In this document: positions 1-64,000 of the stretch, in pieces | Layout of the letters: the number at the start of each line of letters is the position of its first letter | Numbering within the stretch: position 1 is the stretch's first letter | Origin: Terriglobia bacterium | GTDB lineage: Bacteria > Acidobacteriota > Terriglobia > Bryobacterales > Bryobacteraceae | Length of the DNA: 64,000 nt | NCBI GenBank assembly: GCA_025363475.1 | Contig: JANYDS010000085.1 | Span: forward strand, 1-64,000 | Direction of reading: 5' to 3' | The notes under the pieces: generated by a model | Seen by the model: the letters and a program-made list of their open reading frames with translations, nothing else | What the model was told of the DNA's origin: nothing | Database searches by the model: none | Position numbers and translations under genes: made by a program

Positions 1-275
1 GGCGTTTGGTAGCTGAGGTCTCTCTTACGGAAGGTGGCGACAGCCCTTTTCGTTGCTCCGTTAGCACCGATGAAGATGCGCGGGAATATGCGCCCGGAAC
101 GATTGTTTCCGCAGAACTCCTCCGGGGGCTCCTAAGTGAGACCGAGATCCTGGAAGTGATCGGCACGCGGTTCATTGTTGATCCGTCCTTCTCGATCCTC
201 CTTAACGGTCGCTCAGTTCAGTTGTTCGATCTGCAAACACTCAGAACTGACAGCATAACCGTAGATCCGTGTTAG
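1..275 (+). pseudogene. C-terminal part of a GHKL/HSP90-like ATPase protein, cut at the IS21 end
   Basis: The reading frame is open at the window edge, so the start is not visible. A TTG lies at position 6, but the frame may continue upstream. The about 89 visible residues include a pattern (GTIVSAELLRGLL, then a RF...F.I.LNG..V.L.DL run) that resembles the region after the nucleotide-binding part of HATPase_c_3 / MORC-like ATP-binding proteins. The family guess comes from pattern recall. The frame ends at TAG 273-275, and this stop falls inside the TGTTAG that I place at the left end of the IS21 element. The gene is therefore probably truncated by the insertion. No continuation is visible to the right of the element. 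Confidence 0.45.
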
Positions 276-429
276 GGCCGGTTTAGAACACCCTCGGAAG
301 CGCCGGTTTTGACGGCATTTTTCTGTGCAAAGGGCTGGGATTTTGATGTGAGCGCACACTTCGGCGTTGACGCCGGAGAGGGAAGCGCGTGGGGACACCA
401 GTCCTGTTCGTGTGGGAAGAACCTTTGAT

Positions 430-717
430 TCAGGCGATGGGCACCCCTCCCGCGCCGTTGGCAGGAACAGGAACCGTGGAGGACCGCGCGTGTCTGGTGT
501 CCGGCCGGACCGATTCGATCACGAGGTAGAGTTTGTCGGCACTGTTGACCTTGCCAGCTATGCAGTAGGCCACATTGGGCCGGATAAGCTGGGCTTTTGA
601 GAAGTCGTAGAGCCGGTAAACGCGCTGCGTGTCGAGGTCCTGCAACAAAAACACCGCGCACGACGGGTACTCCGTCCGCGAGAGCAGAAACAGATGGTTG
701 GCGCTGAAGTTGAACAT
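430..717 (-). CDS. hypothetical protein, 95 aa
   Basis: This ORF lies downstream of istB on the same strand, inside the inferred IS21 boundaries. The first 70 or so residues look like a real protein (alternating hydrophobic and charged segments such as VFLLQDLDTQRVYRLYDF and ADKLYLVIES) with G/C-rich third positions. The last 20 residues are low in complexity. No family was recognised. There is no good ribosome binding site before the ATG, and a GC-rich palindrome at 741-762 lies just upstream. It could be an IS passenger gene or interrupted chromosomal DNA if the IS ends at about 762. Confidence 0.35.
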   Translation of the reverse strand: MFNFSANHLFLLSRTEYPSCAVFLLQDLDTQRVYRLYDFSKAQLIRPNVAYCIAGKVNSADKLYLVIESVRPDTRHARSSTVPVPANGAGGVPIA

Positions 718-740
718 GGAGGGAACAGTGGAACCGGGAG

Positions 741-762
741 CGGAGGGCGTGAAAGCCCTCCG
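741..762. repeat. 8-bp perfect palindromic hairpin downstream of istB
   Basis: CGGAGGGC at 741-748 and GCCCTCCG at 755-762 form a perfect stem around a 6-nt loop. It lies about 90 bp past the istB stop. No T tract follows on either strand, so it is a weak candidate for a Rho-independent terminator. It touches the GCTATTGGC that recurs inverted at 3688-3696 and may be part of the IS end. Confidence 0.5.
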
Positions 763-853
763 CTATTGGCAGCGCCGTTGAGGGGTTAACCCGGCGAACT
801 CCTCCGCACGGGGTATCTCACAGTGCGGCGCCTGAGCGGAGCCGGAGTGGAAA

Positions 854-1606
854 CTACTCTTCCGGCGGATTGGAGTTCCTGCTTGCTTTGCGCATACTGT
901 CGCCGCCCAGCAGGAAGATTTCGGAGTTCTCGACCAGCCGGTCGGCGATGGCCGTGGCAATGGTCGTATTGAAGAGGATGTTGCCCCAGTCGGAGAAGGG
1001 CGTGTTGGTGGTGATAATGGTTGAACGTTTCAGGCTGTGGCGTGTGGAGATGACCTGATAAAAGAGATTCGACGTCTGCTGGTCGAGCGATAAGTAACCG
1101 AGTTCATCAACGACCAAAAGTGTGGGGTCAGTGAACGTTTTCAGCTTGCGCACCAGCGAGTGATCGACCTGCGAAGCCAGCAGATGATTCAGCATGTCCA
1201 TCGCAGTTGTAAACAGGACGCGCTGGTTTGCCTGGCAGGCTTGCCATGCCAGCACACGTGCCAGGAAGGTTTTCCCCACGCCGGGGTTGCCGATCAACAC
1301 CACATTGGTGCCCAGAGGCAGGAACGTGAGATCCAGCAGGTGAAGGATGCGGTTCTTCGCCTGCACGCGGCTCTTGTGATGGTGGAAGTGGAAGGCGTCG
1401 ATGCTCGGTTGCGCTAACAGGCGCGAGCACTTGAAGCGGCGCTCGATGGCACGGCCCCGGCGCGCTTCCAGCTCCATGTCGGCGAGCCGTTCTATAGTGG
1501 CTGAGACGCTCAGGTTGCGGGCTGCGGCTTCAGCGATCGTCGTCTCGATCTGGTGGCTCATTGCCTTGAGGTTTAGTTGCTGTAGTTTCTGTTCGAGGGG
1601 AGTCAT
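854..1606 (-). CDS. istB: IS21 helper ATPase IstB
   Basis: This is a 250-residue AAA+ ATPase that assists the IstA transposase in target selection and strand transfer. Walker A is GNPGVGKT at about residues 106-113 and Walker B is LLVVDELGY near 155-163, both intact. The ORF extends upstream to 1672, but the ATG at 1606 is preceded by a purine-rich GGAAAG and gives the usual IstB N-terminus, so I chose it. The gene overlaps the end of istA by 77 bp, longer than the few bases common in this family. That suggests translational coupling and leaves the istA tail as a poorly conserved acidic extension. Confidence 0.95.
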   Translation of the reverse strand: MTPLEQKLQQLNLKAMSHQIETTIAEAAARNLSVSATIERLADMELEARRGRAIERRFKCSRLLAQPSIDAFHFHHHKSRVQAKNRILHLLDLTFLPLGTNVVLIGNPGVGKTFLARVLAWQACQANQRVLFTTAMDMLNHLLASQVDHSLVRKLKTFTDPTLLVVDELGYLSLDQQTSNLFYQVISTRHSLKRSTIITTNTPFSDWGNILFNTTIATAIADRLVENSEIFLLGGDSMRKASRNSNPPEE

Positions 1607-3110
1607 CACTTTCCTTTTCGGATTCAAGAATGAAGGCGTCGTATCCCAGCAGAGAGAGGGGGTCGGTAACAAGTTGGTTGAGCAGCGGATCGCGAAGCCT
1701 GAGCGGTGGTTGCGGCCGGCGCGGGGATCGCTGCTGGCGCAGGATATTGGTGACGTAGTCAGCGCCGAAAGCGCGGGCGGCAGAGGCTTTTTCGATAGCG
1801 ACAGCCACGTCCTGCGGGCCGTACTGGCGTATCAGCTCCAGCAGTTCCGGGATCTGACGGCCCAGCGCCCGGTCGGTATCGGCCATGTCGCGGAGATAAG
1901 CCTCCAGCAGTGATCGCGAACACAGGTTGTCGAGCGAATCGATCAGTCGCTGCTGCGCCTGGGAACGGCGCGCTGCGGGCCGCTGTTCGGCGAGGAGTTT
2001 TTCAAAACGAGCAGCGCCGAATGTTTGACCGCGCCGCCACGAGCGCGCATAGCTGACGACTTCCTCAACGCGGTCATAGATGGTGACGGAGCTGGAATCC
2101 GCTTTGATGGTCAGCGGTCGGCCGACGTAGCGGTGAGGCACGCAGTAACGGTTGCCGTCGAACGGGAGCCGGAGATCTTTATGCACGAGCGCTTCGGATG
2201 AATCGCGGTAATCGTAAGGGATGACAGGCAACGGTCGCAGCGCTTCAGGCTGGAAGCGCTGCAGCGGGCGTTCGCGGGTCTCGCGGTGCAAACGTTGATT
2301 GGCAACCTCGCTGAGCCACTCCCTCACCTGCCGGTTCACGTCATGCAGATCGGTGAACTCGCGCAGCGGCCAAAAATTCTGGCGGATGTAGCCGATAGCT
2401 CGTTCGACTTTGCCTTTTTCCCAGCCGCTGGCCGGATTGCAGGCATGAGGAAAGAAACCATAATCACGGGCGAAGCCGAGAAAGCGCGGGAGGAAACGAA
2501 CCAGACGGCCATCGTGTTCGGCAACGGCGGTGGCCAGATTATCGTAGGCGATTTTACGCGCTACGCCGCCCAGCACTTCGAATGCGTGAGTGTGACAGCG
2601 GGCGAAGGTTCCAAAGCTCTGGCTGTGAGTGAATTCGACATACAGCGTCCGGCTGTGCGCATCGACTAACGCGAAGGCATAGAGTTTGCGCGAATCACCA
2701 GAGTAACTGAGCGCGCCGAAATGCCCCCAATCAACTTCAAACCTTTCCCCGGCCAGCGGTTCCATCCTGACGAAGGCGCGTTTTGGTGCTTGCGGACGCG
2801 CATTTCGTACGTATTCCCGCACGATACTGTGGCCACCCTGATAGCCCATGGGGCGGAGCTTCTGCTCGATGACGGCGGCGCTCACCAGCGCGTCTTTCTC
2901 AAGCCATTCGGTGATAGCGCCCTTGAACGGATCGAGTTTGCTCGGGCGGTCACGGCGAGCCAGTTCCTGCGCCGGCGCATCGAGATACTTCCGGATCGTC
3001 TTTCCGCACATGTTGAGCTGCCGCTCGATCTTGCGAATGGGCCAGTGTTCGGACCAGTACAGCCGGTGCAGCTCATTGATCTGATCGGTGCTCAGCATTG
3101 CTTCCTTCAT
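1530..3110 (-). CDS. istA: IS21 transposase IstA
   Basis: This 526-residue DDE transposase has an N-terminal helix-turn-helix (about residues 8-45) that binds the IS ends. The catalytic core carries D127 (in FEVDWGHF), D190 (in IAYDNLA) and E236 (in GKVERAIGY), so the triad is complete. The C-terminal third carries the Mu-type beta-barrel region (VHKDLRLPFDGNRYCVPHRYVG). The ATG at 3110 directly follows the TAA of the upstream ORF. An internal ATG at 3098 has an AAGGAAG in front and is an alternative start. The element looks competent to move unless the ends are damaged. Confidence 0.95.
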   Translation of the reverse strand: MKEAMLSTDQINELHRLYWSEHWPIRKIERQLNMCGKTIRKYLDAPAQELARRDRPSKLDPFKGAITEWLEKDALVSAAVIEQKLRPMGYQGGHSIVREYVRNARPQAPKRAFVRMEPLAGERFEVDWGHFGALSYSGDSRKLYAFALVDAHSRTLYVEFTHSQSFGTFARCHTHAFEVLGGVARKIAYDNLATAVAEHDGRLVRFLPRFLGFARDYGFFPHACNPASGWEKGKVERAIGYIRQNFWPLREFTDLHDVNRQVREWLSEVANQRLHRETRERPLQRFQPEALRPLPVIPYDYRDSSEALVHKDLRLPFDGNRYCVPHRYVGRPLTIKADSSSVTIYDRVEEVVSYARSWRRGQTFGAARFEKLLAEQRPAARRSQAQQRLIDSLDNLCSRSLLEAYLRDMADTDRALGRQIPELLELIRQYGPQDVAVAIEKASAARAFGADYVTNILRQQRSPRRPQPPLRLRDPLLNQLVTDPLSLLGYDAFILESEKESDDSPRTETTATKPQGNEPPDRDDDR

Positions 3111-3632
3111 TTATGCGGCAGAATCGGCGAGCGAACCAGCAGGATGTTGTTTGCAAGATGGTGCCGGCGGGACCGCGTGAGGCGGAAGTGCTTCAATTAC
3201 CCAGACTTGTGAGGGAGCTAAGTTGTTGTTTGCAAGATGGGCGGCTCCGGACCCGATGAGCCAAACCTGTGCAGTGGAATACTTTAAGTCCAAAGCTGAG
3301 GTGTTGTTTGCAAGATTGCACAGCTTCCGTTTCCGGTCGCGGAGCTTTTGCTGTCTGCGGTTTTTCTCAACGGCGGCAGGATTCTTCTCTCGGTATTGCT
3401 TCCAGTAACCCGGATTGCGGGAGCGCCATTTTATAGGGCTGTCGAGGCACCCCTGGCGGTATTCGGGATCGGAGCCGATCTTTCTCCGGTGATACTCGGT
3501 GCGCCGCTTTCGCTGGCACCCGACTTCGCCGCAGACGGCCTGGCGAGACTGGAACTTCGATGGCTGGAAAAGTCTCTCGCAGTAAAGACAACGCCGTTCA
3601 CCCATAAGGGCGTTTGTCTCACCCCGGAGCAT
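3111..3632 (-). CDS. IS21-associated accessory ORF with zinc-finger-like N-terminus and internal repeats
   Basis: The 173-residue ORF ends with TAA immediately before the istA ATG, so it would be co-transcribed and coupled to istA. The N-terminal half has four cysteines, C15, C18, C34 and C39 (CX2C...CX4C), followed by a strongly basic region (residues about 40-110, many K/R with aromatic residues), which suggests nucleic-acid binding. The C-terminal part runs through three direct repeats and itself looks repetitive (LANNTSALDL, LANNNLAPSQ). I recall similar ORFs next to IS21 elements in acidobacteria but know no assigned function. The C-terminal 60 residues may be translated terminal-repeat DNA, not a folded domain. 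Confidence 0.55.
   Translation of the reverse strand: MLRGETNALMGERRCLYCERLFQPSKFQSRQAVCGEVGCQRKRRTEYHRRKIGSDPEYRQGCLDSPIKWRSRNPGYWKQYREKNPAAVEKNRRQQKLRDRKRKLCNLANNTSALDLKYSTAQVWLIGSGAAHLANNNLAPSQVWVIEALPPHAVPPAPSCKQHPAGSLADSAA
3145..3318 (-). repeat. three direct copies of a 15-16-bp motif spaced 78-79 bp
   Basis: The motif GTTGTTTGCAAGAT(GG) starts at 3146, 3225 and 3303, giving spacings of 79 and 78 bp. The third copy ends in T instead of GG. Between the first pair and second pair a weaker shared segment is visible (CCAGACTTGTG versus CCAAACCTGTG). The copies lie upstream of istA within the accessory ORF. They may be transposase-binding sites or regulatory repeats of the IS; a tandemly duplicated coding module is also possible. 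Confidence 0.65.
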
Positions 3633-3949
3633 TCCGGGTTACGGGAGTGGCCTTTAGAACCTGATATAGAGTGACTACCGCATCCCCGCCAATAGCTCAC
3701 CTGCCAAACCGGCGGAATTGCGGGCGTTTCTCACCGGCGATAACCCAGGATACTCCCAAACATTTCAATATAATAATGTTATTTTGTTACGAGCCCTTGG
3801 GACGTTGATGAGCGTGGCCCGTTCACGTACTTCTCTACAGGATCGAGTTGGGTAGCCTGCGGCAGTCAACCCCAAAAAACTCCACAGCAGGCCCCGCCAA
3901 CACCCCCAGCCACGATAAGCTGTAACTCACCGAAGGGATCACCCAAAAA
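3633..3949. other. right end of the IS21 element and AT-rich flank before the NHL gene
   Basis: No gene is seen here. Positions up to about 3745 carry the inferred right terminal repeats of the IS. From about 3750 to 3790 the sequence becomes AT-rich (AATATAATAATG), including a TATAAT at 3770-3775 that could be a promoter for the downstream exported protein, about 175 bp before its start. No recognisable -35 at ideal spacing was found. Confidence 0.4.
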
Positions 3950-5083
3950 ATGCAAAAAAGAACCATAACCACACTGGCCCTGACATTGGCCCTAACCGCC
4001 ACAACCGCCCTCCAGGCCCAATCCCCCCCAGCCACAATCACCGGCCCGGTAGGCCCCAGCCCCTACAACATAATCCGTTACTGGCACCAGCCATTCTCCG
4101 AACCAGGCTTCGCCTTCGGCGGCAATTCCGGCGTCTTCGCCGAATCTCCTGACCGCATCCTCATCGCGCAGCGCGGCGAAACCCGCCTCCCGGACCCCCT
4201 CCCCGCAACCTACACCGGGTTCGCCGGCTCCCTCGGCATGAACGTCCTCTCCGCCGTCGACAAACGCGTCATGAAGAAGAACTTCCTCTACGTCCTCGAC
4301 GCCAACGGCAAAGTCCGCGAACACTGGTCCCAGTGGGACAGCCTCTTCGCCGACGCCACCGGCCCCGGCCCCCACCGCATCCGCATCAGCCCCTACGACC
4401 CGCAGCACCGCGTCTGGGTCATCGACGAAAGCTACAGCGTCATCTACGTCTTTTCCAATGACGGCAGCAAACTCCTCAAGACCCTCGGCGAAAAGGGCGT
4501 GCAGGGCACCGACGGCACCCACTTCGGCAAACCGCAGGACGTCGCCTTCCTCCCCGATGGCCGCATCCTCATCGCCGACGGTCTCGACAACCACCGCGTC
4601 ATGATCATGGACAAGGACATCAAATACATCGGTGAATTCGGCGGCAAAGGCAAAGGCCCCGGCCAGTTCAACGGTGTCCACGCCGTCGCCGTCGGCCCCG
4701 AAGGCCGCGTCTTCGCCCTCGACCGTTCCGGCAGCCGCATCAACGTCTTCCACACCACCTCAGACCCCGCCAAATTCGATTTCGTCGAGGCCTTCGGCGG
4801 CTTCTCCCTGCCCCTCGACATCATCGTCAATGACGACGCCATCTGGGTCACAGACCTCACCCCCCTCCGCTTCAACAAGCTCGACTTCAAAGGCAACCAC
4901 CTCTATACATGGATGGTCCCCCGCGAACTCCCCGACGGCTACATCGAAGTCCACACCTTTTCGGTGGACTCCAAAGGCAATCTCTACGGTGGAGACAACC
5001 AGTACGGTCGCACCCAAAAGTTCGTCCCCAAACCCGACGCAGATCCAAAGTTACTAATCCACGAACCCTGGCACGCCAAATAA
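3950..5083 (+). CDS. exported NHL-repeat beta-propeller protein
   Basis: A 377-residue protein begins with a Sec-type signal peptide: basic MQKR, a hydrophobic Leu/Ala/Thr core, and a likely cleavage after ALQA at about residue 23. The mature part contains NHL-type blade motifs, for example FGKPQDVAFLPDGRILIADG (near 190) followed by NHRVMIMD, and GPGQFNGVHAVAVGPEGRVF with DRSGSRINVF. This supports a six-bladed propeller acting in the periplasm or outside the cell. Such proteins are abundant in acidobacteria and have been linked to ligand or glycan binding and, in some families, to lyase activity; no catalytic assignment can be made here. Third positions are strongly C-biased, stronger than in the neighbours. 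Confidence 0.85.
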   Translation: MQKRTITTLALTLALTATTALQAQSPPATITGPVGPSPYNIIRYWHQPFSEPGFAFGGNSGVFAESPDRILIAQRGETRLPDPLPATYTGFAGSLGMNVLSAVDKRVMKKNFLYVLDANGKVREHWSQWDSLFADATGPGPHRIRISPYDPQHRVWVIDESYSVIYVFSNDGSKLLKTLGEKGVQGTDGTHFGKPQDVAFLPDGRILIADGLDNHRVMIMDKDIKYIGEFGGKGKGPGQFNGVHAVAVGPEGRVFALDRSGSRINVFHTTSDPAKFDFVEAFGGFSLPLDIIVNDDAIWVTDLTPLRFNKLDFKGNHLYTWMVPRELPDGYIEVHTFSVDSKGNLYGGDNQYGRTQKFVPKPDADPKLLIHEPWHAK

Positions 5084-5093
5084 ATTAGGGGTT

Positions 5094-5968
5094 ATCCGTG
5101 AAAAATCCGTGGGACATTCGCGTTCATCCGTGTCGCCGTTGAATTATTTTTCTCTTATTTTCAACAACATAGCTCCAAAGGGTACAGGCGAACACCAAAA
5201 CGCCTGCTACCCTCAGTGGCCGAAAGGCACACATCAATGAGAACAGTCATCCACAACGCCATCAAAAAAGCCACCACCCCCAAACCCGTTCCCCCCACCC
5301 GCACCCCGCTGCACCTGGCCGACGCCGTCACCCAAACCAACCTTGAAGGCAAAGCCCGCGCCGCAATGAACGCTTTCCAGCACGGTCTTTCGGGCCACCG
5401 CATGCTCCTCCAGCCCCACGAACTCGAAGGCTACCGCCGCCTCAGTTCGGAACTCTACCGCGACTACAAACCGGCCAACGAAGCCGAACGCCAGTTCGTT
5501 CAGAAAATCATCGACTGCCACACCCGCATCAACCGCATCGTCGCCATCGAAAACAACATCCTCAACGTCGGCGTCTCTTCCAATTTCCGTCCCGATTCCA
5601 CCAATGACGACGAGACCGAAGCCATGATCGCCCAGGCCCGCTCGTGGACCGAAGATGAAAATTCCTTCGAAAAGCTGGGACGCTACGAATCCCGCATCTC
5701 CCGCCAGCTCGTGCAGTACTCAAAGGAGCTCGACCGCATTCAGGACAGACGAAAAAAGCACGAAAAAGAGCTCGAAGAAATCAGGCAACCCATTGCAAAA
5801 AAGCCAGATACCGCCAAAGTCATTCCGTTTCGCCAAACCGCCTCGGCCACCGCCACGCAAACTGTCGAAGTGCAAAATTCCCCTATGAAAGAATGAGGGA
5901 AGCTATACACGCCCGATAAATTGCGGACCATCCGTGCCGGATTCGTGTGGAATCGGGGTGAATCCGTG
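5094..5968. repeat. dispersed ATCCGTG heptamers flanking one gene
   Basis: ATCCGTG occurs at 5094-5100, 5105-5111 and 5126-5132 upstream of the next CDS, and at 5930-5936 and 5962-5968 downstream of it. The copies are embedded in similar context (AATCCGTGG, TTCATCCGTG). They resemble short intergenic repeat families known in several phyla. No hairpin is obvious. Confidence 0.5.
5237..5896 (+). CDS. hypothetical protein of a lineage-expanded acidobacterial type
   Basis: The 219-residue protein is mostly helical and charged. It contains a segment KARAAMNAFQHGLSGHRMLL followed by a helical NEAERQFVQKIIDCHTRINRI block. I recall this arrangement (AF.HGL.G, then a E.QLV..I.D...R.NR pattern) as a frequent hypothetical family in acidobacterial genomes. 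The region from about residue 145 to 190 has coiled-coil character (SRQLVQYSKELDRIQDRRKKHEKELEEI). ATG 5237 is preferred over the earlier GTG-type start at 5216, because the resulting N-terminus is basic and shorter. No signal peptide or catalytic motif is seen. Both flanks carry ATCCGTG repeats. Confidence 0.65.
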   Translation: MRTVIHNAIKKATTPKPVPPTRTPLHLADAVTQTNLEGKARAAMNAFQHGLSGHRMLLQPHELEGYRRLSSELYRDYKPANEAERQFVQKIIDCHTRINRIVAIENNILNVGVSSNFRPDSTNDDETEAMIAQARSWTEDENSFEKLGRYESRISRQLVQYSKELDRIQDRRKKHEKELEEIRQPIAKKPDTAKVIPFRQTASATATQTVEVQNSPMKE

Positions 5969-6010
5969 GCCGACTTTGACTTGCCAAAGCAGCCTCACCC
6001 CAACCTGTTG

Positions 6011-6016
6011 TATAAT
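6011..6016 (+). promoter_or_regulatory. candidate -10 box for the rpmH operon
   Basis: A perfect TATAAT lies 45 bp upstream of rpmH. A TTGACT is present at 5976-5981, but its 29-bp spacing is too long for a standard sigma-70 pair, and the 17-bp-spaced hexamer is poor. The promoter is likely but weakly supported. Confidence 0.4.
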
Positions 6017-6061
6017 CGATATTTCCGGTTCTCAATCCCCTTTACAAGCAGATAGAATACA

Positions 6062-6211
6062 ATGCCGAAACGTACTTTCCAGCCGAATAACCGCCGTCGC
6101 GCCAAGACTCACGGCTTTCGGACCCGCATGAAAACCTCCGATGGTCAGGCTGTCATCTCCCGCCGTCGCGCAATTGGCCGTAAAAAGCTGACTGTCAGCT
6201 CAGAAAGGTAG
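6062..6211 (+). CDS. rpmH: 50S ribosomal protein L34
   Basis: The 49-residue reading frame starts [19 protein letters not shown] and continues with the RTRMKTSDG and [10 protein letters not shown] motifs that define L34. This small basic protein sits near the peptide exit tunnel of the large ribosomal subunit. It heads the usual block with rnpA 24 bp downstream. The rpmH-rnpA-yidD-yidC order is conserved across many bacteria. In many species this block lies close to dnaA and the origin, but no dnaA is visible here. Confidence 0.97.
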
Positions 6212-6235
6212 CCCCGACACCAGGTTTTCCTGATC

Positions 6236-6631
6236 GTGTCAGCAGGCTTTCCCAAAAGTGCCCGGATCCTCCGCTCCAGCGATTTCCGAAAAGTTTACGA
6301 CAACGGGACTAGATACACTTGTCCCCTGTTCGCCGCTTTTCGTCTCGCCAAACCGGAATTCGGTGGTCCGTGCGTCGGGTTTACCACTCCCAAAGCCCTC
6401 GGCAAGGCCGTCATTCGCAACCGCATCAAACGTCGCGTGCGCGAAGCGGTCCGGCTTGAGCTGGCCGTCCTGAGTTCCGAGTGGTCCATCGTCTTCAATC
6501 CCCGGCGCAAAGCGTTCGATTGTCCTTTCACCGAACTTCAGGCCGAAGTGAAACGTCTCTTCATCAAGTGCAATCAGATGGTTTTGCCGCCAGATTTGTT
6601 GTCGCCTGCCTCAACGGGTACAAACGTCTGA
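6236..6631 (+). CDS. rnpA: ribonuclease P protein component
   Basis: The 131-residue protein binds the catalytic RNase P RNA and helps mature tRNA 5' ends. It has the family signature around residues 58-75 ([19 protein letters not shown], the RNR motif region) and the N-terminal [11 protein letters not shown] segment. The start is GTG at 6236. The C-terminal about 30 codons overlap yidD, which starts in another frame at about 6568. Confidence 0.95.
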
Positions 6632-6798
6632 TTTCCCCCTGGCTGCCTTCCTCCTGCCGCTTTTACCCCACCTGCTCCCAATTCATGAGGGAAGCGGTTG
6701 AGGTTCATGGCGCGGGCAAAGGAATCTGGCTTGGTTTAAAGCGGCTCGGCCGTTGTCACCCTTTTCACGCAGGCGGGTCTGATCCCGTACCCCGCTAA
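6568..6798 (+). CDS. yidD: membrane protein insertion efficiency factor YidD
   Basis: The 76-residue product has the YidD signature: a hydrophobic [20 protein letters not shown] stretch, with the conserved C-R-F-Y-P-T-C-S, followed by KRLGRCHPF and GGSDPVP. It is thought to assist YidC-dependent insertion at the inner membrane. The frame is open further upstream, but a GTG at 6568 gives the normal length. The first 64 bp overlap the end of rnpA, a common arrangement. A clear ribosome binding site is lacking, so coupling to rnpA translation is likely. Confidence 0.9.
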
Positions 6799-6804
6799 AT
6801 CCGC

Positions 6805-8529
6805 ATGAGCTCTCCTACACCGCCCCAAAAGAAAAAAGAACTCTCCAGTGAACTGCGAATGGTCCTGGCCTTCGTGCTCATGGGGCTCATCCTCGTTGCT
6901 TCGCCCTACATCTACAAGATGCTCGGCATCGCCCCCCCTGCCGATACTAAGGCGCAGACCGCGAAAACAACACCTCCGAAGACTGATGAACAGCAGAAGG
7001 CTGCGGCAACCGCCAGCGGAACACCGATGGCCATGTCTGACGCCCCGGCAACCCCTGCGCCTGACGCCGTCTCGGCTGCCAGCGAGCAGGAAAGCATCGT
7101 CGAAACTGACCACTACCGCGTCGTCTTTTCCAACCGCGGCGCAGTCGTCAAGAGCTGGACTCTCAAAGATCACAAAGACAGCAACAACAAACCGCTCGAA
7201 CTGGTTAACGTCAAGGGCGCGCAGAAGGTCGGCTTCCCCTTCAGCCTCGCCTTCCGCGACAAACAGCCCGGCACGGACATCAATAAAGCTCTCTGGGTAG
7301 CTCATCCGGAAGGGCTCACGGTTCGTTTCGAATTCTCTGACGGCACCACCGCCGCTTCCAAAACCTTTGCTTTCCAGCGCGATGCTTACCTGCTGCAGTA
7401 TTCAGATGAAGTGTCTATGGGCGGCACCGGCATCAATCACCTGACGCAATGGCGCGGTGGGTTTGGCGATATGGCGGCGCAGAACGCAGCCGGTCAGCAG
7501 GCCACTCTTTATTACGACGAGACGAAACAGAAGCTGATCCGCGAGGCCGCCAAGAACGCCAAGAACGGTCCCGTCAACGCCGACGGCCAATATTCATTCG
7601 CCGGAATTGACGATCAGTATTTCGCCGCCGCTTTTCTGCCCCAGGGCAGTTCGCAAATCCAAACCACTGCGTTTGACGATACTGTTTCTTCCGAAGTGAA
7701 TGGGTCTGAAGACGCCTATCCCGGTATGGCTGTCGGTGGCGCATCCCGCAACCAGATGGCGCTCTATGTCGGGCCCAAAGAAATTTCGCTGCTCCACAAG
7801 GTCAACCCAAAGCTGGATGGTCTGGTCGACTGGGGCTTCTTCGGCATCATCGCCAAGCCGCTTTTCATCGTCCTGCACTGGCTCAACGACAAGTACATTC
7901 ACAACTACGGCTGGGCCATCATCGTCCTCACTATTTTCATTAACATCGCCCTGTTCCCGCTCAAGCTCACCAACCTGAAGTCGATGCGGAAGATGCAGTC
8001 GCTTCAGCCGGAGATGAACAAGATCACCGAGAAATACAAGGGCATTGGCATGAGCGATCCCAAGGCTGCCAACAAGCAGCAGGAAATGATGGACCTCTAC
8101 AAGAAGCACGGCGTGAACCCGATGGGTGGCTGCCTGCCTCTGCTCATCCAGATGCCATTTCTGTGGGCGTTCTACAAAGTTCTGTCGGTCACCATCGAGA
8201 TGCGCCATGCCGACTGGCTGTGGATTTCCGATCTCTCCCGGCCCGAATCTTTTGCGCTTCACATGCTGCCGCTCATCATGGTGGTCACCAGTTTCATGCT
8301 GCAGAAGATGACCCCGGTTCCCGCCGGTGGTGATCCCAGCCAGCAGAAAATGATGCAGTTCATGCCACTGATGTATCTGTTCTTCTTCTGGTCAGCATCC
8401 AGCGGACTGGTGTTATACTGGCTCACTGGCAACATCGTAGGCATCGCGCAGCAGTGGTTTTTCAACAAGACAGCCCTGCCCGCAGTGCTGACCCCGAAGC
8501 CGCCGCAAAAGCAGCTGAAGAAGGCTTGA
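6805..8529 (+). CDS. yidC: membrane protein insertase YidC
   Basis: The 574-residue insertase has an N-terminal membrane anchor (about residues 19-37), then a Thr/Pro/Ala-rich linker, then a large periplasmic beta domain (about 90-330). The conserved five-helix insertase core starts near residue 340 (GFFGIIAKPLF), with a cytosolic KMQSLQPEMNKI helix pair region and NPMGGCLPLLIQMP. The length and two-part architecture are typical of Gram-negative YidC. It inserts and folds inner-membrane proteins, alone or with SecYEG. It starts 6 bp after yidD. The C-terminus is basic (PKPPQKQLKKA), as expected for ribosome contact. Confidence 0.97.
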   Translation: MSSPTPPQKKKELSSELRMVLAFVLMGLILVASPYIYKMLGIAPPADTKAQTAKTTPPKTDEQQKAAATASGTPMAMSDAPATPAPDAVSAASEQESIVETDHYRVVFSNRGAVVKSWTLKDHKDSNNKPLELVNVKGAQKVGFPFSLAFRDKQPGTDINKALWVAHPEGLTVRFEFSDGTTAASKTFAFQRDAYLLQYSDEVSMGGTGINHLTQWRGGFGDMAAQNAAGQQATLYYDETKQKLIREAAKNAKNGPVNADGQYSFAGIDDQYFAAAFLPQGSSQIQTTAFDDTVSSEVNGSEDAYPGMAVGGASRNQMALYVGPKEISLLHKVNPKLDGLVDWGFFGIIAKPLFIVLHWLNDKYIHNYGWAIIVLTIFINIALFPLKLTNLKSMRKMQSLQPEMNKITEKYKGIGMSDPKAANKQQEMMDLYKKHGVNPMGGCLPLLIQMPFLWAFYKVLSVTIEMRHADWLWISDLSRPESFALHMLPLIMVVTSFMLQKMTPVPAGGDPSQQKMMQFMPLMYLFFFWSASSGLVLYWLTGNIVGIAQQWFFNKTALPAVLTPKPPQKQLKKA

Positions 8530-8548
8530 GCAAGAAAGCGAAACTGGC

Positions 8549-9166
8549 TTGAATCCAAAGTTTTCCGTTAACGAAACCGGCCCCCGGATCGAACAGTTCC
8601 TCCGCATGATGATTGTGGACGCGGGGTTTGACCTCAGCTTCACTATTGAAGCGGGCGACCACAGCGACCCCGACGAATGCCCGGATCTGATCATTAAATT
8701 CAGCGGTACGGATGTCGACCTGTTGCTTGCCAACCGGGCCGAACTCCTGCTGGCGCTGGAACTGGTAACGCAGGAAGTGCTCCGGCTGCATTCCGATGAT
8801 CATTCGCGCATTTCGTTCGACGCCAATGATTACCGGGCGCTGCGCATCGCCGAACTGCGCATCAGCGCTCAAACCGCGGCAGAAAACGTGAAGCGTACCG
8901 GCACCGCGTTTCGCTTCAACCCGATGAACAGCCGGGAACGGCGCGTGCTGCACATCGCACTCCGAAATGAAACCGATTTGCGCAGCGAGAGTGGTGGCTC
9001 CGGTCCATTCCGGCATGTAATCATTTATCCGGCTGGCATGCCTTCGCTCCCCGACCCGCCCCAGCCGCCTCCGTCGCGTTTCCCGGGCAGCGGTGGCCGT
9101 GATCGCAGCAGTGATCGCAGCAGTGAGCGGGGTAATGACCGTCGCCCGCCGCGCCCCCGCCGCTAA
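8549..9166 (+). CDS. jag: Jag/KhpB-like RNA-binding protein with R3H domain
   Basis: The 205-residue protein follows yidC by 19 bp, the classic place for Jag (SpoIIIJ-associated, KhpB). A KH-like region spans about residues 50-110. An R3H domain follows, recognisable by NPMNSRERRVLHIALRN (about 124-140) and a later GPFRHVIIYP. It binds RNA and in other bacteria affects cell elongation or division. The C-terminal 45 residues are an unstructured tail rich in Pro, Ser, Arg and Asp. The only usable start in frame is TTG at 8549, and mnmE begins directly after its TAA. Confidence 0.88.
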   Translation: MNPKFSVNETGPRIEQFLRMMIVDAGFDLSFTIEAGDHSDPDECPDLIIKFSGTDVDLLLANRAELLLALELVTQEVLRLHSDDHSRISFDANDYRALRIAELRISAQTAAENVKRTGTAFRFNPMNSRERRVLHIALRNETDLRSESGGSGPFRHVIIYPAGMPSLPDPPQPPPSRFPGSGGRDRSSDRSSERGNDRRPPRPRR

Positions 9167-10510
9167 TTGCGTTATCAGGACACAATCGTTGCGCTTTCCA
9201 CTCCCCCAGGGCGGGGTGGCCTCGGTATTATCCGTTTATCTGGTACCAATTCTCTCTCCTTAGCCTCGCAATTCCTCCGGTTTAAAATACCGCCCGAATC
9301 CTGGCGGGCCACCCGCGCGGATCTGCTCGACGAGGAAGACCGGATCATTGATGATGTCGTAGTCACCTGGTTTCATGCCCCGCGATCTTACACAGCCGAG
9401 GATGTAATCGAAATCTCGTGCCACGGCGCACCCGTCATCCTGCGCCATTGTCTGGACCGCGCTCTGGGTGCAGGTGCCAGGCTGGCTGAACCCGGCGAAT
9501 TCACGCTCCGCGCGTTCCTCAACGGTCGCATTGATCTGCCGCAGGCCGAAGCTGTCCGTGACCTGATTGATTCCACAACGCTCTATCAGGCACGCATAGC
9601 GGCACTACAAACACAGGGGTCTGTTTCACGCAGCCTTACGCCGGTTAAAACGCAGCTTCTCGAATTGATCGCACTCCTCGAAGCGGGCATCGATTTCGCG
9701 GAAGACGACATCAGCGTGGCACCACCAGCTGAAATCCTGCGTCGGCTGGAACCACTCATCAAAGAAACGGCACGCCTCGCCCGCAGTTTCGCCTGGGGGA
9801 ATCTGGTCCGTAACGGCTTCTCCCTGGCAATCGTAGGGTTGCCCAACGCCGGGAAGAGCAGCTTGTTTAACCGGCTGCTGGAACAGGACCGGGCCATTGT
9901 CACCGCCATCCCCGGCACCACGCGCGATCTGGTTTCGGAGAGCACAGAATTTGAAGGTATTCCGGTTCGTCTCTCAGATACCGCAGGCATTCGGGAAGGT
10001 GCGGACCTGGTGGAGCGGCTCGGCATCGAACGCAGTTTCGCAGCGATGGCAGAAGCGGATCTCACCATTGTTGTTGTAGATGGAACCCTGCCGCGTTCTG
10101 CTGCTGACTGCGACCTGATCGCCAGAGCTCGCACGCAGGGACGCTGCCTAATCGTGGCCAATAAATCTGATCTTCCAGAATGTCGTGCGAAATTACACGA
10201 AATCCCGGTATCCGCCGCCACCGGTGACGGAATTCCCGAACTGCGCAAAAGCGTCCTCGAAATTCTGGCCCCGGCCTCGCGAAATGAAGTGGAAGGGGCC
10301 TTTATTACCAGCGCGCGCCAAGCCGGATTATTGCGTGAAGCCCTGCAAATGCTGGAGAAAACGGCCGATGCTGCACGGCACGCGCTGCCCCATGAATTGC
10401 TGCTGCTTGATCTCTATTGTGTCCTGCAACCCCTTGATACCATGACGGGAGCCACCACTGCGGACGATATTCTGAACCGTATTTTTACTTCTTTTTGCAT
10501 CGGAAAATGA
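9167..10510 (+). CDS. mnmE: tRNA uridine-5-carboxymethylaminomethyl(34) synthesis GTPase MnmE
   Basis: This GTPase, with MnmG, modifies the wobble uridine of certain tRNAs. The N-terminal tetrahydrofolate-binding domain begins [20 protein letters not shown]. The inserted G domain has GLPNAGKSS (about 224-232), GTTRD, DTAG (near 270) and NKSD (near 331). The protein ends with the diagnostic FCIGK, whose Cys is conserved. The start is TTG, placed immediately after the jag TAA. The partner gene mnmG is not in this window; a response regulator follows instead. Confidence 0.96.
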
Positions 10511-10606
10511 AACTGTTGCATCCCACTTTAATACTGTTGTATAGTTTTAAAAAATAGCGTCCGGCCTGTTTTGTACGGTAGTGGGAGCATGGGGCATGTC
10601 TTTACG

Positions 10607-11245
10607 ATGGGTGTTGTTCGAATTCTGATCGCTGACGATCATGAACTGGTGCGCAGGGGGCTGATCAGCATTCTGCACCAGTCACATCCGGAATGGGAAA
10701 TCGTGGTGCAGGCTGCCAACGGTGGTTTGGCCCTGGAACTGGCTGCCGAACACCAGCCTTCGCTTGCCATCCTGGATCTTTCGATGCCCGACATTAACGG
10801 CCTTGAAGTAGCCACCAGGTTGTTCCAAATTGTACCGGGTATTCGCATTCTGATTCTGACCATGCATGCTGCCGCCCCGATTCTGCACCAGTTGCGCAAG
10901 GCTGGCGTCAGCGCTTATCTGGCCAAGAATGAAGCACCCCAAAAGCTGGTGCTCGCAGTGGAAAAAGTCCTGACCGGCGAGCCGTTCTTCGCCTCCGTCT
11001 CAGCCTCCCGACGCGAAGTGGACCTGGAACCCGGCGAATATGTCCCGGCCCAGTTTCTTCTTACACTGCGGGAGCTGGAAGTCATGCGTATGCTGGCCGG
11101 CGGCCACAGCAATAAGGAGCTGGCGGCGCGTCTCGACATGAGCGTCCGCACTGCGGAAACCCATCATTCCAATATCCTGGCCAAACTGAATGTGGAGTCG
11201 ATCGGGCAACTGGTACGAATCGCCGTCCGCGACCGGGTGATTTAG
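10607..11245 (+). CDS. NarL/FixJ-family response regulator
   Basis: The 212-residue protein has a receiver domain (about 1-120) beginning VRILIADDHELVRRGL, with the acceptor Asp in LAILDLSMPDINGLE and a conserved Lys in AYLAKNEA. A LuxR-type helix-turn-helix follows near residues 150-205 (LTLRELEVMRMLAGGHSNKELAARL, VRTAETHHSNILAKL). No sensor kinase gene is adjacent, so it is an orphan regulator. Starts at 10571 (TTG) and 10589 (ATG) are also in frame. ATG 10607 places the receiver domain at the usual distance. The 95 bp upstream are AT-rich (a TATAGT and a TTTTAAAAAATAG run), consistent with its own promoter. Confidence 0.9.
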   Translation: MGVVRILIADDHELVRRGLISILHQSHPEWEIVVQAANGGLALELAAEHQPSLAILDLSMPDINGLEVATRLFQIVPGIRILILTMHAAAPILHQLRKAGVSAYLAKNEAPQKLVLAVEKVLTGEPFFASVSASRREVDLEPGEYVPAQFLLTLRELEVMRMLAGGHSNKELAARLDMSVRTAETHHSNILAKLNVESIGQLVRIAVRDRVI

Positions 11246-11277
11246 AACCACCCGGTCTTAGCCGCTTTTCAACCGGC

Positions 11278-12768
11278 TTAATTTAATGGCTGCGCCACCG
11301 TACTGGCATTCTTCGGATCGCGCAGGCGCTCTGAGCGCAGCTGATCGTAAGTGGGAAGAGTTGATGCATCCCAGCCGCCGCCCAGCGCTTTGATCAGGCC
11401 CACCGCAGCAGTCATACGACGCTGCAAAATAGTCACAGCCGTTCGTTCATTGTTGAGCGTAATGGTCTGCGTCGTGATGACATCCAGATAAGAATTCGTT
11501 CCTGCTTTATACCGCTCGGTCACCAGAGCCAGAGACTGTTCGGCTGCCCTTACCGCCTCACTCTGTTCAATCGCTTCCTGTGACAGAATACGCAGCGCCA
11601 CCAGATTGTCTTCCACATCCTGGAAAGCAGTTAATACCGTCTGCCGGTAAGTGGCAACCGCCGCATCATAATTCGCCTGTGTCTGCTGCACGGTGGCACC
11701 CCTGCGCCCGAAATCAAAAATAGTTGTCGGTGCCGTGGGCCCTGCCGACCAGATCCGTGCCGGACCCGTGAACAGGTTGGCAATGGTGTTCGCCGAAAGT
11801 CCCGCCGAAGCAGAGATCCCGATCGTCGGGTAGAACGCAATTTTCGCGAGGCCGATATTGGCGTTCTGAACCGCCACCGCACGTTCAGCAGCAGCAATAT
11901 CAGGTCGGCGTTCCAGCAACTGCGAAGGCAGCGTCGACGGAATTGGAGGCGGAGGAGCTGCGATCCGCCCCGGAGGCAACGTCAGATTCGAGGGTGGCTG
12001 GCCCGTCAGTACAGCGATCGCATGTTCAAACTGTGCCCGAGCGACTCCCAGGTCAGTCTGCTGCGCCCGTGTCGTCGCCAGCTGAGTCTGTGCCAGAGCC
12101 ACATCAGACCGTGACGCCACGCCGCCATTAAAGCGGTTCATCGTCAGTTCCAGGTATTTCTGATAAGCCGTGATCGAATCGCTCAGAATGGCGTACTGCA
12201 TGTCGAGTGAAGCAATCGTGAAATAGTTAGATGCGAGCGTCGACTGAACACTCAGGCGCAGGTTTTCAAGATTAGCGGCGACAATCTGGGCGCTGTCCAC
12301 GGAGCCTTCCACAGCCGTATGAATCCGGCCCCAGACATCGGCTTCCCACGAAGCGCTGATGGGAAAATTGAAGGCGGCTCCACGAGTGCTTCGGCCCGCG
12401 TTGCCTGCCTGAGTCTCGTTGATGATTGGAGTTGTCCCGATGCTGGGAAAGTAGCCCGAATGCTGCAAATCCACCAGCGCCCGCGCCGCCAGAAACTGCG
12501 ATTCCACCTGTCTGATGTTCTGGTTTGAGACGTTGACCTGCTCTTCCAGTTCATTGAGTTTCGGGTCGGCGAACACCTCCCACCACTTGCCGCGGATCTG
12601 TCCGTCGGCCGGGTTGGCGGCTTTCCATTCATCGTTGCCGGTGAGTTCCTTGAACGCGGCGGGGAAAACTGCCGGGGCAAATGCAACGGGTCTCTGGTAC
12701 TTCGGCGCGAGGTTGCAGCCCGTGCAAAGAACCGCCGCAATCGTCACCACTTTGAGTCTCTGCATCAT
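11278..12768 (-). CDS. outer-membrane efflux lipoprotein, NodT/OprM type
   Basis: The 496-residue protein has a lipoprotein signal peptide with a lipobox-like LCTGC ending at about Cys18. It carries two outer-membrane efflux (TolC-like) repeats rich in coiled-coil helices, including typical SANYFTIASLDMQY and NNERTAVTILQRR segments. It would form the outer-membrane channel of the RND pump encoded upstream. It is the last gene of the mdtA-mdtB-mdtC-oprM-type unit, with 35 bp between it and the preceding pump gene. It converges with the response regulator gene across about 30 bp. Confidence 0.93.
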   Translation of the reverse strand: MMQRLKVVTIAAVLCTGCNLAPKYQRPVAFAPAVFPAAFKELTGNDEWKAANPADGQIRGKWWEVFADPKLNELEEQVNVSNQNIRQVESQFLAARALVDLQHSGYFPSIGTTPIINETQAGNAGRSTRGAAFNFPISASWEADVWGRIHTAVEGSVDSAQIVAANLENLRLSVQSTLASNYFTIASLDMQYAILSDSITAYQKYLELTMNRFNGGVASRSDVALAQTQLATTRAQQTDLGVARAQFEHAIAVLTGQPPSNLTLPPGRIAAPPPPIPSTLPSQLLERRPDIAAAERAVAVQNANIGLAKIAFYPTIGISASAGLSANTIANLFTGPARIWSAGPTAPTTIFDFGRRGATVQQTQANYDAAVATYRQTVLTAFQDVEDNLVALRILSQEAIEQSEAVRAAEQSLALVTERYKAGTNSYLDVITTQTITLNNERTAVTILQRRMTAAVGLIKALGGGWDASTLPTYDQLRSERLRDPKNASTVAQPLN

Positions 12769-12803
12769 AAAATATAGAAGGTTTTCCTTGAAAGACGAGA
12801 CAA

Positions 12804-15800
12804 CTAATCGGCTCCGCTTTCAGCCCCACCAGGAATCAGGATCCCCGGCAGCCGTTTACTCGGCTCATGACTGAAGCGTATGCGCAAACGGTCAAGCGCC
12901 AGATACACCACCGGCGTTGTAAAGAGCGTTAGCATCTGGCTGACTACCAGCCCGCCGACGATGGCAATGCCCAGCGGTTTGCGCAATTCCGCACCATTGC
13001 CCCAGCCCAGAGCCAGCGGCATTCCGCCCAGCAGAGCACAGGAAGTAGTCATCAAAATAGGCCGGAAGCGCAGCATACAGGCGCGGAAAATAGCTTCGCG
13101 CGGTTCCATGCCCTGGTTGCGCTCCGCAGCCAGCGCAAAATCAATCATCATGATCGCGTTCTTCATGACAATTCCGATCAGCAGAAAGATGCCGATCAGG
13201 GCAATGATGCTGAGTTCTGTCCGAAACAAGACCAGCGCCATCAGCGCTCCCACACCTGCCGACGGCAGCGTGGAAATGATGGTCAGCGGATGGATCAGGC
13301 TCTCATAGAGCACGCCCAAAATAATGTAAATCGCCAGCAGCGCCGTGCCGATCAGCACCGGCATATTGGCCATCGAATCCTGAAACGCCTTGGCCGTTCC
13401 GGAAAAGCTGCCGGTGATTTCCGCCGGCATACTCATTTCGATTTCGGCTTTGTGAATCGCAGCCACCGCATCGTCCAGAAGATAGCCTTCACTCAAATTA
13501 AAGGAAAGCGTGGTGGAAGGGAACTGGCCTTGATGCGGCAATTGCAGCGGAGTAATTCCCTCAGAGAATGTCGCGAAGGAAGACAGCGGGACAGCAATGC
13601 CGCGAGGCGTCTGCACATAAATGTTATTCAGATAATCCGGGCTCTGCCACCACTGCTGCTGCAGTGCCAGCACCACATGATACTGGTTGATCGACTTGTA
13701 CATGGTGGAGACCTGGCGCTGGCCGAAGGCTGTGTAGAGAGCATTGTCCACCGCCTGAGCAGTAAGACCCAGTCTCGACGCCGTATCGCGGTCGATTTTT
13801 ACATACGAGGAAAGTCCGGAATTCTGCTGGTCGGAATAGACATCCGTAATCTGCGGCAGCCGTGAAAGGCGGGCGTAGACGCGCGGTCCCCACTTGCCCA
13901 GAAGTGCAAGATCCTGCGTCTGCAGCGTGTACTGATACTGCGAATTGCTCATGCGCCCGCCGATGCGGATGTCCTGCTGGTTGCCGAGGAACATCTGCGC
14001 CCCGGGCATTCCGGACGTATTGCGCCGGATCCGCGCAATTACATCGTCAGTGGAGATTTTGCGTACGCTGAGGGGCTTCAACTGGATATTAACGCCCGCG
14101 CTGCTGGTACCCCCGCCACCCGGGCCGCCGCCCCCGCCCATGGTTACGTTCTCTGATTCCACAGCCGGGTCGCGTCTGATTCTTTCTTCAAACCACTTCA
14201 CTTTCTCAACCATCGCCTGGTATGAGATGTGCTGCTGACCCTGAATGCCGCCCCCGAGCCGGCCCGAATCCTGCTGCGGGAAAAAGCCTTTCGGGACGTT
14301 CACATAAAGATAGACATTGGCGCTGATGGTAAGCGCCATCAGCAGCATGGTGGGCAACGGATGGTTCAGCACCGCCTGTAAAGCGGACCCGTAGGTAGAA
14401 AGCACCCACTTGAACATCTTCTCTGTGACGTTGTAGAGCTTGCCATGGGCCTGATGGCCCTTGAGCATTCGCGCGCACATCATCGGTGTAGCCGTTAGCG
14501 ACACCACAAGGGACACAGCAATCGCCACCGAGAGCACCACGGCAAATTCGCGGAAAAGACGTCCGACAATGCCGCCCATCATCAGGATCGGGATAAAGAC
14601 GGCAATCAAAGAAATGCTCATCGAGAGCACGGTAAATCCGATTTCAGCCGCACCCAGACGGGAAGCCTCCATTGGTGTCATGCCGTCTTCAATGTGCCGG
14701 GAAATATTCTCGATCACGACGATGGCATCGTCAACCACGAACCCGGTGGCGATGGCCAGAGCCATCAGCGACAAGTTGTCGAGCGAATAGTTGAGCAGAT
14801 ACATGGCGCCAAAAGTGGCCACCAGAGACACGGGAACCGCCACGCTGGGGATGAAGGTAGCTCTGAGATTACGCAGGAAGAAGAACACCACGAAAATCAC
14901 CAGGATGATGGAAATGATCATGTTCCGTTCCGCGTCCCGGATCGATGCCTGGATCGAAATGGTGCGGTCGGAAACAATTTTCATCGTGGCGGTAGGCGGC
15001 AGCGCCGCACGAAACTGCGGGATCAGCTTCTGAATCAGCGCCACGGTTTCGATGATATTGGCGTTCGGCTGGCGGTTGATTTGAATCGTTACGGCAGGCT
15101 TGCCATCGGTCAGGCCGATGTTGCGCACATCTTCTGTTCCATCAATCACGCGCCCCAGATCCGACAACCGGATGGGCGAACCGCGCCGGTACAACACAAT
15201 CAGATCTTTATAGTCTTTGGCCGAATTCAACTGATCGGTAACCATCAGGGGAATCGACACCTTATCGTTTTCCAGCATGCCCTTCGGCCGGTTGGCATTG
15301 GCACTGGCGAGAAAGCTGCCTACCTGATCCATGCCGACGTTGTAACGGGAAACCGGCTGCGGGTTTAATTCGACACGGACGGCGGGCAGGGAACTGCCGT
15401 TTACGCCCACTTGCCCGACACCCCGAACCTGGGCCAGCTTCTGCGCGAAAACAGATGACGCCAGATCGTAAAGCTGCTCCCGCGGAATGACCTCCGATTC
15501 CAGCGAAATAATGAGGATGGGTGAATCGGCGGGATTGATCTTGCGATACCGCGGCCGCACCGGAAGATTTGCCGGCAGGTAGCCGAGGGACGCGTTGATC
15601 GCAGCCTGGACGTCGCGCGCTGCGGAATTGATGTCGCGGTTCAGATCAAATTGCAGCGTGACTTCCGCTCTTCCCAGCGAACTCCGCGACGTCATTTCCG
15701 TAACGCCCGCAATGCGCGTAAACTGTTTTTCGAGAGGTGTTGCCACCGACGCCGCCATCACTTCCGGGCTGCCGCCGGGCAGGGACGCGGAAACGTTGAT

Positions 15801-15932
15801 GGTTGGATAATCGATCTGCGGCAAAGGTGACACCGGCAGTTGCGTATAGGAGATTGCGCCCGCCATGGTGACCGCCACCAGCAGCAGAGTTGTAGCAACC
15901 GGTCTTTCGATGAAAGGAGTGGATATGCTCAT
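12804..15932 (-). CDS. RND efflux pump permease, MdtC-like
   Basis: The 1042-residue HAE1-type RND pump has the usual two-fold repeat of one TM helix, large periplasmic loop and six TM helices. Family motifs are visible: [30 protein letters not shown]4 GFVVDDAIVVIENI with both proton-relay aspartates, and TM10 [11 protein letters not shown] with the conserved Lys. It is about 37 percent identical by eye to the neighbouring pump, and the two together look like an MdtB/MdtC heteromeric pair. A glycine-rich insert sits in the periplasmic loop (GGGGGPGGGG near residue 600). It lies 12 bp downstream of the mdtB-like gene. Confidence 0.93.
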   Translation of the reverse strand: MSISTPFIERPVATTLLLVAVTMAGAISYTQLPVSPLPQIDYPTINVSASLPGGSPEVMAASVATPLEKQFTRIAGVTEMTSRSSLGRAEVTLQFDLNRDINSAARDVQAAINASLGYLPANLPVRPRYRKINPADSPILIISLESEVIPREQLYDLASSVFAQKLAQVRGVGQVGVNGSSLPAVRVELNPQPVSRYNVGMDQVGSFLASANANRPKGMLENDKVSIPLMVTDQLNSAKDYKDLIVLYRRGSPIRLSDLGRVIDGTEDVRNIGLTDGKPAVTIQINRQPNANIIETVALIQKLIPQFRAALPPTATMKIVSDRTISIQASIRDAERNMIISIILVIFVVFFFLRNLRATFIPSVAVPVSLVATFGAMYLLNYSLDNLSLMALAIATGFVVDDAIVVIENISRHIEDGMTPMEASRLGAAEIGFTVLSMSISLIAVFIPILMMGGIVGRLFREFAVVLSVAIAVSLVVSLTATPMMCARMLKGHQAHGKLYNVTEKMFKWVLSTYGSALQAVLNHPLPTMLLMALTISANVYLYVNVPKGFFPQQDSGRLGGGIQGQQHISYQAMVEKVKWFEERIRRDPAVESENVTMGGGGGPGGGGTSSAGVNIQLKPLSVRKISTDDVIARIRRNTSGMPGAQMFLGNQQDIRIGGRMSNSQYQYTLQTQDLALLGKWGPRVYARLSRLPQITDVYSDQQNSGLSSYVKIDRDTASRLGLTAQAVDNALYTAFGQRQVSTMYKSINQYHVVLALQQQWWQSPDYLNNIYVQTPRGIAVPLSSFATFSEGITPLQLPHQGQFPSTTLSFNLSEGYLLDDAVAAIHKAEIEMSMPAEITGSFSGTAKAFQDSMANMPVLIGTALLAIYIILGVLYESLIHPLTIISTLPSAGVGALMALVLFRTELSIIALIGIFLLIGIVMKNAIMMIDFALAAERNQGMEPREAIFRACMLRFRPILMTTSCALLGGMPLALGWGNGAELRKPLGIAIVGGLVVSQMLTLFTTPVVYLALDRLRIRFSHEPSKRLPGILIPGGAESGAD

Positions 15933-15944
15933 GCGTTCACCGCG

Positions 15945-18900
15945 TTACGTCATTTCCGGAAGAGACAAGTCGTCCGGTTTCGATTCCGCTGCTGCCTTGT
16001 TACCTGCAACCAGCTTGGCCAGCCGGTCGAAGTAAAGATAAATCACCGGGGTTGTGTACAGCGTGAGCACCTGGCTCACCAGCAAACCGCCGATGATGCT
16101 GATGCCCAGCGGCTTGCGCATTTCTGAACCCACGCCTGAACCAAACGCCAGCGGCACCGCGCCCAGCAGAGCAGCCATGGTTGTCATCATGATGGGCCGG
16201 AACCGCAGCAGACAAGCCTGATAGATGGCCTCTTCCGGCGATTTGCCTTCCTTGCGTTCGGCTTCGAGGGCAAAATCGATCATCATGATCGCGTTCTTCT
16301 TCACAATACCGATCAGCAGAATAATGCCAATCAGCGCAATAATGTCGAGGTCCTCATGGAACAGAATCAGCGCAAGGATGGCGCCGACGCCGGCCGAGGG
16401 CAGTGTGGAAAGAATTGTGATCGGGTGAATGTAGCTTTCATAAAGCACGCCCAGCACCAGGTAAACCGTAACCAGCGCCGCCAGAATCAGCACCGATTCA
16501 TTCGCCAGCGAGTTCTCAAAGGCGCGAGCTGTACCCTGGAACCGGGGTTCAATGCTGGCCGGCATTCCGGTGGCTTTGGTGACTTCGCGGATATGTTCCA
16601 CCGCTACGCCAAGTGACGAGCCTTCCGCCAGATTAAACGAAACCGTAACCACCGGAAACTGGCCCTGATGATTGATCGTGATGGGCAATTTCACTTCACG
16701 AACGCGTGTAAAGGCAAGCAGTGGCGCCTGCGCCAGCGCTGCCGCACCCGTAAGTGCCGAGTTGGTACCGGCCAGCGCGATCGTGTTCGCCAGATTGGCC
16801 GAAGCCGACCCGATCTGCACATAAATCCCCTTGAGTGCCTCTGCATCCTGCTGCCACGACGGCAAAGCTTCCAACACCACGTGATACTGATTCGCCTGCG
16901 TGAAAATCGTCGAGACCTGGCGCTGCCCGAAGGCGTTATACAGCGCGTCGTCCACCTGTTGCGGCGTAATGCCGAGGCGGCCCGCGGTATCGCGGTCGAT
17001 ATCCACCAGCAGACCCAGGCCGTTATTCTGCTGATCGCTCGCCACATCCCGCAATTCCGGAATCTTCTGCATGCGCTCAACCAGTTTGGGGATCCACTCA
17101 TCCAGGATGGCCTTGTCTGGCGCATCGAGTGAATATTGATACTGTGTGCGGCTGATGCGGTCTTCAACCGTAAGATCCTGCACCGGCTGCATATACAATT
17201 TGATGCCGTTGACCCGCTCCACCAGCGGAGCGATACGCCGGATCACCGCTGCTGCATTGAGCTTGCGCTCATCGTGCGGTTTCAGCGTAATCTGAATGCG
17301 GCCGCTATTCGTGGTCGTATTGATGCCGTCAATCCCAATGAAAGATGTGACGTTTTCAACTGCGGGATCTTTAATGATTTCCTTCACCAGCGCCTGCTGC
17401 TTGACGCTCATGGCGGTGAACGAAATGGTTTCCGGTGCCTGGGAAATGCCCAGGATGATGCCCGTATCCTGCACGGGGAAGAAGCCCTTGGGAACGATGA
17501 TGTAGAAGTAGACCGTCGCGCCCAGCGTACCGATGGCAACCATCAGGGTAATGAACTGGTGGCGCAAAACGAATCGAACGCCGCGTCCATAGGCGGCAAT
17601 AATGCGCACAAAGATGTTTTCCGACCAGTGATAGAAACGTCCCTGTTCCGATTCAGGCTTATGCTTCAAAAGACGCGCCGCCATCATCGGCGTTAGCGTC
17701 AATGACACAAAGGCAGAGAAGATAATAGCCACGGCCAGAGTAACCGCGAATTCACGAAAAAGACGTCCTACAATATCCGCCATGAATAACAGCGGAATCA
17801 GCACCGCGATCAGCGAAACTGTCAGTGAAACAACCGTAAAACCGATCTCTTCAGAACCCTTGAGCGCCGCATCCATGGGCGAATAGCCCATTTCGATATA
17901 GCGCGAAATGTTCTCGATCATGACGATTGCCGCGTCCACCACGAACCCGGTTGAGATCGTGAGCGCCATCAGCGAAAGATTGTCCAGACTGTACCCCAGC
18001 GCATACATCACCGCGAAGGTGCCAATCAGCGAGAGCGGTACCGCGACGCCCGGAATAATGGTGGCCGAAAAGCTGCGCAGGAACACGAAAATGACCGCGA
18101 CGACCAGCACAATAGTCAGGATCAGTTCAAACTCAACGTCTTCCACTGAAGCCCGGATCGTCGTGGTCCTGTCGGTAATGACCTGAATTTTGATTCCTTC
18201 GGGCATCGAGGCCTGCATCTGGGGCAGCAGTTCCTGAATGGTATCGACGACGTTAATAATGCTGCTTCCCGGCTGCCGCTGAATATTGAGAACGATGGCC
18301 GGAGTCTCGTTGACCCAGGCGGCTTGTCTCTTGTTCTCCACGCCGTCAATCACCGTCGCGACATCTGAAATCCGCACCGGTGCGCCATTGCGGTAAGCAA
18401 TAATAATCGATTTGTACTGCTCTCCCGATTGAATCTGATCGTTGTCGTTAATCGTCCAGGCCTGCTGCAGACCGTCGAAATTACCCTTCGCCGCATTAAC
18501 GTTCGCGCTGTTCAAAGCGCTGCGCAGAGTATCAAGACTCAGTCCGTATGACGCCAGTGCCGTTGGATTTGCCTGCACACGCACCGCTGGCCGCTGACCG
18601 CCACTGATGCTCACAAGACCCACACCACGCAACTGCGAAATACGCTGCGCCATGCGGGTTTCCGCCAGATCTTCAATTTTGGGCAGCGGAATGGTTTTTG
18701 ACGTAATCGCCAGCGTTAGAATCGGCGCATCGGCTGGGTTCGTTTTGCTGTAAATCGGAGGATTCGGCAGATCACGGGGCAGAAAAGTCCCGGCTGCGTT
18801 GATGGCTGCCTGGACTTCCTGCTCGGCGATATCAATATTCAGATCCAGCGCAAACTGCAACGTAATCAGCGAACTGCCGTACGAGCTTACTGATGTCATC

Positions 18901-19136
18901 TGAGTCATGCCCGGCACCTGGCCGAACTGTTTCTCAAGTGGCGCAGTTACCGAAGACGTCATCACCTCCGGGCTGGCCCCGGGGTAAAACGTCTGGATCT
19001 GCATCGTCGGATAGTCGACCTGGGGAAGGGCCGATACCGGCAGTTGCCGGAACGCGACCCAGCCGGTCAGCACTACGCCGATCATCATCAGCGACGTTGC
19101 TACCGGCCGCTCGATGAAGATTTTAGAAGGACTCAC
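15945..19136 (-). CDS. RND efflux pump permease, MdtB-like, with altered TM4 proton relay
   Basis: The 1063-residue HAE1-type RND pump starts with [16 protein letters not shown]. Its [15 protein letters not shown] and TM10 [11 protein letters not shown] motifs are normal. In TM4 the relay motif reads [13 protein letters not shown]: Asp401 is present, but the position equivalent to the second Asp (AcrB D408) is Ala402. The nucleotides are GAC GCG at 17936-17931, so this is a clean codon. The MdtC-like partner keeps both aspartates. The ATG overlaps the stop of the adaptor gene as ATGA, so the two are translationally coupled. The pair is expected to export bile-salt or antibiotic-like compounds, but the substrate is unknown. 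Confidence 0.93.
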
Positions 19137-20539
19137 TGACCCGCGCCCTTGCGACCGCCAGCACCGCCACTCGGAGCACTCGGAGCGCCCGGAGTTCCGC
19201 CGCGACCGGTCTTGCTGCCACCCCGCCCTCCGCGCCCCCGGCCTCTGCCCAGCGCGGCAGCGTCGGCCGCAGCCTCAGCTTCTGCTTCGCCCGGTCGCCT
19301 GACACGAACAGCACCGCCATCGGTAACCCGGTCTGAGCCATCCACTGCAACGCGGTCACCTTCTTTCAGACCGCTCTTGATCACAGCGCCGCTCTGGTCG
19401 GAACTCAAGACCTGAACGGGTCGCAGATGCACTGTGGCAGCGCCGCCCTCTGCCTGCTCCACCACGTAAACAAACGTTCCCTGCTGTCCGTTCTGCACCG
19501 CAACCGTCGGAATTACTATCTGATTGGCAAGCGTATCCACCATTAAGCGCACGTTGACGAACTGATTCGGGAATAGTGACCCGTCTTTGTTGTCGAAAAC
19601 GGCCTTCATCTTGGACGTGCCGGTCGACTGATCAATTGTGTTGTCCATGGTCACCAGCTGCCCGGTGCCCAGTTTGAGGGAATTGTCGCGGTTAAACGCC
19701 TCGACGGGCAGTTTCGCGCCCACCCGCAGCTTCTTCAACACTTGCTGCAGACTGTCTTCCGGAATCGTGAACAACACCGAAATTGGGTCCAGTTGCGTAA
19801 TCACCAGCATGCCGTTGGCATCTGCGGCGCGCACGATATTGCCGGGGTCCACTAAACGCAGTCCAATCCGGCCGCCGATCGGTGCCGTCACCTTCGAATA
19901 AATCAAATTCAATTTGGCGCTGTTTACGTTGGCCGTATCCTGCTTGATGTTGCCTTCATACTGGGCCACCAGCGAAGTTTGCGTGTCCAGTTGCTGCCTT
20001 GGAATTGCGTCCTGAGCCAGCAAACTGGTGTACCGCTCCATATCCCGCCGCGCATTGGTCAGTAGAGCCGTATCCCGCGCCAGCGTTCCTTCCGCCAGAT
20101 CCCGTTGCACTTCATAAGGGCGCGGATCGATCTCGGCCAGTAACTGCCCCTCCTTGACCAGGTCTCCCTCTCTAAAGTTGACCGACATTAGCTGCCCGTC
20201 CACACGGGACTTGACCACAACCGTGTAAAACGCAGCCACGTTGCCCAGTCCGCTCAGGTACACAGGCACATTTTTCTTGACCGCAGTCTCAACAATTACA
20301 GGTGTCGGACCAAAGCCACCCCGACCACCTCCCGGGCCCCGGCCGCCGCCACCTGCCGGCGTGGCTACCAGTCCAGGCTGCCCCACACGCCAAACGGCAT
20401 AGCCGCCCACCGCCAGCACAATCAGAAGGAAGAAAACCCAGATTAATCCGCGTTTTTTGGGCTTATGCGCGGATGCTCCCGACGCGGAGGCAGTAGTGCC
20501 TGGGTTATGCAAATCGTTGGGTGAGGTATGGGTGGTCAT
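19133..20539 (-). CDS. RND efflux periplasmic adaptor, MdtA-like
   Basis: The 468-residue membrane fusion protein has one N-terminal TM anchor (about residues 29-50) preceded by a polar KPKKRG segment. A Gly/Arg-rich linker follows, then biotinyl-lipoyl halves ([35 protein letters not shown]), a helical hairpin, and beta-barrel and MP domains. The last 55 residues are a low-complexity Ala/Gly/Arg/Ser tail not usual for MdtA. It bridges the inner-membrane pumps to the outer-membrane channel encoded 7 kb downstream in the same unit. It is the first gene of the operon; the 270-bp divergent region to the DUF4331 gene should hold its promoter. Confidence 0.93.
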
Positions 20540-20689
20540 TCAGGTCGCATTCGGAAGTCGTACATGAAAAGGACTATTTTCTGGCCCCCAAGGTAACGGG
20601 AACTCCCTCGCGTTGCAAACTTTTACATACCGCGCAGCTCAAGCATTTGCTCAGGCAACCGTGCCCGGGCCATTCATTTCATTTATGCT

Positions 20690-20715
20690 TCCGCTGTCAC
20701 AGATTATACAGCGGA
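20690..20715. promoter_or_regulatory. inverted repeat in the divergent region, possible operator
   Basis: TCCGCTGT (20690-20697) and ACAGCGGA (20708-20715) form a perfect 8-bp inverted repeat with a 10-bp spacer. It sits between the divergent RND operon (start 20539) and the DUF4331 gene (start 20813). The dyad geometry fits a dimeric repressor site, but no regulator gene is adjacent. The spacer contains ATTATA, which could be part of a promoter on either strand. Confidence 0.45.
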
Positions 20716-20812
20716 CGCTCAAGGTGGTTTTCCAGAAAAGCTAAATCCGATTTCCGCTCCTGAGCGTAGCACTACCGAAGTCATCTACACCAACTCAGGA
20801 GAAACCATAAAA

Positions 20813-22249
20813 ATGCTCAAATTCGCGGCGCGAACAGCAACAGTCACAGCTCTTTCGTGTCTGTCTCTGTTCGCCGCCAGTCACCGCAACGGACCACTCC
20901 TGCTCGAAGACCAGACAGCAAATCTCAACGACCTCTATGCTTTCCGCAGTTACGAAACAGGGCGTTCCGATCGTCTGGTTCTCAGCATGAGCGTCCAGGG
21001 CTTTCAAAACCCCGATAACGGACCCAGTTACTACAAATTCTCAGACAGTGTCCTTTATCGGTTCAACGTCAACAATTCCCGTGGACTCGACGGCAATCCC
21101 GATTTCGTCGTCGATTTCATGTTCAAAACCCTGCTGCGCCCCAATCCGACATTTGTTTCCTATTTCGGCGCGCTGAAAGGGATTGACGATCCGGGGATCT
21201 TCCTCTATCAGACCTATGTCGTCGCCGTCCGCAACGTCAAAACTGGCAGCACGGTTTTCTATGACCGCGACGCCAGCGGTCACCTGCTCTCTGTAGCACC
21301 GCCGAACCTTGGTCCGAAATCCACACCGAACTATGAAGCGACTTTCGGTGCGCCTTCGGTCTTCACGCTGCCGAACGGAATGCGTGTTTTCGCAGGTCCC
21401 CGCGATGACGCTTTCTACTTTGACAGTGCTGCCACCTTCGATACGCTCAACTTCCGCAGCCCGGCCCCGGTTCTTTCGGGTTCCGCCGATTCCGGTCAGG
21501 GCGCTGCTTACCCGGCAGCGGCTGATGGTTTTGCAGGCTACAACATCAGCCTGATTGCGGTCGAAATGCCCATCACGCTGGCGACAGTCGATGGCACCCT
21601 GCCCACCGACCCCAAGGCAGCCAATGCCAAGATCGGCGTGTGGGCCACCACCCAGCGTCAGCTGGTTACCGTTCGCCCCAGCCCGTCGGATCCCGTTTTC
21701 TACGGTGAATTTCAACAGGTTGATCGCGTAGGTAACCCCCTTACGGTTGAAGCACTTATCCCGCTTCCTCTCAAAGATTACTGGAACCGCAGCCTGCCAG
21801 CCAATGACCAGCAGTTTGCCCAGTACATTGGCGACCCCTTCTTCGCTTCCGGCGTCCTCAACGGCGTCTTCGGCTTGAAGGTTCCGCCAGCTCCGCGCAA
21901 TGACATTCTGGGCGTTTATGTCCCGGACATCACTCGTATTGATTTAACCATCGCGCCCACCCCGGCCGCCAGCCAGAACCGTCTTGGACCTCTGGCCGGT
22001 GACAACGCGGGCTGGCCGTTCGGCGGTCGCCGCCCCATCGATGATGTTGTTGATATCGGCTTCCGTGCCCTCGCCGGCGTGCTCGTTCCTGGCTACGGTG
22101 TCGCTCCCAACAATCAGCTGGGTGATGGCGTCAACTCCAACGACGTGCCGCTGCTGACACGTTTCCCGTTCCATGCAGCGCCGCATGCCGGCTACCTGCA
22201 CAGCAACATCAGCGGGACCAATGGTCGCGGTACGGCCACCGGTCAATAG
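20813..22249 (+). CDS. exported DUF4331 domain protein
   Basis: The 478-residue protein has a signal peptide (about residues 1-22, ending near LFAA). The DUF4331 pattern begins at once with SHRNGPLLLEDQTANLNDLYAF, and the C-terminal part has GRRPIDDVVDIGFRAL and a DGVNSNDVPLLTRFPF closing motif typical of the family. DUF4331 has no established biochemical role. The gene has a good AGGAG site 11 bp before ATG 20813. It is followed by a TPR protein and a HEAT-repeat protein on the same strand, all three exported, so they may act together in the periplasm or at the envelope. Confidence 0.9.
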   Translation: MLKFAARTATVTALSCLSLFAASHRNGPLLLEDQTANLNDLYAFRSYETGRSDRLVLSMSVQGFQNPDNGPSYYKFSDSVLYRFNVNNSRGLDGNPDFVVDFMFKTLLRPNPTFVSYFGALKGIDDPGIFLYQTYVVAVRNVKTGSTVFYDRDASGHLLSVAPPNLGPKSTPNYEATFGAPSVFTLPNGMRVFAGPRDDAFYFDSAATFDTLNFRSPAPVLSGSADSGQGAAYPAAADGFAGYNISLIAVEMPITLATVDGTLPTDPKAANAKIGVWATTQRQLVTVRPSPSDPVFYGEFQQVDRVGNPLTVEALIPLPLKDYWNRSLPANDQQFAQYIGDPFFASGVLNGVFGLKVPPAPRNDILGVYVPDITRIDLTIAPTPAASQNRLGPLAGDNAGWPFGGRRPIDDVVDIGFRALAGVLVPGYGVAPNNQLGDGVNSNDVPLLTRFPFHAAPHAGYLHSNISGTNGRGTATGQ

Positions 22250-22259
22250 TTGTTAAAGC

Positions 22260-22285
22260 GGGCCGTTCGGGCAACCGGACGGCCC
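22260..22285 (+). terminator. strong GC hairpin with GCAA tetraloop between DUF4331 and TPR genes
   Basis: Eleven bases at 22260-22270 pair with 22275-22285, with one G-T wobble, around a GCAA (GNRA-type) loop. The hairpin starts 10 bp after the DUF4331 stop. No T run follows, so it may be a weak or Rho-assisted terminator, or an RNA-stabilising element that sets different levels for upstream and downstream genes. Confidence 0.55.
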
Positions 22286-22314
22286 AATCCTCTAAATCTT
22301 TCGAGCCCAAAAAT

Positions 22315-23499
22315 ATGAAACTGACCGTCTTCTTCCTCCTTGCTCTCCCGGTTTTCGCCCAGACCCAAAATGGATCTGACCGGCTCGCTGCCGCCTTCCA
22401 GGACCGCGTGCTCACTGAGAACACTGCGCGCCTCTCCACGGATGAGCGAATCTCGATGTTTGAGACCATCTCGAAGGCGAAGCCCGACAATCCTCACTAT
22501 CAGAATCTATTGGCTGGTGCCTATATTCAGAAAGTTCGCGAGTCGATGGACTACAGCTACCTGGACCGCGCCTCGCAGATTCTTGCCAACGTACTTTCCG
22601 GCGATTCGCGCAATTATGAAGCAGCCCGTCTGCGCACCGAGATTGCTCTTGAGCGCCACGAATTCAAACTAGCGGCGGAGTATTCGCGAGCCCTGACCGA
22701 ATGGTCAGCCGGCGACTCGTGGAACTGGGGTACGCTCGGCGATGCCCTCATCGAGATGGGCGACTACGACAAAGCCGCCGACGCCTACCAGAAAATGGTC
22801 AACCTGCACCCGGACCTTGCCAGTTATAACCGTGCGTCCTACTTCCGCTTCATTTATAACGATGTGGACGCAGCGATCAAGTTCATGAACCTGGCCATCA
22901 ATTCCGGCAGCGCAATGGCCGAAAATACCGCCTGGTGCGAAGTGGAACTGGGCAAAATGCAGTTCAAAACAGGCCGCCTGCCTGAGGCGGAAGCGTCTTT
23001 CAAGACTGCGCTTCGCTACTTTCCCAATTACCACCCGGCTTTAGCCGGTTACGCCCAGACACGTGCTGCCCAGAAGGATTGGAAGGGCGCAATCGCCAGC
23101 ATGAAACTGGCACAGGACGCCACGCCGTTACCCGATTACGCCGCTGCTCTATTCGATTACTACACCGCAGCCGGACAGCCTCAAGAAGCCCAGAAACAGA
23201 AGGAAATGATCCAGATCATTGACCGCCTGGGCCAGGCAGGTAAAGAAAAGGCCAACCGCAACCTGGCTCTGATCTATGCCGACCACGACTGGAACCTGGA
23301 ACGGTCACTGGAACTGGCGCAGAACGAACTGGAAGTGCGCGGCGACATTTACACCTATGACGCCCTCGCATGGGCGCTTTACAAGAACAAGAAGTATCCC
23401 GAAGCTTCTGCGGCGATGACGAAAGCCATGCGCTTCCAGACTCCTGAACCTTCTTTCCGCAAGCACGCCGATCTGATCGCACAAGCCCTGAAGAATTAA
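22315..23499 (+). CDS. exported tetratricopeptide-repeat protein
   Basis: The 394-residue protein has a signal peptide (MKLTVFFLLALPVFAQ, cleavage near 16) followed by TPR units across most of the length. Examples are WNWGTLGDALIEMGDYDKAADAYQKM (near 140), LGKMQFKTGRLPEAEASFKTAL (near 220) and DALAWALYKNKKYPEASAAMTKAM (near 345). TPRs mediate protein-protein contacts, so this is likely a scaffold in the periplasm. It lies 65 bp after the DUF4331 stop and 16 bp before the HEAT-repeat gene. Confidence 0.85.
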   Translation: MKLTVFFLLALPVFAQTQNGSDRLAAAFQDRVLTENTARLSTDERISMFETISKAKPDNPHYQNLLAGAYIQKVRESMDYSYLDRASQILANVLSGDSRNYEAARLRTEIALERHEFKLAAEYSRALTEWSAGDSWNWGTLGDALIEMGDYDKAADAYQKMVNLHPDLASYNRASYFRFIYNDVDAAIKFMNLAINSGSAMAENTAWCEVELGKMQFKTGRLPEAEASFKTALRYFPNYHPALAGYAQTRAAQKDWKGAIASMKLAQDATPLPDYAAALFDYYTAAGQPQEAQKQKEMIQIIDRLGQAGKEKANRNLALIYADHDWNLERSLELAQNELEVRGDIYTYDALAWALYKNKKYPEASAAMTKAMRFQTPEPSFRKHADLIAQALKN

Positions 23500-23515
23500 C
23501 GAATAGGACACCGCC

Positions 23516-24289
23516 ATGAAAAAACTAGCCATCCTGCTTTGCTGCTCTGCGCCCCTGTTTGCGGGCGATCTGGAAACGTTCCTCGATGGCAGGGTGCATT
23601 TCACCCTGCGCAACCAGGCCTGTCTCAATTTGGCAGGCGACAAGACTCCCGAGGTGGTGAAAGCCATGCGCGATTCGCTCGGGATTTCCGAAGTTCAGGC
23701 CTGCGCCGGTGCCAATCTGCGCAAAGCCGGAGCGGTGAATGAACTCCTCAGCGCTATTAAAGACTCCGATGCCACCGTCCGGGCCGTCGCTGCACGGGAG
23801 ATGGGCGTCATGCAAAAGCCGGAATTTCTGATGCCCCTGCACCACGCCGCGGAAGATTCGGACATCCTCGCCGCCAGTAATGCCATTGAAGGCCTGGTCC
23901 GGTATGAAGACCATTCTTCGGCACCCGCATTGCGCGAACTCGCCGTAAAGAATGGAGTGCTCGCTACCCTGGCGTTCAATGCCCTGGTGAACTGGCGCGA
24001 CGCGGAAGTTGCGGGCATCGCACGCAAACTCATGGACAGCGTAGAGCCGGGTGACCAGCTGGCCGGAATCCGCGCCATTGCCATGACAGGCGATAAAACC
24101 GATTTGCCCCGGCTGCGGGAACTGGCGAAAGACGACGTGAACCTCTCCGCAGGCGGACGCGGTTTCGGGCTGATGCCTGCCATTAGCATATCGCGCGCTG
24201 CGCAGAATGCGATTCGGGCGATTACTTCGGGGTCCGCTTCCGGTACGCAAGCAGCAGGATCCCCGCCAGTACCAGCACCGGCGGAATAA
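23516..24289 (+). CDS. exported HEAT-repeat protein
   Basis: The 257-residue protein starts with a signal peptide (MKKLAILLCCSAPLFAG). Repeated helical pairs have HEAT character, for example NELLSAIKDSDATVRAVAAREMG and MPLHHAAEDSDILAASNAIEGLV, then DLPRLRELAKDD. The last about 15 residues are Ala/Pro/Gly-rich. The 3' end overlaps, in antisense, the last 68 bp of the small membrane protein gene on the minus strand. It is the third member of the exported cluster that starts with DUF4331. Confidence 0.8.
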   Translation: MKKLAILLCCSAPLFAGDLETFLDGRVHFTLRNQACLNLAGDKTPEVVKAMRDSLGISEVQACAGANLRKAGAVNELLSAIKDSDATVRAVAAREMGVMQKPEFLMPLHHAAEDSDILAASNAIEGLVRYEDHSSAPALRELAVKNGVLATLAFNALVNWRDAEVAGIARKLMDSVEPGDQLAGIRAIAMTGDKTDLPRLRELAKDDVNLSAGGRGFGLMPAISISRAAQNAIRAITSGSASGTQAAGSPPVPAPAE

Positions 24290-24395
24290 TTAGAATCACA
24301 ATGCCGCGGTTCAGCACAGCGGAACGCTCCCCTTGCTGAGCCGCTGCGGTGCGAAAACACATCACGCACTGGGCGAGAAACAGTGTCGGGTTCAT
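24222..24395 (-). CDS. 57-aa CxxC single-pass membrane protein at the end of the oxidase operon
   Basis: This gene is easily missed. The ATG at 24395 overlaps the stop of the upstream subunit III-like gene as ATGA. The 57-residue product starts MNPTLFLAQCVMCFRTAAAQ, with a CxxC at residues 10-13. It then has one hydrophobic segment (about 33-50, ILIIPPVLVLAGILLLA) and ends YRKRTPK, a positive-inside tail that would place the CxxC outside the cytoplasm. The location suggests an accessory role in oxidase assembly or metal/heme handling; that is inference. I recall similar short proteins near acidobacterial respiratory genes but no named function. The last 68 bp overlap the converging HEAT-repeat gene. 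Confidence 0.7.
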   Translation of the reverse strand: MNPTLFLAQCVMCFRTAAAQQGERSAVLNRGIVILIIPPVLVLAGILLLAYRKRTPK

Positions 24396-24961
24396 ATGCT
24401 GCCCGCGAGCGTGGCATTCGAAAAATACAACGCAAACAACAGCACCAGCCAGACGGCATTCAAAAAGTGGGAGTACATCGCCACTGCCAGGACATCCCGT
24501 TTGCGCGTGCCGTTGGCGACGAAAGTCATCCAGCAGACCACGGCTGAGGCCGCGATCCAGTGCGCCCCGGTCAGAGAGAGAAACGTCGCCCCGAAGGTGG
24601 TGTCCCAACCCAGTTGTTCCAGATACACCAGTCGCACCCACTCCACAATCTCCAGGAACAGGAACATGAGCCAGCAGGTAATGGCAATCGCCAGCCAGCG
24701 TACTGCCGGTTCCGGATCTTCTGCGTTCACCGCGTGCGCACTTACCTCGCCCGTCACGCTGGCACAAAGCGCGAACATCGTCAGGGCCGTGGCCATCAGC
24801 AGCGAGGCGAAATGGAAGGGGGTCGGCCACATTTCCGAAGCCCAGCGTAAATAGAACATCACCGCCAGCAGCGTAGCGAAAAACATCGTACTCGCGGCGA
24901 TCACCAGCAGAACCGCCCGCCGGGTCCTGGTCGCGTAATACTGTTTCAGATATCCAGTCAT
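24392..24961 (-). CDS. second cytochrome c oxidase subunit III-like protein
   Basis: The 189-residue protein has five hydrophobic segments and is related to the CtaE/CoxC fold, with a C-terminal HFLNAVWLVLLFALYF that parallels the HFLDVMWLAIMALYAF of the preceding gene. ATG 24961 is chosen because it overlaps the upstream TGA as ATGA. It probably serves as an additional subunit of the heme-copper oxidase. A shortened subunit III paralogue and a subunit IV-like role are both possible. Confidence 0.75.
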   Translation of the reverse strand: MTGYLKQYYATRTRRAVLLVIAASTMFFATLLAVMFYLRWASEMWPTPFHFASLLMATALTMFALCASVTGEVSAHAVNAEDPEPAVRWLAIAITCWLMFLFLEIVEWVRLVYLEQLGWDTTFGATFLSLTGAHWIAASAVVCWMTFVANGTRKRDVLAVAMYSHFLNAVWLVLLFALYFSNATLAGSI

Positions 24962-25605
24962 GCCCAGAATGCGTATAACGCCATAATCGCCAGCCACATC
25001 ACATCCAGAAAATGCCAAAACGCGGCGCTTACTTCTACCATTGTTCGGCGTCCGGGGCCGAGTTCATAGCGCAAAGCCCGCCACATTACATAGAGCACGG
25101 GAAGTAGAGTACCCACCACGTGGGCGGCGTGGGTCCATGTCAGGACATAGAAGAAGGCCGTACTGGGGTGACCTGCGGCATAAAATCCGCGATTGGATAA
25201 CTGCTGCCAGGCGATTGCCTGACCAATCAGAAAGCCCGTACCCAGCACCGCACCTGCGGACCACAGCCAGTTGAATAACTGCCGGTTGCCACTCCGCAGC
25301 TTTCGGCGCGCGACATCCAGCAAAATGCTGCTGATGACAATTGCGCCCGTATTCCACCAAAGGATTTGCGGCAGCCCGATGTGGCCCCAATCATTATTCA
25401 AACCCCGCCGCACCACCATCGCGCTAATCAGAGCGGCGAAGGTCATGGTGCTGGCGCACATCAGGACGATGATTCCGGTGAGCGATGCACTGCGCGAACC
25501 GCCGCGCTCCGGCCGGTCACGATCCGGTCCGTCGCCGCCCCAGGGCAGTTCAGGAATATCGGGCGGTGGCGGGCTGCCAGTGGTTTCTGTCAGGGTCCCG
25601 GGCAT
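24958..25605 (-). CDS. ctaE: cytochrome c oxidase subunit III
   Basis: The 215-residue protein has a polar Pro/Arg-rich N-terminus followed by five TM helices from about residue 43. Motifs such as AFFYVLTWTHAAHVVGTL and AAFWHFLDVMWLAIM are typical of short five-helix subunit III. It is a structural subunit of an aa3/caa3-type oxidase. The start overlaps the ctaD end by 16 bp, and the stop overlaps the next gene as ATGA. Confidence 0.88.
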   Translation of the reverse strand: MPGTLTETTGSPPPPDIPELPWGGDGPDRDRPERGGSRSASLTGIIVLMCASTMTFAALISAMVVRRGLNNDWGHIGLPQILWWNTGAIVISSILLDVARRKLRSGNRQLFNWLWSAGAVLGTGFLIGQAIAWQQLSNRGFYAAGHPSTAFFYVLTWTHAAHVVGTLLPVLYVMWRALRYELGPGRRTMVEVSAAFWHFLDVMWLAIMALYAFWA

Positions 25606-27185
25606 GTCTTAGTATCTCTCGTATCAATTCCTGACTGGCTCCACTCAAGAGTCGTCGCTCCCCACGGATTTGCCGGTGCTTCGGCGCCCCGCCAAATGGA
25701 ATGAAACAGATTCCAAATAAAGATGATTTGTACCGCAGCCAAAAAGAACGCCGCGCCGGTGATCCAGCGCTGCAGCGGCATCACCTGGGCGAGGAAATCG
25801 AAGGTGGTGAAATCCGCATACCGGCGCGGATTGCCCGCAAAACCCGCGAAATGCATCGGTCCGAATGTCGCATACGCTCCGATGAAGGTGAGGTAGAAAT
25901 GGAGCTTGCCCAGCCGCTCATTCATCATGCGTCCGAAGAGCAGGGGGAACCAGTAAAACGTCCCCGCGAAGATTCCAAACAACGCTGCAATCCCCATAAT
26001 CAGGTGGAAGTGCGCGACTACGAAATAGGTGTCGTGGAAGTAGGCATCGAGCTGCGGTTGACCCAGGAACAAACCTGACAGCCCTCCCGTCACGAAAATT
26101 GAAACGAAGCCAATCGCGAAAAGCATTGCGGTGGTGAACCTCAAATTGCCGCCCCAGATAGTCGCAAGCCAGTTGAACGTTTTCACTGCTGATGGTGCGC
26201 CAATCACCATCGTCAACAGCGAGAACGCAATCGCCGAATATGGATTCAGGCCGCTGATAAACATGTGGTGGCCCCAGACCAGCATCCCGAGGAAGGCAAT
26301 CGAGATCGTCGCTGTGACCATGGCTTTGTAACCGAAGATCGGCCGGCCGGAAAACGTCGAAAGCAGTTCAGAAACAATCCCCATGCCGGGCAGGATGGCG
26401 ATGTAGACTTCCGGATGGCCGAAAAACCAGAACAAATGCTGCCAGAGCAGGGGAGAGCCGCCCGAATGATCAATCACCTGATCCGCCACCAGCAAGCCGC
26501 CGGGTACGAAGAAACTGGTGCCGGCCAGGCGGTCGAGCAGGATCAATACGGCTGCGGCGATCAGCACGGAAAACGAAAGCAGCGTCAGAATTGCGGTTAG
26601 AAACCAGTTCCAGCAGGTGAGGGGCATTGCCATGAGGTCCATGCCTGGCGCGCGCATTTCAATCACGGTTGCAATGATGTTGATGGCCGTGAGCAGCGAG
26701 GCAATGCAGAATGTTCCAATGCTGTAAAACCAGAGCGTCTGGCCGAGGCCCTGGCCGGGTCCGGCAATCGCGCCCACTACGCTCAGTGGAGGGTAAGCGG
26801 TCCAGCCGGATAGGGGACCACCCCCCGTGGCCAGGAATGACGCGATTAAAATGCAAAACGAAGCCAATGTGATCCAGAACGACAGCAGATTGAGGCGGGG
26901 AAATGCCATTCCGGTCGCGCCCAGTTGCTCCGGCAATACCAGATTTGCAAACGCGCTCATGGGAGCCAGCGTCAGCACGAAAAACACCATGAGGGTGCCG
27001 TGCAGGGTCAGCATCGAGAGGTAAAACTCCGGTGCCATTACATCCGCCCCGATTTTCACCGCTGGCATGATCAGATGGAACCGCATTACCAGCGAAAGCG
27101 CTGTTCCGGCAAACACGGCAATCAGGGAGAGAAAGAAATATAACCGGGCGATGGTCCGGTGATCGGTGCTGAAGAGCCACTTCAT
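25590..27185 (-). CDS. ctaD: cytochrome c oxidase subunit I
   Basis: This catalytic subunit carries heme a and the heme-CuB centre. ATG 27185 (MKWLFSTDHRTIARLYF) is preferred over the longer frame because it overlaps the ctaC stop as ATGA. The protein has about 530 residues and 12 TM helices. Ligand motifs are intact: LTLHGTLMVFF for low-spin heme, FWFFGHPEVYI (CuB His with the cross-linked Tyr and Glu of A1-type enzymes), WGHHMF (two CuB His), and HDTYFVVAHFHLI for the hemes. This is a proton-pumping A-type heme-copper oxidase. Confidence 0.96.
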   Translation of the reverse strand: MKWLFSTDHRTIARLYFFLSLIAVFAGTALSLVMRFHLIMPAVKIGADVMAPEFYLSMLTLHGTLMVFFVLTLAPMSAFANLVLPEQLGATGMAFPRLNLLSFWITLASFCILIASFLATGGGPLSGWTAYPPLSVVGAIAGPGQGLGQTLWFYSIGTFCIASLLTAINIIATVIEMRAPGMDLMAMPLTCWNWFLTAILTLLSFSVLIAAAVLILLDRLAGTSFFVPGGLLVADQVIDHSGGSPLLWQHLFWFFGHPEVYIAILPGMGIVSELLSTFSGRPIFGYKAMVTATISIAFLGMLVWGHHMFISGLNPYSAIAFSLLTMVIGAPSAVKTFNWLATIWGGNLRFTTAMLFAIGFVSIFVTGGLSGLFLGQPQLDAYFHDTYFVVAHFHLIMGIAALFGIFAGTFYWFPLLFGRMMNERLGKLHFYLTFIGAYATFGPMHFAGFAGNPRRYADFTTFDFLAQVMPLQRWITGAAFFLAAVQIIFIWNLFHSIWRGAEAPANPWGATTLEWSQSGIDTRDTKTCPGP

Positions 27186-27937
27186 CGTTTTGCTTTCCAC
27201 TGGTCGTATTCCGCCGCGGGCATCACTATTAACAGGCTGCGCATTTGGCTGTGGCCCAGACCGCAAAGTTCCGCGCAGGCGATTTCATAGGTACCAGGCA
27301 GCGGTACGTTCAGTTCCAGCGGAATCTCCATGCCTGGCACGATATCCTGTTTCGTTCGCAGTTCACGGACGAAGAAATCGTGAATCATGTCGCGCGAATG
27401 CAACAGCAGCAGTACATTGCGCCCGGCGGGGATGCGCAGGGTTGAAGAGACGATATCGTCTGTGCCGCCCGTATCCCTGGGGTCAAGCCCTTCCGGATTG
27501 CCATTCGCATCATTGATCAGCTTGATATCGGTGTAACCGAACTTGCCATCGGGGCCGGGATAGTGGAAGTTCCAGGCAAACTGGTGCGCATCCACGCGGA
27601 TGATTTCTTTGCCCGGGCCGGGAGTCGCCACTTTCGCCCAGCCGCGCGAGCCTAAAACCGCCAGGGTTATGAAGAGGATGGCGGTAGTCGACGTCCAAGT
27701 CCATTCGAGGCGCTTCTGATGTCTGGTCGCGAAGGCGGTGGTTTTACGCAGAACCGCCCATGCCAGCAGAAGCTGGACGATGATGAAAATGAAACCCGTA
27801 ATCCAGAGAGTCCACGTGAACTGGCGGTCAAATGACAGTGCGTCCGCGGTAATGGGAAGGGGGAACCAGGCTGGCTGGACAGCAAACAGAATACAACTGG
27901 CGGCGGTTACCAGCAGGAGTATGAGGCCGAACAGCAA
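27182..27937 (-). CDS. ctaC: cytochrome c oxidase subunit II
   Basis: The 251-residue protein has two N-terminal TM helices (about 4-22 and 44-63) and a cupredoxin domain. The CuA ligands are all present: H186 (SRDMIHDFF), C221, E223, C225, H229 and M232 (CAELCGLGHSQM). There is no fused cytochrome c domain, so it is not a caa3-type fusion. The start is TTG at 27937, 22 bp after carD. The electron donor would be a separate cytochrome c, not encoded here. Confidence 0.95.
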   Translation of the reverse strand: MLFGLILLLVTAASCILFAVQPAWFPLPITADALSFDRQFTWTLWITGFIFIIVQLLLAWAVLRKTTAFATRHQKRLEWTWTSTTAILFITLAVLGSRGWAKVATPGPGKEIIRVDAHQFAWNFHYPGPDGKFGYTDIKLINDANGNPEGLDPRDTGGTDDIVSSTLRIPAGRNVLLLLHSRDMIHDFFVRELRTKQDIVPGMEIPLELNVPLPGTYEIACAELCGLGHSQMRSLLIVMPAAEYDQWKAKR

Positions 27938-27959
27938 CTAACTAGTGTAGGCTGACCGC

Positions 27960-28472
27960 TTACGCGGGGCCGGGGAAAGTGAAGCCGCTCTTCACCAGCG
28001 ATTTTTCCAGCAGCGAAATGGCTTCGGCTTCCGAGAAATTCCGGGCCTGCGATACTTCTGAAATCAGCATGGTGCGCGTGCGGTCCAGCATCTTCTTTTC
28101 GCGGAACGAGAGTGGTTTCTCGGTGTGAATGCGAACCAGCTGTTTGAAGACCTCAGCGATCTGAAGCAGGCTGCCGGTCAGCATTTTATCGCTGTTGATC
28201 TTAAACCGCAGCTTCCAGTCGCAAAGATTCTCGACAGCGGGACCGGCCAGATACGCCAGAACCTTATTCAAGTCGGGAGTGCGGGAGAGTTTCCGCAGAC
28301 CGATCGTTTGGGCGTTGGAAAACGGCACCATCACGGTCATGCTGGAACAGGACAGGCGGAGAAGATAAAACTTCTCAGGCCGTGCCTCGAAAAATCGAGT
28401 GCTGATATTTTCGATTGTCCCAACACCCTGGTTGGGATAAACGACTTTTTCACCCACTGCAAAGGTCATCAT
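27960..28472 (-). CDS. carD: CarD/CdnL-family transcription regulator
   Basis: The 170-residue protein opens with the RNA polymerase interaction domain (FAVGEKVVYPNQGVGTIENI, Tudor-like, about 1-65). It continues with the helical DNA-binding domain (residues 75-165, including LTGSLLQIAEVFKQLVRIHTEKPLSFREKKMLDRTR). CarD-type proteins bind RNA polymerase beta and stabilise open complexes, mainly at rRNA and growth-related promoters. Only 22 bp separate it from ctaC on the same strand, so it may be co-transcribed with the oxidase genes. Its own upstream region, 28473-28625, is AT-rich. Confidence 0.92.
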   Translation of the reverse strand: MMTFAVGEKVVYPNQGVGTIENISTRFFEARPEKFYLLRLSCSSMTVMVPFSNAQTIGLRKLSRTPDLNKVLAYLAGPAVENLCDWKLRFKINSDKMLTGSLLQIAEVFKQLVRIHTEKPLSFREKKMLDRTRTMLISEVSQARNFSEAEAISLLEKSLVKSGFTFPGPA

Positions 28473-28625
28473 ACGTAGAATCCCCCACCGAGACAGCAGT
28501 TTAATTTAGTAACTGATTAGTAACTTACAACGGAGCTATTCATAGTAGGGATTGCCGCGAAGAATTGTCAAGGCCCTGACAAGAATAATGGACAAACCTT
28601 TACAAAACTAGTGCAACGGTAACGT

Positions 28626-29003
28626 TTAACCTTGCGCGGCAGTTTGGCGCAGGACTTTGCCGAGGGACCGTTCTTCCAGCAATAACCGGCGTAAAGTACG
28701 AAGATCATTGAGGATACGGCGGCTGGAGGTCATATTGGCCTCAAGACGGCTGAGTTTGAACGCTACGAGCTGGAGTGCTGCGGTGCGGCGGTCGGCCCCG
28801 GCGGCGGTGGCGTCGGAGATGTCATCTTCGACTTCGCAGCGGGTGAGGGCTACGGCTTCGGCCAGCATGGAAACGTACTCGTGGGAGCTTTCGATGTTGT
28901 CGAAAGGAGTCTCGGAGCGATAGCTCAAGGCGGACCTCCTTGGAAAACGCCTGCTCCGTCCTGACATCGGACCGGCGCGGCGGTTGCCAGCGAACGTATT
29001 CAT
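28626..29003 (-). CDS. hypothetical helical protein
   Basis: The 125-residue product has a basic N-terminus (about 30 residues, Arg/Ser-rich) that may not be translated if a later start is used. Two long helical stretches follow (HEYVSMLAEAVALTRCEVED and ALQLVAFKLSRLEANMTSSRRILNDL) and an R/L/E-rich end. No family name or motif is recognised. The helical part has coiled-coil-like spacing. It stands alone between carD and tRNA-Asp. Confidence 0.55.
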   Translation of the reverse strand: MNTFAGNRRAGPMSGRSRRFPRRSALSYRSETPFDNIESSHEYVSMLAEAVALTRCEVEDDISDATAAGADRRTAALQLVAFKLSRLEANMTSSRRILNDLRTLRRLLLEERSLGKVLRQTAAQG

Positions 29004-29066
29004 CTTCGCATGAAATTTCCGTGCAAGGGGTGGTGCGTGTTAAGATTTAAAAACGTCCACAAGTGC

Positions 29067-29143
<77 letters not shown>

Positions 29144-29325
29144 TTTCTTTCTTTATCTTTAGTTGGCTCTGCGCACTGACGCGGCAGCCTCACCCGACTG
29201 ATTCTAAAAACACATTAGCTTTCGGGAAAAAATCTCGGTGCTGAAAACGAACGTCTAATCTTACATCAGACAGGCAATCGGTTCGCCGTCGCAGGGTTGG
29301 AGTTAATCTCAGAAGTACGCAACGT

Positions 29326-30098
29326 ATGTCAGGTCAGGTCACCCGGCGGTTGAAACCCGAAGAAGAGGAGATCTTCCGCAAGCGCGAAGAATAGCTGCCA
29401 TCCGTGCAACTCTCGCAGAGCGCGAACTTGAGTTTGTCGATTTTCGCAGCCAGCTTGCCGCCTTTGAAGGTCGCTATTTGCGCGAAGTGGGAACGCTGTA
29501 CGCCGAGTTGGACGAGCGGAAGGCGCGAATGTCCGAACGGCGGGCCCGGTTTAGTCCTTCCGCCTCCGCCGACGCGCGGGTAGAAGAGGCCCGCGAGCAG
29601 GCCCGTCGGACGTACGACGACGCCCGCGGTACAGCCTCTAAGGTCCGCGACTTCAATCCATCGTCCGAACTCAGGAGCCTTTTCCGTGAAGTTGCCAAGC
29701 GTATCCACCCCGATCTTTCGAAGGATTCCGGGGATCTGGAGCGCCGCGCTCGCTTCATGGCCGAAGCCAACCGCTCATACGAAGCAGGCGATGCTGAGGC
29801 TCTGCGGCGAATTCTCGACCAATACCGGGACGGTGTGGTTGAGGGCGAGGGGATCGGCGCCGAACTGATCCGTATCATCCGTCAGATCAGCCTGGCCAAA
29901 TCTCGCGTTTCCGCCATTGAGCAGGAATTAGCCACTCTCCGCCAAGGCGAAATCGCCCTGCTTAAGAGACAGGCAGACGAGAGAGCGCAAGAGGGCGGCG
30001 ATCTACTGGCCGAACTTGCAACTGCTATTCGAGAACAGATTGAGATGGCCGTGAAAGAACACGAATCGGTCACCGAGACAGGAGGTCGACTTGCGTGA
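29326..30098 (+). pseudogene. J-domain chaperone-like gene with a frameshift near its start
   Basis: An ATG at 29326 opens a 22-codon frame rich in Glu (KPEEEEIFRKREE) that hits TAG at 29392-29394. In the next frame the sequence continues directly as AAIRATLAERELEFVDF...YLREVGTLYAELDERKAR and stays open to 30098. Together they match the layout of bacterial J-domain proteins with an N-terminal coiled coil. The J region has the HPD motif at KRIHPDLSKD (about residue 80 of the 206-residue downstream ORF). A one-base deletion (or 2-base insertion) around 29386-29394 would explain the break. A shortened product could start at TTG 29478. The end overlaps the next frame as GTGA. Confidence 0.7.
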
Positions 30099-30289
30099 CC
30101 GATGAATCCCAACTACAGATCAGGCAGAAGGATAGCGAGTCGTCGCTGAGCTTCTCGAAGGAACGATCCGGCCTCGTCGCGCGGGGCCGGGCCGATGCGC
30201 TGACGCTTACCGCCCTTGCCGGAGCTGAGCCCGGGGAACAGCGGCACGGTAGTTTTTCCGACGTCGCCTTTATCAGATTTCCTTCTTAA
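30095..30289 (+). CDS. short ORF coupled to the J-domain gene, possibly N-terminus of a broken Sel1-repeat protein
   Basis: GTG 30095 overlaps the preceding TGA as GTGA, so the start is convincing. The 64-residue product begins with a polar segment (MTDESQLQIRQKDSESS) and a helix (SFSKERSGLVARGRADAL), then becomes poorly structured. It stops at 30289. Just downstream in another frame lies a Sel1-like repeat, which suggests one longer gene was broken by indels. No enzymatic motif is seen. Confidence 0.4.
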   Translation: MTDESQLQIRQKDSESSLSFSKERSGLVARGRADALTLTALAGAEPGEQRHGSFSDVAFIRFPS

Positions 30290-30302
30290 TCGCAGACCGA
30301 CG

Positions 30303-30503
30303 GAGGAGGTGAGGAAGGACGCGGATAAGGGCGACGCGAAGCAGCAGAGTATATTGGCCTTCGGATACAGACTCCCGTCAGTCAACGGTGATGGCACCGT
30401 CCAGCCGGGAAACTTTGCCGAGGCGGCCGAGTGGTTCCGCAGGGCCGCCGACCAAGGCTATGCTCCCGCACAGTTCAACCTCGGCTGGATGTACGACAAC
30501 AAA
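30303..30503 (+). pseudogene. Sel1-like repeat remnant
   Basis: In the frame of the ORF starting at 30216, residues translated from about 30310 to 30500 read as degenerate Sel1/TPR-like repeats, ending with a clear EAAEWFRRAADQGYAPAQFN followed by LGWMYDN. The similarity stops abruptly at about 30500, where the minus strand becomes higA-like. The unit is a truncated fragment of the gene that starts at 30095 or of a similar one. Confidence 0.6.
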
Positions 30504-30685
30504 ATAGCGCCCCAAGCGTGCGGACGTATCAGCCGTGATTCTGCGTTTCCCGTTCACAATCAAACTGAGACGGTTCGCCGGAACCTGGATCATCTGCGCC
30601 AGGCCGTTGATGCTGATCTCTTCATCCTTCATGTCTTCAAGAAGAATTTTTCCGGGTGGATCGGCAGAAGTTTTTCGTCGCTCAT
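30501..30685 (-). pseudogene. broken higA antitoxin
   Basis: ATG 30685 begins MSDEKLLPIHP in one frame. The typical HigA continuation (GKILLEDM, then ISINGLAQMIQVPANRLSLI and VNGKRRITADTSARLGRYF) lies in the next frame. A single-base loss around 30647-30656 explains the break. The C-terminal third (after the RYF that precedes the usual FW.NLQ motif) is missing, because the sequence runs into the Sel1 remnant at about 30500. HigA is an XRE-type antitoxin. No toxin gene higB is recognisable next to it. Confidence 0.75.
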
Positions 30686-30718
30686 GGTAATTCGTGATTT
30701 CAACATCGATTGGTCCCT

Positions 30719-31159
30719 TCAGGCCGCGAGGCCTTCCATCGGCTGTATGTCAACAGTCAGTCTCATTTGAAGCGCCGCGAACGCCGCCTCCAGTTGCTCG
30801 ATCCGCGAGGCGTGATCGATGTCGAGCAAGCGCTCCACCGACTGTTTGTGAATCCCCATCCGCCGCGCAAGCTCAACCTTTCGCACGCCGCTGGAGCGAA
30901 GCGCTTTGTACAGGGCCACCTTGGCGTTGGCGGTCACCGAGCCGAGCCCCACCAGCACAGCACCCCGGCGCAGTTTACCTGGCTCGGGGATGTCCAGGTT
31001 CTTCTCCATGAGCATCGAGATCGCCGTATGCAAGGCGTCGGAGGCATGGCTAAGCGCATCCTCACGAGAGTCGCCGGTGGTATGTGCTCCCGGAACGCCC
31101 GGGAAGATGAGGGTAAACGAATTGCCGTCGGGCCTGACGGTGGCTGGGTAGAGCAACAT
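30719..31159 (-). CDS. hicB: HicB-family antitoxin
   Basis: The 146-residue protein has an N-terminal HicB partial RNase-H fold (MLLYPATVRPDGNSFTLIFPG, then HTTGDSREDALSHASDAL). It also has a C-terminal helix-turn-helix (VRKVELARRMGIHKQSVERLL, about 105-125) that should bind the hic operator. Its intact frame contrasts with the damaged hicA just upstream (5 bp gap). Without a functional toxin it would act only as a DNA-binding protein or be decaying. A possible operator lies before hicA. Confidence 0.88.
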   Translation of the reverse strand: MLLYPATVRPDGNSFTLIFPGVPGAHTTGDSREDALSHASDALHTAISMLMEKNLDIPEPGKLRRGAVLVGLGSVTANAKVALYKALRSSGVRKVELARRMGIHKQSVERLLDIDHASRIEQLEAAFAALQMRLTVDIQPMEGLAA

Positions 31160-31164
31160 TTTCT

Positions 31165-31347
31165 TTATGTCTCCTTGTCGATGCCGAGGTCTTTGAAAAT
31201 CTTGTTGATCAGGTATGGACCGATGTCCTTACCGTGACGGGGAATCGCGGTTTGGCGGTTGCCCAGGTAAGCCTTTTCGTGGCCTTTGCCGTGTCCGAAA
31301 GTGCAGCCTTTGTTTTACAGGAGCTTTCTGAGTTGCCTGGCGGTCAC
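31165..31347 (-). pseudogene. hicA toxin with an in-frame stop codon
   Basis: From GTG 31347 the frame reads MTARQLRKLL, then TAA at 31317-31315, and continues in the same frame as NKGCTFGHGKGHEKAYLGN, RQTAIPRHGKDIGPYL and NKIFKDLGIDKET up to TAA at 31167-31165. The part after the stop keeps the HicA double-stranded RNA-binding-like pattern, with the key histidine region near GHGKGHEK. One nonsense change (for example CAA or AAA to TAA) explains the loss. Restart downstream is possible but would lack the first helix. Confidence 0.7.
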
Positions 31348-31353
31348 GACTCA

Positions 31354-31390
31354 ATAGTAAACATTCCTGTTGACCGTCGTCAACAGGAAT
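31354..31390 (-). promoter_or_regulatory. hicAB promoter with a 12-bp palindromic operator
   Basis: ATTCCTGTTGAC (31363-31374) and GTCAACAGGAAT (31379-31390) form a perfect 12-bp inverted repeat with a 4-bp centre. On the minus strand the repeat contains TTGACG (31383-31378), and TACTAT lies 18 bp further (31359-31354). That is a near-consensus sigma-70 promoter overlapping the palindrome. The hicA GTG follows the -10 by only 6 bp, so the transcript may be leaderless. The layout fits autoregulation by HicB. Confidence 0.7.
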
Positions 31391-31471
31391 GACGACGGCG
31401 CGAAAAGCCTGGTGCGTTTCGTCCCAACGCCCGGTTCAGAATCCCGGTAGCATGGAGACTCGGAGGTCAAA

Positions 31472-31697
31472 GTGTTTGAGCGCATAACCATCAATGGAAA
31501 ACAGATGAACGGCCAGCCGTGCATATGCGGCATGCGGACTTACTGTCCACCGGGTGGTAGTCGCAGTCGCGGCATATCCTGACCGCGGCGAGTTATTTCG
31601 AAATTACCCCGATTTGGAAGAGGACGACATCCGCCAAGCGCTGGAATTCGCTGCGGCTAACCTCGCCGATGAGGCGTCTGAACTGTCAGCCGCGTGA
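31472..31697 (+). pseudogene. DUF433 (VapB-like) antitoxin gene with a frameshift
   Basis: GTG 31472 has a strong GGAGGT five bases upstream. The frame reads MFERITINGKQMNGQPCICG, then loses the family pattern. Shifting frame by one extra base near 31537-31539 restores TVHRVVVAVAAYPDRGELF, RNYPDLEEDDIRQALEFAAA and NLADEASELSAA, ending at TGA 31695-31697. This is the DUF433 antitoxin family. It is paired, through a GTGA overlap, with a DUF5615 PIN-like toxin start. Confidence 0.8.
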
Positions 31698-31765
31698 AGT
31701 ATTTCCTCGACCAGGGAATGCCGGTCGACGCTACTCGCATTTTCGCGCTTCTAAGAGGGTGTTGA
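31694..31765 (+). pseudogene. DUF5615 PIN-like toxin, truncated after about 20 codons
   Basis: GTG 31694 overlaps the DUF433 stop. The product begins MKYFLDQGMPVDATRIFALL, the usual start of DUF5615 PIN-like toxins. It then runs into the left end of a MITE at 31757 and stops at TGA 31763-31765. The rest of the toxin is not found beyond the MITE, so an insertion was combined with a deletion or older decay. Confidence 0.75.
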
Positions 31766-31882
31766 AAAAGGGTTCTGCCTAACGAGTCCCTCGCGGTCGC
31801 GGCTCAGAAACTGTTGCAGGCATTTTTCGCCCGTTCTGAGCCGCGCGCGCCAGCAAGCGCTTCCCAGGCTTTTTCATCACCC
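31757..31882. mobile_element. 126-bp MITE-like element with 14-bp terminal inverted repeats
   Basis: The left end is GGGTGTTGAAAAAG (31757-31770). The right end, read inward, is GGGTGATGAAAAAG (31882-31869), 13 of 14 bases identical. The flanks are TTCTAAGA (31749-31756) and TTCTAAAA (31883-31890), a 7/8 direct repeat consistent with a target-site duplication. There is no coding capacity. It interrupts the DUF5615 toxin frame on one side and abuts the stop codon of the MNT gene on the other. Confidence 0.75.
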
Positions 31883-31884
31883 TT

Positions 31885-32184
31885 CTAAAAGACAAGAACC
31901 GGTTCCCGCTCTGCGTTTTCAAGTACCGCAGGGAGTAGCATCGCCCGGTCAGCCAAATCCGCCTGGACGCCAAGGATATCCGTGAGGCGATTCTCAAGAT
32001 GGACCCGGCCAACCAGAGACAGCTTCCTCGAGCGATCAAAGTCGGCTATAACATCCACATCTGACAGGCCGCCGACGGCTGTTCCGCGCGCACAGGAACC
32101 ATGCAGGGCTAAATGCGCCACGCCAGCCGCTCTCAACTCCGGCTCGTGTTCGCGCAATGTTGCAATGACCTGTTCCCGATTCAT
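31885..32184 (-). CDS. MNT-type minimal nucleotidyltransferase
   Basis: The 99-residue protein has the GS-X10-DxD signature (LHGSCARGTAVGGLSDVDVI, about residues 28-47). It is of the MNT (MntA) family, which usually works as an antitoxin that AMPylates its HEPN partner toxin. ATG 32184 is chosen over the frame-extending start at 32253 because it gives the family N-terminus and overlaps an upstream stop as ATGA. No complete HEPN gene is adjacent. The stop codon lies within the flank of the MITE, so the downstream partner may have been lost. Confidence 0.8.
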   Translation of the reverse strand: MNREQVIATLREHEPELRAAGVAHLALHGSCARGTAVGGLSDVDVIADFDRSRKLSLVGRVHLENRLTDILGVQADLADRAMLLPAVLENAEREPVLVF

Positions 32185-32308
32185 GTCCGTATCCTGCCAC
32201 AGGCCGTTTCCGGTCGCAACTCCATTATCGCGTGCTGGATCCGCGCAGCCCAAAGCGGCCCCTCCGCAGCCATGTCCTTCACCGCAACCAGCACGATATC
32301 CTAAAACA

Positions 32309-32464
32309 GACGGGAGAGATCAGCTTCAACGCTGGCGCCGAAGGAGCAACCGCCCCGGAAACTCTCAGGCAAAAGGACCGTCGCTGATCATCATCTGGAG
32401 AGTAGCGGGCAGCAACGCCCGTTCGCCGACGGAATAACGTTCTCAGGCACAAGCGACAGAGGGG
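32309..32464 (+). promoter_or_regulatory. tandem glycine riboswitch
   Basis: Two aptamers can be recognised from conserved pieces. The first (about 32309-32385) has GGGAGAG, GCGCCGAAGGAGCAA and ACTCTCAGGCAAAAGGACCG. The second (about 32395-32464) has CTGGAGAG, CGCCGACGGAATAACG and TCTCAGGCACAAG...GACAGAG. The order and spacing match the cooperative tandem gcvT-type motif. It ends 14 bp before the gcvP start, so control is probably at translation initiation. No terminator hairpin is seen between aptamer 2 and the ATG. It should raise gcvP expression when glycine is high. Confidence 0.95.
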
Positions 32465-32478
32465 GCGAAAGGTATTTT

Positions 32479-35271
32479 ATGTCTACCGCCGCCACCACTT
32501 TTGAACGCCGCCACATCGGCCCCTCCGCTGCCGACATCGACGCCATGCTGCAAGTGGTGGGAGCAGACTCGCTCGAAGATCTGATGAGCCAGACCCTGCC
32601 CGCGTCCATCCGGCAGAAGCAGCCCCTCGATACCGGTGCCGCGCTGTCCGAAGCGGAAGCCCTGCAATTTCTGCGTGGCATTGCCGCGCGCAATGAAGTG
32701 CGGACCTCGCTCATCGGCATGGGCTATCACGGCACGCTTGTACCCGGCGTCATCCAGCGCAATATTCTGGAAAATCCCGCCTGGTATACCGCCTATACGC
32801 CCTATCAGCCCGAGATCAGCCAGGGTCGGCTGGAAGCACTGCTCAACTTTCAGACCATGATCTGCGATCTGACCGGACTCGACATCGCCAACGCCTCCAT
32901 GCTGGATGAAGGCACGGCTGCGGCGGAAGCCATGGCTGTTGCGCAGCGTTCGGCGAAATCCAAATCGACCCGCTTTTTCGTGGACCACGGTGTCCACCCG
33001 CAAACACTGGCCGTGATTGAAACCCGCGCTGAGCCGCTGGGCTGGACGGTAGTGACCGGCGATGCCCACGCCATGCCGGAAGGCGAGTTTTTCGGCGCAT
33101 TGTTTCAATACCCGGATACTTTCGGCGAAATTCGCGATTTTCGTGCTGCTATCAATGCCGTTCATGCGCAGGGAGGTCTGGCTGTTCTGGCCAGTGATCC
33201 GCTGGCACTGACGCTGCTCACACCGCCGGGAGAGTTGGGTGCGGATATCGCGGTCGGTTCCACTCAGCGCTTCGGTGTGCCGATGGGTTTTGGCGGACCC
33301 CACGCGGCGTACCTGGCCGTGAAGGACGCCTGTAAGCGGTCCCTGCCCGGTCGTCTGGTCGGTGTTTCTGTCGATTCCAAAGGCAAACCGGCCTATCGCC
33401 TGGCACTGCAAACCCGCGAGCAGCATATCCGCCGCGAGAAGGCGACTTCCAACATCTGCACTGCCCAGGTTCTGCTGGCCGTGATGGCTTCCATGTATGC
33501 CGTTTACCACGGTCCGGAAGGGCTGGTTTATGTCGCGCAGCAGATCCGTCGCCGCACCGCAACCCTCGCTGCGGGTTTGGAATCGCTCGGCTTCACCCTC
33601 CGCAACAAAGCCTTTTTTGACACCCTCACGGTTTCCGTGGGCGGGCAACAGGCCGCAATTGTGGCCCGAGCCGATGCCGCGAAGCTCAACCTGCGCATTA
33701 TCGACGCGACAACCCTGGGAATCGCGCTCGACGAAACCACAACACCGCAGATTGTGGAAGCCGTGCTGAAAGCTTTCGGTGCGACCGCTACATATCAAGA
33801 TACCGAAGCCCCGTCGCTGCCCGCAGGCCTCGCCCGCACATCCGCTTTCCTCACTCATCCGGTCTTCCACCGCTACCGCTCGGAAACGGAAATGATGCGC
33901 TATCTGCGCAAGCTGAGTGATCGCGATCTGGCACTGGACCGCGCCATGATCCCGCTCGGCTCCTGCACCATGAAGCTCAATGCGACGTCGGAAATGCTGC
34001 CCGTTACCTGGCCTGAATTCGGTTCGCTGCATCCGTTCGCCCCCGCCGAACAAGCCGCCGGCTACCATGCCATGTTCCAGGATCTGGAGCAAAAGTTATG
34101 CCAGATCACGGGCTACGATGCGATTCTGCTGCAACCGAATTCGGGTGCCCAGGGCGAGTATGCCGGCCTGCTGGCAATTCGCGCGTATCACCTAAGTCGC
34201 GGGGATGCCGGCCGCACTATCTGTCTGATTCCGTCTTCCGCGCACGGGACGAATCCCGCGTCCGCACACATGGCAGGTATGGACGTGGTGGTGGTCGCCT
34301 GTGACAATCAGGGCAACGTCGACCTTGCGGATTTGAAAACCAAGGCCGCGCTCCATGCCGAAAAGCTCGCCGCGCTGATGGTGACTTACCCGTCTACCCA
34401 TGGCGTGTTTGAAGAAGAAATCGGTGAGATATGCGCCGTGGTTCACCAATACGGCGGCCAGGTTTATCTGGATGGCGCGAATTTGAATGCGCAGGTCGGC
34501 CTGTCGCGGCCCGGTGAATATGGTGCCGACGTTTCGCACCTCAACCTGCACAAAACGTTTTGCATTCCGCATGGGGGTGGCGGTCCAGGCGTGGGTCCCA
34601 TTGGGGTTCGTGCGCATTTGAAACCGTTCCTGCCGAGGCACGTTTCGGCGGCACCATATGGCTCCGCTTCAATCCTTCCCATTTCGTATATGTACATTCT
34701 GATGATGGGCGCGGAGGGGTTGCGCAAAGCGACTGAAGTGGCGATTCTTTCGGCCAACTATATCGCGGTGAAGCTGGATTCGTCTTTCCCCGTGCTTTAT
34801 AAAAACCACAACGGCCGCGTGGCGCATGAATGCATTGTTGATCCGCGCGGACTCAAGGAAATTTCGGGAGTCACGGTTGATGACATCGCCAAACGCCTGA
34901 TTGACTATGGTTTCCACGCGCCCACCATGAGTTTCCCCGTGCCCGGAACCCTCATGATTGAGCCGACGGAATCCGAATCGAAGGCTGAACTGGACCGTTT
35001 TTGCGATGCGATGATTGCCATCCGGAAAGAAATTGCCGATGTGGAAAACGGTCGTTTCGGAATTGCCGATTCACCGCTGCGGCACGCCCCGCACACGGTT
35101 TACGATCTGGTGGAAGACGTCTGGACGCGGCCTTACCCGAGGGCTGAAGGCTGCTTCCCCGCAGGGTCCGCCATGATGGATAAGTACTGGGCACCGGTGG
35201 GACGTATCGATAACGTTTACGGAGACCGCAACCTGGTGTGTTCGTGTCCGCCGCTCGACGAATATAAATAG
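32479..35271 (+). CDS. gcvP: glycine dehydrogenase (decarboxylating), P protein
   Basis: The 930-residue single-chain P protein of the glycine cleavage system decarboxylates glycine with PLP and passes the aminomethyl group to lipoyl-GcvH. The PLP-binding lysine is K692 in [20 protein letters not shown]. Both halves (P1-like and P2-like) are present, and the length is near the 950 typical of E. coli and plants. The N-terminus [17 protein letters not shown] is characteristic. gcvT and gcvH are not in the window, so the other proteins are encoded elsewhere. A tandem glycine riboswitch controls it. Confidence 0.97.
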
Positions 35272-35313
35272 TGGCTGCGGAGCTTGCGGGCAGCATATGA
35301 TAATGCATTCCGC

Positions 35314-36630
35314 ATGCCTGTCAGAATTGCCGGATCTCCGGCCCGAACAATTTCCGCTACCGAAGCCGCTCGCCTGGTCCGGTCCGGCATGTGGCTCGAC
35401 TATGGGGTAACGCTTTGCCAGCCCGATGTCTTTGACAAAGCACTCGCGGCGCGGTGTGAGTCCCTGGAGAATGTCAAAATCCGTTCGACCCTGACGCTGA
35501 AGCCCAGAGCGGTTTTGGAAGCGGACCCCGAGGGCAAACATTTCACCTGGTTCAGCTGGCACTTCTCAGGCTACGACCGCAAGAAGCACGATGCCGGGCG
35601 CGCCTGTTACATCCCGCTCCATCTGGGCGAGGTGCCGGATTACTACCGCCGCTTCATCGAACCGGTGGACTTCGTCATCCTGAAGACCTGCCCTATGGAT
35701 GACCAGGGCTACTTCAACTTCAGTGTTACAAATGCCTGGCACCGTGCTGTTATCGAGCGGGCGCGGACCGTAATTGTAGAGGTCACCGAAGGTCTGCCGT
35801 ATGTCTATGGGGAGCAGACAGGGGTCCACATCAGCGAAGTGGATTACATCATTCAGGGTGACAATGAACCGGCCACCGAACTGCTGAATCCCCCGCCAAC
35901 CGATATTGACCGTGCGGTGGCGCGGCAGATCGCTGCGGAGATTGAGGACGGTGCCTGTTTGCAGATCGGCATAGGATCCATGCCCAATGCTGTATGCACA
36001 TCGTTACTTGAAAGTGGTGTGCGTGATCTCGGTATCCACACCGAAATGTTGATCGACGGGCTGATTGATCTTTACAAAGCGGGCCGTGTAACCGGTTCCC
36101 GCAAGACGCTCAATCCAGGCAAGATCGTCTATACTTTTGCGCTGGGGTCGCGCGTTCTCTATGAAACGATTGACCGCAATCCGGATTTTCACTGTTGCCC
36201 GGTTGATTACACGAATGCACCGCATATCATCATGCAGAATCAGCGCATGATCTCTATAAACAACACTACGCAGATTGATTTACAGGGTCAGGCCGCCTCT
36301 GAATCGGACGGACACCGCCACATTAGCGGCACCGGCGGTCAGGTGCAATTCGTGCGTGGCGCTTATGCCTCGGAAGGCGGCAAATCATTTATTTGTTTGT
36401 CGTCAACATATGAAAAACGCGGCGAACGGCGCAGCCGGATTGTGTTCAACCTGACCACGGGGAACATCGTCACCACGCCGCGGTCTGACGTGATGTATGT
36501 CGTGACTGAATACGGCATGGTGAACCTCAAAAGCAAGTCAGTGGCAGAGCGGGCCAAAGCGTTGATCGGCATCGCCCACCCCGACTTCCGCGAACACCTT
36601 GAGCGTCAGGCCGCCGAGCACCGGCTTTAA
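35314..36630 (+). CDS. acetyl-CoA hydrolase/transferase family CoA-transferase
   Basis: The product, about 438 residues, belongs to the class I CoA-transferases that include 4-hydroxybutyrate and butyryl-CoA:acetate CoA-transferases. The catalytic Glu is likely in the LGIHTEMLIDG motif (near residue 245). LQIGIGSMPNAV is the CoA-interacting glycine-rich stretch, and SGTGGQVQFVRGA is another family block. An upstream in-frame TTG at 35284 would add 10 residues. ATG 35314 gives a normal N-terminus (MPVRIAGSPARTISATEAAR). The physiological acyl-CoA cannot be read from sequence. It follows gcvP by 42 bp and may share its transcript. Confidence 0.88.
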   Translation: MPVRIAGSPARTISATEAARLVRSGMWLDYGVTLCQPDVFDKALAARCESLENVKIRSTLTLKPRAVLEADPEGKHFTWFSWHFSGYDRKKHDAGRACYIPLHLGEVPDYYRRFIEPVDFVILKTCPMDDQGYFNFSVTNAWHRAVIERARTVIVEVTEGLPYVYGEQTGVHISEVDYIIQGDNEPATELLNPPPTDIDRAVARQIAAEIEDGACLQIGIGSMPNAVCTSLLESGVRDLGIHTEMLIDGLIDLYKAGRVTGSRKTLNPGKIVYTFALGSRVLYETIDRNPDFHCCPVDYTNAPHIIMQNQRMISINNTTQIDLQGQAASESDGHRHISGTGGQVQFVRGAYASEGGKSFICLSSTYEKRGERRSRIVFNLTTGNIVTTPRSDVMYVVTEYGMVNLKSKSVAERAKALIGIAHPDFREHLERQAAEHRL

Positions 36631-36632
36631 AA

Positions 36633-36688
36633 GAAAAGGGGACAGACGCATTTACCCACTCTCAGATAAATGCGTCTGTCCCCTTTTC
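36633..36688. repeat. 22-bp perfect palindrome, REP-like hairpin
   Basis: The left arm 36633-36654 (GAAAAGGGGACAGACGCATT...) pairs perfectly with the right arm 36667-36688 around a 12-bp loop. The right arm ends in CCCCTTTTC, so the hairpin could also end transcription of the CoA-transferase, whose stop is at 36630. GGGGACAGACGCATTT-type palindromes are known as REP elements mobilised by Y1 (RAYT) transposases in many bacteria; that link is from recall. Confidence 0.85.
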
Positions 36689-36808
36689 CTCGTGCAGCGT
36701 CCACTTTGGCTTTCGCGGTACGCTTCTCGCAACCTGAAACGGTACAGGAAATGGCTGCTCCTTCAGAATCCGTCCTCGCCGCAATCGCTTGACAACGTAA
36801 ACTGGAAC

Positions 36809-37658
36809 ATGTCGTTCGCCGGATTGCGTGTCCGGAGCCTTGAGAGCCGCCGCGCAAAAGAAATCGAGACCCTCATTCTGAGAAGTGACGGCCGGCCCTT
36901 CGTTGCGCCGTCCGTTAAAGAACGTGCGCTTGACGACCACGGCGAGGCTCTGCGCTTTGTTGAACGCCTCGAAGCCGATGAATTCGACATGGTCATCTGC
37001 ATGACCGGTTCAGGCATCAGCTTCCTGCGTGACACGCTCGCACCTCATATGGACCCCGCACGTCTCGGCGCGGCTCTCGCCCGCACTACCATCGTTTCCC
37101 GCGGACCCAAACCTGTCGGCATTCTGCGCAGTATCGGAACCCCGGTCCAGATCATCGTGCCCGAACCCAACACCTGGCGCGAGATCGTCCACGCCGTGGC
37201 GGGCAGAACGGAGCAGCGCATCTCAGTCCAGGAATATGGGCCCCCAACGCCGAAATGAACGCGGCGCTCACGGCTTTGGGCCGCGAAGTCAGCCCTTCGC
37301 CATCTACCGATGGGACCTTCCGGACGACCTCACTCCGCTCAAGGAAGCTGCCCGTCGTCTGGCCTCAAAGCAGGTTGATGTCGTCATCTTCACGTCTTCC
37401 ATCTAACTCGAACACCTGCTCGAAGTGGCGGCTGCATTAGGCCTTGAGTCTATGGTTCGCCGAGCGCTGGTGCACGATGTCGCCGTGGCCTCCGTCGGCC
37501 CTGTAATGACGGCGAGCCTCGAAGCCCAGGGCATCCCGCCCGACATCATTCCGCTTCATCCCAAAATGCCGGCCCTGATCAAAGCTGCGGCGGAAAACGC
37601 ACACGCTGTGCTGTCTGTCAAGCGCCAGGGCTTGTATTCCCGTACTGAACAGGGTTAA
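36809..37658 (+). pseudogene. uroporphyrinogen-III synthase-like gene with two frameshifts and a nonsense codon
   Basis: ATG 36809 opens a HemD-like N-terminus (MSFAGLRVRSLESRRAKEIE, then FDMVICMTGSGISFLRDTL). The pattern continues only across three breaks. A missing base near 37239-37247 moves from the first frame to PNAEMNAALTALGREVSP. A second near 37293-37303 moves to FAIYRWDLPDDLTPLKEAAR. TAA at 37404-37406 then interrupts VVIFTSSI-LEHLLEVAAAL, where CAA (Gln) is expected. The remaining part (VASVGPVMTASLEAQGIPPD) is intact to 37658. A functional HemD would be needed for the heme of the oxidase, so another copy must exist elsewhere, or this was a HemD-like paralogue. Confidence 0.8.
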
Positions 37659-37742
37659 ATTGTCAGCTGACCTCGGTTAGCCGTACAATGATAAGGACTT
37701 AATCATGTTAAGGACTTAGCTGGGTTACGTAAGCGTCAAACC

Positions 37743-40175
37743 ATGCCTGTCAGGGCCAAGTTCTATATCGCGCTGATCATCGCCGCAGGCACCACCGCCC
37801 TCGCGGTGCAGCTTTTGCATTTCTCCGCTCCCAGCGGACTTTGGTTTTTGGGTGTTTTTGTGGTCACCATTCTGACCTCCGGCTGGAAAGTGCGCCTGCC
37901 TATGGTCATGGCGACACTCTCCGTCAATTTTCTCTTCATTCTGGTGGGCATCGTTCTGTTCAACCTGCCGGAAGCCATGCTCCTCGGCACAGCCGGCACC
38001 ATTGTGCAATGTCTCTGGAGACCCCGTCAGCGGCCCCGCGCCGTTCAAATCGCTTTTAGCGCTTGTAGTGTGGGCCTCGCGGTTCTGGGGGCCCACGCGG
38101 TGTTTCACGGTCCGCTGAACCAGATATTAGGTGAGCTTGATTCCATCCTCATTGGCATCGCCGCCGTCGTCTACTTCCTGATCAATACCATCCTGGTTGC
38201 GGGAGTGATTGCCCTTACGGAAGGGAAATCGATTCATCGGACCTGGTACGATACGTACCTCTGGATTCTTCCTTATCAAGTGGTCTTTGCCGCTGCTGCC
38301 TGGTTGATCGTGGTGGTCAGCAAGCAGAATAGCTGGCACTCGGCCGTTGTGCTGATTCCCCTGCTGTACTTCATCCACCGTTCTTACAAAACGTATGTGG
38401 ACCGTCTGGAGAAAGATAAACTCCACGTCGAAGAGCTTGCCGGCCTTCACTTCCGCACCATTGAAGCTCTCGCGCTTGCTATCGAGGCCAAGGATGCAAC
38501 CACCGGCGAACACCTGCAGCGCGTCCGCATTTACGCCATGGAGATTGGCAAGGAACTCAAGCTGAGTCAGCAGGAACTCGACGCCCTCCAGGCAGCGTCA
38601 CTGCTCCACGACATCGGCAAACTGGCTGTGCCTGAACACATCATTTCGAAACCCGGACGCCTTACGCCCGAAGAGTTCGAGAAGATGAAGATTCACCCGC
38701 TCGTCGGAGCCGAAATTCTCGAAGAGGTCAAGTTCCCCTATCCTGTCGTCCCCATCGTTCGCGCGCACCACGAAAAATGGGACGGCACCGGCTATCCCTT
38801 CGGCCTGGCTGGTGAGGAAATTCCCATCGGTGCCCGCATTCTCTCAGTGGTCGACTGCCTTGATGCTCTGGCTTCTGATCGCCAGTACCGCCGGGCTCTT
38901 CCGCTCGATCAGGCCATGGAAATCGTTGTGAGCGAATCCGGCAAGAGCTTTGACCCGGTGGTAGTCGATGTGATGCGGCGCCGTTACGTTGACCTCGAAC
39001 GGATGGCCGTGACGACCACTCCCGAGAAGGAAAAAATTAAGCTCTCTATGGGTGTCAAAATCGAACGCGGCCTGGCCCCCGCCACTGGTTTTGAGGACTC
39101 CAGCGAAACTGAGGTTTCCGCCCTGAGCGTGAGTGATCCGCTTTCCTCCATCGCCGCCGCGACACAGGAAGCTCAAATGCTCTACGAGTTGACCCAGGAT
39201 CTGGGCAATTCACTCAGCCTCCAGGAAGCTCTCGCCTTTGTAGGTGTGCGCCTGAAACGGCTGATCCCGTATGAAACCATCGCCGTCTACATCCGCCGCG
39301 ATGAAAAGCTGCACCCCGAATACGTCAGCGGTGAGAACCTGCGGCTGTTTACGTCCCTTGAAATTCCCGTTGGCCAGGGCCTGTCAGGCTGGGTGGCTGA
39401 GAACAACAAACCCATCCTCAATGGCAATCCATCAGTTGAAGCCGGTTACCTGAACGATCCCACCCGCTTCAGTACACTGCGCTCTGCGCTGGCGGTACCG
39501 CTCAACGGAGTCAATAGTCTGCTGGGTGTGCTCGCCCTTTATCGTGCTGAGCGCGACGCGTTCAGCAAAGAAAATTTTCGTATCCTGCTGGCCATCAGCC
39601 CCAAAGTCGCCCTGGCCATAGAGAACGCACTCACTCACCGGCGGCTCGAAACCTCCATCACTACTGACTACCTCACCAACCTGCCCAACGCCCGGTCACT
39701 CTTCCTCTCGCTCGATAATGAGGTTGCCCGGTCCGGCAGAATGCGCGAGTCGCTTGCGGTGGTGGTTTGTGACCTCGACGGGTTTAAGAATGTGAATGAC
39801 CGCTTCGGCCACCTGGTGGGAAACAAAGTCCTGCGCCTGATCGCCAACGGCCTGCGCGAACATTGCGGTGCGCAGGATTATGTTGCCCGCATGGGTGGCG
39901 ACGAATTTGTCATGCTGATCGCGGGTCATGATGAGGACGCACTGGAGTTCAAAATCAACGCCATGCGCGCCGTGGTGCGCCAGGTGGGCGACACCACTCC
40001 CGAGCCATGCGCACTTTCGATGAGCGTCGGCGTGGCAATGTATCCGGAGGATGGTATCGACGCCGAAGATCTGCTCGCCGAAGCCGACCGCCGCATGTAT
40101 AAGAGCAAGCGGCTGCACAAGAAAGACCGCGTCCAGATTTTGGAAATTGAGCCCGTGGTGGCTGCGGCATCGTGA
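37743..40175 (+). CDS. membrane-anchored HD-GYP / GAF / GGDEF cyclic-di-GMP enzyme
   Basis: The 810-residue protein has about six N-terminal TM helices (residues 5-215). An HD-GYP phosphodiesterase domain follows, with HDIGKL near residue 289 and HHEKWDGTGYP near 342. Then come a GAF domain (about 480-630) and a GGDEF domain with MGGDEF near 718. Both opposing catalytic motifs are intact. The position of the inhibitory I-site (RxxD) reads GAQD, so product inhibition of the cyclase is unlikely. It would both make and break c-di-GMP under control of a signal sensed by the membrane or GAF part. The stop overlaps the GTG of the ABC permease gene, which suggests a functional link with that transporter. 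Confidence 0.93.
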   Translation: MPVRAKFYIALIIAAGTTALAVQLLHFSAPSGLWFLGVFVVTILTSGWKVRLPMVMATLSVNFLFILVGIVLFNLPEAMLLGTAGTIVQCLWRPRQRPRAVQIAFSACSVGLAVLGAHAVFHGPLNQILGELDSILIGIAAVVYFLINTILVAGVIALTEGKSIHRTWYDTYLWILPYQVVFAAAAWLIVVVSKQNSWHSAVVLIPLLYFIHRSYKTYVDRLEKDKLHVEELAGLHFRTIEALALAIEAKDATTGEHLQRVRIYAMEIGKELKLSQQELDALQAASLLHDIGKLAVPEHIISKPGRLTPEEFEKMKIHPLVGAEILEEVKFPYPVVPIVRAHHEKWDGTGYPFGLAGEEIPIGARILSVVDCLDALASDRQYRRALPLDQAMEIVVSESGKSFDPVVVDVMRRRYVDLERMAVTTTPEKEKIKLSMGVKIERGLAPATGFEDSSETEVSALSVSDPLSSIAAATQEAQMLYELTQDLGNSLSLQEALAFVGVRLKRLIPYETIAVYIRRDEKLHPEYVSGENLRLFTSLEIPVGQGLSGWVAENNKPILNGNPSVEAGYLNDPTRFSTLRSALAVPLNGVNSLLGVLALYRAERDAFSKENFRILLAISPKVALAIENALTHRRLETSITTDYLTNLPNARSLFLSLDNEVARSGRMRESLAVVVCDLDGFKNVNDRFGHLVGNKVLRLIANGLREHCGAQDYVARMGGDEFVMLIAGHDEDALEFKINAMRAVVRQVGDTTPEPCALSMSVGVAMYPEDGIDAEDLLAEADRRMYKSKRLHKKDRVQILEIEPVVAAAS

Positions 40176-41026
40176 CGCCGCGCGGGTTCGCACGCCGGCT
40201 TGCCTCCCGCCTCGTCAGTCTGGTAGTCATCGTGTTGCTGGGTGGTTTCGCGGCCGCTGCACTGGTTCGCTACAGCCCGGGCTTTGCCTCCCTCCCGGAG
40301 GATCTTGACCCCTCGATCAGTCCTGAAACCCTGCGCGCTTTGCACGCCCAAAATGAGGACAGCAATCCGTTGCCGGTCTTCTATGCGCGCTACCTCGCGG
40401 GAACTTTTCACGGTGGTTTTGGCGTTTCCACTTCTCTGAACCAGCCTGTGGCCGAACTACTCCGCCGCCGTGCGCCAGTGACTGTTCGTCTGGTAGCTGA
40501 AGGTACAGCCGGCGGTTTGCTGCTGGGTTCTCTGCTCGCCTGGGCCGCTGTCTGGACTCGCTGCGCTTACCTTCAAACGGTCGCGGTTTCCCTGACTGGT
40601 TTGTTCCTTGTCGTGCCACCGGCAGTGCTCGCACTGGTGTTCTTTTTCAACGAAGCACCCCTCGCCATTGCCGTTGCGCTGGCGGTGTTTCCGCGCCTGT
40701 TCGGAACCCTGCGGGCTCTGCTTGGTGACCTGTATCAATCCCCGGCGCTGCTTGCCGCCCGCGCTCGCGGACTGTCATCCGCAACTATTGCTACGCGCTA
40801 CGTTCTGGGTGCTGCATCCGGCCAGCTCATCGCCATAACGGGAGTCGCCCTGGTCCTCGCCTTTGGTTCCGCGATACCGATTGAAGTCATCTGCGGCATC
40901 CCCGGCATCGGCGCTTTGGCACTCCAGGCAGCGATTGGCCGCGATATGCCGCTGCTTTGCGCCCTGGCCCTGATCATCACGTTTTTCGTCACCGCTATAC
41001 ATACGTTCGGAGACTTAATCGAATGA
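40172..41026 (+). CDS. ABC transporter permease, DppB-type
   Basis: The 284-residue inner-membrane protein has six hydrophobic segments. The C-terminal half carries the EAA-like loop (LLAARARGLSSATIATRYVL) and a DppB-type IPIEVICGIPGIGALALQA. It is shorter than typical DppB (about 335) because the periplasmic region between TM1 and TM2 is reduced. It starts GTG at 40172, overlapping the previous gene, and ends with ATGA into the second permease. It forms the translocation pore with that partner. Confidence 0.88.
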   Translation: MTPRGFARRLASRLVSLVVIVLLGGFAAAALVRYSPGFASLPEDLDPSISPETLRALHAQNEDSNPLPVFYARYLAGTFHGGFGVSTSLNQPVAELLRRRAPVTVRLVAEGTAGGLLLGSLLAWAAVWTRCAYLQTVAVSLTGLFLVVPPAVLALVFFFNEAPLAIAVALAVFPRLFGTLRALLGDLYQSPALLAARARGLSSATIATRYVLGAASGQLIAITGVALVLAFGSAIPIEVICGIPGIGALALQAAIGRDMPLLCALALIITFFVTAIHTFGDLIE

Positions 41027-41769
41027 GGCGAAAGCTCGCCTCGGCAATCCTGATTCTGGTGGCACTCTGCGCCCTCTTCGCGCCCGCCATCGCCCCTTTC
41101 GATTACGACCGCCAGTTCCGTGAATCCCCCCACGCTGCGGCGGGCGGACAATTCCTCATGGGTACCGACAACCTGGGCCGCGATCGTTTTTCCCGTTTGG
41201 TCTACGCTACGCGCATCTCTATCGTGCTGGCCCCCGCCGCCGCGGCCGTGTCGGTGCTGCTGGCGCTAATGCTGTCGCGATTTTCTTCCCTGACTACGCT
41301 CTGCCTCTCACTCCCCTGGATCTTTCTGTTCATTATTATGAGGGCGTTGCTACCCCTCGATACCGGCCCCTTCGCGTCCATCCTGTTAACCTTTGCTCTT
41401 ATGGGAGTCGCAGGGTGGGCCTGGCCGGCACGCATCTTCAACGCATCCATCCGCCAGATCCGCCAGTCCGGCTGGTTGTTGCAGGCGCGCGCATCAGGTA
41501 TGCCCTCAAGGCGTATCGCCCTTATCCATGTCTGGCCGCACCTGCGCGCCATAGCAGTGGCGCAGTTCAGAGTCCTGGTGCCCGCCTACATTTTGTCTGA
41601 AGCCAGCCTTGGTTTGATCGGGCTGGGTGTCGCCGAACCTTTGCCGTCGTGGGGGAATCTGCTGGCGGAATTGCAGCGCCCGCAAGCGGTGAGCGCGAAC
41701 CCGTGGATCCTCGCCCCTCTGGGATTATTGATGCTCGTCATGATCTGCCTTGAAGAGGTTTCCGCATGA
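41023..41769 (+). CDS. ABC transporter permease, DppC-type
   Basis: The 248-residue permease starts MRRKLASAILILVALCALFA, with the family-typical QFLMGTDNLGRDRFSRLVYATR region after TM1. The EAA loop appears as LLQARASGMPSRRIALIHVWPH, followed by ASLGLIGLGVAEPLPSWGNLL. The ATG at 41023 overlaps the upstream stop, and its own stop overlaps the next ATG. An alternative start at 40957 lies inside the previous gene and is rejected. Confidence 0.9.
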   Translation: MRRKLASAILILVALCALFAPAIAPFDYDRQFRESPHAAAGGQFLMGTDNLGRDRFSRLVYATRISIVLAPAAAAVSVLLALMLSRFSSLTTLCLSLPWIFLFIIMRALLPLDTGPFASILLTFALMGVAGWAWPARIFNASIRQIRQSGWLLQARASGMPSRRIALIHVWPHLRAIAVAQFRVLVPAYILSEASLGLIGLGVAEPLPSWGNLLAELQRPQAVSANPWILAPLGLLMLVMICLEEVSA

Positions 41770-43331
41770 GATTTTTCGCGCTGATCTGCCCCTGTCTCTG
41801 GTTCTGTTCTGTCGCTTCCGCAGCCGAGTTACGCTTCGGCCTTTCGGGGGACCCCAAAACCTTTGACCCTCTTCACGTCCTCGACGACAACTCAGAAGTG
41901 GTCCGCTACCTCACCGCCGGAGTGCTGGTCCGGGTAAACCGCGTCACCGATAAAGTCGAGCCCGAACTCGCCGAATCGTACAAACTAAGCCCGGACGGTC
42001 GCGCCATCACCTTCAAACTCCGGCCCAACCTCAAGTTCTCCGACGGAACCCCGCTCAACGCCAGCGACGTAGCCCGCACGCTCAACACCGCGCTCGACCC
42101 CAAACAAGCCTCACCCAAAGGCGATACCTTCCGAACCGACCAGGGCGTACCCGTAGCAAAGGTGAACTCACCGCTTGAAATCACCATCCGCTATCCGGCA
42201 CCCAAGCCCGATCTCGAACGCCTCTTCGACGCACTCTCCATCATTCCCGTCAAAGCGGAAAAGATCCCCTCCTCAGCCGGTCCGTTCTTTGTCTCTGAGT
42301 ATCGCCCCGGTGAATCCATCCGGCTCACCCGCAATCCGTATTACTTTCAAAAACCGGCACTCGATTCCATCCGCCTCGATATTCAGCCCAACAAGGACAT
42401 CGAGCTCACCCGCTTTCTGCGCGGCGAACTGCATTTCATCAATAAGCTCGATCCGGAAAGTTTCGATCGCGTAGCCAAAGAGAAACCCGCTGCCGCCCGC
42501 AACCTTGGCGCGTCCCTTGATTCAGACCTCCTCTGGTTCAATCAGGCACCTTCTTCCAGCGTGCCTGAGTGGAAGCACAAATGGTTTACTTCCACCGCGT
42601 TTCGCCATGCCATCAGCGAATCGATTCATCGCGATGACATTGCCCGCCTGGTCTTTCGTGGTCACGCTCATCCAGCAGCCGGCCCGGTTTCCCCTGCCAA
42701 TAAGTTCTGGTTTAATGCGCAGCTGAAGCCGCTGCCTTATGACGCTGCAGCGGCGTCGAAGGCCCTCGCCTCTGAAGGTTTCAAACTCACCGGCGGTGTA
42801 CTCAAAGATCGCGACGGCCATCCTGTCGAGTTCTCACTCATTACGAATGCGGGCAACCGTCCGCGGGAAGCCATGGCGGCCGTCATTCAGGACGATCTCA
42901 AGAAAATCGGCATCAGGGTCAACATCGTCACCCTCGAAATGGGTTCGCTCATCGAGCGTATCGCCCGTACCGCGCAATATGAAGCCTGTCTGCTCAGCTT
43001 CACCAGCGTTGAAATTAACCCGACAGAACAGATGAATGTATGGCTCAGTTCCGGCGCACAGCACGCCTGGTGGCCTCTGCAAAAGACGCCAGGCACGCAG
43101 TGGGAAGCTCGCATCGATAAGCTGCAAATGAGCATGGCCTCCGAGCCTTCGCAGGCGCTGCGTAAGAAAGCCTTCGATGAATTCCAGCAGCTGGTAGTCG
43201 AACAGGAACCCATCATTTACCTGGTCAATCAGGATCACCTGAGCGCCATATCGCCAGCCTTAAAAGGCACCCAGCCAGTAGCCGCACCACCGCAAATTCT
43301 ATGGAACGTCGGGCAATTGCGACTTGAATAA
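41766..43331 (+). CDS. ABC transporter extracellular solute-binding protein, family 5
   Basis: The 521-residue SBP_bac_5 protein (OppA/DppA family) has a signal peptide ending near SVASAAE. The characteristic LRFGLSGDPKTFDPLHVLD, LKFSDGTPLNASDVARTL and FRHAISESIHRDDIARLVF motifs are present. It captures peptides or related solutes in the periplasm. The substrate cannot be told from sequence. It is translationally coupled to both neighbours. Confidence 0.92.
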   Translation: MRFFALICPCLWFCSVASAAELRFGLSGDPKTFDPLHVLDDNSEVVRYLTAGVLVRVNRVTDKVEPELAESYKLSPDGRAITFKLRPNLKFSDGTPLNASDVARTLNTALDPKQASPKGDTFRTDQGVPVAKVNSPLEITIRYPAPKPDLERLFDALSIIPVKAEKIPSSAGPFFVSEYRPGESIRLTRNPYYFQKPALDSIRLDIQPNKDIELTRFLRGELHFINKLDPESFDRVAKEKPAAARNLGASLDSDLLWFNQAPSSSVPEWKHKWFTSTAFRHAISESIHRDDIARLVFRGHAHPAAGPVSPANKFWFNAQLKPLPYDAAAASKALASEGFKLTGGVLKDRDGHPVEFSLITNAGNRPREAMAAVIQDDLKKIGIRVNIVTLEMGSLIERIARTAQYEACLLSFTSVEINPTEQMNVWLSSGAQHAWWPLQKTPGTQWEARIDKLQMSMASEPSQALRKKAFDEFQQLVVEQEPIIYLVNQDHLSAISPALKGTQPVAAPPQILWNVGQLRLE

Positions 43332-44085
43332 CGCGCTCGAATTCCGCATCTCCGCCAGTTACGGCAAAACCGAAGTTCTGCACAGCGTTGCAGGGACCAT
43401 CGCGCCCGGCGAAATCGTAGCGCTGGCAGGCCTGAGCGGCTCCGGCAAGAGTACCCTGGCACTGGCGCTGCTGCGGTTGTTGCATTACAGGGGTGGCTCA
43501 GTTACCGGCAGCATCACCGTGGAGGGCAGGGAACTAACCGGGCTCTCCGAAAGCGCGATGCGCAGTGTGCGTGGCAAGCTGATCGGCTATGTTCCGCAAA
43601 GCCCCGGTACTGCCCTCAACGAACGGCTGAAAGTGCGGACTCTTCTGGAAGAAACCTGGTCTGCCCATGCAGAGGGCGCGGGTTCATTCGGGGCCTTGCT
43701 TGAAAGCGTCCAGTTACCCGGAGATCAAGTTTTCCTCAACAAACGCGCAGGTGAACTCAGTACCGGCCAGGGGCAAAGGCTCCTGATCGCTTTCGGCATC
43801 ATGCACAAGCCCGCTGTGCTGCTGGCGGATGAACCCACCAGTGCGCTCGATGTGATTACCCAGGCGGCCGTACTGAAACTGTTCGCGGAGTTAAATCAGA
43901 AAAACGGAACAGCCATGCTCTTCATCTCGCATGACCTGCTGTCAGTAGCTTCCATCAGCCACCGTGTGGATATTCTGCACGAAGGCAAAATCGTGGAATC
44001 CGGCCCGCCGGGGAAGATTTTCAGTGCGCCGGAGCATCCGTTCACCAGATCACTGGTGGACGCGATGCCCCGCCGCATGGATTAA
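43324..44085 (+). CDS. ABC transporter ATP-binding protein, DppD/OppD-like
   Basis: The 253-residue ATPase has Walker A GLSGSGKSTLAL (near residue 37), a Q-loop region, the signature motif LSTGQGQRLLIAFGIMH and Walker B VLLADEPTSALDV. It lacks the C-terminal oligopeptide/dipeptide transporter extension common in DppD, although it ends HPFTRSLVDAMPRRMD near it. The start is TTG at 43324, inside the end of the preceding gene. Only one ATPase gene is present. Dpp systems usually have two, so this may act as a homodimer or use an ATPase from elsewhere. It converges tightly with gyrA (6 bp). Confidence 0.9.
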   Translation: MNNALEFRISASYGKTEVLHSVAGTIAPGEIVALAGLSGSGKSTLALALLRLLHYRGGSVTGSITVEGRELTGLSESAMRSVRGKLIGYVPQSPGTALNERLKVRTLLEETWSAHAEGAGSFGALLESVQLPGDQVFLNKRAGELSTGQGQRLLIAFGIMHKPAVLLADEPTSALDVITQAAVLKLFAELNQKNGTAMLFISHDLLSVASISHRVDILHEGKIVESGPPGKIFSAPEHPFTRSLVDAMPRRMD

Positions 44086-44091
44086 ATCAAC

Positions 44092-46689
44092 TTATTGAAC
44101 TACAGGCGCCTGTTCTTCCCCGTCTTCCTTCTCAACCGCTTCGGGGATCAAACAAGCCGCCGCCACCTGATCCGGTTCTTCCATCCGCACCAGCCGCACG
44201 CCCTGCGTTGACCTGCCGGCCTGACGGATTTCAGTCGAATCAATCCGGATCATCTTGCCATCACGAGTGACAATCATCAGTTCCGAATCTTCCTTCACCG
44301 AAAGCACGCCCACCACCTTGCCGGTCTTCTTGGTGGTCTTCATGTTGATGACGCCTTTGACGCCGCGGTTAGTAAGCCGATAATCGGTCACCTTAGTCCG
44401 CTTGCCATAGCCGAGTTCAGAGATGGAAAGGATCAAACCATCCTCGCCAATCACTTCCGAACCAACAATGAAATCGCCGGCTGCCAGATCCATCCCGCGC
44501 ACACCGCGCGCCGGACGGCCCATAGCCCGCACCTTGTCTTCCGGGAACCGAATCGCCTGACCATCATGCGAGGCCAGGAAAATGTAATCCTTGCCGGAAG
44601 ACAGCCGTGCCGCAATCAGTTCATCGCCATCATCCACGCCAATTGCGATGATTCCGCGCGCCATCGGATTATCGAACTCTGTAAGTTCAGACTTCTTGAT
44701 GACACCGTCTTTGGTAACCATCACGATGTACTGGTCTGAATCAAACTTACTCACGGGCAGGAAGGCTTTAACGGTCTCATCCGCCTGCAGGTTGATCAGG
44801 TTCGAAATATGCTTGCCCTTGCCCACCGTCGAAGCATCGGGGATCTCATAAATCTTGAGCCAGTAAACCCGGCCCTTGTTCGTAAAGATCAGCAGGTAAT
44901 TATGGGTGGACGAAACGAGGAAATATTCAACAAAATCCTCATTGCGCGTACCCATCCCGATGCGGCCCTTGCCGCCGCGGGTCTGCCGCCGATAGGTATC
45001 AACAGCCGTGCGTTTCAGGTACCCGCCATGGGTCACCGTCACAGCCATATCTTCCACCGCCACCAGATCTTCCAGACGAATCTCGCCCGGGTCATCAATG
45101 ATCTTGGTGCGGCGCTCATCGCCGAACGCTTCCTTCACTTCCATGAGTTCGCTGATCATCAGCGCCTTCAAGACAGCTTCGGAACCCAGGATTTCGAGGT
45201 ACTCGCCAATACGCCGCTGAATATCGCCCAGTTCGTTGGCAATCTTCTCCTGTTCCATGCCGGTAAGGCGCTGCAACTGGAGTTCAATGATGGCTTGAGC
45301 CTGGCGTTCAGAAAGCTGGCGCAGCGGAGCATCTGCCCCTGCCGCCGTCAGGTAAAGATCGTTGAAAATGAATTGCGTAGATGCCGCAACCAGTGATTCC
45401 CGCGCTTCTTTCGGGGAACGCGCGGCGCGGACAATCCGGATCACTTCGTCAATATTGTCGAGCGCAATACGGAACCCAAGCAACAAATGCTCGCGTTCAC
45501 GTGCCTTGCGCAGTTCATAATCGGTCCGGCGGCGCACCACATCAGCGCGGTGCTCAATGAAGTACCGGATCGTCGACAGCAGCCCCAGCTCGCGCGGCTG
45601 ACCGTTCACAATCGAAAGATTGATGATGCCAAAACTGGTCTGCAGCTGGGTGTTCTTGTAGAGGTTGTTGAGTACCACCTCAGCCTGCTCGCCGCGCTTC
45701 AGTTCATAAACGATGCGCATGCCATCGCGATCGCTCTCATCGCGAATTTCCGAGATGCCTTCAATCTTCTTTTCGTTGACCAGCGCAGCCGTATTCTCAA
45801 TCAGGCGCGACTTATTCACCTGATAAGGCAGTTCGCTGACAATAATCTGCTGCCGGTCCTTGCCCATCGGCTCAATATCAGCTTTGGCGCGAATGCGCAG
45901 CGAGCCGCGGCCCGTGCGGAATGCATCGCGGATACCCTGGCGGCCCAGAATGAAACCGCCCGTGGGGAAGTCCGGCCCCAGCACCGTCAGTTCAATCACT
46001 TCAAGCGGTGTGGAAGGTTCGCGGATCAGTTGAATGGTCGCATCAATGATCTCGCTCAGATTATGCGGCGGGATATTGGTAGCCATGCCGACCGCGATAC
46101 CCGACGACCCGTTAACCAGCAGATTGGGAATACGGGTCGGCAGCACTTCCGGCTCGAATTCGCTCTCGTCATAGTTGGGACGGAAATCGACTGTTTCCTT
46201 GTCGATATCCATCATCAGATACATCGCAATCTTCGACAGACGCGCTTCGGTATACCGCATCGCCGCTGGCGGATCGCCATCGACGGAACCGAAATTCCCC
46301 TGACCATCAACCAGCGGATAGCGCATGGCAAACGGCTGCGCCATACGGACCAGTGAATCGTACACAGACGCATCGCCATGCGGATGGAACTTACCCAGCA
46401 CCTCGCCAACGATCTTGGCGCACTTGCGCGTGGGGCGATTCGCCACCAGACCCATCTCGCTCATCCCAAAAAGGATGCGTCGGTGAACGGGCTTCAGACC
46501 ATCACGAATATCGGGTAAAGCACGGCCCACAATTACGCTCATCGCGTAATCGAGGTACGAGCGTTTCATCTCGTCTTCGATGTTGATCTGGATGTGGTTA
46601 TTGGCACCATCGCCACCACCACCTTCCGGAGGCAGCGGTAACTGTGGAGGCGCAGGTGGACCCTGCGGAGGATTGTCCTGTTCAGCCAT
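44092..46689 (-). CDS. gyrA: DNA gyrase subunit A
   Basis: The 865-residue protein cuts and rejoins DNA as part of the type II topoisomerase that introduces negative supercoils. The catalytic Tyr is Y146 in [10 protein letters not shown]. The quinolone-determining region reads [13 protein letters not shown], with Ala107 at the position of E. coli Ser83. The C-terminal domain has the GyrA box QTRGGKG (near residue 560), so it is gyrase and not topoisomerase IV. The N-terminus has an extra Pro/Gly-rich 30 residues before the conserved [18 protein letters not shown]. gyrB is not adjacent. Confidence 0.97.
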
Positions 46690-46711
46690 GTGTTTTTTGA
46701 GTTTAAGTCCT

Positions 46712-46717
46712 ATTATA
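46712..46717 (-). promoter_or_regulatory. candidate gyrA -10 box
   Basis: TATAAT reads on the minus strand at 46717-46712, 22 bp before the gyrA ATG (46689). The upstream hexamer at 17-bp spacing, TTCGCC, is a poor -35. The leader is short and has no obvious Shine-Dalgarno. Confidence 0.5.
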
Positions 46718-47088
46718 GCAGGAATTTAGGCGTTGGCGAACGCTCAGTTTCGAATCGACGGGAGAGGTTCGGGTGGTCAATTGAGGCAAAGATGTAGCTG
46801 GCGGATACGCACGGACCGAGGCGGACAGCTAATCAGTGCCACAGGCAGCGAAGCAGGTCGGTGCACTGGTTGCGGGCTAGTCTGGTTCTCGGGAGGCAGA
46901 GGGAGAAGCGCAAGCGTATATTATTGCAGGGCATGAGTTCCGGAAATGAAGGTTGTCTCATCCGAGTTAAGCAACACAATAGCCTTGATTAGCCTTGATC
47001 GATTGCTGCGCGATCCCGCCAATGCGGTCTCCTGCAATTTAAGGACTGGAAATCCGGGAATCCTGGCAGGAAATGAAGTGGGCATATC
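46718..47088. other. intergenic region between gyrA and the norZ remnant
   Basis: No credible gene is seen. A tandem direct repeat TAGCCTTGAT occurs at 46980-46989 and 46990-46999, about 90 bp before the norZ start, and could be a regulator site. A-rich purine stretches (GGCAGGAAATGAAG) lie just before ATG 47089. Confidence 0.4.
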
Positions 47089-49410
47089 ATGATCGACACG
47101 TCTGCCGACGCTGCGAGTCTTTCTCCGTGGTGGAGGCACTCGGCCATCCTCGTAATGATCGCTGGCTTCTCGGTTCTATCCTTTATCACAGTCCTGACCT
47201 ACACGAACGCTCCACCCATCCCCGGACAGGTCACGGATGGAACGGGGACTGTGGTGTTTACCGGAGCCGACATCCAAAAGGGCCAGGGGGTTTTCCTCAA
47301 GTACGGTCTCATGGAGCACGGGAGCCTGTGGGGCCATGGGGCTTACCTGGGTCCTGATTACAGCGCGGAGTACCTGCATCGGCTCAGCGAGGTAACTCGG
47401 GATACGATCGCGACCGGGAAGTACGGCAAACTCTTTGCGCAGCTCTCGCCTGACGAGCAGAGCGCCGTATCTGCGCGGACGATAACAGTGCTTAAGGAAA
47501 ACCGGTATGAACCAGCTTCGCGAACTCTCCGGTTTGCGCCGGGCGAGGTAGCCGCCTACCACATACAACTTCCCGAGTGGAGTGAGTACTTCACCAGGAA
47601 GGACGCCGCTCCCGGGCTGCCAGCCAACTATATTCGGGACCCCGGAGAGCGTAAAGCTCTGACGGCCTACTTCGCCTGGGCGGCTTGGGCCACAGCGGCG
47701 AATCGCCCTGGGAAGGATTACTCGTAAACCAACAACTGGCCATACGAGCCCATGGTGGGCAACCGTCCTTCCACCGAGGCCTATGTTTGGAGCGCCTTGA
47801 GTCTGATCACCCTCCTGTCAGGGATAGGTTTGATCCTCTTCGTCGTCGGCAAGTTCGACTACCTGGGCTGGAAGGGCGAGGGTGCCAGCTCCCAAATCAT
47901 GTATTCAGCCTTATCCCGCCCGAAAATATCTCCTCCTGCTTTGAATCTCACGCCCAGTGAGTGGGCTACGGGATGGTTCTTCGGCATCGTTCTTCGGCAT
48001 CGTGGCTCTCCTGTTCCTGGCTCAGGCATTTCTGGGAGGCCTGCTCACCCACTATCGGGTGGAGACAGGAGCTTTTTACGGGTTCGACATCGCCCGCTGG
48101 CTGCCCTACAACCTGGCGCGCACCGGGCACGTCCAACTCGCCATCTTCTGGATTGCAACGGCCTGGGTGGGCGGCGGCCTGTTCCTGGCGTCGTGGGTCG
48201 GTGGTGAGGAGCCCAGACACCAAAAGACCGGTGTCTACGCACTCCACGGGGCGCTCGTGGTGGTCGTCGTTGGCAGCTTGGGAGGCGAGTTCCTCGGCAT
48301 CAACGACAAGCTGGGGCATCTCTGGTTCTGGTTTGGTCACCAGGGTTCCGAGTACCTGGACCTCGGCCGGTTCTGGCAGTTCCTGTTGGCAATTGGCTTC
48401 CTCTTCTGGCTGTTTCTGATGTATCGGGCGCTCAAGCCCGCCTTCAGGATCCCCGACAAGCGCGAACTGTCCTCACTCTTCCTCTACGCGGCCGTGGCCA
48501 TTCCTGTCTTCTACCTGCCTGCCCTTTTGTACGGCCCTGACACGAACTTCGCCGTCATTGACAACTGGCGCTTCTGGATCATCCATCTCTGGGTGGAGGG
48601 ATTCTTCGAAATTTTTGCGACCGTGCTGGTGGCCATCATGTTCCATCAGATGGGGGTTGTCAGCGCCAGAACAGCCACGCGTCTGATCTACCTGGATGCC
48701 ATCCTGTATCTCACCGGCGGGATTATCGGCACAGGCCACCATTGGTACTTCACGGGCAAGGGACGCTCAACATGGGCCTGGCGTCGTGCTTCTCCGCTCT
48801 GGAAGTTGTGCCTCTGACGCTTTTTACTCTCGACGCCGGGGATTTCATCAAGCTGAGTAAAGCGCGGACTTCTCCACGCGATCACGATATGATCTCCGGC
48901 CAGAAATGGTCCATCTACCTCCTCATGGCCGTCGGTGTCTGGAACTTTGTCGGCGCGGGGGTCTTCGGTTTTCTGATCAACCTGCCAATCGTGTCCTACT
49001 TCGAGGTTGGCACCACGCTCACTGCCAATCACGCGCATGCTGCAATGTTTGGTGTGTTTGGGATGTTGGCCCTGGCAGTCCTGGTCTTCTGCCTCAGGGC
49101 CATGCAATCCGACACTATATGGGAGGGGACGGAGAAGTTCGTCCGGGTGGGCTTCCGGGGTGCTAATGCGGGCCTTGCGCTCATGGTCATCCTGGATCTG
49201 TTCCCCGGAGGAGTGATCCAGCTCTGGGATTCCATCGCCAACGGGTATTGGCACGCGCGCCGTCTGACATTTCTGATGGGCGGCACCTACCACAAGCTGG
49301 AATGGCTGCGCGTGGTGGGGGATATGGTCTTCCTCTTCGCCGGCGCGCTGCCCATCACGCTCGGCGCGCTGCGCAGTGTGTGGAAAAGGGAGCTCTCCCC
49401 CATGGCCTGA
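47089..49410 (+). pseudogene. quinol-dependent nitric oxide reductase (qNor), inactivated by three lesions
   Basis: The combined translation is a nearly complete qNorB (NorZ) of about 770 residues. The N-terminal fused domain (IPGQVTDGTGTVVFTGADIQ, then KGQGVFLKYGLMEHGSLWGH) is followed by a heme-copper oxidase-like core. The core keeps its His-rich motifs: TGHVQLAIFWIATAW, HLWVEGFFEIFATV, IIGTGHHWYFTG and ANHAHAAMFGVFG. The lesions are: TAA at 47725-47727, where Tyr is expected (GKDYS-stop-TNNWPYEP); a 13-bp tandem duplication of TTCTTCGGCATCG (47977-47989 and 47990-48002) that shifts frame; and a one-base loss at about 48753-48762 (YFTGQGTLNMG expected). The remaining frames are well conserved, so inactivation seems recent. 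It would have reduced NO to N2O in the membrane. Confidence 0.9.
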
Positions 49411-49564
49411 AGGCTGCACCCCACCGGAATCCCCGGAGCGCCCGCAAGGCCGGAATACTGTGCGGAATTGACCGAGACGATCATCCCAACCGGAAGCTGC
49501 ACGGCAGGCGTGGAACCCAGCATCGATATCAGCCAGGTACCGTTGAGTCGAGGTCCCAGAGGTG

Positions 49565-49810
49565 CTGGCGAGCGTGATCTTCCACTGGCCTGGCGCGGCA
49601 GACTTTCTCGTTGGTCTCAATCAAAGTCCGGCTCAGATCCTGATACGTTCGGAAACGGGCGATCTCTCGCTCGGCTTTACGCTGAGCAGCCTGGGCTCGG
49701 AAAGATCTCCGTAACCGTCTTGCCCTGCAACTTGTAAGTCAGCCGCAGATTGGGACCATGGCCAGGATCGTCCGGGTTCCTCGTGGCGTCCTTGTCGAGT
49801 AAGTCCGACC
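49565..49810 (-). pseudogene. DUF6788-like, transposase-associated protein remnant
   Basis: On the minus strand, one frame (from about 49806) reads RNPDDPGHGPNLRLTYKLQG and KTVTEIF. A second frame continues AQRKAEREIARFRTYQDLSR, TLIETNEKVCRARPVE. This pattern (PGHGPN, TYK.QGKTVTE, QKAEREIAEFR) is one I recall from DUF6788-type proteins common in acidobacteria. One frameshift separates the parts, and the N-terminal CGKP-type motif is missing. It is fused at its upstream side to another gene remnant. Confidence 0.55.
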
Positions 49811-50245
49811 GGAGTAGTCCGAGTCGTTCGACTGGGGATTCGCTTTGATTTGGGGGGGAGGACGAAATGCAAAACGAGATCCGAAGCCGATGATTCCTAC
49901 CGTCGCGTCTTGTCCATCGCAACCCGGAATGGTCCGGTCCAGAGGATCCAGCGTCACTGTAGTTCCAGACGAATTCCCGATCTTGAGCCGCACACTCTTG
50001 TAGCCTGCCCTTCGGATCACCATCGCGGATGCCTTTGTGGCCACTTCGAAGCTCCCGTTCAGTTCGGTATTTCGGTCCAGAGGATTGCGGTCCGGTGTGA
50101 TTAAATTGGGCTCCAGAGATGGGGCGTCCATCGGGATCGAGGACAACGCCTGACATTAATGAAATTGCGGCAACAGGAGTTCCTGATTCGTCTGTGCCTG
50201 TATCTGCGAGACGGCAAGAATTACGCTCATGACAAGGGTTCGCAT
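49790..50245 (-). pseudogene. exported CarboxypepD_reg-like protein, frameshifted and truncated
   Basis: ATG 50245 begins a signal peptide (MRTLVMSVILAVSQIQAQ) that soon meets a stop. In another frame SGVVLDPDGRPISGAQFNHT continues a carboxypeptidase regulatory-like beta-sandwich. In a third, NTELNGSFEVATKASAMVIR, RAGYKSVRLKIGNSSGTTVT and GIIGFGSRFAFRPPP carry on toward about 49800. At least two indels are required. The 3' end is lost where the DUF6788-like remnant starts. Similar exported proteins occur widely in acidobacteria. Confidence 0.6.
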
Positions 50246-50251
50246 AAGTCT

Positions 50252-52579
50252 CTATTTTGCTATTGCCGCCTGCAGGGATTTCACTCGTTCTTCGGACCCC
50301 ATGAAAATGTTCGTCGATACCTGCCGATATTTGAGCATCTGGCGGTAAAGGTAATCGTCGAGCGTGGCGTTGATTCCCCAGCCGGCAAGATAGGAAAGTT
50401 TGAGGTCGGCATCGCGGTTGATGGGGGAGCCTTTAGTCCACTGGCCCACGTCGGAGTGCTGGCCCGCGTAGGTGGACAACAGGTCCTGAGAACTGCCCAC
50501 GCCAACTTCTTTCAGTGATTGCAGGACCGGCTGATAGTCGGCCCGGTCGAGGCGTTGAGCTACTTCGTCGAGGTTGATCTTCAGCGGTTCCAGCTGGCCC
50601 ATGAAGACCATATCGTAGCCGAGTCCCTCGCGCGTGTTCGCCCACACCGTGGCATACGGAAAGGCGTCAAAGAAAGTCTCCAGCTCGCTCTTGATGGTGG
50701 CCTCGTCGGTTTCATACAGCGGCACGTAGAGCGAGAAATAGCCGCCGGGGTTGAGGTGGCTCTTGACGGATTCGAAGTACTCCTTCGAGTAGAGCGCAGC
50801 GGTGCCTTTGACAAAAACATCCAGCGGGTCAGAGGCGATGATGTCGAATTTTTCCTTCGTCGTAAGCAGGTAGTGGCGGGCATCGTCAAAAACGACATGT
50901 GTTTTCGAATTGAGAAAAACGTTGTAATCCTGCTTGCCGAAGAACTCGGTCGAGGTGGGCGGGATCACCGGTTCAATTTCGCAAATGGTGATTTTCTCTA
51001 TTCCAGGGTAGCGCGTGAACGTACCCGCGGATACGCCCGCGCCGAAGCCAATGCCCAGTACGGATTTTGGATTGGGATGAAGAATACCAGGCAGATGGCC
51101 CACCATGCGCTGCAGTTTCATGTCGAAAATTTCAGTAGTGGCTTCGACATGGCCGTTGACGTTGACGTAAATGGTTCCGTTGTTCCAGCGGGAAATCGCG
51201 ACCGACGAATTGCGCCCTTCCACCACTTTGAGGATGGTGGATTGTCCGGTATTGCGAACCATCTGGCGTCCGTAAGCGATCAGTTCACCCGGCGTTTCAG
51301 GCACGCCCCAGGCAAGAGCGATGGCGAGGACGGCAGTGATGCCGGTAATCAGTGCGCGGCTCTGGAACGCAATGATGCCACTCAGCGCCGACAGGATCAG
51401 GATGAGGCGCGTGGAGTTTTGTGTGCCAATCCATGGGATCAGGAACAGACTCACCGCGAGTGCGCCAATAATGCCCCCGAAGGTGTTAGCTGCGTAGATG
51501 TTGCCGGTCACGCGTGAAGGGTCTTTGTCTGTTGACCTGACCGCCGCCGCGCAGGCCAGCGGAAAGCTCGCACCCCAGAGCAGGGCAGGGGGCAGAATGG
51601 CCCAGACGCAACGTTTGAAGTCGAGCTGGAACATCACCCAGGGGCTATTGGTGGTGAGCACTTCGTCCTGCCAGAACGGGAGCACTTTGGTGATCAGCAA
51701 TGCAGTCCAGAGGATGCCCAGGATCAGGAATATCTGTGACCAGCCAAGCGCAATGCGGGGGCGGACGTACTTAATGATGGGAGATGCTGCTGCGCCGCCG
51801 ATTGCAATCCCAATGAGGAACACGGCGAGGATGATCGAAAAAACGTAGACCGTGGCGAGGAGCAGCATGCCCATCAGGCGCGTCCAGATGACCTCGGCTC
51901 CGAGGGCGCAGGCTCCGGAGAGCGCCGCTACGGCATAGATTTTCCAAAGCGCAATATCGGCCTCTGCAGCGGGAACTACAGGCTCCACCAGAGGTGCTTC
52001 AGCGTTCGGTTTGCTTGAAGCCAACAGCCAGCTTGCAGCGGCGACGGCGATGTTCAGCGCGGCTGCCGCATATGCCGCCGTAGCCATATCGAAAACTCGC
52101 AGCAGGTAGAAACCGGCGAAGAGACAACCGAAGACCGCACCGGCGGTATTGGCTCCATACAGGGCCGGAGTGGCGTTCACCCAGCGGACGATGGCGGGCA
52201 GTGATGCGCCCATCAGGATGGTGGAGGGCAGCATCGCAATGGCGGCGATCACGGCGCGCAGCAGCAGGCCCGTCATGCCGTTTTCGGCTCCCACGATGTA
52301 GGCGCGGCTAATGAGGGGCATCGCAAACGTGACGACAATGCCCAGGATGGCGATGCCGAATTCAATGGCGGCGTAGACACGCAGAGGGTGCTTGCCTGCG
52401 AGCCTGAGGCGGGGGAACCAGAGACTACCGATGCAGAGTCCGCCCATGTAGGTGGCGAGCAGGATTCCGAGGGAGACTGAGGTGGACCCGAGTGCCAGTT
52501 GCAGTTGCTGGTACCAGGCGACTTCATATATGAGCGCGGAACAGCCGCTGGCTGCGAACAGGAGTAGGATGAGGGGCAA
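50252..52579 (-). CDS. fused MFS-like membrane and spermidine synthase-like protein
   Basis: The 775-residue protein combines about 12-13 TM helices (residues 1-430) with a C-terminal SpeE-like methyltransferase fold. The latter has the SAM-site-like VLGIGFGAGVSAGTFTRYPG (near 500), ICEIEPVI and FDDARHYLLTTKEKFDII ASDPLD motifs. The family is annotated as fused MFS/spermidine synthase; its reaction is not established. The start is TTG at 52579, 40 bp after the ABC permease gene, and it may be the last gene of the polysaccharide unit. Confidence 0.85.
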   Translation of the reverse strand: MPLILLLFAASGCSALIYEVAWYQQLQLALGSTSVSLGILLATYMGGLCIGSLWFPRLRLAGKHPLRVYAAIEFGIAILGIVVTFAMPLISRAYIVGAENGMTGLLLRAVIAAIAMLPSTILMGASLPAIVRWVNATPALYGANTAGAVFGCLFAGFYLLRVFDMATAAYAAAALNIAVAAASWLLASSKPNAEAPLVEPVVPAAEADIALWKIYAVAALSGACALGAEVIWTRLMGMLLLATVYVFSIILAVFLIGIAIGGAAASPIIKYVRPRIALGWSQIFLILGILWTALLITKVLPFWQDEVLTTNSPWVMFQLDFKRCVWAILPPALLWGASFPLACAAAVRSTDKDPSRVTGNIYAANTFGGIIGALAVSLFLIPWIGTQNSTRLILILSALSGIIAFQSRALITGITAVLAIALAWGVPETPGELIAYGRQMVRNTGQSTILKVVEGRNSSVAISRWNNGTIYVNVNGHVEATTEIFDMKLQRMVGHLPGILHPNPKSVLGIGFGAGVSAGTFTRYPGIEKITICEIEPVIPPTSTEFFGKQDYNVFLNSKTHVVFDDARHYLLTTKEKFDIIASDPLDVFVKGTAALYSKEYFESVKSHLNPGGYFSLYVPLYETDEATIKSELETFFDAFPYATVWANTREGLGYDMVFMGQLEPLKINLDEVAQRLDRADYQPVLQSLKEVGVGSSQDLLSTYAGQHSDVGQWTKGSPINRDADLKLSYLAGWGINATLDDYLYRQMLKYRQVSTNIFMGSEERVKSLQAAIAK

Positions 52580-52619
52580 TTGGTGAGGTTATCACGCGTC
52601 GCCGAAAAGATAGACCAGA

Positions 52620-53648
52620 TCAGATCAAGTCGGCGAAGGATTTTCTGAGTTTGTAGAACCATGCGTGGCCCGCGAGGAACACGACCAGAGACACCAGAGT
52701 CAGCAGCGCGAGGCTGGGCCAGTCCGGGGCCTTCGATTCGAGGAAAATTGCCCGGTAGTTTCGGACCAGGACATAGATCGGGTTCAGGTGCAGCAGCGGG
52801 AACTTTGCAACGGAATCTTCCGGGTAACAAATAGGTGTGATGAAGAACCAGATGGTAATGAGGAAGCCGTTGATCTGGGCAAGATCGCGGAAGAAGACGC
52901 CGAGGGCTGAGAGGAACCAGCAGATGCCTGCGGTGAAGAGAATTTGCGGGAGTACGAGCAGTGGCAGATACAGTGCGGTCGCCGGGACGTGGCCGCGCAG
53001 CAAAAGCAGTGCAATGGCGAAGATGAGGACGCCGAAGAATTCGGTAACGAGACCTGAGACTACGAGATTGACGGGCAGAATCTCCACCGGGAACACCAGC
53101 TTTTTGATGAAGCTGCGGTGCTCCACCATAGTGAAGGGCGCGCGTCCCAGTGCTTCGCTAAAGGCCAGCCAAGGGAGGAATCCAGCCAGGTAATACAGGG
53201 CGAAGCCGGACCGGCTGGGGTCGCCTGGGAAGCGGGAATTGAGGACGATGCCGAAGACGAAGAAGTAGGTTAGCATCAACAGCAGAGGGTTCAGGACTGC
53301 CCAAAACGCGCCGCCGTAGGAACCGCTGTAGCGGCCGAGGACGTCGCGGCGAACCAGCGTGCGGATCAGGCTGCGGTTCTTGTGGATCGCCGTGATGGGG
53401 AGCGTGAAGGCCCGACGCAGCGCACGGAGTTTGCGCCTGGTTGCAAGCGCTGATTCTGTAGTTGTCCGGCGGGTTTGGGCGGAGGCGTGTCCTTGTTCGT
53501 CCACGGAAAAATCGATGACTTCGAACGCGGGGGAATTGTCGGTGAAAATCCGGATCTGGTAGTTGCCCGGTTCAGCGGGGATGGCAGGTTTGCACATGCC
53601 TTCCTCGATCAAAGTCCCGGTAGGCTCGTCAATGAGCTGGTAAATCAC
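52620..53648 (-). CDS. ABC-2 type polysaccharide export permease with an extra N-terminal soluble domain
   Basis: The 342-residue protein has a soluble beta-rich N-terminal part (residues 1-70) that is unusual for Wzm-type permeases and might be a Wzt-like carbohydrate-binding element. An LVRRDVLGRYSGSYGGAFWA helix and about six TM segments typical of O-antigen export permeases follow (LLLMLTYFFVFGIVL, LFTAGICWFLSALGVFFRDL, WFFITPICYPED). The start GTG overlaps the upstream stop as GTGA. No ATP-binding subunit is encoded nearby, so the Wzt partner must be elsewhere. Confidence 0.85.
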   Translation of the reverse strand: MIYQLIDEPTGTLIEEGMCKPAIPAEPGNYQIRIFTDNSPAFEVIDFSVDEQGHASAQTRRTTTESALATRRKLRALRRAFTLPITAIHKNRSLIRTLVRRDVLGRYSGSYGGAFWAVLNPLLLMLTYFFVFGIVLNSRFPGDPSRSGFALYYLAGFLPWLAFSEALGRAPFTMVEHRSFIKKLVFPVEILPVNLVVSGLVTEFFGVLIFAIALLLLRGHVPATALYLPLLVLPQILFTAGICWFLSALGVFFRDLAQINGFLITIWFFITPICYPEDSVAKFPLLHLNPIYVLVRNYRAIFLESKAPDWPSLALLTLVSLVVFLAGHAWFYKLRKSFADLI

Positions 53649-55648
53649 GAGTAGAGCCAGGCGGGCCAGCGTTCGCCCGGCGGGCCGGTCTTGCGGCCAA
53701 GCGCGTAAATGCCGTCTCCGCGCAGGATCTGATGGAGGCGGTAGTTTTCCAGCAGATGGTTAATCCAGCCAAATTCCGGATGCGGTTCGTCCAGGAATTC
53801 ACCGGTTTCAAGCCGTACGACTTCAAAGCCGGAACCGGTGAGCAGGTGCTGAATTTCCATGGGCGCGTATTCGCGATTGTGGCGCGCTTCCGCTTCTTCG
53901 CCCTCTTTGCGTGGCCTGATGTAAGCGGGGAAGAAGGCCGGATGGTAGCCCTGCAGGATGGCGGAAATGGCGCGCAAGGAAGCGATGTTGGGCGTGGTCA
54001 GGACCAGATGCCCGCCGGGTTTCAGGATGCGGTTGATCTCTCGCATCATGTGCATCGGGTCAGAGGGCAGGTGTTCCAGAAGTTCGCAGCAAAGCACCGT
54101 ATCGAAGACTTCCGCAGCGTACGGGAACGTGTCGCGTTCTGCGTCGAAATGATCCACGTCGCATTCAAAAATCTGACCTTCGTCTGAGGTGACGGACTTG
54201 TGATCTGTGCGCCCGAGCGTGCCGTAGTAGCAGCCGCGCACGTGGCCATAACCCAGCTTGAACTGGAGTGCCGGAGTGATTTGCATGTAGGCACCCATTT
54301 CGAGAATGGATTTTGAGGAGTCGCCTGCCGGCGTCATTTCGAGAGTCTGGACGAAGCGCGAGGTGTGATTGGCCGCGTATTGTTTGGCTGCCGGTTCCAC
54401 CCAGGTGGAGATGGCTTCAGGTTCAACTTCCGCTACGAATTCAACCGGCTGCGGGGCCGGGGTTACCGCTGCTGGTGTCTCGCTGAGGGGGTGGTAGTCG
54501 GATGTGGGGATGCCCCCGTCGCGGAATTGTTCAAGGAATTGGGCGTAGTGGTGTGCGGCAACGGGCCAGCTGCATTCGCGCTCGATCCAGGCTTTGGCGC
54601 GGGCACCCATCGCTTGTGCGAGGTCGGGCCGTGAAACAAGCGTGTTGAGGAACTCGAAGATCAGGTCTTCTTCCTCAATCGCACTCTCGGGGCCCGCGGG
54701 GACCTTGAGGCAGATTTCGTCCGGGAGTTCAGAGAAGGAACCGATGTCGCTGACGATGACGGCTTTGCCGAGTCCGAACGCACGCTGCAGGCTGCCGGAG
54801 GTTTCGCCCACCGTGGGGTAACGCAGGTTGAGGATGATGTCGCAGGCACCCATGTAATCGACGAAATGCCCGATGGGAGCAAAGCCGATGACGCGCACAT
54901 GTTCCTGTAAACCGAGCGTGCGGATGAGTTGATGCACGGGGAATTCCGGATGGGGTTCACCCACCAGGATCATGCGCACACGCGGTTCGACGGCGATCAG
55001 GCGACGGAGGGCGCGCAGGGATTCGGCGATGCGTTTGTAAGGCTTGAGGTAACCGAATGCACCGATGAGCGGGATGGATTCGGTGAGGCCGAGGAGGGCG
55101 CGGGTGGCGTTGCGATCCGTCCGGATCAGGGCTGCGCCGTGGGGGATGGTCGCGATGGGGCCGTTGAAACCCTGGGCGCGCATTTGCCCGGCCACGAAAT
55201 CGCTATGAACGATCAGGCCGCGCGAAGCTTCCAGCAGACGGCGTGTCATCGGCAGGCCGTCGTAATCGGGGCCAACTTCGAGTTCCCGGACATGCAGAGC
55301 AAACGCGAGGGCGTCCGGGCCGCCGTTGAGTTCGCATTCGGCCAGGTACGCATCCCAGTGGCCGCGCGTGATGGTGATGTCGGCCAGCAGGTGGTGCAGA
55401 TTAGCTTCATGCATCACGACTACGCCGGGATGTTTGATAGCAGCTTCGTAGGCGAACGCGTGGCAGGGATTGTTGCCGATCTGGTAGAGCGCTACGTCGA
55501 AATCCGTCGGGTTCACGGATGTTTGTTCGGTGATCAGCGAAAGATCGGTCAGCTTTGAGAGTTCAGCGGCAAGGGCTTCGGTATAGTCGGCAATGCCGCT
55601 TTTGGACGGAGGCAGGGGGGAAAACAGGGCGACGCGCAGGGAACTCAG
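53645..55648 (-). CDS. glycosyltransferase family 4 fused to a SAM methyltransferase
   Basis: Translation from the first GTG at 55516 misses the family N-terminus. The same frame is open upstream and reads RVALFSPLPPSKSGIADYTE, the classical start of a GT4 enzyme. No ATG/GTG/TTG exists between the upstream stop and 55516. A CTG at 55648 overlaps the DUF3108 stop as CTGA, matching the ATGA/GTGA overlaps in this operon, so I place the start there (667 residues). GT4 motifs: LIGAFGYLKPYKRIAESLRA, ILVGEPHPEF and GETSGSLQRAFGLGKAVI. The C-terminal methyltransferase (about 470-667) has FDTVLCCELLEHL and LKPGGHLVLTTPN. It probably adds and methylates a sugar. Confidence 0.82.
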   Translation of the reverse strand: MSSLRVALFSPLPPSKSGIADYTEALAAELSKLTDLSLITEQTSVNPTDFDVALYQIGNNPCHAFAYEAAIKHPGVVVMHEANLHHLLADITITRGHWDAYLAECELNGGPDALAFALHVRELEVGPDYDGLPMTRRLLEASRGLIVHSDFVAGQMRAQGFNGPIATIPHGAALIRTDRNATRALLGLTESIPLIGAFGYLKPYKRIAESLRALRRLIAVEPRVRMILVGEPHPEFPVHQLIRTLGLQEHVRVIGFAPIGHFVDYMGACDIILNLRYPTVGETSGSLQRAFGLGKAVIVSDIGSFSELPDEICLKVPAGPESAIEEEDLIFEFLNTLVSRPDLAQAMGARAKAWIERECSWPVAAHHYAQFLEQFRDGGIPTSDYHPLSETPAAVTPAPQPVEFVAEVEPEAISTWVEPAAKQYAANHTSRFVQTLEMTPAGDSSKSILEMGAYMQITPALQFKLGYGHVRGCYYGTLGRTDHKSVTSDEGQIFECDVDHFDAERDTFPYAAEVFDTVLCCELLEHLPSDPMHMMREINRILKPGGHLVLTTPNIASLRAISAILQGYHPAFFPAYIRPRKEGEEAEARHNREYAPMEIQHLLTGSGFEVVRLETGEFLDEPHPEFGWINHLLENYRLHQILRGDGIYALGRKTGPPGERWPAWLYS

Positions 55649-56331
55649 CGGACCAGCTCCAGGGAGAACAAGCCCATTGCCAGACCGGCTTTAAACAGCA
55701 GAGGAGTGCGGGCGGCGTCACGGGCGAAATACGCTTCGAACTTAAATTCGCTTGTGGCGGATTTGACTGTGCAGATGACCTTGTCGGATTGCACGCTGGC
55801 TTCGGCGATGGTGATGGTCTGGGCTCCGGCATATTCCATACGGATCTGGTGCAGGCCGCCGAACAGCAACTGCTGGGCGGGGGGTACGCGGCCCTGGCCG
55901 AGTTCGCGGCGGGCGAAGTAGAGCAGGGTGAGCGCGTCTCTGAGACAGTCAGGGCTGGCAAGCTGGCTTTCGCCGCCTCCGCCGGCGGTGGTACGGCTGA
56001 CGCTGCCGTTTTTGATGGTTTCCTTTTCGTCAGTTTTGCGGGAGCCGTGGGAGGTGATGCGGTCAAACGCCGAGGAGCAGAATTCGGAGCTGGAGATGGA
56101 GCGGTAGGTATCTTTTACCTGGTAGCCGGGGACTCCTGCATCGATGTTGAGCTCGAAGTTCCAGAGGCTGCCGGCGCGCTGGGCGCGCATGTGGCCCTCG
56201 CCCAGGCTAAGACCACTGGGCCAGTTCACGGAATAAGTCAGGTCTTCGTTCGTGAAGGGAAAGCCGGTGTTTTGAGCCGGGACAGAGGCCGCAATGGCCA
56301 AACCAACGGCAAGGAGGTGAAGAGCTTTCAT
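55645..56331 (-). CDS. DUF3108 domain protein, exported
   Basis: The 228-residue protein has a signal peptide (MKALHLLAVGLAIAASVPAQ). DUF3108 features follow: an ability to form beta-strands around ELNIDAGVPGYQVKDTYRSI and a late LLYFARRELGQG. DUF3108 proteins are exported and of unknown function, often near envelope genes. It sits in the middle of the glycosyltransferase unit with 4-bp overlaps on both sides, so co-expression is certain if the operon is transcribed. Confidence 0.82.
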   Translation of the reverse strand: MKALHLLAVGLAIAASVPAQNTGFPFTNEDLTYSVNWPSGLSLGEGHMRAQRAGSLWNFELNIDAGVPGYQVKDTYRSISSSEFCSSAFDRITSHGSRKTDEKETIKNGSVSRTTAGGGGESQLASPDCLRDALTLLYFARRELGQGRVPPAQQLLFGGLHQIRMEYAGAQTITIAEASVQSDKVICTVKSATSEFKFEAYFARDAARTPLLFKAGLAMGLFSLELVR

Positions 56332-57500
56332 TTTTTTCGTTTCAAACCACCGAAACCCACTTCGGCCGGTGTGATGGCAGGGGATGCAGTAAGGCCGGAT
56401 TCGGCAACCTCGCGGTAGACATCGAGTGTGGCCTGGGCGCTGCGCTGCCAGGTAAATCCGGCGGCGCGCTGCAGGCCGAGGCGTTCCATGCGGGCGCGCA
56501 ATTCGGCGTCGAGAACTACGTCTCTAAGAGCCCGGGTCATATCTTCTACCTGCCGCGGATCAAACAGGATACCTGCGCCATCTGCCACTTCGGGCATGGC
56601 AGAAGTGTTCGAACAAATCACGGCTCGGCCGCAAGCCATGGCTTCAAGAATGGGCAAACCGAAGCCTTCGTAGAACGACGGAAATACGAAGCACTCGCAG
56701 GCGTTATAGAGTTCGAGGAGTTCGCTGTCACTGACGAAACCCGTGAAGTGGATGCGAGCGGCGAAGCCAGAAGTCAGGGCAGCCTCATGAACTTTGGGGG
56801 TGAACCAGGTCTCTTTGCCCGTGAGGACCAGGTGGTGTTTCAGGTTGGGATGTTCCAGCATCAGCCGCGAGAAGGCCGCGATCAGACCGATCTGGTTCTT
56901 GCGGGGCTGAAGGTCGCCGACGGAGAAAACAAACGGGGCAGCGAAGCCGAGGCGTTCCCGGACGTTGCGTTGCGCACGTTCGCGACCGATGGGGCGGAAT
57001 TCCGCATTTGCCGCGTTCGGAATTGCATGAACTTTATCCGCAGGGATGTTGTAAGCACGCAGGATAGCCGCTTTCGAGAAGTCGCTGACCGTAATGATTT
57101 TGGAGGCCGATTGAACCGACCGGGCAACCGTCAGACGCAGCTGGGGACGGCGCGTAGCTTTGAAGTATTCCGGGTGTTCAATAAAGCTGACGTCGTGAAC
57201 CGTGACGACCGTCGGCACCGAAGTAAAGAGAGGTGCCGTGTACTGAACGTGGAGCAGGTCTGGTTTGTCTGCTCGCAGGTTTCTGGCAAGATCCCACCCG
57301 AGGCGGCGGTACGGATTCGCAGCCACATGGCGTATCTGGAACCGCTCCGGGATGTATTGTTCCGCACCTGATTCAGAGACGTAGGCGAAGAAATCAGACT
57401 CGCGGTCGAGTTCGGCGAAGCTACGCAAGAGACTACGGACGTAGACTTCGTTTCCGGTGAGGTGTCGACCGATCGCGTGGGCATCAACGGCAAAGCGCAT
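56328..57500 (-). CDS. glycosyltransferase family 4
   Basis: The 390-residue GT-B enzyme begins MRFAVDAHAIGRHLTGNEVY. It has the nucleotide-sugar binding half with FVFSVGDLQPRKNQIGLIAA, the E-x7-E-like EGFGLPILEAMACGRAVICS and GGILFDP-like GAGILFDPRQ. The start overlaps the upstream gene by one base (TGATG). It transfers a hexose to a lipid-linked or protein acceptor; the sugar is unknown. Confidence 0.9.
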   Translation of the reverse strand: MRFAVDAHAIGRHLTGNEVYVRSLLRSFAELDRESDFFAYVSESGAEQYIPERFQIRHVAANPYRRLGWDLARNLRADKPDLLHVQYTAPLFTSVPTVVTVHDVSFIEHPEYFKATRRPQLRLTVARSVQSASKIITVSDFSKAAILRAYNIPADKVHAIPNAANAEFRPIGRERAQRNVRERLGFAAPFVFSVGDLQPRKNQIGLIAAFSRLMLEHPNLKHHLVLTGKETWFTPKVHEAALTSGFAARIHFTGFVSDSELLELYNACECFVFPSFYEGFGLPILEAMACGRAVICSNTSAMPEVADGAGILFDPRQVEDMTRALRDVVLDAELRARMERLGLQRAAGFTWQRSAQATLDVYREVAESGLTASPAITPAEVGFGGLKRKK

Positions 57501-58693
57501 CAGGCTATCCCAGTATATCCCGTAAGTGCCGAACTTTGCGTAAGTTGCAGATCAAGATCGAGTTTTTTCCAGGCGGCGTTCCAAGTGTAAAGTTCTTCAA
57601 AAGTGCGTCGGCCAGCTGCACCAAGGCGCAGGCGTTCAGCTGGCTGATCAAGCAGGCGATTGACAGCTGCGGAAAACTCGGCTGGCGTGGCGGCGAGGAT
57701 AATGTTCTCGCCGGGGCGCGCATCGAGGCCTTCAGCGGCGAGCGGCGTGGCGACAACGGGGCGGGCGGCGGCCCAGGCTTCGATGATTTTGATTCGGGTG
57801 CCGCTGCCAGAACGCACGGGCGCTACGACAACGGCGGACTGGGCGATTTCGGCCAGCGCGTCTTCGACCGGACCGGAGACGGTGACGCCCGGGGAGCGCA
57901 CAGCGATGTATCCCCTGCCCACCAGTCGGAGGGTGTGCTGGGGATGCTGGTGACGGATTGCGGGCCAGATATCTCTGATCAAAAACTGGACGGCATCGAT
58001 ATTGGGGTGGTACTCGAAATTGGCGGAAAAGACCACGAGCGGTTGTTCATTGGGACGCGGCGCGGGGGTCAGCGGGAACGAATTTGGATAAACCGAGACA
58101 CGGGCGGAGGGGGCCAATGCCCGTGCCAGTTTGGCGTCGTGGTCTGAAGTGGCCAGCACTAAACCGAACTCCGGGAGCAGGGCAGCCTCTAGTTTCCGCG
58201 ACGTGTTGGCAAAGCGACGGTGGCCGGCACGGACCAGAAACGGACTGAACGCGGCTGATCGCTGGTGAAGCACCGATTCCACGTTATGCAAGTCGAGGAC
58301 CGTTTTCTCACAGGATGATCTCAGAGCCGAAATATAGGGGGCGCACCAGAAGTGTTCGATGATGCCGATGTCGTAGTGCTCCGCTCCGAGGGCAGTTGTT
58401 ACCTGCGTTTCGAGGCCGGAAAGCCGGTCAATGAGGGGAGGAATACCTCGAATGGCGCGGCGGGCGTTACGCAGGTAGCGTGAAACGACGCCCCGGCCGG
58501 TGGGGGGCAGGGGAATGACGTGCTGGGTTCGGACCAGGCCCGGGGGTAGCAGCGCGGGCTGCCCGCTGTCTGAGATCAGAATGAAATCCACTGTGGCGAT
58601 TCGCGCCAGGTAGTGGAGAAGAGACGCAGTTCGGTATGCGCCACCGCTGCGGAGCGGATAGGGCGGTTCGGGGGACAGCAGGAGCGCTTTCAT
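57500..58693 (-). CDS. glycosyltransferase family 4
   Basis: The 397-residue GT4 enzyme begins MKALLLSPEPPYPLRSGGAYRT. The donor-binding half has VVFSANFEYHPNIDAVQFLI, the VSGPVEDALAEIAQSAVVVA segment and GTRIKIIEAWAAARPVVAT, where the usual EGFG is replaced by GSGTRIKIIEA. That variant occurs in several capsular-type glycosyltransferases. ATGA overlap with the upstream gene. Confidence 0.88.
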   Translation of the reverse strand: MKALLLSPEPPYPLRSGGAYRTASLLHYLARIATVDFILISDSGQPALLPPGLVRTQHVIPLPPTGRGVVSRYLRNARRAIRGIPPLIDRLSGLETQVTTALGAEHYDIGIIEHFWCAPYISALRSSCEKTVLDLHNVESVLHQRSAAFSPFLVRAGHRRFANTSRKLEAALLPEFGLVLATSDHDAKLARALAPSARVSVYPNSFPLTPAPRPNEQPLVVFSANFEYHPNIDAVQFLIRDIWPAIRHQHPQHTLRLVGRGYIAVRSPGVTVSGPVEDALAEIAQSAVVVAPVRSGSGTRIKIIEAWAAARPVVATPLAAEGLDARPGENIILAATPAEFSAAVNRLLDQPAERLRLGAAGRRTFEELYTWNAAWKKLDLDLQLTQSSALTGYTGIA

Positions 58694-59766
58694 GCCGGGT
58701 CTGGGGCTGGGGTGGGAGCGTGCAGGACATCGGCGTAGATGGCGTGGGTTTCACGGGCGGTGCGGGTCCAGGAAAATGATCGGGCACGGATGAGACCCGC
58801 TTCCGAGAGGGTTCGGCGAAGGTCAGGATCTGCGGCGACGGCGCACATTGCCTCGGCAATTTCGGCCGCAGTTTCGGTATGGATAGCAGCGCCTGCGGCC
58901 ACCTCAGAAACTGCCGGGTCGCGCGAAGTGATCACCGGGCATCCACATTGCATAGCTTCGAGCACAGGGAGCCCAAAACCTTCGTAGTGGGTAGGGTAGA
59001 CGAAAGCCAGGGCGTCTGAATAAAGCTGAGGCAGCAGCTGGTCCGGAACTTCGCCCAGGAGGTGGAGGCCTTCGTACTCGGGTATACCGGCGAAATCGGC
59101 CCGGTTGCGACCGGCGAGGATGAGGTCCGCTCCGGTTTGATCGCGAGAGGCGCGCCAGGCTTCGATAAGTCCGCTGACATTCTTGCGGGGTTCGAGGGTG
59201 CCAACGAAGAGGAAGAACGGTTTTTCAGGAGCGGTTGCAGAGCGCGGACAGAAGTCAGGCGATGCGGCGAGCGGTACCGCACGGACCAGTTCGGGGGCCA
59301 GGTGGAAGTGATTGATGATTTCGTGGCGAACGGCTTCGCTTACCGCAATAATGGAGCGGGCACGGCGGAGCCGGACGAGCCAGGGAGTGCGGACGCGGAC
59401 GCGGCCAGCGTTATCGTGCCAGGATTTGTCTCGCCACGGGGAAAGGTCATGAATGGTGAGGATGGCGGGAACTGAGCCGAGGTAGGGAACCTCAAAATTG
59501 GTGCCATGAAAGATCTGTGCGCCGGTTTGGGCGATGGCATTGCGAATACCCCAAAGCCACCAGCGTCGCTCAGCCGGGCTGAGGGGCGCGCGACCACGGG
59601 TGAGGTTGGGCGGCGCACCTTCGGGCATCGCGAATGGCTGGTCGGACAACAGTGAATAGCTGTCTTCCGGGAACTCACGCGCGAGCGCGAGAGACAACTC
59701 TGTTACGTAGCGAGGGAGTCCGCCCGAGGAAAGTGTTAGCGGCGTGGCATCGAGAGAAACGTTCAC
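58690..59766 (-). CDS. glycosyltransferase family 4
   Basis: The 358-residue GT4 starts MNVSLDATPLTLSSGGLPRY and contains HGTNFEVPYLGSVPAILTIHD (acceptor half), FLFVGTLEPRKNVSGLIEAW and HYEGFGLPVLEAMQCGCPVI in the donor half. It lies 7 bp after the rmlC-like gene. It belongs to the mannosyl/rhamnosyl-type GT4 group, consistent with a dTDP-sugar locus, though the donor is not certain. Confidence 0.9.
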   Translation of the reverse strand: MNVSLDATPLTLSSGGLPRYVTELSLALAREFPEDSYSLLSDQPFAMPEGAPPNLTRGRAPLSPAERRWWLWGIRNAIAQTGAQIFHGTNFEVPYLGSVPAILTIHDLSPWRDKSWHDNAGRVRVRTPWLVRLRRARSIIAVSEAVRHEIINHFHLAPELVRAVPLAASPDFCPRSATAPEKPFFLFVGTLEPRKNVSGLIEAWRASRDQTGADLILAGRNRADFAGIPEYEGLHLLGEVPDQLLPQLYSDALAFVYPTHYEGFGLPVLEAMQCGCPVITSRDPAVSEVAAGAAIHTETAAEIAEAMCAVAADPDLRRTLSEAGLIRARSFSWTRTARETHAIYADVLHAPTPAPDPA

Positions 59767-59773
59767 GGGGGGC

Positions 59774-60313
59774 TTATTTGTGCTGGAGTTCCCAGTCGTA
59801 ATTCAGCTTGGGATCGTTGTGCGCGATGCGGCCCTCATCGGCTGGATTGTAGAAACGATCAGTTGCATAAATCAGCAGGGAGGGGCCGGTTCCCACTACT
59901 TTATAACCGTGAGCGACACCAGGCGGGATCAGGATTTGCCAGGGCCGCAGGTTGCCTGCATAGATAGTGTTACGGCTGCCGAAGGTGGCGGAATCAGGCC
60001 GCAGATCGATGAGCACGATCTGCAGCATGTTCATGGCAGGGGTCCAGCAATCGGTTTGATGGCGGTGGAAGTGGAAGGCCTTGATGATGCCGGGGTAGTT
60101 GAGGGCTGCGGAGATCTGGGTGGTTTCTTTGGGGAAGTGGGCGTTCAGACCGAAGCCTGCGCGCTGAACTTCAAGGAAATAGCCGCGGTCATCGGGCCAA
60201 AGGGCGATGGGGGCGCACTTCACGCCTTGGATAAGCTTGGGCGAATCGACGGAGAGGATCACGTCGCCGATGCCTTTTTCGCATTGCGGCAGGGCTATGG
60301 TGATTTCGCTCAT
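59774..60313 (-). CDS. dTDP-4-dehydrorhamnose 3,5-epimerase-like cupin
   Basis: The 179-residue RmlC-type cupin has GVKCAPIALWPDDRGYFLEV, then GIIKAFHFHRHQTDCWTP, with the position of the catalytic His in the HFHRHQ stretch. IPPGVAHGYKVVGTGPSLLI and a FYNPADEGRIAHNDPKLNYD end are typical. In canonical RmlC the stretch is RG.H.Q......QAKLV; here it differs, so the exact substrate is uncertain. It follows rmlA with an ATGA overlap. Confidence 0.85.
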   Translation of the reverse strand: MSEITIALPQCEKGIGDVILSVDSPKLIQGVKCAPIALWPDDRGYFLEVQRAGFGLNAHFPKETTQISAALNYPGIIKAFHFHRHQTDCWTPAMNMLQIVLIDLRPDSATFGSRNTIYAGNLRPWQILIPPGVAHGYKVVGTGPSLLIYATDRFYNPADEGRIAHNDPKLNYDWELQHK

Positions 60314-61059
60314 ACTGAACCTCCATCGGCAGCACCATCGGCAATGCGGGTTTTAGCTACCAGGTTGGCTGCACGCAGCAGGGATTCAAAAGTGCCGGCG
60401 TCGGTCCACCAGCCGTCGAGGAAGGAGAAGGACATGGTGCCTTCCTGGATGTAGGCGTTGTTGACGTCAGTGATTTCCAGTTCGTTGCGACCGGAGGGTT
60501 TGCAGGTGCGGATCTTGTCGAAGACGGTGGCGTCATACATATAGATGCCCGTCACGGCGTATTGGGATTTGGGGTGGGCGGGTTTTTCTTCGATGCCAAT
60601 GATGCGGTCTCCGGCAAATTCTGCCACGCCGAAACGTTCAGCGTCGTGGACTTCCTTGAGCAGAATTCTGGCGCCTTTGCCCTGTTTCTGAAATGCCTCC
60701 GCAGCGTCCAGAATGTTTTTTTCAATGATGTTATCGCCGAGTACGACGCAGATGTCCTGGCCATCGGCGAAGTGCTCGCAGAGGTTGAGGGCATCGGCGA
60801 TGCCTCCTTCGCCTTCCTGATAGGTATAGGCGATGTGCTTGAGGCCGAAGTGCTTGCCGTTGGCGAGGAGGCGAAGGAAATCGCCGGAATTTTTACCTCC
60901 CGTTACCACCATGATGTCGGTGATACCGGCATCGACCAGGGTTTGGATGGGGTAGTAAATCATCGGCTTGTCGTAGATCGGCAGCAGATGCTTATTGGTG
61001 ATTTTGGTGAGCGGGAAAAGGCGACTGCCAGTGCCGCCAGCGAGAACGATGCCCTTCAT
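60310..61059 (-). CDS. rmlA: glucose-1-phosphate thymidylyltransferase, short form
   Basis: The 249-residue nucleotidyltransferase has the NTP signature MKGIVLAGGTGSRLFPLT, DKPMIYYPIQTLVDAGI and CVVLGDNIIEKNI, then FVE-like GIEEKPAHPKSQYAVTGIYM. It makes dTDP-glucose from glucose-1-phosphate and dTTP. It is shorter than the about 290-residue RmlA; the short type occurs in diverse bacteria and archaea. The ATG at 61059 is chosen over an upstream extension to 61236 that would run through the divergent cupin gene. It is the first gene of the minus-strand unit. rmlB and rmlD are absent here. Confidence 0.93.
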   Translation of the reverse strand: MKGIVLAGGTGSRLFPLTKITNKHLLPIYDKPMIYYPIQTLVDAGITDIMVVTGGKNSGDFLRLLANGKHFGLKHIAYTYQEGEGGIADALNLCEHFADGQDICVVLGDNIIEKNILDAAEAFQKQGKGARILLKEVHDAERFGVAEFAGDRIIGIEEKPAHPKSQYAVTGIYMYDATVFDKIRTCKPSGRNELEITDVNNAYIQEGTMSFSFLDGWWTDAGTFESLLRAANLVAKTRIADGAADGGSV

Positions 61060-61086
61060 ATAGAACTCATAGGATACTGACCTTAC

Positions 61087-61446
61087 ATGGACCAACACAA
61101 CCTGGAATACAACTGGGCTGAGATTCCGGTGGAAAAGCTGAGTGCGCTGATCAGCCGCCAGATGATTCACACGGCCACAATGACGATTGCCCGTATACAG
61201 CTGGGCAGGGGCGCGCTGGTGCCGGTACATCATCACATGAATGAGCAGGTGACTACTGTGGAATCGGGTTTATTGCGGTTCGATATGGGCGGGGAGAAGT
61301 TTGATCTGCTGCCTGGCCGGTCGCTGGTAATTCCTGCTAATTTACCGCATGCGGTGGAGGCTTTGGAGGATTCGATGGTGATGGATTTGTTCTCTCCACC
61401 GCGCCAGGACTGGATTCGCGGCGAAGATGGCTACTTGCGTAAATAG
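61087..61446 (+). CDS. small cupin-domain protein
   Basis: The 119-residue protein forms a single conserved cupin barrel. Motif 1 is VPVHHHMNEQVTTVESGLLR, with His/His/Glu metal ligands; motif 2 is LVIPANLPHAVEALEDSM. It likely binds a divalent metal. The substrate is unknown. It is divergent from rmlA with only 27 bp between the two start codons, and an ATG-proximal GATACT at 61072-61077 might act as a -10. Confidence 0.85.
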   Translation: MDQHNLEYNWAEIPVEKLSALISRQMIHTATMTIARIQLGRGALVPVHHHMNEQVTTVESGLLRFDMGGEKFDLLPGRSLVIPANLPHAVEALEDSMVMDLFSPPRQDWIRGEDGYLRK

Positions 61447-61520
61447 CCAGTTGGGGGCGTTTGGGCGAAAACAAGGAACACACGCCCAGAGCACTGCAAC
61501 TTTGCGGCAGTGGAAGGAAG

Positions 61521-61547
61521 GGCGGGCTGATAAGGCCCGCCATTTTG
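61521..61547. terminator. bidirectional terminator candidate after the cupin gene
   Basis: GGCGGGC (61521-61527) pairs with GCCCGCC (61535-61541) around a 7-nt loop, followed by ATTTTGTT on the plus strand. It lies between the cupin stop (61446) and the converging hypothetical gene (61560), so it can serve both. Confidence 0.7.
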
Positions 61548-61559
61548 TTGCGGGACTAT

Positions 61560-61838
61560 TTAAGCGGCTGCGTTCTGGTCGGGGTGTTGCCTGTCTTCGT
61601 GATACTCGACTTCTGCATCGAGCGCGCGGAGTGCTGCGGTGTGAGTCCGCATGCGCATTTCGAGCGGGCTGGCCCACTGCTGGAAGGCGGTGAGGAGCTT
61701 TGTTTCCACGCGTTCGAGGTCTTCGCGGATCTTGTCTGCGAGGGCTTCGAGGCCAGCGTGGGTGGGCAGGCGTTGAAGTTCGGTCTTTGTTGCGAATGTG
61801 GCGAGCAGCCATTCTTTGTCTTCGCTGGTGAGGCTCAT
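61560..61838 (-). CDS. hypothetical helical protein
   Basis: The 92-residue product starts MSLTSEDKEWLLATFATK and is almost entirely helical, with charged amphipathic segments (ALADKIREDLERVETKLLTA). It then has a LEMRMRTHTAALRALDAEVE block that I recall from short acidobacterial hypothetical proteins. No motif gives a function. It converges with the cupin gene across a terminator. Confidence 0.65.
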   Translation of the reverse strand: MSLTSEDKEWLLATFATKTELQRLPTHAGLEALADKIREDLERVETKLLTAFQQWASPLEMRMRTHTAALRALDAEVEYHEDRQHPDQNAAA

Positions 61839-62005
61839 GTGGTGGCTTTTGTCCTTTAGTTTACTCTGTTATTACCTGTCATTTTCTGGCGTTTGCCAGT
61901 TGCGGGCGATGTTGTCGCACCGTTCGCGCGACTTCTGGCGCGCGGAGGGCGTGGATTGAAACCTTGCGAAGGTTGGAAATCCGTCGTCTATAAGGCTTGG
62001 AAAGA

Positions 62006-63505
62006 ATGAGAATTGTTAAACCGTCCGCTGTCCTGCTGATTTTCGCGGTCGCACTGTGGGCCGCTGGTGTGCCTGCGATTGAAATATTTCTGCAGGCCGG
62101 TCAGCCCAGGCCAGTTGAGTCACAGGCTGCTTTGCGGGAACTGGGCGCAGCCTGGCGGAACGGCTATACATCTATGCTGGTGGATCTGGCACGTCAAATG
62201 ACCCCGCTGCCTTCCGTAGCTGATCTGCCGGATGCTGACGGAGGGGTAAGGTCAGAACGGGGTGGCAATAACCCTGACGGCGGCGAGGTTCGGCCGTCGA
62301 ACAAGGCACAGGAGAACGCACCCGGTTCAGCAGCACTAACTCCGGGGCAGCTCTCCCGCCAGCGAATCACGCAGTTCCTCGAAAAACAAACCAAACAAAA
62401 ATTTGGCGACGATCTGGGCAAGTGGCGAAGATGGTTTTGGTCGCAGCCCTATGACCCGCATCCTGACTACGCTGAGTTCAAAGCCCGCGTTTACTCGGTG
62501 ATCGATCCGCGCATGGCCTCCTTCTTTCCTCCGAAAGTAAAAGCGGAGATCCGGCTGGATGAGGTTGACTGGGGCGGGGTAACCGTGAACGGCATCCCGC
62601 CCCTGGTGTATCCGAAGACCATAGCGGCGCACGACGCCACCTACCTCAAAGACAGCAACATCATATTCGGCATCGCCGTCAATGGCGAAGCGCGCGCGTA
62701 TCCCAAACGGATTCTCGCCTGGCACGAAATGGCTCGTGACCGGATCGGTGGCGTGGAACTGACGGTGGTCTATTGCACGCTGTGCGGTACGGTGCTGCCT
62801 TACGAAAGCATCGTCGGTGGCAAGTTGCGTGTGCTGGGAACAAGCGGGCTCCTGTACCGGTCGAACAAACTGATGTTCGATGAAGAGACGAACAGCTTGT
62901 GGTCCACCCTTGAGGGCAAGCCGGTGGTGGGTGCGCTGACGGGGTCGGGCCTCGAACTACAGGTCCGGTCGTCAGTAACCACCACGTGGAAAGAATGGCG
63001 CGAGGCGCATCCGAACACCACAGTTTTGTCTCTCGATACGGGCTATAAGCGCGACTACAACGAAGGCGTGGCTTACCGTGACTATTTCTCGACAGACAAA
63101 ATCATGTTCGAGGTACCGGCGCTCGACACCAGACTGAAGAACAAAGCCGAGGTGCTGGTGGCACTGCTGGACAGCCCGGCTGGCGGCAAGAAGCAGGCGC
63201 TGGCAATTGCGGCAGACCTGTTGCGCAAGTACGCCGTGTATCCGCTGGCAGCGGCTGGAAAGTCGCTGGTAGTCGTGACAAGCGCCAGTGGAGCGAACCG
63301 GTTGTATGATGCGGGAACCGTCCGGTTCAGCGAACAGCCCCGCGGTAAACAAATCGCGGACGCCGGTGGACTGCAATGGACTGTGACGGAAGAAGCCCTG
63401 ACAGTAAACGACGGCAGTGGACGCAAGCTGCCGAGGGTACCGGCAAACCGTGCGTTCTGGTTCGGCTGGCAAGCCCAGTTCCCCAATACGATTCTCCTGA
63501 AGTGA
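62006..63505 (+). CDS. exported DUF3179 domain protein
   Basis: The 499-residue protein has an N-terminal hydrophobic signal or anchor (about 7-24). A polar low-complexity linker follows (residues 70-115, GGVRSERGGNNPDGGEVRPS). Then comes the DUF3179 domain (about 170-430) with NGEARAYPKRILAWHEM and VVYCTLCGTVLPYE, containing the family CTLC motif. ATG 62006 is chosen because GGAAAG lies just upstream; a TTG at 61997 would add three residues. DUF3179 has no assigned function. It stands alone between the small hypothetical gene and the window end. Confidence 0.88.
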   Translation: MRIVKPSAVLLIFAVALWAAGVPAIEIFLQAGQPRPVESQAALRELGAAWRNGYTSMLVDLARQMTPLPSVADLPDADGGVRSERGGNNPDGGEVRPSNKAQENAPGSAALTPGQLSRQRITQFLEKQTKQKFGDDLGKWRRWFWSQPYDPHPDYAEFKARVYSVIDPRMASFFPPKVKAEIRLDEVDWGGVTVNGIPPLVYPKTIAAHDATYLKDSNIIFGIAVNGEARAYPKRILAWHEMARDRIGGVELTVVYCTLCGTVLPYESIVGGKLRVLGTSGLLYRSNKLMFDEETNSLWSTLEGKPVVGALTGSGLELQVRSSVTTTWKEWREAHPNTTVLSLDTGYKRDYNEGVAYRDYFSTDKIMFEVPALDTRLKNKAEVLVALLDSPAGGKKQALAIAADLLRKYAVYPLAAAGKSLVVVTSASGANRLYDAGTVRFSEQPRGKQIADAGGLQWTVTEEALTVNDGSGRKLPRVPANRAFWFGWQAQFPNTILLK

Positions 63506-63589
63506 CGCGAACCAGAAGAGGAGGAAGCTGGCTGTCGCCGCGCCCCGGCGTTGGCTCCCCGTGCCCGGTCTGGGACACATTGCGTGCCA

Positions 63590-64000
63590 GTGCCACCGAA
63601 TCATGCAGCATGCGGGCAATCTGAACCAGATCCCCGCGCCGTCGGCGTCACCAGGGATGAGACACGGCGCAACTTCGAGGCCGCACTGTCTGCGCATTTT
63701 GGTGTGATGCGTGAAATCGGCGAATCCATCCCCGAACCCAACGGAGTCCACGCCATGTGGGACATCTACCAGTGGTACAGTCTGGGCCGCCACAATCCAA
63801 AAATGAACTCGGCCTTCTGGCGCGGCTTCCGTTTTCTCGATGCAGCCCTCAATCCCACAGCCGATTCCGCCTTGTGGACCAATCTCTTCAAAGTCAACGT
63901 CAACGGCTCGGTCATGGAAAATTGCCTCCAGGCAGACCGCGCCCGCCTTCAAAAGGCACAACAAGGCCTGCTGCGTCACGAAATTGACGTCCTCCAGCCT
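63590..64000 (+). CDS. hypothetical protein, continues beyond the window
   Basis: The frame is open from the 63590 GTG to the window edge. From about 63650 it has convincing coding character: TRRNFEAALSAHFGVMREIG, MWDIYQWYSLGRHNPKMNSA, ALWTNLFKVNVNGSVMENCL. The first 20 codons (PPNHAACG...) look less convincing, and an ATG in another frame at 63603 reads QHAGNLNQIPAPS, so the true start or a frameshift lies near 63600-63660. No family is recognised. Confidence 0.5.
   Translation, partial: MPPNHAACGQSEPDPRAVGVTRDETRRNFEAALSAHFGVMREIGESIPEPNGVHAMWDIYQWYSLGRHNPKMNSAFWRGFRFLDAALNPTADSALWTNLFKVNVNGSVMENCLQADRARLQKAQQGLLRHEIDVLQP

Follow-up and report, generated by a model that had tools for sequence, protein, structure and literature searches.

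A norZ gene for quinol-dependent nitric oxide reductase in a Terriglobia bacterium, very probably inactivated in the recent past

Quinol-dependent nitric oxide reductase (qNor) is encoded by norZ. In the genome of a Terriglobia bacterium, a norZ locus occupies positions 47089-49410 on the + strand of the window, which is the whole stretch of 64,000 nucleotides that was analysed. The coding sequence is interrupted in three places, which raises the question of whether the organism has lost this gene, whether the interruptions are errors in the assembly, or whether the gene still works in separate parts. The host assembly comprises 4.16 Mb in 96 contigs and is 96.3% complete. Here, we describe the gene and its lesions, the intact relatives with which it was compared, and the evidence on selection, gene movement and physiological role.

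The gene, its family and its lesions

The features of the locus are collected in Table 1. Pieces A and B (47089-47976) share one frame with piece D, and piece C lies in another.

Table 1. Coordinates of the features of the norZ locus and its surroundings in the window
Feature	Position	Strand	Description
Tandem duplication	9099-9126		Exact, 12 bp, 2.3 copies, inside an open frame of 257 codons
Flanking gene	44092-46689		Presumably gyrA-like; upstream side of norZ
Upstream stretch	46901..47088	+	Common to L039 and G219 (L166); both alignments begin at 46901
Tandem duplication	46980..46999	+	Exact, TAGCCTTGAT x2, 10 bp; 89 bases upstream of the start codon
norZ piece A	47089..47724	+	Start codon, N-terminal part, cytochrome-c-like domain; PF22085 NorB_cytochrome_c-like, 177 bits
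Lesion 1	47725..47727	+	In-frame stop TAA; kin have one sense codon at the same place
norZ piece B	47728..47976	+	Frame of piece A
Lesion 2	47977..48002	+	Exact 13-bp tandem duplication, TTCTTCGGCATCG x2; kin carry the segment once
norZ piece C	47990..48757	+	Shifted frame; first part of the catalytic core; PF00115 COX1, 80 bits (47990-48760)
Lesion 3	48757..48766	+	Shift of frame; kin have one base more
norZ piece D	48766..49410	+	Rest of the catalytic core to the stop codon; frame of A and B regained; PF00115 COX1, 62 bits (48742-49410)
Flanking gene	50252-52579		Spermidine-synthase domain; other side of norZ

A sequence-only reading had named this gene a qNor, and the Pfam domains, the PDB match and an alignment to the solved structure 3ayf confirm the name. 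The PF22085 domain of piece A and the PF00115 domain of pieces C and D lie together on one chain in the intact kin locus L038, which aligns to Geobacillus qNor over residues 22-756 (E 1.3e-169). The best PDB matches of piece C (47990-48760) are solved qNor chains, with 3ayf at E 3e-71. Piece B taken singly has no Pfam match, and an NCBIfam scan at E 0.001 gave no match for the window pieces or for three intact kin. Identity to the eight closest intact kin (L037-L044) is 78-88% for piece A, 69-82% for piece B, 83-91% for the middle piece of norZ and 78-89% for piece D; a 7-residue segment in piece B is common to the window and L038 and is absent from the other seven.

The counterparts of His328, Glu332, Phe336 and Asp746 (3ayf numbering, aligned through L038), all four of them quinol-site residues, are retained in the window pieces, as are the HLWVEG..E and GHH motifs. 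The His and the Asp of that site are named in passages of PMC3413370. The same passages place putative NO dismutases (Nod) in a cluster within qNor, so the gene might have been a Nod, or some other qNor variant, instead of an NO reductase. In the putative Nod described there, the proper quinol site is lost, a coordinating His is replaced by Asn and a catalytic Glu by Gln; the window retains the equivalents of all four residues and both motifs, by which a Nod identity was ruled out, and we hold this alternative to be extremely unlikely. The architecture, quinol-site residues and catalytic motifs resemble those of Geobacillus stearothermophilus qNor/NorZ (PDB 3ayf, 3ayg; organism according to passages of PMC3413370), from which the window copy differs in that one stop and two frame shifts interrupt it. 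By sequence, the gene family is qNor (NorZ), and quinol-driven reduction of NO to N2O is a predicted activity only.

The stop codon, the 13-bp duplication and the one-base loss reported in the sequence-only reading are all present at the places that it gave. The 13-bp repeat tract spans 47976-48003, one base beyond both units on each side. Translation from piece A stops at the TAA of lesion 1, and the frame of piece B runs to a stop at 48205-48207; the two indels cancel downstream of lesion 3, leaving the stretch between them misread. These lesions are not a product of chance, because the four pieces together align over their whole length with relatives that have a single frame. Set against intact orthologues, the lesions are inactivating, as expected of a pseudogene. 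One stop and two frame changes stand where a qNor has an unbroken frame, and the locus is therefore a broken gene of the qNor family, not a working member.

Intact relatives and the case against an artefact

The sequence-only reading had proposed to test whether relatives keep an intact norZ, and they do. The test covered 109 kin loci, taken from two lists of 29 and 80, the second being the best 80 of at least 569 confirmed matches; judged by their length, five contigs are present in both lists, and all five are intact. One frame without a stop runs over at least 650 residues in 99 of the 109 loci examined. The remaining ten comprise four cut only by contig ends (L075, L078, L097, L098), two whose frame changes at an N gap (L018, L064) and four with one apparent lesion each, which is a frame change in L034 and L105 and an in-frame stop in L086 and L099. 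No kin locus among the 109 has more than one lesion in the part of the gene present. The closest genomes of the order to piece C are G183 (91%), G162 (89%), G114 (87%), G043 (86%) and G079 (84%), of which G043 and G114 are placed in the window's family; their open frames are 765-800 residues long. The norZ genes of other Acidobacteriota (L037-L044) have intact frames whereas the window copy is broken, and neighbouring DNA is not common to both.

The breaks might instead come from assembly or sequencing error or from a strain chimera, the organism's own gene being intact. The single lesions and the changes at N gaps among the kin indicate that such errors or lesions do occur in comparable assemblies. 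In the window, however, three separate lesions of different kinds fall in one gene, a number reached in no other locus examined, and short-read errors do not usually take the form of an exact 13-bp duplication. In each of the two flanking genes, moreover, the reading frame is unbroken throughout, and the alignment with relatives covers nearly the whole gene. This explanation is accordingly unlikely in our judgement.

It is also conceivable that the split gene works, with two polypeptides assembling as NorC and NorB do and frameshifting bridging the rest. The stop does lie close to where the PF22085 domain ends and separates the cytochrome-c-like domain from the catalytic part, and passages of PMC3413370 liken the fold of the N-terminal part of qNor to that of the cytochrome c domain of cNor. 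Lesions 2 and 3, however, fall within the catalytic core or at its edge, so that two programmed frameshifts would be needed, and the frame of piece B ends in a stop. Where kin are interrupted at a comparable position, the cause is an N gap in L018 and one indel in each of L034 and L105. More widely, the similar-looking breaks of kin proved to be either N gaps (L018, L064) or, in L034, L105, L086 and L099, one lesion per locus, and the idea of a working split gene or programmed frameshift was rejected. It is very unlikely, and recent inactivation remains the preferred reading.

Tandem duplications, selection and the age of the probable inactivation

Lesion 2 has a counterpart just upstream of the gene, an exact 10-bp tandem duplication missing from the list of the sequence-only reading. 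At 46980-46999, both aligning relatives, L039 and G219 (L166), have 10 bases fewer, and the window's second copy is therefore probably new. The presence of this second exact duplication also counts against an assembly error. The window holds three exact tandem duplications of period 10-40 (periods 12, 10 and 13), the last two at the norZ locus, and the expectation from 100 first-order Markov sequences is 0.05 per 64 kb. In 464 kb of the genome (the window and 20 further stretches), 11 such duplications were counted, and in nine the period is no multiple of three; they are therefore not confined to the norZ locus, which has two within about 1 kb against 11 in 464 kb. Slippage may be the mechanism of the duplications, and the 13-bp duplication could have been born by polymerase slippage or by misalignment at a tiny microhomology. 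Whichever lesion came first would have abolished function and ended selection, and further slippage and point mutations would then have followed.

In a tree of nine sequences, the window groups with L038 with an ultrafast bootstrap of 99. When omega was left free on the window branch of a codon model, it came to 0.143 there and to 0.100 on the other branches, a rise that is not significant (2dlnL 2.86, p about 0.09). Fixing omega on that branch at 1 costs 77.5 units, as compared with 2.9 at 0.20 and 4.7 at 0.22. An omega of 0.143 and the strong rejection of 1 indicate strong purifying selection on the window branch and no long period of neutral drift, and they imply that the inactivation is recent, in support of the earlier claim of recency, provided that the inactivation is real. 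For a loss of function at some point along the branch, the omega values put the part after it at about 5% of the branch length, with an upper bound of about 12%. The branches of intact kin have omegas between 0.068 and 0.186, three of which (0.147-0.186) exceed that of the window, and the window value is therefore no proof of decay. Three other intact kin branches depart from the background more strongly (2dlnL 4.6-5.7).

The substitutions were also compared site by site. At sites where gap-free close kin agree, the window has 24 changes, of which seven are radical (BLOSUM62 -2 or less), as against 0-2 radical changes in each of eight kin. With gap columns left out, changes at kin-invariant sites number 19 in the window and 5-21 in kin, and in private-codon ratios the window is not significantly different from any of its kin. 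At sites at least 97% conserved in 70 intact kin, compared after dropping columns inserted in the window pieces, the window has four deviations, none radical; the intact sequences have a mean of 2.4 and a largest value of 10. Substitutions alone do not prove loss of function, and the lack of a sign of relaxed selection that stands alone speaks for the assembly-error alternative. A very young pseudogene fits all the substitution and omega results. An intact gene with assembly errors would fit the substitutions too, but it is countered by the three unlike lesions in one gene.

A patchily distributed gene and what its probable loss would mean

Matches to piece C at E 1e-10 occur in 99 of the 257 genomes of the order, its own included. 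Within the genus, 13 of the 18 other genomes have no match, and the other five match at 48-50% identity only. When the region 44000-52600 was compared with 12 kin loci, similarity was limited to norZ and to the edges of L039, which is alike for 188 bp upstream and 24 bp downstream of the gene and ends 28 bases later. L039 is 87.7% identical to the window over 46901-49434, and G219 is 71% identical over 46901-47088, a stretch that is likely the promoter region. A search of 237 family genomes with this pre-gene stretch gave one further clear match, in G219, and a 27-base match in G171. The match in G219 marks the start of a further norZ near a contig end (L166 174-463, G219:C557), in another genus of the family; it was found only through the upstream stretch and had been missed by the middle-piece search. 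When 13 close kin loci were set against each other, long similarity was found only in the gene and its short edges, with a few weak stretches of 87-290 bases elsewhere.

The norZ DNA of L039 (3114-5440; Candidatus Acidiferrum typicum, order Acidiferrales) is 93.5% identical to that of L009 (832-3157), which belongs to the window's family, and no other DNA is common to the two in the loci compared. This similarity likely reflects a recent single-gene transfer, and norZ seems, from such comparisons, to move as a single unit. The GC content of norZ is 59.4% and its GC3 is 75%, at the upper edge of eight other genes of the window (GC 55.6-59.6%, GC3 65-75%), and composition therefore lends transfer no support. 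A search of 46690-50260 for flanking repeats or mobile elements gave nothing convincing; a 13-nt inverted pair (92%) with members 2781 nt apart was seen there. Relatives of the two flanking genes lie on different contigs in all 15 same-genus genomes that have both. The 841-base stretch past norZ (49411-50251) is without a convincing gene. A second decayed gene had been suspected there from the list of open reading frames and was set aside, as four minus-strand frames have no Pfam match; one of these frames, searched against the 18 other same-genus genomes, had no match.

Tentatively, the norZ type of Acidobacteriota could be a nomadic single gene that carries about 190 bp of its own upstream DNA, crosses orders and is repeatedly lost, the window copy being caught after it ceased to function but before it was erased, with slippage duplications upstream and in the coding part. 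We offer this broader picture as a possibility and would not count on it.

No other Nor-type gene was found among the six COX1 matches of the assembly. Two of these are norZ pieces C and D, for three the best-fitting model is that of cytochrome c oxidase subunit I, with one over its cut-off, and the sixth is cbb3-like and below the cut-offs. At L004 1471-3878 (G000:C79) there is a divergent gene for a cbb3-like oxidase subunit I and, after it, a gene in which FixO and cytochrome c are fused; both score well below the NCBIfam cut-offs. The genome has matches far below the cut-off only for the CuNIR model and for the NosZ model, the latter having reached its cut-off in none of 14 control genomes, and no match for the Hcp model. 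The sequence-only reading had called the loss a clear physiological change. Such a change is at most a possibility for an accessory gene missing from most of the genus, in a genome with neither a CuNIR or NosZ match at cut-off nor an Hcp match. According to passages of PMC5900883, a survey of acidobacterial genomes, norZ or norBC is also present in strains that lack dissimilatory reductases for nitrate or nitrite, and NO detoxification is suggested for acidobacterial norZ. Because norZ occurs without those reductases in acidobacteria (PMC5900883, same passages), the lost gene was most likely a dispensable one for protection against NO. Most likely it was a patchily gained and dispensable gene of NO detoxification that is now lost, since the 13 same-genus genomes lack a match and similarity among the closest kin is confined to the gene and its short edges.

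Taken as a whole, the locus is very probably a stand-alone norZ, most likely for NO detoxification and of a type spreading patchily in Acidobacteriota, that was recently inactivated in this organism. The cell would thereby have lost the ability to make a qNor, and the search of the assembly gave no further gene of the Nor type. The norB gene of Brucella ovis is, in passages of PMC2677664, a published pseudogene with loss of NO reductase; it is likewise a loss of an NO reductase gene, but in another phylum. No norZ pseudogene in Acidobacteriota was found among the titles and abstract openings of the literature searched. Gain and loss of norZ are expected of an accessory gene, and the case is one of ordinary, well-preserved gene decay; it changes little, because such gain and loss are expected and an NO reductase pseudogene is already published (PMC2677664, same passages). 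A gene-content table that scored this genome as an NO reducer from fragment matches would be wrong. The locus offers a clean example of how an accessory gene for respiration or detoxification was recently lost, with mutational steps that can still be read.
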